Translations under genes and position numbers: made by a program
Shown here: in pieces, positions 1-24,851 of the stretch
Position numbering within the stretch: position 1 is the stretch's first letter
Layout: each line of letters begins with the position of its first letter
Notes under the pieces: model-generated
What the model was told of the DNA's origin: nothing
Database searches by the model: none
The model's input: only the letters and a program-made list of their open reading frames with translations
IMG/VR virus record: IMGVR_UViG_3300031565_000341
Span: 1 to 24,851 of that record
Direction: 5' to 3' (one strand)
Source of the DNA: a virus
DNA length: 24,851 bases

Positions 1-120
1 TTGTATATACTTATCCTGAGCTAGTAAAAGGTGGCTAACTATATAGCTTTCTTCTACTGAGCCGTTTAGGTGGCTATATCGCTTCATATAGTCGCCATTT
101 ATAAAAAGTACTTCTTGCAT
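1..120 (-). CDS. Head-tail connector gene, duplicated 5' fragment
   Basis: This is the first 40 codons of the connector gene whose full copy lies at 24264-24824. The fragment runs off the left edge of the window and exists only because of the terminal repeat. It is not a separate gene. Its ATG (118-120) lies 3 nt downstream of the portal stop codon, so portal and connector form one transcription unit across the circular junction. Confidence 0.9.
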   Translation of the reverse strand, partial: MQEVLFINGDYMKRYSHLNGSVEESYIVSHLLLAQDKYIQ

Positions 121-147
121 ATCTTAATTTAGTTTACCTCTATTTGG
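1..147. repeat. Left copy of the 147-bp terminal direct repeat
   Basis: Bases 1-147 match 24705-24851 at every position except 127, which is A here and C at 24831. The repeat holds the first 40 codons of the connector gene and the last codons of the portal gene, so joining the ends restores both genes without a break. It could be a true terminal redundancy or the overlap left when a circular or circularly permuted genome is assembled. The mismatch changes the last portal residue (Asn here, Lys in the right copy), so it may reflect a population variant. Confidence 0.95.
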
Positions 148-1995
148 TGTATCTATCGGCCTAGTGTTAGCTTGGTCGTAGTCTAGGTCTTTATCTTTAA
201 AAGGTAGGCCAGCTACTCTAGCTTCACTAGTACTTATTTCTTTGTCATTGTCTAGGCCTTCATTAGGTAAAAATCGGCCCTTATCTCTTTTTCTTACATA
301 TACTTGTCTATAGAAATAGTGATGACAATAAGCGCCCCCTTTCCATTCCCATATATTGTATGTGCTTTGCCCCCTTGGGCTAAACTCGCTATTTACCCCA
401 GCTTGGCCCATTTCTATTATATCTTCATAGCGATATACTACCCCGCCCTTACTATTAGCTACCATATTTTTACAAAAGGAGCGGCTCTTATCGCTTATAT
501 TACGGCTGTATCTATACCTTACCTTATATAGCCCGCTATCTACTAAGCTTTTAAGGTCAGGGTCTGCATATCTTTTAAAGTACTTTACTGGCTCCTGGTT
601 TAGCTTTGCTTCTTCTTCGTTATCGGTTACTTTAGTTTCTTCTATTAGCTCCCATTCTTCAAGGTCTATTTTTTCGCCTACAGCTTCTAAATAGCTTAGC
701 CAGGTATTACCTTCTTCTTCACTTAGGAAAGGCTTTTTTTTTTGGCTACTTAGTTCTATTTCTTCTTTGAATATATTATTGGCCGCTTCTTCTGAGAATC
801 CTAACATAGATACTAAAAGCTGTACCGCTTGTGTAGCGTTAAGTTCACCTAGTTTAACTTTGGTGATAATATCTACAGCGCTACTAATTTGTATACCCGT
901 AAAAGATTGTTCTATGTCAGCTCCTTCAGTAGGTAACATAGGGTTATTGCTTACTAAGCTTATAGTAGTATTTATATCGTTTTGTCTTAGTAGCATTTTT
1001 ATAGTATCTATAATAAGATACTGGTAAGGCTCTATAACATTACTATTAAATAACTGGCTAGCTGTTTTCAGCTCTTCAGTACCCCCAAGCTGTCCCGCTG
1101 TCTTTACCCCAAAAAGGGCTGGGCTAGTGGCCCTGTGGCCTATCATTATTTTGGCTGTACTTTCTTCGCTCAAAAATTGGTACTGTTCGCTAGCCTGGCT
1201 CAAATCGAAAGGCTCAATACTTGGGGCCTGGTCGGCACCGTCTGAGAAGGTCATAAAGAACTTGCCCGCATTGTGGGCGCCTGTCATTTGCCTTTCTATA
1301 TCTTGCCTTATTTGCCGCCTTTCTTCTTTAGGTGGTACCCCATTTTTCCAGTGTATAGCCATAGAAGGGGCCATACCGTTGTTAAGGTTGTTATTGTGGT
1401 ATATAGCTACTTGCTTGTCTATTTCTATCCAGTTTATACTTCCCATATAGTCAGGCTTAGGGTAGTAAATAGCCCCAATACTAAAAGGCTTTACGGCTAC
1501 TATCTGTACTGGGTGGTCGTTCTTTTTCTTTACATCGAAAGAACATATAGGGGTTACTCCTACTTTCCTGTAGTTCTCCCAGTCTAAACAGTGGTAGTAG
1601 TAGGGTACTGTACCGTTTTCTTGCATTGCCCCAGCTCTTATATATTCAAAGGGTATGTGTTCTACGCTTTTTATATAGGACCTATCCAGGCTGTAGCTTA
1701 CTTGTAAATAGTAGCCCCCTTGTAGTTTAAGGTCCAGGCAAGCCTTTCTTATTTCTTCATTTAGGCCCCAGGCTTCTATTTGTAGCTGTGCTTCGCCTGT
1801 AAGTTGTATACCCTGGCCGTATATCATATAGGCTATACTATCTACTAGTGCGTGGTGTACAGCGCTACTATTATAAAGGTCTATAAGGTAGTTAGGGAAT
1901 AAGTTGTCTTTACCATATTCTACCCAGCCGCTACGGTTTAGTGTTTCTTGGTAGCTAGGCTCTGTATACTTTCCCAGGTTTATGTTTTCAATCAT
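124..1995 (-). CDS. Portal protein
   Basis: This 623-residue protein would form the dodecameric portal ring at one capsid vertex, through which DNA is packaged and to which the connector and tail attach. The N-terminal 450 residues or so have the layout of HK97/SPP1-type portals, including a start region with NLFPNYLIDLY and a segment around ATSPALFGVKTAGQLGGTEE that resembles the clip/wing region of Bacteroidota phage portals. A separate C-terminal domain (about 475-590) is Cys/His/aromatic-rich, with SFCKNM, SPRGQSTYNIWEWKGG and YCHHYFYRQVY. It resembles the C-terminal end of MuF/gp7-like minor head proteins, suggesting a fused accessory domain. The start at 1995 overlaps the upstream gene by 8 nt. 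The portal lies downstream of the capsid genes, unlike the usual order. The family call is by sequence resemblance only. Confidence 0.82.
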   Translation of the reverse strand: MIENINLGKYTEPSYQETLNRSGWVEYGKDNLFPNYLIDLYNSSAVHHALVDSIAYMIYGQGIQLTGEAQLQIEAWGLNEEIRKACLDLKLQGGYYLQVSYSLDRSYIKSVEHIPFEYIRAGAMQENGTVPYYYHCLDWENYRKVGVTPICSFDVKKKNDHPVQIVAVKPFSIGAIYYPKPDYMGSINWIEIDKQVAIYHNNNLNNGMAPSMAIHWKNGVPPKEERRQIRQDIERQMTGAHNAGKFFMTFSDGADQAPSIEPFDLSQASEQYQFLSEESTAKIMIGHRATSPALFGVKTAGQLGGTEELKTASQLFNSNVIEPYQYLIIDTIKMLLRQNDINTTISLVSNNPMLPTEGADIEQSFTGIQISSAVDIITKVKLGELNATQAVQLLVSMLGFSEEAANNIFKEEIELSSQKKKPFLSEEEGNTWLSYLEAVGEKIDLEEWELIEETKVTDNEEEAKLNQEPVKYFKRYADPDLKSLVDSGLYKVRYRYSRNISDKSRSFCKNMVANSKGGVVYRYEDIIEMGQAGVNSEFSPRGQSTYNIWEWKGGAYCHHYFYRQVYVRKRDKGRFLPNEGLDNDKEISTSEARVAGLPFKDKDLDYDQANTRPIDTPNRGKLN

Positions 1996-2383
1996 AGTAA
2001 ACTATATTGTCAGGTAAGGTAATAGTAGGTAAGTTGTAGTATACTTCTTGTGTTAAGACGTGAAGTACCCCCCTTTCTATTTCGCCTACTGTATTATTAG
2101 GGTCTAAATTTGTGGCGCTATCCTGGCCGTAAACTTTATACCAGTACTGGCCCGTTTCACTTATAAGTAAATTACCACTAGTAGGGGCTTCTGTACTTGT
2201 ATCTATAGCTATTTTAGTGTAGCGCTCGTTATCTATAACTATATCAGCTACAAAGTAGCGTTTTTTCCTGGTAAATTCGCCTTCTATTTCTATTAGGTAG
2301 TATTCACTACTTATATATTTAGCCTTCTCTTTTAAGGTCAAGTAAATAAACTGGCCGCTAGTATTGGGTAGTAGTTCTATCAT
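1988..2383 (-). CDS. Hypothetical virion-associated protein between major tail protein and portal
   Basis: This is a 131-residue, beta-rich protein with no signal peptide or membrane segment. It has many aromatic residues (YYLIEIEGEF, YWYKVYGQDS), and an acidic stretch (VGEIERGVLHVL) near the C terminus. I do not recognise a family with a known role. Its position among head and tail genes and its translational coupling to the portal (8-nt overlap) suggest a structural or assembly role, such as a decoration, fibre or connector component. It starts just downstream of a strong Rho-independent terminator (2392-2426), so it and the portal should be transcribed at a lower level than the capsid and tail-tube genes. 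Confidence 0.7.
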   Translation of the reverse strand: MIELLPNTSGQFIYLTLKEKAKYISSEYYLIEIEGEFTRKKRYFVADIVIDNERYTKIAIDTSTEAPTSGNLLISETGQYWYKVYGQDSATNLDPNNTVGEIERGVLHVLTQEVYYNLPTITLPDNIVYYD

Positions 2384-2391
2384 AGTTGAAC

Positions 2392-2426
2392 AAAAAAAGG
2401 GGCAAGCCCATAAAAAAGCCCGCCCC
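2392..2426 (-). terminator. Rho-independent terminator after the major tail protein gene
   Basis: On the minus strand a GC-rich hairpin with GGGGCGGGC on the 5' arm and GGCTTGCCCC on the 3' arm is followed by seven T (2392-2398). Two G-T wobbles lie inside the stem. It sits 28 nt after the major tail protein stop codon and 9 nt before the next ATG. It probably lowers read-through from the highly expressed capsid and tail-tube genes into the portal. Confidence 0.85.
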
Positions 2427-2453
2427 CACCTTACCTAAATTAAAACAAATTTA

Positions 2454-3014
2454 TTAGTATCCAGGGCTAATAGTCGTAGTAGCTGTAAAGGCTCCTACTA
2501 CTGTAGCGTCTGTAAAGTCAGGGCCAAAAGGCGCTGGTACTTTTTCTTCTGCTGTGAATACCAAGTTATAGCCGTTAAGGTCCCCTTTAGCTGTTCCAGT
2601 ACCAAAGTTACCCCCTGTAACTTCAGCGCCAGTAGCGTATCCCATTACGTGGTAGTTATCGTTATTGTCCCTAACTACTATAGATAGTCTATTCTTTAAT
2701 ACTTCAGCTAGTTCTGCGTTATCTGCAGCGCTTAGCTTTGGTGTTTGGATAGTCAAAACTTGTTCGTAGTATACGGTACCGTTTTCTACTGAGCTTTGTA
2801 CATTTTGTTGAAAGCTACCGCTATTTTTAGAAAGCTCCCAGCGATAAAAAGTTATACTTCCGCCTGTAGAAGGCGCTGTATCTACATCGCTTACCGCCCC
2901 AGCTGCAATAGCCCCATAGTCTACGCTACTATGCTTAACCCAAAGTACCTCTTTTATACCGCCTATAGCGTCTTTACAAGGGTAAGCCCTTCCATTTTGT
3001 ATATCGCAAGACAT
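2454..3014 (-). CDS. Major tail (tube) protein
   Basis: This is a 186-residue protein with a short polar N terminus followed by CKDAIGGIKEVLWV, a start typical of Bacteroidota phage tail-tube proteins. The body is beta-rich with Gly/Thr-rich turns, and the C-terminal part (GYNLVFTAEEKVPAPFG) fits the tail-tube fold. It would polymerise as stacked rings around the tape measure. It follows the major capsid gene by 51 nt with a hairpin between them, and it is followed by a terminator, so capsid and tube proteins share a high-expression segment. The family call is inferred from sequence pattern and context; it could instead be another abundant virion protein. Confidence 0.65.
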   Translation of the reverse strand: MSCDIQNGRAYPCKDAIGGIKEVLWVKHSSVDYGAIAAGAVSDVDTAPSTGGSITFYRWELSKNSGSFQQNVQSSVENGTVYYEQVLTIQTPKLSAADNAELAEVLKNRLSIVVRDNNDNYHVMGYATGAEVTGGNFGTGTAKGDLNGYNLVFTAEEKVPAPFGPDFTDATVVGAFTATTTISPGY

Positions 3015-3032
3015 ATATTTTATATTATAGAA

Positions 3033-3052
3033 AGGGGGTTTTTAGGCCCCCT
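3033..3052 (-). terminator. Hairpin between capsid and tail-tube genes
   Basis: On the minus strand AGGGGG and CCCCCT form a perfect 6-bp stem around an 8-nt loop, followed by TTTCTATAAT rather than a clean T-run. It lies in the 51-nt gap between the major capsid stop and the tail-tube start. It may be a weak terminator or an mRNA-stabilising or processing hairpin that sets the capsid-to-tube ratio. Confidence 0.6.
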
Positions 3053-3065
3053 GTCTTGGTTATTA

Positions 3066-4025
3066 TTAAGCTTGTCTTCTTACTGTGGCTACATCACCTA
3101 AAAAGGCTACTTGTGTACCACCAGTAAAGCGCATTGCTACTCTTACGTTATCGCTTGCGTCCGTTTGGGTCATATCTACTACTACCGCTTGGTTAAAATC
3201 GCTTTGTAGGTCCGTTCCAAAGAACAAGTTGCTAACTTCAGCCGCTAGCAATGTATCATTAGCAAAACCAGCTGGGGTAATAATATCAAAGCCCAAGTAA
3301 GTAGCTGGGCGCTCAGCTCCTACGGCTGGTGCATACCCGCCAGCTGTGCCTATACTAGCGAAAGCTTGGTGCAATAAGAATAAGCTCTTTTTGCTCATCA
3401 TTACTTTGGTGTTATCGCTATTAGCTAAAACATCAGGCAAGCCACCTACTAAGGTGTTTAAGTGGGTAATAATACCAGTACCCGCTGCTGCATCACCAGT
3501 AAAGGCCCCTGTTACTAGGTCTTCAAAACCTGGGGTACCGTCTACTACCTTTTTCATAATACCGTCAAAATTGGTATAAGGTGCAGAACCCGCTATTTCT
3601 CCGTCATAGTTCCCTTGCCACATATTACGTTCGATAGATTCAGCTACTTTAGCGGCTAGGTATTGCAAAAGGAAAGCTTCAAAATTAGCTGGTACCTCAT
3701 CATTAATAAAGCCCTGGCCCGTTTGCATCGCTTCCCAGTCTTGTCTAAAATCTTTCTTACAAAGCTGTACATTGCTCATAAGCTCTGTAGGCTGTAGTAT
3801 AGCTTCAGCCAAAGTAAGCGCATCTTCAGTAGCCGTAAAATCACAGCCAGCTGGCGCAATACTAGAACCGCTAAGCTTTTTAAGTACCGCTTTATATTTT
3901 ACATTTTCTTTTACAGTAATATAGCCACGTGCTATACTGTCAGCTGCTAAAATTGCTGGCGCTACATAAGGTAAAGCTAAAGCTCCCTCGTAGCTACTGT
4001 TATCTATATTAAGTGAATTTGCCAT
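3066..4025 (-). CDS. Major capsid protein
   Basis: This is a 319-residue protein that would form the HK97-fold capsid shell. Support comes from its length, the balanced alpha/beta composition, the position directly after protease and scaffold genes, and segments typical of Bacteroidota phage capsids: a long helix around LLQYLAAKVAESIERNMWQGNYDG (the spine-helix region) and a C-terminal A-domain-like stretch ending VAMRFTGGTQVAFLGDVA. There is no long N-terminal delta domain, consistent with a separate scaffold protein next door. It starts 3 nt after the scaffold stop codon. No promoter is visible immediately upstream. Confidence 0.85.
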   Translation of the reverse strand: MANSLNIDNSSYEGALALPYVAPAILAADSIARGYITVKENVKYKAVLKKLSGSSIAPAGCDFTATEDALTLAEAILQPTELMSNVQLCKKDFRQDWEAMQTGQGFINDEVPANFEAFLLQYLAAKVAESIERNMWQGNYDGEIAGSAPYTNFDGIMKKVVDGTPGFEDLVTGAFTGDAAAGTGIITHLNTLVGGLPDVLANSDNTKVMMSKKSLFLLHQAFASIGTAGGYAPAVGAERPATYLGFDIITPAGFANDTLLAAEVSNLFFGTDLQSDFNQAVVVDMTQTDASDNVRVAMRFTGGTQVAFLGDVATVRRQA

Positions 4026-4028
4026 TTC

Positions 4029-4607
4029 TTAGTTATATTTTTGGTATAAGGCGCTTATACGTTGGTTAGTGGACATTTTTAAAAAGTCCTCTTTATTTAG
4101 TTGTTTTTTAAGTGCTACAGCTTTTGGTAGTCCCTGGTGGTTAAATTCTGCTTTGAGCGTTTCAATCTCTTTATCTTTCGCTTTAAGCTGTGTACTAAAC
4201 TCAGTTCGCAAAGCATCTACGGCTTTTTCAATAAGGTTAAGTACATCTTCTTTAGTGTAGTCTTGGCTAGCTTCTACTTCTTCGGCTGGCTCTTCTTCTA
4301 CTACTTCTTCTACTGGTTTAATAGCATCTACTACCCCTTCAGTAACAGCTACTATAGTACCGTCTTCTAGCTCGTATTCTCCCGTAGGTACGGCTATTTT
4401 CTCTTCTTCTTCGTTAAGTATATATATATTAACCCCTGGTACCCATTCTTCAGCATCTGAATAAATCATAGTACCGTCTTTTAGCTTGCCTTCTACCATA
4501 AACTTTACCGCTTCTTCTGCTGGTTTTGTTTCAGTATTTTGCTCGCTAGCATTAAGATTAACCGCATACTTTTTGAAAAGAGTATTTATTCTTTCTTTCA
4601 ATTCCAT
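4029..4607 (-). CDS. Head scaffolding protein
   Basis: This is a 192-residue acidic protein with three parts. A short N-terminal helix precedes a beta-rich segment (about 33-95, with KLKDGTMIYSDAEEW and ELEDGTIVAV) of the type often seen in Bacteroidota phage scaffolds. A Glu/Pro/Val-rich linker (95-115) follows, then a charged coiled coil (about 118-155) and a basic C-terminal tail, which in scaffolds commonly contacts the capsid protein. It lies between the protease and the capsid genes, the usual place for a scaffold. It would direct capsid assembly and be removed by the protease. Confidence 0.75.
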   Translation of the reverse strand: MELKERINTLFKKYAVNLNASEQNTETKPAEEAVKFMVEGKLKDGTMIYSDAEEWVPGVNIYILNEEEEKIAVPTGEYELEDGTIVAVTEGVVDAIKPVEEVVEEEPAEEVEASQDYTKEDVLNLIEKAVDALRTEFSTQLKAKDKEIETLKAEFNHQGLPKAVALKKQLNKEDFLKMSTNQRISALYQKYN

Positions 4608-4624
4608 TATAAAAGTATTTAGTA

Positions 4625-5551
4625 TTATAACAAGCTTTTTAGCTCTTTTACAAGTTCCTGGCTATTTGCTTCTATTAGCTCTATTACTTCTAGCTCTATT
4701 AGTTTATTTCGGCTCCAGGTTAAGCCAGCCTTACCGCCCCAAAGTAAGTAGCTTATAGTACCACAAGCTTCTATATCTTCGGGGTTATAGTCTTGTTCGG
4801 CCCTACTTAAATAGCTGTACATTCTTTTAATTGTTTCCAGGCTTATAGGCTCGCCCTTTGCTAGCTGTCTAGCTCTTACTTTACCTACTTGTGTAGCGCA
4901 ATTATTACCTACTTGTAGGTTAAGCTCTATACCTTTTTTAGCATTTTCTTTAACCTGGGCGGGGTAGTCTATATAGCTTTCCATTTCTACCTTCGTACCC
5001 TTTTTATAGCGCTTATCTTTCTTTACTGTAGCCTTTGCTAGCTCTTCAGCTTTGCGGCTAAAATAACCTTCTATACTAAAGCCTTTTATTTCGCCTGTCT
5101 TTATAAAGTCTTGCCATATAGTATCGTTATCTACTTTAAAGGCTCCTACCCAGGTACCAATAGGTAGGTCTAGGCCGTACTCTTCGCTTTTATCTTTGCC
5201 TACTTTTAGCCAGCTTTCTACTAGGTATACCCCTTTTACTGGCTCTTCGTGTTGTATAGTGGTGTTACCGCTATACCCTTGGGTAAGGTATCTATAGGCT
5301 ACCTTCTTTACAGTTTCTTTGCTCATATAGGCATACCATTCTTCTTCGCCTTGCTTTCTATATATAGGCTTGTCAGGTACTAAAATAGGGCCTAATAGTA
5401 TACGCTGTTCATTGTCTATAGCTTGGTACTTTACTTGCTCTTCTTTATTGAAGTGTATGAAGTCCATTTCTATAGCTGGCTGGTCTACCAGGCTTATAGC
5501 GTATACTTCGTTTTGCTCTTCATCGTCTACTATATATTCTACTATTTTCAT
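4625..5551 (-). CDS. XkdF-like prohead protease with an extra C-terminal domain
   Basis: This is a 308-residue protein. Residues 1-165 resemble the XkdF-type phage serine protease (VEYIVDD, YAISLVDQPAIEMDFIHF, then ILGP-like IPD/VPDKPIYR). Candidate catalytic residues are H101 (TTIQHEEP) and S159 (IKGFSIEGYF), which match the His/Ser pattern of HK97-like prohead proteases. A second domain (about 190-285) has no protease motifs. It contains NAKKGIELNL, CATQVGKVRARQLAKGEPIS, TIKRMYSYLSRAE and ISYLLWGGKAGLTW. This Arg-rich, WGG-ending domain recurs in other marine phage head proteins, in my recollection, with no known function. It starts 5 nt downstream of the tape-measure stop and precedes the scaffold. 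It should cleave the scaffold and mature the head. Confidence 0.75.
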   Translation of the reverse strand: MKIVEYIVDDEEQNEVYAISLVDQPAIEMDFIHFNKEEQVKYQAIDNEQRILLGPILVPDKPIYRKQGEEEWYAYMSKETVKKVAYRYLTQGYSGNTTIQHEEPVKGVYLVESWLKVGKDKSEEYGLDLPIGTWVGAFKVDNDTIWQDFIKTGEIKGFSIEGYFSRKAEELAKATVKKDKRYKKGTKVEMESYIDYPAQVKENAKKGIELNLQVGNNCATQVGKVRARQLAKGEPISLETIKRMYSYLSRAEQDYNPEDIEACGTISYLLWGGKAGLTWSRNKLIELEVIELIEANSQELVKELKSLL

Positions 5552-5555
5552 TATT

Positions 5556-7406
5556 TTATAGTTTAGCTTGGTCTTTTATTAACTGGTTAGCTTCCTGGCT
5601 ATTACTAACATTTTGTTCTAGTACATAGGCTTGTACTGTATTTTGTTGTGGGCCTTGTTCTAGAAAACTAAAATCTATACTAGGACCTATAGACCCGCCA
5701 CCAAAAGAACTAGCGCCACCGCCAGCGCTAGGGGTTGTAGGGCTAGGGCTGCCGCCTTCGAATTTAGTAGCCTTTATCTTAGCTATATTTACAGCGCCAG
5801 CAAGCCCTATACTTGTAGCGTTTGCTATTTTAAGCGCCTGGCCGAAAGGCTCAGGTATAGTACTCTTAGCTGTTAAAGCGTTTACTACCCCTTCTATAGT
5901 TGATATAGTAGCCTGAGCTATACCTAAAGCTTTACTTACCTTAAAACCTTTTTCAGCATTTATAGCGCCTGTTTCAGTCAGGAACTCCCCCAGGCTAGCT
6001 ATACCAGCTACTGTACTTTTAGCTATACTTATCTTAGCATCTTGTAGGGCTTTTTCTTGCTCTAGTTCTTTTTCTCTTAGTTCTTTATTTTTAATTTCTT
6101 GCTCAGCATCAAAAGTAGCCAAAGCTATACGCTCGGCTTCTCTATACTCAGCCATTATATTAGCCTTCTCTTCTTCGCTAGCTCTTAGTAGTTCTAGTTC
6201 CTGTAGCGCCCTTTCCCTATCTAGTTCGGCCTGTTCTATTATTTGGTCCCTTTCGCTTTGTATATTTTCTACTCTTAGGTCTTCTAGTTGTTGGTTTATA
6301 CTTCTTTTTCTTTCTAGCTCTTCTAGGTCTATTTCTCTTCTCTTTTGTGCGTTATCTAGTTCTACTAGCTGTACTTGGGTTTCTTTGTCTATCCTTTCAG
6401 CTATAGCTTCTGCTAGCTCTTGCTCTTTGGCTTTCCTTTCTTCAAAGTTTGCTGTTATAGCTATCTCTTGCCTTAGTGCGCTTTCTTGTAGCTTGGCTTG
6501 CTGTAGGTCCAGCTTAGCCTTATCTTCTAGCGCTTTACTTTGCCTTTCTAGTGCTTCTGTTCTTTCTTCATAGCTTCGGGTAGTATCGTCTATTATTTTC
6601 TGCTCTAGGTCTATAGTCTGTTGTAGCTCAGCGCTTGCTACTGTATAGGCCTTAGTAGCTTCTACCAGCATAAACTGTATTTCTGCTAGGCTTTCGGCTT
6701 TCTCCATAGCCTTGGCCATTTCTTCTCCAGCTTTTTCTATAAGTGGGGTTAAAATATGAAGCTCAGCTACCATAAGGGCCGTAGGTGGAAAGAAAGCTGC
6801 TACCCCTTCAGCATACATAAGCGCTCCTTCTTTGGCTTTTTCAGCGGCTTGTGTAAACTCGCCTTGAAATAGTAAGCCTATAGCTTCACCTAGTAAGCCT
6901 AGGCCTTCTACTATATTATTTACCTGGTCTAGTACATAGGTTTTAATCATTGTACCAAACTTTTGAATACCAGCCAGCGGGTCTTCAAAGAAGGCTGTAA
7001 GGTCATTACTTATAAATTCATCTAGTTGCTCAGTTAGAACTTTCCAAAAGGCCTGGGTAAACATCTCAGCTTTGGCTAAGGTCTTAGCGCCTTTCTCGCT
7101 TGTCTGCATCCAGGTATATAAAGCTCCTAAAGCCACTACTAAAAGCCCTATACCAGTACTAGCTACAGCGGCTTTTAAGCTTGTCATACCTTTGGCTAAA
7201 TTCCTGGCCGAACTTATAGCCCCCTTAAAGCCACCTATAAGGCCCCCGCTAAACTTATCGGCTAAGCCTTCTAGCTCGCCAAAACTAGCGCCAGCTTCTT
7301 CTGTAGCTTCTTTAGTTTCTTTTAGGCTTTCATTTACTTTATTTATAGCTCCTACTACCTCGCCTGTATTAGCGTCAAACTCTATTATAACCTTCTTTTT
7401 ATTCAT
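5556..7406 (-). CDS. Tail tape measure protein
   Basis: This is a 616-residue protein that would set tail length and be ejected with DNA. The N-terminal segment ends in a Gly/Ala-rich hydrophobic helix (about 84-100, TGIGLLVVALGALYTW), as is common in tape measures. A long charged coiled coil occupies roughly 235-465, rich in Glu, Gln, Arg and Ala. The C-terminal part has ALGIAQATISTIEGVVNAL and a final segment (AYVLEQNVSNSQEANQLI) typical of Bacteroidota phage tape measures. A Ser/Gly-rich linker precedes this end. The length implies a fairly short tail, about 90 nm by the usual 1.5 angstrom per residue rule. The ATG is coupled (ATGA) to a small membrane-protein gene. The gene lies between tail-tip genes and head genes, an unusual place. 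Confidence 0.88.
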   Translation of the reverse strand: MNKKKVIIEFDANTGEVVGAINKVNESLKETKEATEEAGASFGELEGLADKFSGGLIGGFKGAISSARNLAKGMTSLKAAVASTGIGLLVVALGALYTWMQTSEKGAKTLAKAEMFTQAFWKVLTEQLDEFISNDLTAFFEDPLAGIQKFGTMIKTYVLDQVNNIVEGLGLLGEAIGLLFQGEFTQAAEKAKEGALMYAEGVAAFFPPTALMVAELHILTPLIEKAGEEMAKAMEKAESLAEIQFMLVEATKAYTVASAELQQTIDLEQKIIDDTTRSYEERTEALERQSKALEDKAKLDLQQAKLQESALRQEIAITANFEERKAKEQELAEAIAERIDKETQVQLVELDNAQKRREIDLEELERKRSINQQLEDLRVENIQSERDQIIEQAELDRERALQELELLRASEEEKANIMAEYREAERIALATFDAEQEIKNKELREKELEQEKALQDAKISIAKSTVAGIASLGEFLTETGAINAEKGFKVSKALGIAQATISTIEGVVNALTAKSTIPEPFGQALKIANATSIGLAGAVNIAKIKATKFEGGSPSPTTPSAGGGASSFGGGSIGPSIDFSFLEQGPQQNTVQAYVLEQNVSNSQEANQLIKDQAKL

Positions 7407-7579
7407 AGTATAGCCTTTAGTACTATAACAATTATAGCCATATAACCTATAAGAAAGATAGCCGCTAGTATAAAGTCTAGGCTTTTATACCACCTAGGTA
7501 TAGGGTTTTTTACTTTTTGCTTTATAAGTATATCTATAGCTTCTATTATAGCCTTGTCATTGTATAGTCTATTCTGCAT
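7403..7579 (-). CDS. Small single-pass membrane protein coupled to the tape measure
   Basis: This 58-codon gene starts inside the end of the hub gene (33-nt overlap) and stops at the ATGA that starts the tape measure gene. The N-terminal 30 residues are charged and polar (MQNRLYNDKAIIEAIDILIK), then PIPRWYK leads into one membrane helix (about 35-57, with FILAAIFLIGYMAIIVIVL). Eleven of its 13 Ile codons are ATA, matching the rest of the genome, and the overlaps on both sides support real coding. Function is unknown; it could be a membrane-anchored assembly or injection factor. Confidence 0.75.
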   Translation of the reverse strand: MQNRLYNDKAIIEAIDILIKQKVKNPIPRWYKSLDFILAAIFLIGYMAIIVIVLKAIL

Positions 7580-10515
7580 AGTATCTGTACTTGTTGTCTT
7601 AAATTCTCATGTTGGTTATGTAGTTCTATTCTGTGCTGTGTAGTATCTGTGGTAGTATCTATATCCAGGTGCATAGCATTTGTAGTAAAGTCCCCCGCTT
7701 CGTGTACTGGGGGGTTACTGTGAACTCCAAAGGCGCTATAAGCTATATTATTACTCTTTCTAAAGTTATCTATAAATACATACATTTGGGCCTTATCCAT
7801 TCTACCTGTAGCCGGATTTATAGTACCTATAGATATTTCAAAGCGGCAAGCTAGCCCTACTTCATTGGGTAGGCTTAGCCTGTTATTTAGCTTACCTTCT
7901 ATAAATAATTCTACGCTAGAACTTTTGGCTAAATTGCCTTTATATATAAAAGGTATACTACCACTTTGATAAGCTCCTTTATTACCGCTTTTAAAGTCTT
8001 CATACCACCAGCCAGCGCCCCTGTGTATACCTTCTATCCAAGCATAAGTATTACTACCGCTAGCTACTATATTTCTAAAGCTATCTATCTGTATATCTTC
8101 GCCACTTACAAGGGCATTATTAGCAAATCTTTCTAGGGTTATGTTATCACCAAAAAGGCCACCACTAGCCCCGCTTTTAGCGTTTACATTATATCCATTT
8201 CCTAGTACATTAGCTTTAATAGTTGAACTTGCAAAGCCTATAGTTTTACCTGGTCTTACTATTTGGCCTTCTTCATCATTGAATACCTGGTAACAGTTAC
8301 TACCTATATATGTATAGCCGAACCTTTCACAGCAAGCCCTAGAAGGCGATATAGTTGTACTACCGTCTGCATTTTGGAAAGTAATAAGGCCGCCCTGGTT
8401 ACTTTGGTAGGGTACCTCATCACAAGCCCTAACACTATCCAGGACCTTTATAAAAGTTACTTTGCTTACTTGTTTACTATTTGGGCTGTACTGTATCTTT
8501 AGGACCCGCCAGTAGCTATCTTTAAGCCATATACTACTACTGTATTCTAGTGTAGCTATATCTGAGCTTTTAAGATCTAGATAGGCTTCTAGTATTCTAG
8601 CTTCATTACTATACAGCTGGTCTACATAATTCCTCCAATAAGTATTGTAAATGTTATTATAAGGGCTAGCTTCTATAGGGTAAGTGGGTATCTCATTACC
8701 GTAGTTTAGGTCTATATCTGTTACATTTGGGTAAGGTGTACTATAGTGGCCTATATAGGGGTAAGAAGTGCTTACTACTGTGGCGCTTGTGCTATCATTG
8801 TAAAGTACTAGGCCGTCTGCATTTATTAGCCCGCCCCAGTAAACTATTTTACATAGCGGCTCCTTTATTATTTTGCCGTTGTTATCTACGCTTTGATGAA
8901 GTAGTAGCTGGGTACCTGGTATAGTGTTTAAAGGAAAGGCCCCCATTTTAGGTACTACCTTATTTTCTCCTGTAGCAAAATCGTTGTTACTATCTTCTAT
9001 AAGGTATCTACCGTATACCCTTTTACCGTTATCCTGGTATAGCTTGTTTATGAAGTCCTTATCTTTATCGTAGGTAAATTCATAGTTACGGCTTTGTATA
9101 TCTGTAGTCGGCTTTATTACTACATCTTTTGAATAGTCTACTAAGTCGGTCCAGTCTTTCAAAGCTCCCCCGCTTACATAGTCGTTAAAAGGCTCTATTT
9201 TTATTTTAGTAGGGTCTAAGCTGTCAGGTATAAAGACTAAGTTAAATAGCTTTTGTAGGCTAGTTAAAAAATCTATCTGCTTTATATCAGGGGCATTATT
9301 AGCCACTATACAGTTTTGGCCGTATAGCGGCTGGCTCTGAGCTGCTACCCCCCAGGCTGTACCATTCTGTATACTATAGTTTGCTTCTAGTGTTACTTGG
9401 TTACTTGCTATATCATTGTCCCAAAGTAGTACTAGTTCGTAGTTATCACCGTTTACTAGTTGTATAGGGTCGGTTACTTCAGCTACTAAGGTAGTAGTGC
9501 CAGGTACTATAAAATTATTAGCGCCACCGTACACTAGCTCCCCTGTAGTGTTATTCCTTATACCCAAGGCAAGGTTAGTATAGGTAGTGTTACCAGCGCT
9601 AGCTGTTACATTTGCTAGTAAGCTAAAGCTGTAGGTGCCGTCATAGCCTGGGGTAAAGTAACCAGTAGCGGGGTTGAATAGTGTACTGTTATCAAAGAAA
9701 GGGCTGGTACTATCATCCCAGTTAGAAAGGGGTATAGGTGTACTGTAATTACTTACCCCTGTTAGTACGTTATCTGTATCTAGCCCAGCTAAAAAGGTAG
9801 TATTTTCTACTGTGGCTTCAGGTATAATATATTCCTTTCCATTGTAGAAGGGTATATAGTAGGTATCCAAAGTAGCTAAAAAGGTACTTTCAAAAGTTAG
9901 GCCGTTATCTTCTGCTATAGCATCTAGTACCCTACCTACTCTTAGGCAAGGGGTAAAGCTTGCAGCGTATACTGGGTTATTTTGGTTTATAGGTGTACCG
10001 CCCCCAGCGTTACTATAGCCGAACTTATCTATAAGGCCGTACCGTATATTACCACTGAACAAGCTACCCGCCCAGCTTGCTACAGCATTACTATAGCTTA
10101 CTGTGTGGTTATAAGCGCTTAGGTCCAGGTCCTTTAGTTTCTTATCGCCTAAAGTCCTAGCCATATTTACAGCTTCGCCAAAAAATACTATTTCTAGGTC
10201 AGCGTATACCTCGTTTTGAATATAAGCGCTTTTAAGCTGTATAAAGCCTTTTAAGATAGGTATAGTATTATAGCTCAGCTCGGCCTTTTGCTTTACCTTG
10301 GGGTTATACCCTTCTACTATATTGGTGTTAAAGAAGGCCCCAAAAAGTTCTACATTTTTTTCTGTAGCTGGTATTCTAAAGCTTTGGCTAAAGCTACCCG
10401 TAGCGCTTTGTATTTCGGTCAGGTCCGTAAATTGATAAGTTATATTTACTGGGTCATTCTCGTAAAGCTCTAGGTAGTACTCTTCGCTACCTTTATATAC
10501 TTTTAGTTCTAGCAT
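7546..10515 (-). CDS. Baseplate hub / tail-associated protein with receptor-binding C terminus
   Basis: This is a 989-residue protein, the largest in the genome. The first 400-700 residues have the pattern of Bacteroidota phage hub or Tal-like proteins that close the tail tip: an N terminus with LELYENDPVNITYQFTDL, a FSQSFRIPAT segment, a C-terminal hub part with DFLTSLQKLFNLVFIPD, and repeated YDKDKDFINKLYQ-like beta segments. The last 290 residues or so form a beta-rich, Gly/Asn-rich region (IHRGAGWWYEDFKSGNKG, FIYKGNLAKSSSVELFIEG) that looks like a carbohydrate- or receptor-binding module. It lies directly upstream of the tape measure and overlaps the Dit-like gene by 7 nt. The exact hub and fibre boundary is not resolved by eye. 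Confidence 0.7.
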   Translation of the reverse strand: MLELKVYKGSEEYYLELYENDPVNITYQFTDLTEIQSATGSFSQSFRIPATEKNVELFGAFFNTNIVEGYNPKVKQKAELSYNTIPILKGFIQLKSAYIQNEVYADLEIVFFGEAVNMARTLGDKKLKDLDLSAYNHTVSYSNAVASWAGSLFSGNIRYGLIDKFGYSNAGGGTPINQNNPVYAASFTPCLRVGRVLDAIAEDNGLTFESTFLATLDTYYIPFYNGKEYIIPEATVENTTFLAGLDTDNVLTGVSNYSTPIPLSNWDDSTSPFFDNSTLFNPATGYFTPGYDGTYSFSLLANVTASAGNTTYTNLALGIRNNTTGELVYGGANNFIVPGTTTLVAEVTDPIQLVNGDNYELVLLWDNDIASNQVTLEANYSIQNGTAWGVAAQSQPLYGQNCIVANNAPDIKQIDFLTSLQKLFNLVFIPDSLDPTKIKIEPFNDYVSGGALKDWTDLVDYSKDVVIKPTTDIQSRNYEFTYDKDKDFINKLYQDNGKRVYGRYLIEDSNNDFATGENKVVPKMGAFPLNTIPGTQLLLHQSVDNNGKIIKEPLCKIVYWGGLINADGLVLYNDSTSATVVSTSYPYIGHYSTPYPNVTDIDLNYGNEIPTYPIEASPYNNIYNTYWRNYVDQLYSNEARILEAYLDLKSSDIATLEYSSSIWLKDSYWRVLKIQYSPNSKQVSKVTFIKVLDSVRACDEVPYQSNQGGLITFQNADGSTTISPSRACCERFGYTYIGSNCYQVFNDEEGQIVRPGKTIGFASSTIKANVLGNGYNVNAKSGASGGLFGDNITLERFANNALVSGEDIQIDSFRNIVASGSNTYAWIEGIHRGAGWWYEDFKSGNKGAYQSGSIPFIYKGNLAKSSSVELFIEGKLNNRLSLPNEVGLACRFEISIGTINPATGRMDKAQMYVFIDNFRKSNNIAYSAFGVHSNPPVHEAGDFTTNAMHLDIDTTTDTTQHRIELHNQHENLRQQVQILCRIDYTMTRL

Positions 10516-11804
10516 TGTTCTACCTGGCTTAGTTCTACTTCAAAAGATGCTGTAAGCCTTCGGCTTATAGTTTCAGTTTCATACCTAAAGCTAGAAGTAA
10601 TTACAGTTACTGGTAGCCAGGCTTCATCTATATACAGCATTACGTTTTTACTTTTTATTACATTCTTTAGAAGTTGTGTATCTTCTTTAGTTAGGCTTTC
10701 ACTATTTAGGCTATACCTTAGTTTAGCGTCTACCTGGTAGGGTACTCTTTGCCTGTCCCAGGTATTAAAGCTGTAGGTACTGTTACTATAATCTCCTAGC
10801 GTCTTTTGGTAGTTCTTTGCTGTGGTAGTTATCGTTCTACCCGTTCTAGCATCTAGCCTAAAATAGTCCCAGGCTCCTAAGCTATTAGCCCAGGCTAAAG
10901 TTACTGGGTTATGCTTACAAGGGTTAGGGGTATTTAAGAATATAATAGCCTGGCTTACAGGGCTACTACCGCTATCTATTAGCTCCCAGGTATAATACTT
11001 CCAGTTAGGTACAGTACTAGGCTTCGTTGTTATAGGGTGATTAGCTTCGTTTATGTTACCAGGAAAGGCCCCAAAGTAGGTAAGCTTTGCGCTTATAGTA
11101 GCGGACCCTGGGGTATCACTAGCATATACTGTACTAAAAGTTAAAGCCTGGCTAAAAAATAAAGCCCCTGTACTATCGTATATTCTATACCTCAGCCGTG
11201 TAGCTGTACTAGAAAGTACTGTACTGTCATTCCATACCGCTAGGCTGCCATAGCCTAGCTCATTAGTTCTAATTTCTATAAGGTCCTTATCTATAGTGTT
11301 ATTTACGCTGGCTTGCCTTTCAGTTAGAAAGCCTTTAACACTACTACTACTAGCTATATAATTAGTAAGGGGGTTTTTATAGCCTTCTCTAGCTTGTAAG
11401 GCCCCGCTAGTTATATACTTGTTACTAGTGCTAAGCCCTAGATATTCTACTAAAGGGTCCCCGTATACTTCGCCTATTTGTATAGTGTAGTAGTCTATAC
11501 CCCTTGCCGCCTTGCTCATAAATTTAAGGCTAGCATTTGGTAGGGTATGTATTAGGCCCTGGTTATCATAGTCTTCAGTATCTACCTTTACTTCTTCTCT
11601 AATTATTTCGGCTAGGTCGAATATAAGTACCCCCTGTGGGTTTTGTGGTATATATAGCTTAGCTATAGAAGTGCTGGCACCGTTTAGTACTTCTACTATA
11701 TACTTAAAATTAGTTGCCCCGCTATTTGTGCTAGTAGCTGTATATATTAGCTTTTGCCCTTTTACTGTTAAGGGGTTAGGCTGGTCTGTGATTGTTATAG
11801 CCAT
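10509..11804 (-). CDS. Distal-tail-like protein
   Basis: This 431-residue protein starts with MAITITDQPNPLTVKGQKLIY and is beta-rich. A central repeat-like region (NPVTLAWANSLGAWDYFRLD) and a C-terminal segment (YSLNSESLTKEDTQLLKNVIKSKNVMLYIDE, then PVTVITSSF) match what I recall of tail-tip proteins encoded next to the hub in Bacteroidota siphophages. It would link the tail tube to the hub as a distal tail (Dit)-like ring or act as a tip protein. It overlaps its upstream neighbour by 10 nt and the hub by 7 nt. The exact role is inferred from position. Confidence 0.6.
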   Translation of the reverse strand: MAITITDQPNPLTVKGQKLIYTATSTNSGATNFKYIVEVLNGASTSIAKLYIPQNPQGVLIFDLAEIIREEVKVDTEDYDNQGLIHTLPNASLKFMSKAARGIDYYTIQIGEVYGDPLVEYLGLSTSNKYITSGALQAREGYKNPLTNYIASSSSVKGFLTERQASVNNTIDKDLIEIRTNELGYGSLAVWNDSTVLSSTATRLRYRIYDSTGALFFSQALTFSTVYASDTPGSATISAKLTYFGAFPGNINEANHPITTKPSTVPNWKYYTWELIDSGSSPVSQAIIFLNTPNPCKHNPVTLAWANSLGAWDYFRLDARTGRTITTTAKNYQKTLGDYSNSTYSFNTWDRQRVPYQVDAKLRYSLNSESLTKEDTQLLKNVIKSKNVMLYIDEAWLPVTVITSSFRYETETISRRLTASFEVELSQVEQC

Positions 11805-12352
11805 TCTACGTTATTTATAGTATCTTCTATTACAGCGTCCGCTATAATTTTATCATATTTTCTAAGCGCCCTTTGTATTCCAAGGTCCATAAAAGGTAGG
11901 CCTACTATACCTTTTTCTGCTATACTTTTAGACATAGCGTATACGGCCCTATCTAGGTTTTTTTCATTCTTCGCTATAAAGCCGCCCCCTGGCTTCTGCA
12001 GCCTTATAGGTTTATTCTTTATCCAGTCCCTCACAGCTCCCATATTTACAAATTTACTTTTAAAGCTGTAGGGCGCTCCTAGCTTTACCTTTGTACCGTT
12101 TACCCCTTCGTGTATAAATTTAGCGTAGTCTTTAGTACTTCCAAAAAGTACCGTAAAGTTATCGGCTCCTTTAGTATTGGTCCTTACCTTTACCCTGTGG
12201 TATAAGCTATTCTTTAGCCCCCCTGTAGCTACCCTTCTTACCTTTCGGCCCCTTATCTTTCTATTAGTACCTAGTTCCAGCTGGGCGCTTTCTACAGCAT
12301 AAGCCCCGAACTTGTTAAGGACCTTTATAGTTTCTCTTAGTTTTACGCTCAT
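11795..12352 (-). CDS. HK97 gp10-like head-tail connector / tail completion protein
   Basis: This is a 185-residue protein from the chosen start. A longer reading exists (12391), but the start at 12352 overlaps the preceding stop by 1 nt (TAATG) and is better coupled. The sequence is basic in its first half, with GGLKNSLYHRVKV and NFTVLFGSTKDYAKFIHEGVNG, a pattern typical of HK97 gp10-like proteins. It includes a C-terminal helical part (AVYAMSKSIAEKG, then FMDLGIQRALRKYD). Such proteins sit at the head-tail interface and help tail joining. It lies in the usual place next to the tail terminator. Confidence 0.75.
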   Translation of the reverse strand: MSVKLRETIKVLNKFGAYAVESAQLELGTNRKIRGRKVRRVATGGLKNSLYHRVKVRTNTKGADNFTVLFGSTKDYAKFIHEGVNGTKVKLGAPYSFKSKFVNMGAVRDWIKNKPIRLQKPGGGFIAKNEKNLDRAVYAMSKSIAEKGIVGLPFMDLGIQRALRKYDKIIADAVIEDTINNVEWL

Positions 12353-13890
12353 TATACCAAGGCTTGAAGTTCTGCTAAAGTTAAAAGGCAAGCGGCTATT
12401 ACTCTATTTTGTCCGCTGGCCGTAGTAGTTAAACTCTGTGTACTTTCGCCCCCATTACTAAAAAATACTTGATAGCCTTGGTTTATATACGGCAAGCGCT
12501 CACAGGTTATATATCTTCTAGTACCAGTATCTTCTATAAGGTTGGGGCTAGTATGTATAGTTTCGTTATTATTAGGGCAAGCGCTAAGGCTTAACATATC
12601 CCTAGTAGGCACTATCCAGTTAGTTCGGCTAGCAAAGCTAGAACTATTAAGGCTGTCTACTTCGGCCTGGCTGTTATTCCAAGTAGTACTACTACTTCCC
12701 ATAGGTGTATTGTACCACATTATATAGTAGTAGTGGTCTATCACTACATTAGAAACCCCAGTACCATAGCTACTAAAGCGGGCTGTACCAGCGTCTGAGG
12801 GTGTACCGTCTGTACTGGTGTATCTCGAAGTATTGCCAAAAACATTAGAACTAGCTAGGGTAAAGTTATCAGCTCCTAGCTGTGCCATTTGTATAGGTCC
12901 GCTAGGGTTGTAAATATCAAAGTAGCCGCTAGTATATAGGTCTGCATAGTCGCCACTACTTATACTAGTATAGCTTGGCCGCCTGTGGCTTATAATAGCT
13001 GGGCTAGTTGCTACTACTGGTATAGTTATTTCTATCTCACCACCACTAGGGTAGGTAGTAGCTGTAGCTAGTACATTACTATCCTGGTCTACTACTGTTA
13101 TATCTTTCCATTCACAAATAACGGGGCCTACTGGTACATTCCTTGTAGTTTGGTCTACATCTTCTACTTCTATATCATCTACTACTATTCTATTACCAGC
13201 TGGGTAGGTAGGTACTTCTTCTAGTATAGTTTCTTCGCTGTTTATTAAAAATATCGGGGTCCATTCACAAGTTACCCCTTCCTGAGCTGGGCTAGTGCTT
13301 GTATTGCCGTTTACTTGTGTTACTGTTATATCAGGTAAAATAAAGGTAGCCCCGCTACTTATTTCTACTTCATAGCTTAGGCTACTATTTCTAACTATAC
13401 CAGGGGGGCAAGGGCCGCCACTTATAGGTATTACCCCTTCTAGTGGGGCATTACAGCTGTCATACTGGTAGGGGATAGTTATACCCAGGTCTAGTACTAC
13501 CCCCGCTAGTACGTTCTTAGTTTCTTCTTCTAGTGGTGTAAGGCTAGCGCTGGTAAGCTCGTACTGGTATTCAAAGTTAAATATATTACCACCGTTCACT
13601 ATATCGGCTAGTAGGTCTTCAGCGCATTGCTCGCTATCGCTTATAACTTCTCGCTGGTAGCTTATCTTGTCTAGCTTATCGCTTGGTAGGTCCATTATAT
13701 ATACCTCAAAGCTGTAAGTTTTTATACCTACATCGTAGTTAGCGCCTGTATAATTAACGTGCATAAGTGGGTAGTGGCCGTATTTACTTAGGTCCATTTC
13801 TTCTACGTTACCGTGAGTAAAGCTCTTTATAAAAAAGTGGTTAGTAGCGAAGTTGTTAAGCGCTGTTATTATATTGTTATAGGTTATCAT
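12352..13890 (-). CDS. Tail terminator-like protein with repeat and lectin-like C-terminal extension
   Basis: This is a 512-residue protein. Residues 1-150 (MITYNNIITALNNFATNHFF; a later PLMHVNYTG) resemble tail terminator proteins of Bacteroidota phages, which are normally about 150 residues and cap the tail tube. The rest is an extension. Two repeats (about 195-300) share CEW, then an ITV/IFL strand, a TYPSGG or TYPAGG turn and a beta strand. A final domain (about 305-512) has DYADLYTSGYFDIYNPSG, a WNNSQAEVDSLN segment, NWIVPTRDMLSLSACPN and CERLPYINQGYQVFFSNGG. Its W...N...WxxPT...L layout resembles the Lcl C-terminal/DUF1566 C-type-lectin-like fold. The ATG overlaps the stop of the -1 frame of the upstream chaperone (ATGA). 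It may display a carbohydrate-binding module on the virion. Confidence 0.6.
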   Translation of the reverse strand: MITYNNIITALNNFATNHFFIKSFTHGNVEEMDLSKYGHYPLMHVNYTGANYDVGIKTYSFEVYIMDLPSDKLDKISYQREVISDSEQCAEDLLADIVNGGNIFNFEYQYELTSASLTPLEEETKNVLAGVVLDLGITIPYQYDSCNAPLEGVIPISGGPCPPGIVRNSSLSYEVEISSGATFILPDITVTQVNGNTSTSPAQEGVTCEWTPIFLINSEETILEEVPTYPAGNRIVVDDIEVEDVDQTTRNVPVGPVICEWKDITVVDQDSNVLATATTYPSGGEIEITIPVVATSPAIISHRRPSYTSISSGDYADLYTSGYFDIYNPSGPIQMAQLGADNFTLASSNVFGNTSRYTSTDGTPSDAGTARFSSYGTGVSNVVIDHYYYIMWYNTPMGSSSTTWNNSQAEVDSLNSSSFASRTNWIVPTRDMLSLSACPNNNETIHTSPNLIEDTGTRRYITCERLPYINQGYQVFFSNGGESTQSLTTTASGQNRVIAACLLTLAELQALV

Positions 13891-14117
13891 ACCGTATTCT
13901 TCTCTTTTAGTGCTACGTCATTTAAGTAGGCTAGGTGGTGTAGTATAGTTGTTATGTACGTTTTTGTAAGCTCTTCAATTTTGAATACATCACCTTGGGC
14001 CAAAGTGCTAAGGGTATGATACCACCCCCAGCGCCCGCTAATTGTGTCCTGGTTAGGCTCTTCGCTGCTTCGCTCAAAGATTGCGCTAAACTGGTAAGAT
14101 AGGTTTGTTTTGTAGTC
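13887..14117 (-). CDS. Tail assembly chaperone, T-like -1 frame extension
   Basis: In the -1 frame relative to the chaperone, 76 codons are open from the T-run to a TGA that overlaps the next gene's ATG (ATGA). This stretch contains DYKTNLSYQFSAIFERSSEE, RWGWYHTLSTLAQGDVFKIE and YITTILHHLAYLNDVALKEK, with the genome's preferred codons (ATA, GTA, CTA, AGC). It has no Met and is closed just upstream by a TAA, so it has no start of its own. Frameshifting on T TTT TTG would give a 232-residue fusion, as in lambda G/GT. The GWY...LAQGD region resembles the second chaperone domain of Bacteroidota phages. The alternative is an indel error in the homopolymer. Either way the -1 frame looks expressed. 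Confidence 0.75.
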   Translation of the reverse strand, partial: DYKTNLSYQFSAIFERSSEEPNQDTISGRWGWYHTLSTLAQGDVFKIEELTKTYITTILHHLAYLNDVALKEKNTV

Positions 14118-14584
14118 AAAAAAAAAGCTAACAAGCCGTTATAGTATTCCAAAGGGCAAGCCTTAAATATATCGGCTTTTTTAGTGCCTTGGTACTCTTC
14201 TATCTCATAAGCTTTGCCTACTCTTCTAGTGATAGGTCTATACATTATAGCCATTATTTTATGTGCATTTTGGATAGGGTTTTTTAGGTACTCTTCAGCA
14301 TCTATATATTCGCCTGTAGTAAATTCGGTCCAGTCAGGTATTAGGCCGTATTCTTTACCGTCTATAGTTATTACCCTTCTAAGCTTGTTATCTAGTGTGG
14401 CTATAAGCCTATTTATATAAGCGGCCCCCTCTTCTACTAAAGCTTTAGGTAGTTTCCTTATATCCTTATAGCTTATATCTGCATATATACTTACAAGCTC
14501 GTATAGGTCTAGGTCCCTTTCGCCTTGCTTTTGGGCTTGCCTTATAGTTATTTCTTTAGTGCTTGCTGGTAGTTCTAGCTTCAT
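13952..14584 (-). CDS. Tail assembly chaperone, G-like 0-frame product
   Basis: This is a 210-residue protein that would bind the tape measure during tail assembly. Conserved-looking motifs are YGLIPDWTEFTTGEYIDAEEYL (about 80-100), AHKIMAIMYRPI, then YEIEEYQG and PLEYYNGLLAFFL. These match the Bacteroidota tail assembly chaperone pattern of a GEYID segment followed by a MYRPI segment. Residues 153-156 are encoded by GCT TTT TTT TTG, a nine-T run (14118-14126). The last 54 residues read as a helix then a Gly-rich end and a terminal KLKSLQKR helix. They use less typical codons (several GCG, TTG and GTG) than the overlapping -1 frame. This end may be real or fortuitous; see the -1 extension. 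It starts 31 nt after the TerL stop. Confidence 0.75.
   Translation of the reverse strand: MKLELPASTKEITIRQAQKQGERDLDLYELVSIYADISYKDIRKLPKALVEEGAAYINRLIATLDNKLRRVITIDGKEYGLIPDWTEFTTGEYIDAEEYLKNPIQNAHKIMAIMYRPITRRVGKAYEIEEYQGTKKADIFKACPLEYYNGLLAFFLTTKQTYLTSLAQSLSEAAKSLTRTQLAGAGGGIIPLALWPKVMYSKLKSLQKRT
14117..14126 (-). promoter_or_regulatory. Candidate -1 ribosomal frameshift site
   Basis: The minus strand reads nine T followed by G within GCT TTT TTT TTG. Both T TTT TTT and T TTT TTG fit the X XXY YYZ slippery form in the 0 frame. The run is the longest T-run in the coding region here, and the -1 frame opens exactly at it. Mechanism is inferred from the lambda G/GT type. Confidence 0.65.
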
Positions 14585-14615
14585 AGTTATATAACAAAAT
14601 TGTGTATTTACTTGC

Positions 14616-15764
14616 CTATCCTACAGCATATTTAGCGTAGTTCGGCCTTAGTTGCTTCCAGGTTATAGCGTATCTCGCAGCGTCTATAAAGTGGTTAAAA
14701 GCGTCTACTGGCTGGTTAGTTACTTTCCCATTTTTATCTTCTTGGTACTTGTAGTTTCTAAGCTCCTTTATTCCATTCATACTACTAGAAGTAATGTATA
14801 GGGGTACACTTTTTAGAAACTGTATACCACTTCTTACACTATCGGGGCCTTTTTGGCAAGGGTGTATGTTTATTCCTTTAGTATGTATTTCGGCTATACT
14901 CTTAGGCTCAGCGCTATCTGCTACTACTGGTACGTTATAGCCTTCTAATATCCTGGCTATATCACTATTTAAAAGGCCAGTACTATAGGCTAGCTGGTCC
15001 ATAAGGTAGCCTTCACCGTCCGTATATATAGCTACTATAGCTGTAGGGTCATTGGTATAGCCAAAGTCTAGGCCTATATTAAATAGCTTCCAGCCTTCGG
15101 GTATTTTGTCTATTTCTTTCCAGTGGGTAAAAATAGTAGCCTGGCTTGCTCCCCTTTCACCTAGCCCATATACCCGCCAAAAGTTAGCATCTACTTTTTT
15201 AAGGCGCTCTATTTCGGCTATAGTATTCTTATCCAGGTAGGGGTTATCTAAGTAAGTAGTTTTAAAAAAATCTACATCGGCCCTAGTTAGTACCTGGTCG
15301 TATATCCAGTGGTACTCTTCGCTGGGGTTGTAGTCTATTATTACTTTATTCCTGGTCCGAAGTATAAGCTGCCGCCAGTCTTCAAGGGTTATTTCGTTGG
15401 CTTCGTTTATAAATAGTATATCTCTTTTTCGCCCTCTTACTTTTTGTGGCTGGTCTATACTTATAAACTCTATTAAGTTGCCGTACAGCTTATAGGTGCC
15501 TTCGCTCTTATTGTGGTTAGCTTCGCTGTATATACCTTCTTCTAGTAGTATATTTATGAAGTCCCGCATAGAACTACCTCTAAGGCTTGGGTACGTCTTA
15601 CGGCAAATAGTTATAACCTGGTTAGCATTTGCATTAAAGTAGCAATACTCTATAAGTACCTTTATAATACTATACGTCTTACCGCTTCTAGTACCCCCCT
15701 GGTGTACTTGTACCCTGGCCTGGCTTTGTTTAGCGTTATAGTATGTAGTAGGCTCTTTACTCAT
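14616..15764 (-). CDS. terL: Terminase large subunit
   Basis: This is a 382-residue packaging motor with ATPase and nuclease parts. The Walker A motif is GGTRSGKT (23-30) and the Walker B motif is ILFINE (116-121). The C-terminal RNase H-like nuclease has D233 (GLDFGYTNDP), D283 (VADSAEP) and D361 (HFIDAARY) as likely metal ligands. The size and motif spacing fit the compact PBSX/Terminase_3-type family. It starts with an 8-nt overlap with TerS and sits on the 5' side of the tail genes rather than next to the portal. It would cut concatemers and drive DNA into the prohead with TerS and the portal. Confidence 0.95.
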   Translation of the reverse strand: MSKEPTTYYNAKQSQARVQVHQGGTRSGKTYSIIKVLIEYCYFNANANQVITICRKTYPSLRGSSMRDFINILLEEGIYSEANHNKSEGTYKLYGNLIEFISIDQPQKVRGRKRDILFINEANEITLEDWRQLILRTRNKVIIDYNPSEEYHWIYDQVLTRADVDFFKTTYLDNPYLDKNTIAEIERLKKVDANFWRVYGLGERGASQATIFTHWKEIDKIPEGWKLFNIGLDFGYTNDPTAIVAIYTDGEGYLMDQLAYSTGLLNSDIARILEGYNVPVVADSAEPKSIAEIHTKGINIHPCQKGPDSVRSGIQFLKSVPLYITSSSMNGIKELRNYKYQEDKNGKVTNQPVDAFNHFIDAARYAITWKQLRPNYAKYAVG

Positions 15765-16032
15765 TAAACCAGCTAGGCGGCTTTATAGGTAGGTTGCCGC
15801 TTGTTATATCTATCTTCTCAGGGGCTTTGCCGTAGGTGTATTCAGTAAGTAGCTTTAAGTGTGGAAAGCTATCTAGGGCTTTTTGTGCTATCATAGCCCA
15901 GTACTTACCTTCGCTCCCATATTCTTCTATAATAGCTTCCAGCCCCCGCTCGTAGGCTTTCACCTCTACAGCTTTCGGGGGCCTTCCACCGTTGTTGCCT
16001 TTGGTCCCTTTGTTGTTCTTTCTACCGTCCAT
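15757..16032 (-). CDS. terS: Terminase small subunit
   Basis: This 91-residue protein directly precedes TerL and overlaps it by 8 nt. It starts with a Lys/Asn/Gly-rich, basic tail (MDGRKNNKGTKGNNGGRPPK). An all-helical core (about 27-70, ERGLEAIIEEYGSEGKYWAM) follows, then YGKAPEKIDI, a segment typical of terS C termini. It would recognise the packaging site on phage DNA and stimulate TerL. The start is immediately next to a tandem 10-bp repeat that overlaps the ATG. Confidence 0.8.
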   Translation of the reverse strand: MDGRKNNKGTKGNNGGRPPKAVEVKAYERGLEAIIEEYGSEGKYWAMIAQKALDSFPHLKLLTEYTYGKAPEKIDITSGNLPIKPPSWFNE

Positions 16033-16050
16033 AAATTAGTATAAATTAGT
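16031..16050 (-). repeat. Tandem 10-bp repeat overlapping the TerS start
   Basis: ACTAATTTAT (minus strand) occurs twice in tandem and the second copy runs into the AT of the TerS ATG. It is AT-rich and lies in the translation-initiation region. It may affect initiation or be a simple duplication. Confidence 0.8.
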
Positions 16051-16061
16051 TATCTAATTAC

Positions 16062-16430
16062 CTAGATATTAGCTTCTCTTTTGCTTTTAATAAAGCTTAT
16101 TATTTGCTCAGTTTTCGCCCTGTAGTAGTCAGCAAATCTAGCGTAGCCTTCTTTATTCTGGTCCCAGTTCACATATAAGTTATTTCTTATACGCTGGCTT
16201 TGTGTTTTAGGACTGTCGTATATATCGCTTTCTAGCTTGTCTAGTTCTGCTATCGTTTCTTTGTCTAGCTTCTCTTCAGCTCTAAAGTATAGGTAGCCAT
16301 AGCTATCTAGTAGCTGGTATATTTGGGCCGCTTGCTGTGGGCTTTGCTCCTGGGTTACAAAGCGTATACTTATACTTCTATCTTTCCTAGGGCTAAAGCC
16401 GTCTAAATAGGCTGGTAGTAAAATCTTCAT
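16062..16430 (-). CDS. Hypothetical protein upstream of TerS
   Basis: This is a 122-residue soluble, charged, helical protein. It starts with MKILLPAYLDGFSPRKDRSI and has a central helix (QQAAQIYQLLDSYGYLYFRA), a charged region (EEKLDKETIAELDKLESDIY), and a basic end with FADYYRAKTEQIISFIKSKR. I do not recognise a family with known function. It lies two genes upstream of TerL and its ATG overlaps the stop of the tiny two-helix membrane gene (ATGA), so it belongs to the same operon. It could be a packaging or late-expression accessory protein. Confidence 0.75.
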   Translation of the reverse strand: MKILLPAYLDGFSPRKDRSISIRFVTQEQSPQQAAQIYQLLDSYGYLYFRAEEKLDKETIAELDKLESDIYDSPKTQSQRIRNNLYVNWDQNKEGYARFADYYRAKTEQIISFIKSKREANI

Positions 16431-16552
16431 AGGCTAGCGATTATTAGAACTAGTATAATAATATCTTTTATTTGCGCCCTTCCAGTACTTAGTATATCGA
16501 AAAGCATAGTAACTACTATAATTATACCTATAGTTATTTTTAGGTCTATCAC
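16427..16552 (-). CDS. 41-residue double-pass membrane protein, GTG start
   Basis: This small gene has perfect couplings on both sides. Its GTG start overlaps the stop of the Cys-cluster gene (GTGA), and its TGA overlaps the next ATG (ATGA). It encodes two hydrophobic segments, about residues 6-21 (ITIGIIIVVTMLFDIL) and 28-41 (IKDIIILVLIIASL), joined by a short polar loop (STGRAQ). Ten of its 14 Ile codons are ATA. Function unknown; a holin-like, antiholin-like or membrane-anchoring role is possible. It would have been missed by length filters. Confidence 0.65.
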   Translation of the reverse strand: MIDLKITIGIIIVVTMLFDILSTGRAQIKDIIILVLIIASL

Positions 16553-16971
16553 TTTAGCGCTTCTTTTGCTTCCTGGTACATTTGTTTTATACAAGTGCTA
16601 CAGCTGGTATATTTCTTATTGGTATCAAAGGCTTTGTTATAAGCATCTACAAAGGGCTGTATATTCCTATTCTTTATCGCTCCTTTGCTTTCCATTTCTT
16701 GTACAAATATCTTTAAGGCTTTCAGGGCTTCAGCATCTACCAGGCTACCCCATTTACCTAAAGGACATTTAGAAGTTTTTAGCCTGGTCTTTACTGGCAT
16801 TATACAGCCGCAAAGCCTTACCTTTCTTTTTCTACCGTCTATCTTTACTAGCTCGCCTTGGTCTTCTCCTATTATAAGGGGGCCACAAGTTCTAGTACTT
16901 TCTATGTAGTGGGGGCAATCTTTACAAATTTCTAGCCGTTGGTTTCTAGTGTTTCGGTCTGTGAATATCAT
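16549..16971 (-). CDS. Cys-cluster protein, probably zinc-binding
   Basis: This is a 140-residue protein with Cys at 16, 19, 29, 54, 56 and 69, then a second pair at 124 and 127 (CSTC). The first cluster (CKDCPHYIESTRTCG ... CGCIMPVKTRLKTSKCP) resembles zinc-ribbon-like domains seen in Bacteroidota phage proteins encoded near the packaging genes. A basic loop (KIDGRKRKVRL) lies between Cys 29 and 54. The middle region (about 78-115) is helical. No enzymatic motif is visible. It is coupled to the sigma-like gene (ATGA), so it may act in nucleic acid binding or late gene control. Function is not known. Confidence 0.7.
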   Translation of the reverse strand: MIFTDRNTRNQRLEICKDCPHYIESTRTCGPLIIGEDQGELVKIDGRKRKVRLCGCIMPVKTRLKTSKCPLGKWGSLVDAEALKALKIFVQEMESKGAIKNRNIQPFVDAYNKAFDTNKKYTSCSTCIKQMYQEAKEALK

Positions 16972-17414
16972 ACAGTACTTTTTATTATTTGCCTTACTTT
17001 ACTCAGTGTGTGGTATATTGTGCTTATAGGTATTTTACTTTCATCACTTAGTACTTTCATATTTTCGCCCATTAGGTATAGCTCAAAAATAGTTCTATCG
17101 AAGTAGTCTAGCCTTCTTATTATAGTATCTATTTTCTCTATAGCTATTCGCCTGTCTATATTAAACTCTTCGGGTATATTAGTCAGCTCCTGGTGTTCTA
17201 TCTTATAAAGCTTTTTAAAGTCCCCCCTTGTAGCGTTTATCTTTATAGCCCTTTTTAGGTAGGCTTCGGTCATATATTCATTCACATAGTAAAAGCCAGC
17301 GTCTACTACTTTTATATATGTGTGGCTTACAAGGTCGTAGGGGTCTTTACTATATATACTAGCATAAGCTACAAGCTTATCATAGTTAGCCGTTATATAG
17401 CTGTCTAGGCTCAT
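16968..17414 (-). CDS. Sigma-70-like regulator
   Basis: This is a 148-residue protein with two parts of sigma-factor type. Residues about 12-60 (SKDPYDLVSHTYIKVVDAGF) resemble region 2, with the DLVxxxYIKV pattern that in sigma factors contacts the core enzyme. Residues about 95-145 (RLDYFDRTIFELYLMGENMK, then IPISTIYHTLSKVRQII) form a region 4-like helix-turn-helix. This size and design match small ECF-like or RinA/ArpU-like phage regulators. It is coupled on both sides by ATGA overlaps with NinG and the Cys-cluster gene, just before the packaging genes. A late-transcription role is inferred. No promoter for it is visible. Confidence 0.7.
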   Translation of the reverse strand: MSLDSYITANYDKLVAYASIYSKDPYDLVSHTYIKVVDAGFYYVNEYMTEAYLKRAIKINATRGDFKKLYKIEHQELTNIPEEFNIDRRIAIEKIDTIIRRLDYFDRTIFELYLMGENMKVLSDESKIPISTIYHTLSKVRQIIKSTV

Positions 17415-17800
17415 AGTTTAACCAGGGCTTTATATTTGTGGGTCAGCTCTAGTAGCTCAGAATTACTATACTTTACTAACTGGTTACCCATATATACTAG
17501 CCTGTCCGCTGTACCTGGTCCGAAGTCCTGGTCTAATTTAAGGCCGTATATATATTGCTGCCCCCCATTAGTTTTATTACATCTTCTACACTGGGGCTGT
17601 ACGTTGGTTGTATTCCACCTTATACTGTACTTCATTCTAGTCTGAAAGTGGCCCGCTTGTAGTTCCTTGTAGTGCTTCTGTACCCCACAAGTATAACAAG
17701 TATTATAGCCTTCGCTGTCAGCGCCCCTAAGCCTTATATATATGCTGAAGGCTTCATCTAGGTCCTTTACTATTTTCTTTCTTGTAGGCTTTTTAGGCAT
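17411..17800 (-). CDS. ninG: NinG-like recombination nuclease
   Basis: This is a 129-residue protein with NinG-type features. A basic N terminus is followed by CYTCG (C35, C38), QAGHFQTR (H51) and CRRCN (C71, C74), with GGQQYIYGLKLDQDFGPG close behind. Together these form the Zn-coordinating, HNH-like core of NinG/Rap proteins, which cleave recombination intermediates in phage recombination. The length is shorter than lambda NinG but similar to Bacteroidota phage versions. The ATG lies 31 nt inside the upstream small gene. The neighbour RecE-like nuclease fits a recombination set. Confidence 0.8.
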   Translation of the reverse strand: MPKKPTRKKIVKDLDEAFSIYIRLRGADSEGYNTCYTCGVQKHYKELQAGHFQTRMKYSIRWNTTNVQPQCRRCNKTNGGQQYIYGLKLDQDFGPGTADRLVYMGNQLVKYSNSELLELTHKYKALVKL

Positions 17801-17949
17801 AGCTTAATTTCCTCTAAGATACTCATTTTTTTAGTATAACTAAGTGGCTTATAGAAAGTTATATACTTCTCTTTTTCTTCGTGGTATATATTATACTCTT
17901 CTTCTTCAGTGGCTAATATATGTAGTAAGCCTTCTATGTATTCTTTCAT
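17770..17949 (-). CDS. Small acidic hypothetical protein overlapping ninG
   Basis: This 59-residue ORF starts at ATG 17949 and ends at TAG 17770, overlapping ninG by 31 nt. It is acidic and helical, with ATEEEEYNIYHEEKEKYITF and a basic end (LCLKSLQERK). Ile codons are mostly ATA, and glutamate and tyrosine are frequent. It fills the gap before ninG in a tight operon. No function is suggested by sequence. Real coding is likely because of the open frame and the overlap. Confidence 0.6.
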   Translation of the reverse strand: MKEYIEGLLHILATEEEEYNIYHEEKEKYITFYKPLSYTKKMSILEEIKLCLKSLQERK

Positions 17950-17959
17950 TTTCTGTAAT

Positions 17960-17982
17960 TCTATTTAGCAATCTATTTAGCA
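17960..17982 (-). repeat. Short tandem direct repeat
   Basis: An 11-bp sequence (TGCTAAATAGA on the minus strand) occurs twice with a 12-bp period, just upstream of the 59-codon gene and overlapping the end of the 29-codon ORF. It could be an operator, a leader element or a simple duplication. Confidence 0.75.
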
Positions 17983-18066
17983 TTTATTGGTTTTGCTGCA
18001 AGTTTTGCTTAATAGAATATTCAAATCGCCTTGCAATAATCGGACGTTGTTCTTTTCGTATTTCAT
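17977..18066 (-). CDS. Possible 29-residue ORF after the tRNA
   Basis: ATG at 18066 follows the A/C-rich leader motif (AAACAAAACAAAA, 18071-18083) seen at early genes, so initiation here is plausible. The ORF reads MKYEKNNVRLLQGDLNILLS, then a Lys/Cys-rich end, and stops at 17977. It uses ATT for its single Ile, unlike the neighbours, and other frames of this stretch are open too. Coding is uncertain; it may be a leader peptide or noncoding. Confidence 0.35.
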   Translation of the reverse strand: MKYEKNNVRLLQGDLNILLSKTCSKTNKC

Positions 18067-18085
18067 AGTATTTTGTTTTGTTTAG

Positions 18086-18159
18086 TGCGCCCTCCAGGGC
18101 TTGAACCTGGGGCCCTCGCATTATGAGTGCGACGCTCTGACCTACTGAGCTAAGGGCGC
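18086..18159 (-). tRNA. tRNA with anticodon CAU (probably tRNA-Ile2)
   Basis: A full cloverleaf is visible on the minus strand. The acceptor stem is GCGCCCT/AGGGCGC, the D arm GCTC/GAGC, the anticodon arm TCGCA-CTCATAA-TGCGA, and the T arm CCAGG-TTCAAGC-CCTGG. The discriminator is A, and CCA is not encoded. Anticodon CAT means Met or Ile2 (C34 changed to lysidine, reading AUA). The first acceptor pair is G-C, so it is not initiator tRNA. C4-G69 and C5-G68, known as features that TilS recognises in tRNA-Ile2, are present. The genome uses ATA for most Ile codons sampled, which favours Ile2. It sits between the nuclease and ninG regions. Confidence 0.93.
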
Positions 18160-18198
18160 TATATTGGCTATAAAGCCTATATCTTTAAATATCGGCTA

Positions 18199-18909
18199 TT
18201 AAGCCCATTTAGGTAGCTCTAATATTTCTACTTTATCGCTATATCCTTGTGGCTGGCCGTCCCATATTAGAAAGTTATCTATAAGGCTATTTAGTAGCTT
18301 TTTACCTTCGCTTATTGCTTCAAGGTCTAGCCTATATAATTGAACATTATAAGGGGCTTTATTTTCTATCGCCACTATATAGAAGTCATTATAGCCTGTA
18401 AGCTCGCAATATACAGCGGCTTGTAAGTGGTAAAGAAGGTTATAGCTATCTCTAGTAAAAGCTTTGGGGCTAGCGTCTGTAGTTGTTTTAAGGTCCCCTA
18501 TAAAGCCTATACCCTTAAAATCTAAAAAGCCCCGCAAAGTTACTCCCCTGTATTCTTTCTCTAGCTCTAGCTCTTTTTGTGTACTATTTAGTAGCTCCAT
18601 AGCCAGGGTATTGTTATATACAGCTTCGGCCATTTTTAGTACTTCTTCGTAGTCGTTATAGGGTAGTATTTCTTTGCCCTGGTTATCTTCTAGGAAAGTA
18701 TTATATATAGCTTTACCTTCTTTAGTTCTTCTATCTACCTGGGGCGCTGTACCGTATCTTCTTCTATACTCTTCAGGCTCCAATACCATACAGTGTAAAG
18801 CGGACCCTTTTAGCATAGCTGGTGTAGTTTCCTGGTCCCTTTTTAGATATTGTAAAAGGTGGTTAGGGCTTTTACTAAAGGCTTTTAGTTTACTGTAGCT
18901 TAGTTTCAT
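18199..18909 (-). CDS. RecE-like PD-(D/E)XK exonuclease
   Basis: This is a 236-residue nuclease of the phage RecE C-terminal/PDDEXK type (PF12684-like, from memory). Motifs seen are GSALHCMVLEP (G35, H39), GFLDFKG (D130), GDLKTT (D139 and K141 of the catalytic D-x-K) and YHLQAAVYCEL (Q163), in the right order. It would chew 5' ends for recombination or concatemer processing. No RecT, Erf or Rad52 partner is recognised in the window. An A/C-rich leader (18911-18928) sits right before the ATG, and a terminator-like hairpin precedes it, so its expression may be separately controlled. Confidence 0.82.
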   Translation of the reverse strand: MKLSYSKLKAFSKSPNHLLQYLKRDQETTPAMLKGSALHCMVLEPEEYRRRYGTAPQVDRRTKEGKAIYNTFLEDNQGKEILPYNDYEEVLKMAEAVYNNTLAMELLNSTQKELELEKEYRGVTLRGFLDFKGIGFIGDLKTTTDASPKAFTRDSYNLLYHLQAAVYCELTGYNDFYIVAIENKAPYNVQLYRLDLEAISEGKKLLNSLIDNFLIWDGQPQGYSDKVEILELPKWA

Positions 18910-18910
18910 T

Positions 18911-18928
18911 TGTTCTGTTTTGTTTTGT
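18911..18928 (-). promoter_or_regulatory. A/C-rich translation leader of the nuclease gene
   Basis: The minus strand carries ACAAAACAAAACA (18916-18928) ending 6 nt before the ATG, with no Shine-Dalgarno-like sequence. Similar AAAACAAAAC tracts precede 18066, 19632, 20302 and, in shorter form, 21933. They are likely initiation enhancers suited to Bacteroidota ribosomes. Confidence 0.7.
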
Positions 18929-18976
18929 AAAAAAAAAGGGGGGGGTCCCGTAAATATCGTAAAACATTAGCCCCCC
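18929..18976 (-). terminator. Terminator-like hairpin / possible attenuator before the nuclease gene
   Basis: On the minus strand GGGGGG (18971-18976) can pair with part of an eight-C run (18938-18945) across a 25-nt loop, and nine T follow (18929-18937). It comes after a TATATTTG motif and directly before the nuclease leader. It may end early transcription or act as an attenuator. The large loop makes the strength uncertain. It shares a GGGGGCTAA...CCCCC form with the early leader at 21959-22017. Confidence 0.6.
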
Positions 18977-19026
18977 TTTAGGCAAGATTAACGCTAACAC
19001 TAAGCCCTAGCGCTTTAGGCTATTTT

Positions 19027-19034
19027 CAAATATA
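19027..19034 (-). promoter_or_regulatory. Possible -7 promoter element
   Basis: TATATTTG fits the Bacteroidota TAnnTTTG element and lies in the gap after 19045. No TTTG or TTG is seen at 17-23 nt upstream, so the promoter is weak or incomplete. It could serve the nuclease gene. Confidence 0.35.
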
Positions 19035-19044
19035 GTAAAATTAT

Positions 19045-19632
19045 TTACTTATTTTCTAGGTCTTTTTTAAGTTTATTAACTTCTTTTTGTTCAATTAAGC
19101 CAAGCGCCCCCATTCTTTCTAGGTGGTCCTGTACGCTTAAAGTACCCCTTAGCTTATCGCTTATTTTGTCTTGTGGTGGGGTATACTTTACTTCTTTTAC
19201 TTCTATAGCTGGCTTGTTCTTTTGCTCTATGTATCTTTCTCTAGCATCACATACCAGGCTTTCGTATTGTCGGGCGAAGTCTAAAAGCTCGGCCACTTTT
19301 AAGCGCTCGTATATCTTATATTCGCCCCTTATTATTTTCTGAAAAAGTAGGTTAAAGTGTTCCAGGCTCCAGCTTTGGCCGTAGTCTAGTAGCGCATCTA
19401 CCGCTAGCTGGTACTCTTCGGGTCCGTTAAGCCTTTTTTTAGCATCTATATATTCTGAAAGCTTAGCTACTTGAACGTACAAGTATAGCTTTACTTCCTG
19501 GGGGTATTGCTTCTTTAGTATAGATACGGTCCTTTGTGGGTTGAAGGCTTCGTAGTGGTCCTTAAATTTCTTTACCCCTAGCTTCTCAGCTAGTTGTAAG
19601 CCATTCGCTTGTTGGTAGTTCTGTAGTTCCAT
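19045..19632 (-). CDS. Probable replication-partner protein
   Basis: This is a 195-residue helical protein directly downstream of the initiator (47-nt overlap), in the place of a helicase loader-like P gene. A segment (DALLDYGQSWSLEHFNLLFQ, then RGEYKIYERLKVAELLDFAR) resembles Bacteroidota DUF6633-type proteins, as I recall them. The C-terminal 50 residues are charged (VQDHLERMGALGLIEQKEVN and a Lys-rich tail). No ATPase motif is seen. The ATG is preceded by AACAAAACACAAA 4 nt away, which is also coding for the initiator. A role in loading host helicase is inferred from position only. Confidence 0.6.
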   Translation of the reverse strand: MELQNYQQANGLQLAEKLGVKKFKDHYEAFNPQRTVSILKKQYPQEVKLYLYVQVAKLSEYIDAKKRLNGPEEYQLAVDALLDYGQSWSLEHFNLLFQKIIRGEYKIYERLKVAELLDFARQYESLVCDARERYIEQKNKPAIEVKEVKYTPPQDKISDKLRGTLSVQDHLERMGALGLIEQKEVNKLKKDLENK

Positions 19633-20302
19633 TGTTTTGTGTTTTGTTGTTTTGGTCTAAATTAAAAAAACCTTTCCAGCCATTCTCTAGGCTTTGCAAA
19701 ATTATTTTTTTAGCGCTTTCTTCTTGGCCCTCGCTAAGCCTTACCAGTTTATTTATAGCTGCTTGCTCGCTTTGTGCGCTCTTATACTTAAAGCTATGCT
19801 CTTTGGCTTTGTATTCTTTCCATTGGTCCCACAAAAAAATAAAATCGCCCCCCCAAGGGTATTCTATTCTATTCTGTTCTTTTCTCTTCTTATCTTCTCT
19901 TATCTCTTCTTCTCTTATCTTATCTGCTAGAACTTGCTTCGGTTTGCTATAGCTTTCTTTAGCATTGCTAGGCATTGCTTTAGCATTGCTAGCTTTTGCT
20001 TTACCCCCTTTACGGCCAGCTTCTACCCTTTTGAAGTGCTTATTTTCTACCTCTTCTAGCTGTGCATCTAGGAAAGATATAACTATATAGCCTTCTTCTT
20101 CAGTTATTACCTTATACTTCAGTAGCTCGTGGTAGCTTACTACAGCTTCTTCTTTTGCGTCTTCAGTAGATAGGTTGCCGCCTTTGTTCCAATATATACA
20201 GCATAGCCTTATATATTCGGCCTGAGCTTCTAGGCTGCATCTTTGTATTTTGCCCATAAACCACTGGGCGGGGCTAAATTTAAACCAGGTTAAGTATTCC
20301 AT
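19586..20302 (-). CDS. Replication initiator-like protein
   Basis: A start at 20302 (MEYLTWFKFSPAQWFMGKIQ) is chosen over a longer upstream reading, because it follows an A/C-rich leader and matches family starts. The protein is 238 residues. The N-terminal 110 or so (SPAQWFMGKIQ, YIRLCCIYWNKGGNLSTEDA) form a winged-helix-like domain common in phage replisome organisers and DnaD/DUF1376-type proteins. A Lys/Ala/Asn-rich linker with internal repeats (KASNAKAMPSNAKES) follows. The C-terminal part (FIFLWDQWKEYKAKEHSFKY, then SLENGWKGFFN) matches DnaD-like ends. It contains candidate origin repeats. It would recruit host replication proteins. Confidence 0.75.
   Translation of the reverse strand: MEYLTWFKFSPAQWFMGKIQRCSLEAQAEYIRLCCIYWNKGGNLSTEDAKEEAVVSYHELLKYKVITEEEGYIVISFLDAQLEEVENKHFKRVEAGRKGGKAKASNAKAMPSNAKESYSKPKQVLADKIREEEIREDKKRKEQNRIEYPWGGDFIFLWDQWKEYKAKEHSFKYKSAQSEQAAINKLVRLSEGQEESAKKIILQSLENGWKGFFNLDQNNKTQNNGTTELPTSEWLTTS
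19636..19648 (-). promoter_or_regulatory. A/C-rich translation leader of 19045-19632
   Basis: AACAAAACACAAA lies 4 nt before the ATG at 19632, inside the coding end of the initiator gene. It belongs to the family of AAAACAAAAC leaders and is 13 nt identical to the complement of the tract at 22155-22176. Confidence 0.65.
19861..19926 (-). other. Purine-strand tract in the initiator gene
   Basis: Only nine plus-strand bases in these 66 are purines, so the minus strand is nearly all A and G. Coding is a charged linker (ADKIREEEIREDKKRKEQNR). Adjacent iteron-like repeats (19958-19992) make the pair resemble the lambda origin, where iterons and a purine-asymmetric AT-rich tract lie in gene O. Confidence 0.65.
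19958..19992. repeat. Iteron-like repeats, candidate replication origin
   Basis: GCATTGCT (plus strand) occurs at 19962-19969, 19972-19979 and 19983-19990, a spacing of 10-11 bp that puts them on one DNA face. The longer TTTAGCATTGCTAG occurs at 19958-19971 and 19979-19992. They encode the SNAKA-type repeats of the initiator. The location within the initiator gene beside a purine tract suggests the origin. Confidence 0.6.
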
Positions 20303-20306
20303 TTTC

Positions 20307-20320
20307 TTGTGTTTTGTTTT
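20307..20320 (-). promoter_or_regulatory. A/C-rich translation leader of the initiator gene
   Basis: AAAACAAAACACAA lies 4 nt before the ATG at 20302. No Shine-Dalgarno sequence is present. It matches the complement of the tract at 22155-22176 over 14 nt, the longest of the four. Confidence 0.7.
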
Positions 20321-20351
20321 TACGAAGTTATAAAAAAGGGGCAAAGCGCCC

Positions 20352-20528
20352 CTATTTTCTTTTGCTTCTTGCATACCAGCGCCCGCTACTATACCCTATT
20401 CTTTCCTGTATATATAGCCTAGTTATAGCCTTGTCTACTTCTTCAGGGTTTAGCTTAGTTATGATCATTATACCCCTTCTAGTATTTCCACCTATACTAG
20501 CGTCTAGTACTTTTTGCTCGCTATTCAT
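20352..20528 (-). CDS. Small basic hypothetical protein
   Basis: This 58-residue protein starts with MNSEQKVLDASIGGNTRRGI and ends RWYARSKRK. The ATG overlaps the stop of the upstream gene (8-nt overlap). The composition is basic with a short helix (LNPEEVDKAITRLYIQERIG) in the middle. It lies between an HTH protein and the initiator. It may bind DNA or RNA, but nothing specific is recognised. The tight coupling supports a real gene. Confidence 0.7.
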   Translation of the reverse strand: MNSEQKVLDASIGGNTRRGIMIITKLNPEEVDKAITRLYIQERIGYSSGRWYARSKRK

Positions 20529-20736
20529 CTTTTGAAAGTAGCATATTTAGAATTTCGCCAGCTGTTAGCTTGGTATAGTCTATAAACTCAGGCAAGTAGT
20601 ATAGTAGCTTTCTTCTATCTTTTAGTAAAGCTGTTAGCTTGCTGTTAGTTATCTCCAGGTCTTTAGCCAGGTTACCCTTACTACCGTAGTAGGCTATAAG
20701 GTGGTTTATGTTTAATTTATTGTTATCAGTCCCCAT
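20521..20736 (-). CDS. Small helix-turn-helix-like protein
   Basis: This 71-residue protein has an N-terminal part (NINHLIAYYGSKGNLAKDLE) that with ITNSKLTALLKDRRKLLYYL resembles a Cro/CI-like helix-turn-helix: a G-N-L-A-K-D-L segment, then a turn and a recognition-like helix. The end has GEILNMLLSKDE. It overlaps the upstream HTH gene by 25 nt. It may regulate early genes or contact DNA in replication. The assignment rests on pattern only. Confidence 0.6.
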   Translation of the reverse strand: MGTDNNKLNINHLIAYYGSKGNLAKDLEITNSKLTALLKDRRKLLYYLPEFIDYTKLTAGEILNMLLSKDE

Positions 20737-21068
20737 AGTATAGTTATTTTTCTAGGTTGTTCTAATTCGATTAGTTGTACTTCTTTCTTTACTTCTTTCT
20801 TTGCTGGCTGTGAATTGCTATCAAATAGCTCGAGGTTATTTACTTCTAGGTAGGGCAAAGCATTACTTATACCCCTATTACCTAGCTCACCTGTGGTAAT
20901 ATAGTTGTTATACTCATATACCCAGCCTTTTAAGGTTTCATACTTTACCTGTAATAATTGGCTAGCCTTTTTTATCGTCATTCCCTGGGCCTTTAATTCT
21001 AAAGCCGCTTTAATATATTTAGCCTTTTGCTTTGGGTCGTAGTGCATATATTTTTTAGAAGGGTACAT
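20712..21068 (-). CDS. Helix-turn-helix protein
   Basis: This 118-residue protein has a helix-turn-helix in residues 13-50 (KQKAKYIKAALELKAQGMTI, KKASQLLQVKYETLKGWVYE), of the psq or transposase-type HTH seen in small phage DNA-binding proteins. The C-terminal half is a less structured linker (LGNRGISNALPYLEVNNLEL) with a Lys/Glu-rich end. It overlaps the SSB-like gene by 14 nt. A regulatory or replication-accessory role is plausible, with no known target. Confidence 0.65.
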   Translation of the reverse strand: MYPSKKYMHYDPKQKAKYIKAALELKAQGMTIKKASQLLQVKYETLKGWVYEYNNYITTGELGNRGISNALPYLEVNNLELFDSNSQPAKKEVKKEVQLIELEQPRKITILWGLITIN

Positions 21069-21492
21069 CTTCGCCCCCTTTCTTAGCTTCTACTATTCCT
21101 TGACTAACATAATTATAGAAGTATTCAGCCAGGCCTGTATATTGTACTGGCTCCATACCTAGCCCTAAAGCTTCTACAGCGGCCTTTAAACTACTTTGCC
21201 TCATTATTTGGTCTTGCTGGTCTTTACTCTTAGCGCCCCCATAGCTTTTACCGCCACCGCTACTAGCTTGGTAGCTTTCTAGCTTTTTAACGGCTCCATA
21301 CTTACCGTACTGGCTTTCCCCCCTTACAGTTACTTCTACCTGGTCCCCAGGCTTAAAAGGGCTTTGCTCGGTTTGGTGGTTAGCTGTTAGCTCTAGGCCG
21401 TCTTCAAAGGTGTACTTAAACTTATACAGTAAGCCGCTGGGACCCTGGTAAGTTTCATTTTTGCTAGTTACTTCTTTTACTGTGTTTTGCAT
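21055..21492 (-). CDS. OB-fold SSB-like protein
   Basis: This is a 145-residue protein. Residues about 8-75 read as an OB-fold: LLYKFKYTFEDGLELTANHQ, KPGDQVEVTVRGESQYGKYG and a following strand. A Gly/Ser/Lys-rich linker (76-92) and a helix (DQQDQIMRQSSLKAAVEALG) follow, and the protein ends in GGEDVPF. The acidic tip ending in PF is the hallmark of bacterial SSB proteins, which bind partner proteins by it. It would bind phage single-stranded DNA and couple host repair and replication proteins. It is part of the early operon with several overlaps. Confidence 0.8.
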   Translation of the reverse strand: MQNTVKEVTSKNETYQGPSGLLYKFKYTFEDGLELTANHQTEQSPFKPGDQVEVTVRGESQYGKYGAVKKLESYQASSGGGKSYGGAKSKDQQDQIMRQSSLKAAVEALGLGMEPVQYTGLAEYFYNYVSQGIVEAKKGGEDVPF

Positions 21493-21656
21493 AGTGTTAT
21501 TTTTACTTTGTTATTTTCTGCTTTTATAATTACTTGGCTATCATATATATTAAAGTCTATAAGTAGTACTTCTGCCATATATCTAAGGTCGGTAAGGTCT
21601 ATACTATCTGTAGTAGCTGTACCTTCTTTTACCAGCTGGTGTATTAGGCTAGTCAT
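21477..21656 (-). CDS. Small hypothetical early protein
   Basis: This 59-residue protein runs from ATG 21656 to TAA 21477. It overlaps its upstream gene by 8 nt and the SSB-like gene by 16 nt. The sequence (MTSLIHQLVKEGTATTDSID, then LRYMAEVLLIDFNIYD) is acidic and helical, with a short beta end (QVIIKAENNKVKI). Six of seven Ile codons are ATA. The couplings support a real gene with unknown function. Confidence 0.75.
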   Translation of the reverse strand: MTSLIHQLVKEGTATTDSIDLTDLRYMAEVLLIDFNIYDSQVIIKAENNKVKITLCKTQ

Positions 21657-21933
21657 TATCGTAGTTATTTTCTATATACTGGCTGTAGTAAGGTGGCTGT
21701 ACTAGTAGGCTTTTTTCTTTGCCATTTATATACGTTCTCATATCGTACATACCTTCAGTATAAGCGTACCCCAGGTGGCGCTTCTCGGCTTGCATACCAG
21801 CTTCATATAAACGGTCTAAAGCTTCTATAGATATAGTTAGCTGTGGCTCGCCTTCTTCGTTTATATTATACTTTGCTTCAGCTTGGATAGCTTTAAAAAA
21901 GTTTCTTACTGGTAGTTTCATTCGTTTGCTCAT
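21649..21933 (-). CDS. First early gene, hypothetical
   Basis: The start at 21933 (MSKRMKLPVRNFF) is chosen because a GCAAAACA leader precedes it, rather than a longer reading at 21966 that lies in the leader stem. A third ATG at 21921 is possible. The protein is 94 residues: a basic start, a helix (FFKAIQAEAKYNI), an acidic beta segment (EGEPQLTISIEALDRLYEAG) and a Tyr-rich end (SQYIENNYDND). It is the first gene after the main early promoter. Nothing is recognised. It may be a host takeover protein, but that is a guess. Confidence 0.7.
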   Translation of the reverse strand: MSKRMKLPVRNFFKAIQAEAKYNINEEGEPQLTISIEALDRLYEAGMQAEKRHLGYAYTEGMYDMRTYINGKEKSLLVQPPYYSQYIENNYDND

Positions 21934-21958
21934 TGTTTTGCTTTTTAAAGTTAATATA

Positions 21959-22017
21959 GGGGGCATATCACACGAAAGAAAGTCTAGGCCCTAGTCTATT
22001 TGGTGCGCTTAGCCCCC
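21959..22017 (-). promoter_or_regulatory. Structured early leader
   Basis: On the minus strand GGGGGC (22012-22017) and GCCCCC (21959-21964) can form a 6-bp stem enclosing a loop with a CTAGG/CCTAG mini-hairpin. It lies between the early promoter and the first early ATG. The GGGGGCTAA element recurs at 18968-18976 before the nuclease gene. A role in RNA stability or regulation is inferred. Confidence 0.55.
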
Positions 22018-22029
22018 GTTATTTGTTTC

Positions 22030-22062
22030 CAAAGATAAGGCTTTTATTTTCATATATCCAAA
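22030..22062 (-). promoter_or_regulatory. Early promoter, Bacteroidota type
   Basis: TTTG (22059-22062) is followed by 21 nt and TATCTTTG (22030-22037), matching the Bacteroidota -33/-7 consensus TTTG...TAnnTTTG. It points leftward into the early operon starting at 21933. The predicted start is around 22022. It is the only full match found in a gene-free gap. Confidence 0.8.
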
Positions 22063-22125
22063 AAGTATAGCATTTTTTTCTAAATTATTTTTAGTTTCCT
22101 TGCGTTTAGTGGTATTCAAGGGTAT

Positions 22126-22154
22126 AAAAAAAGCCCCAGGTATTCACCCAGGGC
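22126..22154 (-). terminator. Rho-independent terminator of the late/lysis operon
   Basis: The minus strand reads GCCCTGGGT-GAAT-ACCTGGGGC, a 9-bp stem with two wobbles, followed by seven T (22126-22132). It is 76 nt after the holin stop and before the early promoter, so it separates late from early transcription. Confidence 0.9.
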
Positions 22155-22176
22155 CAAAACAAAACAAAACACAAAG
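22126..22176 (-). ncRNA. Candidate 3'-UTR small RNA with antisense tract
   Basis: Directly upstream of the terminator the minus-strand RNA reads CUUUGUGUUUUGUUUUG and on (22155-22176), rich in U and G. This is the inverse of the AAAACAAAAC leader motif. It is complementary over 13-14 nt to the leaders at 18071-18083, 18916-18928, 19636-19648 and 20307-20320. A seed joined to a terminator hairpin is a typical trans-acting RNA layout. A weak promoter-like CTTG-19 nt-TACTTTG lies just upstream. No expression evidence is available, and low complexity could explain part of the match. Confidence 0.35.
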
Positions 22177-22205
22177 TACTAAACCTCTATAAGTAACCAA
22201 GTGCA

Positions 22206-22231
22206 AAGGCTAATATACTAAATTTAGCCTT
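22206..22231 (-). other. Inverted repeat after the holin gene
   Basis: AAGGCTAA and TTAGCCTT form a perfect 8-bp inverted repeat with a 10-nt loop, starting in the holin stop codon. There is no T-run. It could be an mRNA-end-protecting hairpin or an operator. Confidence 0.7.
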
Positions 22232-22715
22232 ACCTATTATAGCGCTGGTCCTTATCTTTACTACCCTTGCTACTTCCAAAGTAATAGTTAAAGATAGAAA
22301 GAAGTATAGCCCCTTCTACTATTCCTAGTAGGTGGTAGTATATCTTCTCTTCTTTTATTTCTGTAAATAGCCCTACATATATAACCGTACAGCTAATAGC
22401 TAAACCTATTATACCTACCGTCCACTGTGCTACGTCAGGCTTTCCAGTAGCTTGTACTACTCCTACTTCTCTTTCTCTAGCGCTTTTTACGTTATCTACT
22501 TCTAGCCTTAGTAGCTCTAGCTCGTATTCTTGTCTAAGCTTTAGGTATTCTAGCCTGTCTTCTTGGCTTACTTTTTTACCTTCTATAAGCTTGCCTACTA
22601 CGTCTAGCGCTTCTATTCCTGTTAGGTCTGCTGCTACCTCTAGTACATCAGGAAATTTATTCTTTAACCAGCTACCTACTTTAGTTTCTTTAAAGGGCTT
22701 TTTATTTCTTTCCAT
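22230..22715 (-). CDS. Holin-like membrane protein
   Basis: This is a 161-residue protein. Residues 1-95 are soluble, with a helical part (RLEYLKLRQEYELELLRLEV) and KSAREREVGVV. Two membrane segments follow, about 98-117 (WTVGIIGLAISCTVIYVGLF) and 127-146 (YYHLLGIVEGAILLSIFNYY), and the C terminus is YYFGSSKGSKDKDQ. The SARxREV segment and the YYFGSS.GS end match the holin family I know from gene-transfer-agent-type holins (PF11351-like). It would form membrane lesions to release the endolysin. It overlaps the exonuclease by 14 nt and is the last gene before the terminator. Confidence 0.75.
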   Translation of the reverse strand: MERNKKPFKETKVGSWLKNKFPDVLEVAADLTGIEALDVVGKLIEGKKVSQEDRLEYLKLRQEYELELLRLEVDNVKSAREREVGVVQATGKPDVAQWTVGIIGLAISCTVIYVGLFTEIKEEKIYYHLLGIVEGAILLSIFNYYFGSSKGSKDKDQRYNR

Positions 22716-23472
22716 TTCTTTTACTCTTTAAGTACTCGCTGTGGGCTTTGCCGCTAATAGTGTAATAGCCGTAGCATTTTTTACATTTCATTTGGTACTT
22801 GATAATACCAGTAGCTGTACTTCTTTTGTTAAATTGGTTTACCTCTTTACTAGCACATCTCGGGCAAGTCCATTTTTTACCGTCCTTAAAGGCTCCAGCG
22901 TGGCTAGTTATTGGTACATAGTTTATAAACTCCTGGTGTACTTTTTCAAGTATTACTACATCTCTTTTACAGTAGTCTACCATTCGCTGTAGCGCTTCTT
23001 CGTTGCCGCTTATTACATCTTTCCAAAGATCAAAGCCGCCAGTTTCTAGCTTTTCGCCTACTCCTAAGTACTTAGCTATGTAGTCTAGCTTATTAGAATT
23101 AAACCTAAAGTTACCCCTGGCCCTTTTTAGTGTATCTGTAGTAACTGGCTTAGGTGGCCACTCTAGCCTGTGGTAAAGCGCTCTAGTTCTTATCCAGGGT
23201 ACATCGAAACGGTCCCCATTATGAGCTATTAGTATATCTGCTTTATTAGCTACTTCTATAAAGGTCTTTATAGCTTTGTAGTCATTTTGCTTTTTGTCCC
23301 AGGTTACATACTGTACCTCTTCTTCTCCTTCTAGCTTCCAGCATATACAAATTACTTTGCGCTCTTCTATTATAGCTTCAGGGCTTATACGCTCCCTATA
23401 GCCAGCCTTCCAAAAGTAGCCTATATTAGGGCTAGTTTCTATATCGAAATATAACCGCTTTAGTACAGCCAT
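22702..23472 (-). CDS. DEDDy 3'-5' exonuclease with C-terminal zinc ribbon
   Basis: This is a 256-residue protein. Residues about 5-190 form an RNase H-like exonuclease: Exo I D10-I-E12 (FDIETSP), Exo II with D90 (HNGDRFD) and Exo III YCKRD (Y167, D171), which is the DEDDy type. A C-terminal zinc ribbon has C203-x2-C206 and C230-x2-C233. It resembles DnaQ/YprB-like exonucleases, here without a polymerase. It lies between the endolysin and holin genes, overlapping them by 13 and 14 nt. It could degrade host nucleic acid or trim phage DNA; the role is not known. Confidence 0.8.
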   Translation of the reverse strand: MAVLKRLYFDIETSPNIGYFWKAGYRERISPEAIIEERKVICICWKLEGEEEVQYVTWDKKQNDYKAIKTFIEVANKADILIAHNGDRFDVPWIRTRALYHRLEWPPKPVTTDTLKRARGNFRFNSNKLDYIAKYLGVGEKLETGGFDLWKDVISGNEEALQRMVDYCKRDVVILEKVHQEFINYVPITSHAGAFKDGKKWTCPRCASKEVNQFNKRSTATGIIKYQMKCKKCYGYYTISGKAHSEYLKSKRNGKK

Positions 23473-23813
23473 ATTACCCCGCTTACTTTGCTTTCGTCTA
23501 TATCAACGTGAATAAAGCCCTTAGCTATACCGATACGCTTAAAGCCAGCCTTTATACAAGCGTTTAATACTTTGTACCTGGTCTTACTATCGCTTGCGGC
23601 AATATCACAAGCTAGGCCCTTTAAGTGGCTGCTGTTAGGCTTACCCCCTACTTTTTTATTCCAGGCTATGGACCTATACCCACTATTCACTATAAAAGGT
23701 ATACCCGCTATTTCTCTAGCTTCTTCTAACTTATTTATAAGCTTTTGGCTTACTATATTACCACTTCCTGGTAGGTCGGGGCTGTCGAATTCTTGGTATT
23801 GAAAGTACTTCAT
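23460..23813 (-). CDS. Endolysin, M15 family peptidase
   Basis: This is a 117-residue zinc peptidase of the M15_3 type that would cut peptidoglycan cross-bridges for lysis. The zinc site is SSHLKGLACD (H63 and D70) and FIHVDID (H102, with D104). NSGYRSIAWN precedes them, as in D-Ala-D-Ala carboxypeptidase-type lysins. There is no signal peptide, so a holin is needed for export. The start is coupled (ATGA) to the small membrane gene upstream. Length is typical of single-domain M15 lysins. Confidence 0.9.
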   Translation of the reverse strand: MKYFQYQEFDSPDLPGSGNIVSQKLINKLEEAREIAGIPFIVNSGYRSIAWNKKVGGKPNSSHLKGLACDIAASDSKTRYKVLNACIKAGFKRIGIAKGFIHVDIDESKVSGVIWLY

Positions 23814-24019
23814 TTCTTACCCTTTATAGCTTCTACTACGTCTTCAGCTTCTTTTGCCGCTTTTTTAGCTCTTCGCTTTATTTCTTTAGCTGCTTCGTCT
23901 ACTGGGTCGGGTATAAAGTTCTTATTTCGGTCCTTTATCGTTCCCTTGTGCAAGTTAAAAAAGTATATAGCTATACTCATTACAAAGCCTATCACTAAGC
24001 TGCTTACTATATATATCAT
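23810..24019 (-). CDS. Small membrane-anchored lysis-region protein
   Basis: This is a 69-residue protein. An N-terminal membrane segment (about 2-21, IYIVSSLVIGFVMSIAIYFF) is followed by a KDRNKNFIPDPVDEA turn and a charged coiled coil (KEIKRRAKKAAKEAEDVVEA). An anchor plus coil next to an endolysin suggests a spanin-like or lysis-accessory role, but there is no lipobox. It is coupled to the endolysin by ATGA. Confidence 0.7.
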   Translation of the reverse strand: MIYIVSSLVIGFVMSIAIYFFNLHKGTIKDRNKNFIPDPVDEAAKEIKRRAKKAAKEAEDVVEAIKGKK

Positions 24020-24038
24020 AATATAGGGTATTTATATC

Positions 24039-24212
24039 TTACTTTTTAGTACGTTCTTTCCTTACGCTTATCGCTTTTTCGATATTATACCAGGCTACAG
24101 CTAGGCCACCTACTACCCCTACTACTGGGGGTATAATATCTAGCAAATTAACTACGGTTAATACGCTTACGCTGGCTACATTGTTTAGCGCCCAGTTTAT
24201 CTGTTCTTTCAT
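24039..24212 (-). CDS. Small membrane protein, possible holin or antiholin
   Basis: This 57-residue protein has a hydrophobic stretch from about 12 to 42 (VASVSVLTVVNLLDIIPPVV, then GVVGGLAVAWY), which could span the membrane once or as a hairpin at PP. A basic end (SVRKERTKK) follows. It lies in the lysis region 19 nt upstream of the next membrane gene. Holin features are present, but the 161-residue protein at 22230 is a better holin candidate. They may work as a pair. The ATG is at 24212 with an A-rich leader. Confidence 0.65.
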   Translation of the reverse strand: MKEQINWALNNVASVSVLTVVNLLDIIPPVVGVVGGLAVAWYNIEKAISVRKERTKK

Positions 24213-24267
24213 TTTCTGCTATCCATTTTTTTAGCCTTAGTACATTTTTTTCTTTGTCCTTTCTCAT
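24148..24267 (-). CDS. Possible 39-residue basic ORF
   Basis: The ATG overlaps the stop of the connector gene (ATGA), and the ORF runs to TAA at 24148. It overlaps 24039-24212 by 65 nt in another frame. The first half (MRKDKEKNVLRLKKWIAENE) looks protein-like, the second half (Arg/Ser/Asn-rich) less so. It may be a short real gene, or the coupling may serve to feed ribosomes to the membrane gene. Confidence 0.35.
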   Translation of the reverse strand: MRKDKEKNVLRLKKWIAENERTDKLGAKQCSQRKRINRS

Positions 24268-24824
24268 CGGTCTAAAATCCAGCTGTATCTTTCTCTTTCT
24301 TTAGTGTACTTTGCCCCCTGGCTAATTTCCATACCACCTATAAAGTAGGCTTTCTTCTCGGCTCCCATTTCGGCCCCTTCTGCTAGGCTATACTCAGGAA
24401 ATAAAGCGCTATTATTACATAGGTAGTCTATCATTCTTTCAGTGTAAAACTGTGCGTTTGTCCTGGCTCGGTCTATTTCTCGGTGTAGGTCCTGGGTGCC
24501 TATAGGGGTCGTATCTTCGCTAGTTCTAATAACTAGGCCCCCATTATCTAAACGTATATATAGGCTAGGTATCATTTCTACCATACCCCACCAAAGGGTA
24601 CATTTTCTTACATAAGTTTCTAGAAGTACCTGGTAGTTACCGGTAATAGTACCGCCCGCTATATCGTTCTTTAGCTTGGTAAATAGCCTAGTACCTAGAA
24701 AGCTTTGTATATACTTATCCTGAGCTAGTAAAAGGTGGCTAACTATATAGCTTTCTTCTACTGAGCCGTTTAGGTGGCTATATCGCTTCATATAGTCGCC
24801 ATTTATAAAAAGTACTTCTTGCAT
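24264..24824 (-). CDS. Head-tail connector-like protein (DUF6712-like)
   Basis: This 186-residue protein follows the portal across the circular junction. It has HLLLAQDKYIQSFLGTRLF in the first quarter, a pattern of DUF6712-type Bacteroidota phage proteins with a KVAQD...IQxYLGT segment, as I recall. Then follow CTLWWGMVEMIPSLYIRL, helical charged regions and an aromatic end. Such proteins likely act as a head completion or connector ring beneath the portal. The start lies 3 nt after the portal stop. The first 40 codons are duplicated at 1-120. Confidence 0.7.
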   Translation of the reverse strand: MQEVLFINGDYMKRYSHLNGSVEESYIVSHLLLAQDKYIQSFLGTRLFTKLKNDIAGGTITGNYQVLLETYVRKCTLWWGMVEMIPSLYIRLDNGGLVIRTSEDTTPIGTQDLHREIDRARTNAQFYTERMIDYLCNNSALFPEYSLAEGAEMGAEKKAYFIGGMEISQGAKYTKERERYSWILDR

Positions 24825-24851
24825 ATCTTACTTTAGTTTACCTCTATTTGG
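24705..24851. repeat. Right copy of the terminal direct repeat
   Basis: It matches 1-147 with one mismatch (C at 24831 versus A at 127). The last 24 bases are the portal 3' end. Joining at the repeat closes a circle of about 24,704 bp. Confidence 0.95.
24828..24851 (-). CDS. Portal gene, duplicated 3' end fragment
   Basis: The final 7 codons and stop of the portal gene are repeated at the right edge. In this copy the last residue is Lys (AAG) instead of Asn (AAT). It is a fragment of the gene at 124-1995, not a separate gene. Confidence 0.9.
   Translation of the reverse strand, partial: PNRGKLK

Follow-up and report, generated by a model that had tools for sequence, protein, structure and literature searches.

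In the window (the whole 24,851-nt stretch of viral DNA analyzed here, IMG/VR record IMGVR_UViG_3300031565_000341), a minus-strand gene carries a run of nine T's (T9) at which a -1 reading frame can be joined to the 0 frame, and the sequences read indicate that this recoding site is common to hundreds of Bacteroidota viruses, which makes the finding wider than first claimed. Standard reading of the gene would give a 210-aa product; a slip at the run would shift some of the output to the -1 frame, giving a 232-aa fusion in which a C-terminal WGW domain replaces the 0-frame tail. We propose that RNA polymerase is what slips in the window phage and in the majority of its relatives, so that a ten-U transcript would yield the fusion by normal translation while minus-one transcripts would meet a nearby stop; that one nested clade swapped the T run for the ribosomal heptamer A_AAU_UUU and a long stem; and that the two products act as tail-assembly chaperones, paired in the manner of G/GT, the two-product output being conserved although the means changed. 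We lean modestly toward this explanation as a whole (polymerase slippage in T9 phages, ribosomal slippage in one clade, a chaperone pair).

The slip junction in the window and in its relatives

The 0-frame product comprises residues 1-155, an N-terminal domain common to the fusion, and a 55-residue alternative tail. The motif GCT TTT TTT TTG spans 14128-14117 on the minus strand, and the -1 frame, which is closed by a TAA four codons upstream of T9 and contains no ATG, runs for 76 codons beyond the run (GAC ... GTA) to a TGA at 13889-13887. The -1 part of the predicted 232-aa fusion, whose junction lies after residue 155, contains GRWGWYHTLSTLAQGDVF. These positions (Table 1) agree with an earlier note, made from the letters of the window, which had described a 76-codon -1 frame with no Met and an upstream TAA, opened by this motif and ending at a TGA that overlaps the ATG of the next gene at 13890. 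The two frames behind its 232-residue fusion beside a 210-residue product were likewise found, with about 166 nt read twice where it had given about 165 nt; the fusion itself is predicted. A start codon belonging to the -1 frame was considered and rejected, ATG being absent from this frame in the window and from its first 35 codons in 81 of 89 clusters of relatives.

Table 1. Coordinates of the slipping gene and its neighbors in the window
Feature	Position	Strand	Evidence
0-frame ORF, first product (210 aa)	13952..14584	-	phrog_32199 E 1.5e-18; AlphaFold2 pLDDT 88, pTM 0.77
T9 slip site, GCT TTT TTT TTG (1-3-3-2)	14118..14126	-	T9/T10 in 310/323 distinct homologues
-1 part of predicted 232-aa fusion, first post-slip -1 codon to TGA	13887..14120	-	phrog_38404 E 1.3e-5; 59-row domain alignment; codon-position test
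Dual-frame stretch, about 166 nt	13952..14117	-	Substitution rate lowest in first 33 nt after site
ATGA overlap, -1-frame TGA and next gene's ATG (13890)	13887..13890	-	Sequence
Terminase large subunit (TerL)	14616..15764	-	Pfam Terminase_3 1.5e-22; synteny; directly upstream in nearly all relatives examined
Next gene, 512 aa; N-terminal part related to P12024S gp41, C-terminal part Lcl_C-like	12352..13890	-	Pfam Lcl_C 7e-7; synteny
Tape measure protein, four genes downstream of slipping gene	5556..7406	-	phrog_9483 6e-13; synteny

Four T9 matches occur in the AT-rich window against 2.4 expected from shuffles, so T9 by itself is not improbable there and the case rests on relatives: what exceeds chance is the conservation of T9 across homologues rather than its mere presence. 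A second T9, at 18929-18937 on the minus strand, is noncoding and lies just upstream of the gene at 18909-18199. An A10 on the coding strand, in Lys codons at window positions 734-743, inside the minus-strand portal gene (124-1995), is another possible slip site, and its neighboring frames close quickly.

Homologues were read at 460 loci, representing 323 distinct sequences, and the site carried T9 or, rarely, T10 in 310 of these and A_AAT_TTT in the other 13, which form one nested clade and have the heptamer at the same codon pair as T9. No T7 or T8 was seen among the 310 T-run sequences, and none of the 323 had a site with neither T9/T10 nor A_AAT_TTT. Four of the widening alignment searches took as query only 0-frame protein that stopped at the FF codons or shortly past them, so that no -1 frame was favored; one of the four, with the N-terminal domain only and blind to the -1 frame, returned T9/T10 at all 79 loci analyzed. 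An independent IMG/VR contig has the same T9 and both frames, with a fusion protein 95% identical to that of the window, and T9 is found again in a very divergent copy on a contig of the Rufibacter ruber genome. The cultured Nonlabens phages P12024S and P12024L are 31% identical; their gp38 and gp39 lie in the same two frames around T9, in register 2-3-3-1, and their fusion would be 231 aa long. Of the halves of the window gene, the first matches phrog_32199 and the -1 half, which the earlier note had suggested searching against Bacteroidota phage proteins, matches phrog_38404; both are PHROGs of unknown function.

The earlier note had taken homologues in which the -1 domain never joins or overlaps the chaperone as grounds against a fusion; instead, the -1 frame outruns the 0-frame stop in 89 of 89 clusters. 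It had also called slippage this far before the 0-frame stop unusual, yet this is the rule here, the 0-frame tail after the site measuring 18-84 codons (median 61) across clusters of relatives.

When 395 genomes sampled from the phylum were searched, the sole locus obtained was that of Rufibacter itself, which suggests that phages with the slipping gene are mostly not prophages. In Bacteroides phages whose TerL is 42% identical, the gene that follows TerL is unrelated. One 37.4-kb contig (G407) has the slipping gene and its neighbors twice, as diverged copies (L398:2999-3649 and L399:9785-10435) in different T9 registers, reflecting either duplication or chimeric assembly. Flavobacterium phage 6H gp10 (L401:10352-10927) is a distant fold relative; its frames downstream of a T6 look split into several and may hide a different recoding event.

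Selection on both frames and on run length

Substitutions were counted by 0-frame codon position in 86 independent within-cluster pairs, position 2 of the 0 frame being the third position of the -1 frame. Upstream of the site the counts at positions 1, 2 and 3 were 414, 225 and 1638; 135-225 nt downstream they were 80, 424 and 205. Substitutions thus move from the third positions of the 0 frame to those of the -1 frame, and the -1 domain is therefore genuine coding sequence. Over the 33 nt that follow the site, the substitution rate was only 0.042, compared with 0.112 upstream, a drop that use of both frames would predict, and the central six T's had no substitution in the 86 pairs. By this pattern, selection acts on both frames downstream of the site. 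An alignment of the -1 domain over 59 sequences shows a conserved core (FF-L-F-R ... KWGWY ... L-A-GD). In the Foldseek listing, models of the N- and C-terminal domains both match the same single-chain viral proteins (A0A6J5N0W0, A0A516L5A8 and A0A6J5SVK3), and the two domains therefore appear to be joined in one chain elsewhere. On these sequence comparisons, a -1 trans-frame fusion with a conserved C-terminal domain is nearly certain to be real, and we infer that it is made in the cell.

Run length was compared across 91 clusters at 70% identity. Apart from the A_AAT_TTT clade, the run was never shorter than nine, and it was placed in three codon registers, each of which sums to nine T's: 2-3-3-1 in the majority (e.g., GTT TTT TTT TAT); 1-3-3-2 in the window (GCT..TTG), in L021 and L308 (GGT..TTG) and in L073 (AGT..TTA); and 3-3-3-0 in L379 (TTT TTT TTT GCG) and L320/L323 (TTT TTT TTT CTC). 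A T lost on one side of the run is matched by a T gained on the other. T10, present in four clusters, stems from frame-keeping substitutions. On the tree, 1-3-3-2 arose independently three times, 3-3-3-0 twice and T10 three times, which gives at least 3 + 2 register changes. When the left and right T counts were shuffled among clusters, with clusters treated as independent, all runs reached at least nine in 0 of 50,000 trials at 90% or 70% clustering (about 5.5 short runs expected); the observed pattern was reached in 2 of 50,000 trials at 50% clustering and in 61 of 20,000 in an earlier set at 45% clustering.

In the majority register, much of T9 can be put down to the amino-acid constraint [VLI]FF[YW]. 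The residue that precedes the run (V, L, I, G, F, A or S) and the one that follows (Y, W, S, L, C, F or A) nevertheless vary, so the length of the run is not fixed by amino acids alone, and the run-length case for the polymerase rests on the five independent register changes. As far as these comparisons go, selection keeps the length of the run and not just the T_TTT_TTT heptamer. Stops in the +1 frame are common near the site (within 10 codons in 95%); they may follow from conserved TTA-GG/TTA-AA codons and were not counted as evidence.

RNA structure and the agent of slippage

No downstream RNA structure was detected in T9 phages (mean z 0.01 over 60 nt in 82 clusters and -0.10 over 115 nt in 81 clusters), and no long stem follows the slip site in the 81 T9 clusters, the window included. 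The A_AAT_TTT clade (L023, L025, L026, L030-L035, L038-L041), which is nested among T9 phages with 100/99 support and has L154/L194 and L148 as nearest relatives, has a stem of 13-15 bp in 12 of 12 distinct sequences tested, with a mean z of -2.0 that no shuffle reaches. This stem begins one to three nt past the heptamer, pairing UUUACCGUUUAGGAA with UUUCUAAACGGUGGG, and one of its pairs differs on both sides, being G-C in L023 and A-U in L025. The clade thus looks like a case of canonical ribosomal frameshifting, in which the signal changed and the fusion at the same codon pair would have stayed. A 9-10 bp version of the stem stands beside T9 in the sister phages L403, L406, L407 and L410, so the stem derives in part from coding sequence, which could have been taken over.

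For the T9 phages, the length of nine kept in three registers and the lack of downstream structure, together with published slippage on T runs, make the polymerase the best reading of the slip; ribosomal and mixed slippage are live rivals. Polymerase slippage has been described for runs of more than 8 T (PMC3711429), and in E. coli single-nucleotide insertion errors rise exponentially with the length of A/T runs (PMC5574713). We consider it probable, from the run and its surroundings, that RNA polymerase rather than the ribosome slips at T9. That a Bacteroidota phage group makes a tail-assembly pair by polymerase slippage at an invariant T9, and that one lineage swapped to ribosomal frameshifting at the same codon pair through an altered slip sequence and an extended stem, is a combined claim that we regard as evenly balanced.

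Poly-A/T sites can allow polymerase and ribosome to slip together, and T9 satisfies the sequence needs of both machines; we rate a hybrid site, at which the two kinds of slippage add up, as less likely than not. On its own, such a site would not account for a length of strictly nine. Ordinary -1 programmed ribosomal frameshifting at U_UUU_UUU, in the style of lambda G/GT, with the extra T's owed to the amino acids around FF in two frames, seems to us unlikely. A ribosomal -1 shift needs only the seven T's of T_TTT_TTT, and some ribosomal slip sites work without a strong stimulator; this valid heptamer is in-frame in the window and in every T9 member, which is a point against the polymerase reading, and a sub-clade has A_AAU_UUU with a strong stem at the same codon pair. 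Moreover, ribosomal slippage occurs in lambda and in many tailed phages (PMC5009743). Seven T's would do for the ribosome, yet such short runs are missing from the T-run sequences, losses on one side of the run are offset by gains on the other, and 81 clusters are without downstream structure. The lambda-type ribosomal slippage to which the earlier note had appealed is accordingly not established for T9 phages, and polymerase slippage is kept as the preferred reading.

Two further explanations were rejected. Phase variation through DNA-polymerase slippage in the run, for which nine T's in a coding gene would be a possible contingency site, is very improbable: in none of the genomes read is the run out of step with the frame by one base, and T10 arose as described above. 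A homopolymer error in sequencing or assembly, which the earlier note had named as the main alternative (T8 or T10, giving a single ordinary ORF), has a negligible chance and is ruled out as the source of the two frames, since T9 is indeed a known error-prone motif with four placements in the window, yet the same junction, as T9/T10 or A_AAT_TTT, recurs in all 323 distinct sequences, T9 and the two frames being found not just in hundreds of contigs but also in the genomes of two cultured phages and one bacterium, with stable 0-frame tails and selection on both frames after the site.

A plausible tail-assembly role and comparison with known systems

In the Nonlabens phage and nearly all related contigs examined, the gene order is TerL, slipping gene, tail-completion-like gene, Neck1-like gene, two large genes and tape measure; some contigs, L395 and L397 among them, have extra or different genes between the slipping gene and the tape measure. 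The slipping gene does not adjoin the tape measure, from which it stands four genes apart. The N-terminal part of the 512-aa protein encoded next to it is tail-completion-like, and in L395 the same part lies within a 1143-aa protein. In the AlphaFold2 model of the 0-frame protein a long helix crosses the slip site; the two parts of the fusion were modeled separately, the C-terminal domain with a modest pLDDT of 71. No PDB match to the gene product was found by sequence or fold, known chaperone families in Pfam or PHROGs gave no match, and the gene had no Pfam hit at all. Foldseek returned many uncharacterized phage matches to the 0-frame fold and one annotated tail assembly chaperone, a weak match (E 0.045, prob 0.91); PHROG matches labeled tail protein were weak (E 0.018 and 0.099). 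The position in a structural module and the weak fold match make a tail-assembly-chaperone role plausible, and we incline toward it. To the earlier note the -1 peptide had looked like a real chaperone domain; that it is real, conserved coding sequence stands, and the chaperone name is plausible, drawn from the layout and the weak fold match. With no adjacent tape measure and only weak fold and PHROG matches, the gene is not filed in the lambda family.

If the proposed reading holds, what is selected in a tail gene is its two-product output and the slipping machine is interchangeable, one lineage would show, as a natural experiment, how one recoding mechanism is replaced by another, and the T9 phages would exemplify programmed transcriptional slippage in a structural gene of a phage, of which we found no earlier report in the open-access literature. 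The junction also supplies an annotation rule, as in hundreds of phage records, those of P12024S and P12024L included, the halves are entered as hypothetical proteins unrelated to each other or the second is missed. The cultured Nonlabens phages make the system directly testable.

In pairs of the lambda type, the N-terminal domain binds the tape measure, the fusion recruits the major tail protein, and neither product is in the virion. The lambda G/GT pair, made by ribosomal slippage, is the model for a two-product tail gene (PMC5009743). Like it, the slipping gene has a shared N-terminal domain, a -1 shift and a C-terminal domain that is encoded in an overlapping frame within the structural block; unlike it, the gene has T9 in place of a GGGAAAG-type site, slips about 55 codons before the 0-frame stop in the window, follows TerL at four genes from the tape measure, matches no Pfam family, and probably differs in the agent of slippage. 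Nonlabens P12024S/L gp38/gp39 (Inhavirus; phrog_32199/phrog_38404) is the same gene, with the two frames, T9 codon pair and neighbors of the window; its deposited records give two separate hypothetical proteins and mention no frameshift, and its register is 2-3-3-1 against 1-3-3-2 in the window. Canonical ribosomal frameshifting at X_XXY_YYZ followed by a stem is shared by the nested clade, with its A_AAU_UUU and 13-15 bp stem, whereas the window and the other T9 phages are without the stem. Programmed transcriptional realignment at T9/A9 runs is found in Shigella mxiE and Thermus dnaX, where transcripts with one added nucleotide give a second product. These genes resemble the T9 phages in having a run of nine or more and in needing no downstream RNA stimulator; mxiE and dnaX are bacterial genes, whereas the T9 site lies in a structural gene of a broad phage group, one clade of which appears to have switched to ribosomal slippage.

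Follow-up and report, generated by a model that had tools for sequence, protein, structure and literature searches.

A tract beside a phage late terminator is complementary to early gene start regions and may act as an antisense RNA

The stretch analysed here, referred to as the window, is the full IMG/VR record IMGVR_UViG_3300031565_000341 of 24,851 bases. According to the list of open reading frames (ORFs), its long genes lie on the minus strand, and gene content suggests a division into late and early classes. The putative late operon contains a portal-type gene, a relative of an annotated portal, and an endolysin match at 23460-23813 found by family search. Its last gene (22230-22715, minus strand; 161 aa) matched only families of unknown function in such searches. 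A preliminary description of this DNA had placed lysis genes upstream of the element discussed below; this finds its basis in the endolysin match, the last late gene having no named family. The name holin had been given to the 161-aa gene from position alone and was not borne out by family searches. The portal gene ends at position 124, and the gene after the portal in the related contig L002 has a counterpart in the window that starts at 24824 on the same strand (24824-24851), so the record may represent a circularly permuted, nearly complete small genome.

After the 161-aa gene comes an antisense tract in the late 3' UTR (22156-22176, minus strand), whose RNA reads 5'-CUUUGUGUUUUGUUUUGUUUU-3' and is single-stranded in the predicted fold. 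An intrinsic terminator (22125-22155, minus strand) follows it and closes the late operon; it consists of a hairpin at 22155-22132, with 10 pairs of which six are G-C, and a T run that would give a U run in the RNA. The minus-strand RNA immediately 5' of the hairpin is CUUUGUGUUUUGUUUUGUUUUGG. Terminator-like sites are common in the region overall, with nine found and 7.6 expected. The motif AAAACAAAAC has two minus-strand copies, at 18917 and 20311; its plus-strand copies are confined to 22156 and 22161, which form one overlapping run next to the hairpin, and none of 100 shuffles reached four matches. The earlier statement that the sole inverted copy of the leader motif lies directly before the late terminator was therefore correct. 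The anatomy is that of a 3' UTR-derived element, in that the tract shares the terminator of the late mRNA, and the same place is occupied in the relatives L002, L056, L058 and L113. At the gathering score no Rfam family covered the tract, and the only match in the window was a tRNA.

The next ORF begins about 190 nt past the late terminator. This first ORF (21649-21966, minus strand) has a TAnnTTTG promoter-like motif upstream and a leader without clear complementarity to the tract; early-type genes, including an exonuclease VIII-type nuclease, come after it. A role of the tract as an early promoter was rejected, as the TAnnTTTG motif sits beyond the terminator. The early region also holds a tRNA-Met (CAT) gene at 18085-18159 (minus strand), and the leader of the ORF starting at 18066 begins just after its 3' end.

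Four leaders in the early region, all on the minus strand, are complementary to the tract. Fourteen nucleotides pair at 20307-20320, 4 nt before the ATG at 20302, the product of which has a weak primosomal-protein-type match. Stretches of 13 nt pair at 19636-19648 (3 nt before the ATG at 19632; product without a family match), at 18916-18928 (6 nt before the ATG at 18909; exonuclease VIII-type nuclease) and at 18071-18083 (4 nt before the ATG at 18066). The last of these is the weakest target, because its ORF has 29 codons and adjoins the tRNA-Met gene. The perfect pairing of 13-14 nt claimed beforehand was thus recovered, with a spacing of 3-6 nt instead of the 4-6 nt given. The accompanying claim that the targets are replication and recombination genes has a clear family match (exonuclease VIII) behind it for 18909; matches are weak for 20302 and absent for 19632. 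The 19632 leader is contained in the 3'-terminal part of the ORF before it (19586-20374), and the exact 10-mer is present in only two of the four target leaders. Further sense-strand matches of at least 10 nt were found at 16208 (11 nt) and 14113 (10 nt), neither near a start. All four targets are 1.9-4.1 kb from the tract. A terminator-like hairpin (20353-20337, minus strand) was observed directly upstream of the 20302 leader, and a terminator-like, G/C-rich inverted repeat near 18975-18935 (minus strand) directly upstream of the 18909 leader; early genes may be separate transcription units. The same order of terminator, leader and ATG was seen in L002 at 11403.

The four-leader match was compared with chance in two ways. 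Among 24,826 coding-strand windows of 26 nt, the tract was the only one complementary (≥11 nt) to four leaders, all others reaching at most one; for this count the ORF-derived starts were supplemented manually with the ATGs at 18066 and 20302. Hybridisation against shuffled sequences had been proposed in the preliminary description, and only 1 of 5000 dinucleotide shuffles did as well as the tract, with ≥13 nt at all four leaders. When the demand was lowered to ≥11 nt at three leaders of the four, 173 of 5000 shuffles succeeded, because the tract is repetitive.

Megablast of the window against phages gave no match, nor did the 161-aa gene by tblastn in phages or by alignment in genome contigs, and a scan with the 19045-19632 product alone found no relative. 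By capsid-region and portal proteins, the sole related isolates found were Nonlabens phages P12024S/L (22% and 28%). P12024S (L121; NC_018271), the isolate of the pair that was examined, shares the window's gene order around the portal. It lacks a terminator at the late/early boundary, and its two terminators show no exact leader match above 8 nt. Portal relatives in genomes comprised nine loci, six titled Bacteroidota and three from one Pseudooceanicola metagenome-assembled genome (MAG); a clear tract was found in only one, L402 from a Psychroflexus MAG, and the other eight had at most exact matches of 9-10 nt to single leaders. The hosts of such phages are probably flavobacteria, an assignment that rests on distant relatives.

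The tract was also recovered in a diverged contig, L002/L007, in which the 161-aa gene is 71% identical to that of the window. UGUGUUUUGUUUUG occupies the corresponding position there and is followed by a terminator with a different stem from the window's. The available stretch of this contig has nine copies of AAAACAAAAC, which fall at seven leader sites and all lie past the boundary in the early region, and a single inverse copy, at the tract. The preliminary description had named relatives that keep the leaders yet lose the tract as evidence against a functional link; L002 is the opposite case and has kept both. Its tract matches six listed leaders, compared with at most one for any other window. 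By the same count, the tracts of L058 and L314 score 2 versus 1 elsewhere, and that of L061 scores 1, which 51 other windows equal, so it is not unique. According to fold predictions, part of the tract is base-paired in L007 and in L058.

Searching IMG/VR for the tract motif plus a following CCC returned at least 119 stretches. Among the stretches listed, 113 were without a complementary leader of ≥10 nt in the available sequence, four (L282, L296, L348 and L369) had one, and two had two or more, namely L314 and L391, the latter being the L002 contig. A terminator lies immediately past the tract in both L391 and L314, that of L314 being recognised by reading and folding after the script had missed it. 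Terminators were flagged by the script in L331, L358 and L367 among the matches listed, all of them without a complementary leader. In L314 the first two ORFs past the terminator have leaders with 14-nt complementarity. Positions 961-1025 of L314 carry the window's tract motif and a terminator, together with the two matching leaders. Judged by matches and not by direct alignment, its terminase-type protein matches other phages than the window's terminase does; the L314 tract may be a shared module or a product of convergence.

Tracts of other sequence were examined in relatives gathered through five proteins. Many of the contigs in this comparison set are incomplete. The boundary tracts of relatives complement early leaders of their own genome, often across the AUG. 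The complementary stretch is ACAAAACACAATG for L058 and L061 and CAAACACTATGAA for L067. Predicted energies reach -26.8 kcal/mol in L113, where the stretch includes AUGAUG, -25.3 kcal/mol in L204, and -22.6 kcal/mol at the better of two leaders for TAAACCAAA in L056. In L402, 16 nt pair from the start codon of one gene, and the first ORF past the terminator scores -17.6. L056 has two tracts, at 886 and 5680, of the AAACAAATGAAA and TAAACCAAA types, each for different early leaders. The proposed design, a late tract pairing with early leaders, was in this way found with different letters in many phages, and many other lineages have no clear element.

When 89 terminators from 61 genomes were taken without any choice of site, own leaders fell in the best 5% in nine cases (about 4.4 expected) and ranked first in three (1.5 expected). 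Late-operon terminators made up seven of those nine; the other two (L111 at 396 and L087 at 4363) have no placed context. The L111 tract at 396 gave four strong energies with its own leaders (-24.9 to -22.2 kcal/mol) and exact matches that are short.

A dedicated boundary set was built from the terminator found first in the interval 1.5-6.5 kb past the portal (in L009, the last of a tandem), with the window, L061 and L067 added by hand; 31 loci were reduced to 29 by deduplication. Against 60 dinucleotide shuffles of each tract, early leaders gave a Stouffer score of -6.0, with p ≤ 0.05 in 11 of 26 tracts (neighbouring control segment -1.7, 3/26); the remaining 15 of 26 missed that threshold. 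Late leaders gave +1.1 and 0/27 (control +1.3, 1/27). With the first leaders the score was -5.1, with p ≤ 0.05 in 7/29 (control +0.4, 1/29), and own first two early leaders compared with swapped ones gave z -4.0 and p 5e-5 (control segment p 0.45). An energy swap test over all early leaders gave z -5.3, with late leaders at p 0.22, but the control segment likewise scored, at -3.8, so this form of the test was not relied on.

The results for first leaders bear on an explanation in cis, by which the tract would fold onto the first downstream early leader of read-through transcripts and hide its start. At several boundaries (L113, L204, L061 and L056) the partner is indeed the first early leader, 90-330 nt downstream, and at such sites the tract may act in this way. 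In the window, however, the first leader is a poor partner, ranking 20 of 29, and the targets lie kilobases away.

A second late terminator, which the preliminary description could not cover, was also examined. In the window, a segment homologous to this second site (2426-2460, minus strand) precedes the terminator after the gene at 2454-3014. That gene belongs to phrog_19091, a family of unknown function with a weak virion structural match in two of six members; family searches did not bear out the label of tail gene once used for it. Across loci, duplicates included, second-site tracts scored -7.2 against shuffles for early leaders (21 loci) and +1.15 for late leaders (33 loci), with control values of -1.1 and +1.2. 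At this site one early gene family, designated A4, kept supplying the partner leader; its window homologue is at 21055-21492. Family searches gave no usable match for A4, the label "SSB-like" was withdrawn as these searches did not bear it out, and no A4 match was found in P12024S. The window's own second site shows no detectable complementarity to the window's early leaders and scores +1.1.

A4 was picked as the fixed target after several loci had been viewed, and the test was framed with some loci already seen; outside that preview were L104 (a match in which had been visible earlier), L192, L200, L211, L229, L234 and L268. Fixed A4 pairs in 31 deduplicated genomes gave z -6.9, with 0 of 20,000 permutations as good and a control p of 0.34. 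Start codons of A4 were then corrected by an HMM rule independent of the tract. With corrected starts in 28 genomes, own pairs averaged -15.9 kcal/mol versus -10.8 for swapped pairs (z -9.0, 0/50,000; control null), and the longest exact match was 8.7 versus 4.3 nt. The own genome ranked first in 10 of the 28 and third or better in 16. Conserved complementarity to unlinked initiation regions, a trait of trans-acting small RNAs, was thus found at this site; it was absent in 7 of the 28 pairs (the window, L004, L058, L144, L223, L237 and L239), where the own genome came 16th or further down the ranking.

From tract to A4 target the distance is 4.5-9.1 kb in the 27 genomes besides the window. A further terminator lies between the two in 22 of these; none was detected in five. 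Given these distances and intervening terminators, and the 1.9-4.1 kb that separate the window's tract from its targets, action in trans is favoured, and we judge folding in cis to be quite unlikely as the general explanation.

Exact cores of at least 9 nt, the only ones listed by position, lay between -15 and +7 of the ATG in 14 of 15 pairs, the other being L234 at -21 to -10. One subgroup comprises eight distinct pairs. In it the column after AACCAAA is compensatory, with C-G in four pairs, A-U in two, G-C in one and U-U in one, and the pair with G facing C was found in L192, L211 and L243. Other columns of the subgroup were mixed, and the position before AACCAAA pairs in only three of the eight. 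Wobble-compatible mismatches were not in excess (two G-U, one A-C and five transversions).

The lack of a wobble excess would suit a DNA element, in which inverted copies of the motif serve as a protein operator or recombination site and RNA pairing is incidental, as RNA complementarity equals an inverted repeat in DNA. We regard this as very unlikely, since several phages have cores that extend over the start codon and the tract stands 5' of a terminator hairpin. Orientation also speaks against it: among 71 terminators, those matching two or more leaders at 10 nt numbered six in the antisense, two in the reversed and one in the sense orientation.

Those reversed matches, and the control segment that scored in the energy-only swap over all early leaders, are what would be expected if A-rich leaders and U-rich pre-terminator segments matched by chance or composition. 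The shuffle and fixed-target swap tests take composition out, however, and with the motif scan, in which 113 of the stretches listed had the motif and no leader, the window count and the 5000 shuffles they disfavour this explanation. Its companion, that the tract is the leftover leader of a reverse-strand gene, was rejected on 17 boundary tracts: six had no ATG, ten opened frames of 3-37 codons, and L223 had frames of 40 and 104 codons. Taken together, these two origins are highly improbable.

A further reading keeps the pairing and reverses the roles, with early leaders acting on the termination or stability of the late mRNA 3' end until the early mRNA is gone. The sequence does not give the direction of action, and the position of the tract against the terminator hairpin in all tested pairs follows from how the tract was defined. 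In the window and in L002, though, a single tract matches several different early leaders, and cores sit on start sites; a block of initiation fits this better, and we consider the reversed arrangement unlikely.

We therefore put forward, as the somewhat more probable account, that a terminator-ended antisense RNA from late mRNA 3' ends acts in trans to block early translation. Late transcription would yield a 3' end made of the tract and intrinsic terminator, which might be set free as a short RNA or stay attached to the mRNA as its tail. This end would pair in trans with unstructured A/C-rich early leaders, often including the AUG, and the duplex would keep ribosomes off early start sites, so that early translation would fall while late expression rises. 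It is from features visible in the sequences, namely anatomy, complementarity, restriction to early leaders and covariation between lineages, that we infer RNA-RNA pairing in the cell, repression, a regulatory role of the late RNA and its timing. Whether such elements form a widespread class of phage antisense RNAs, with fast-evolving late-terminator tracts that covary with their targets and would silence early genes in trans, is close to an even question; the withdrawal of the "SSB-like" label lowers its probability slightly, although it names no function for the targets. At that same tentative strength, the class would span Flavobacteriaceae phages and might reach into other Bacteroidota, and a single phage would use different tracts for different early genes.

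Start regions of Flavobacterium johnsoniae are described as A-rich and lacking Shine-Dalgarno sequences, with adenines near the start being helpful (PMC6847099), and Bacteroides as having no obvious Hfq and ProQ, longer seeds being suggested there (PMC7366714). Long A/C:U/G duplexes at start sites would suit such conditions.

No description of such an element was found among open-licence PMC papers or in the accessible part of a review of phage small RNAs (PMC12197685), and the former yielded no transcript-level study of this phage group. According to that part of the review, the phage RNAs OOP and aQ of lambda, sar of P22, StxS, VpdS and PreS base-pair with phage or host mRNAs (PMC12197685). 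The proposed element has in common with them phage-encoded base-pairing with mRNAs to set expression, and none of those described there consists of a late 3' end directed against multiple early starts. Each of OOP, aQ and sar lies on the strand opposite its target and overlaps it; here tract and targets are on the same strand at different places, so the tract is not a cis-antisense RNA of the OOP/sar type. In anatomy, as far as the available descriptions go, the nearest systems are the 3' UTR-derived small RNAs SdhX and CisR, in which an antisense segment beside the terminator of its own mRNA pairs with other mRNAs. Those RNAs are bacterial, SdhX being Hfq-dependent, whereas the element here is phage-encoded, apparently aimed at the phage's own early leaders, and predicted from sequence.

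In phage T4, hairpins on early read-through mRNA hide the start sites of late genes. These hairpins resemble the tract in that wrong-phase genes would be kept untranslated by pairing at the start; they act in cis on late genes, whereas the window's targets are far away. Nearest in mode of action, and compared on that alone, is T4 RegA, which sits on or next to the AUG of numerous phage mRNAs, where the sequence is A/U-rich and unstructured, and prevents their translation (PMC3014915). The proposed start-site block is common to both; with RegA the agent is a protein that has some 30 target mRNAs, and the agent proposed here is an RNA with specificity by base pairing. Covariation of tract and target could allow genes controlled in this way to be recognised from the sequence of uncultured phages. 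If the proposal is right, the tract would be a concrete late-to-early off-switch made of RNA and tied to how ribosomes find starts in A-rich leaders without Shine-Dalgarno sequences, and would do with RNA what T4 RegA does with protein, in hosts that use no Shine-Dalgarno pairing.
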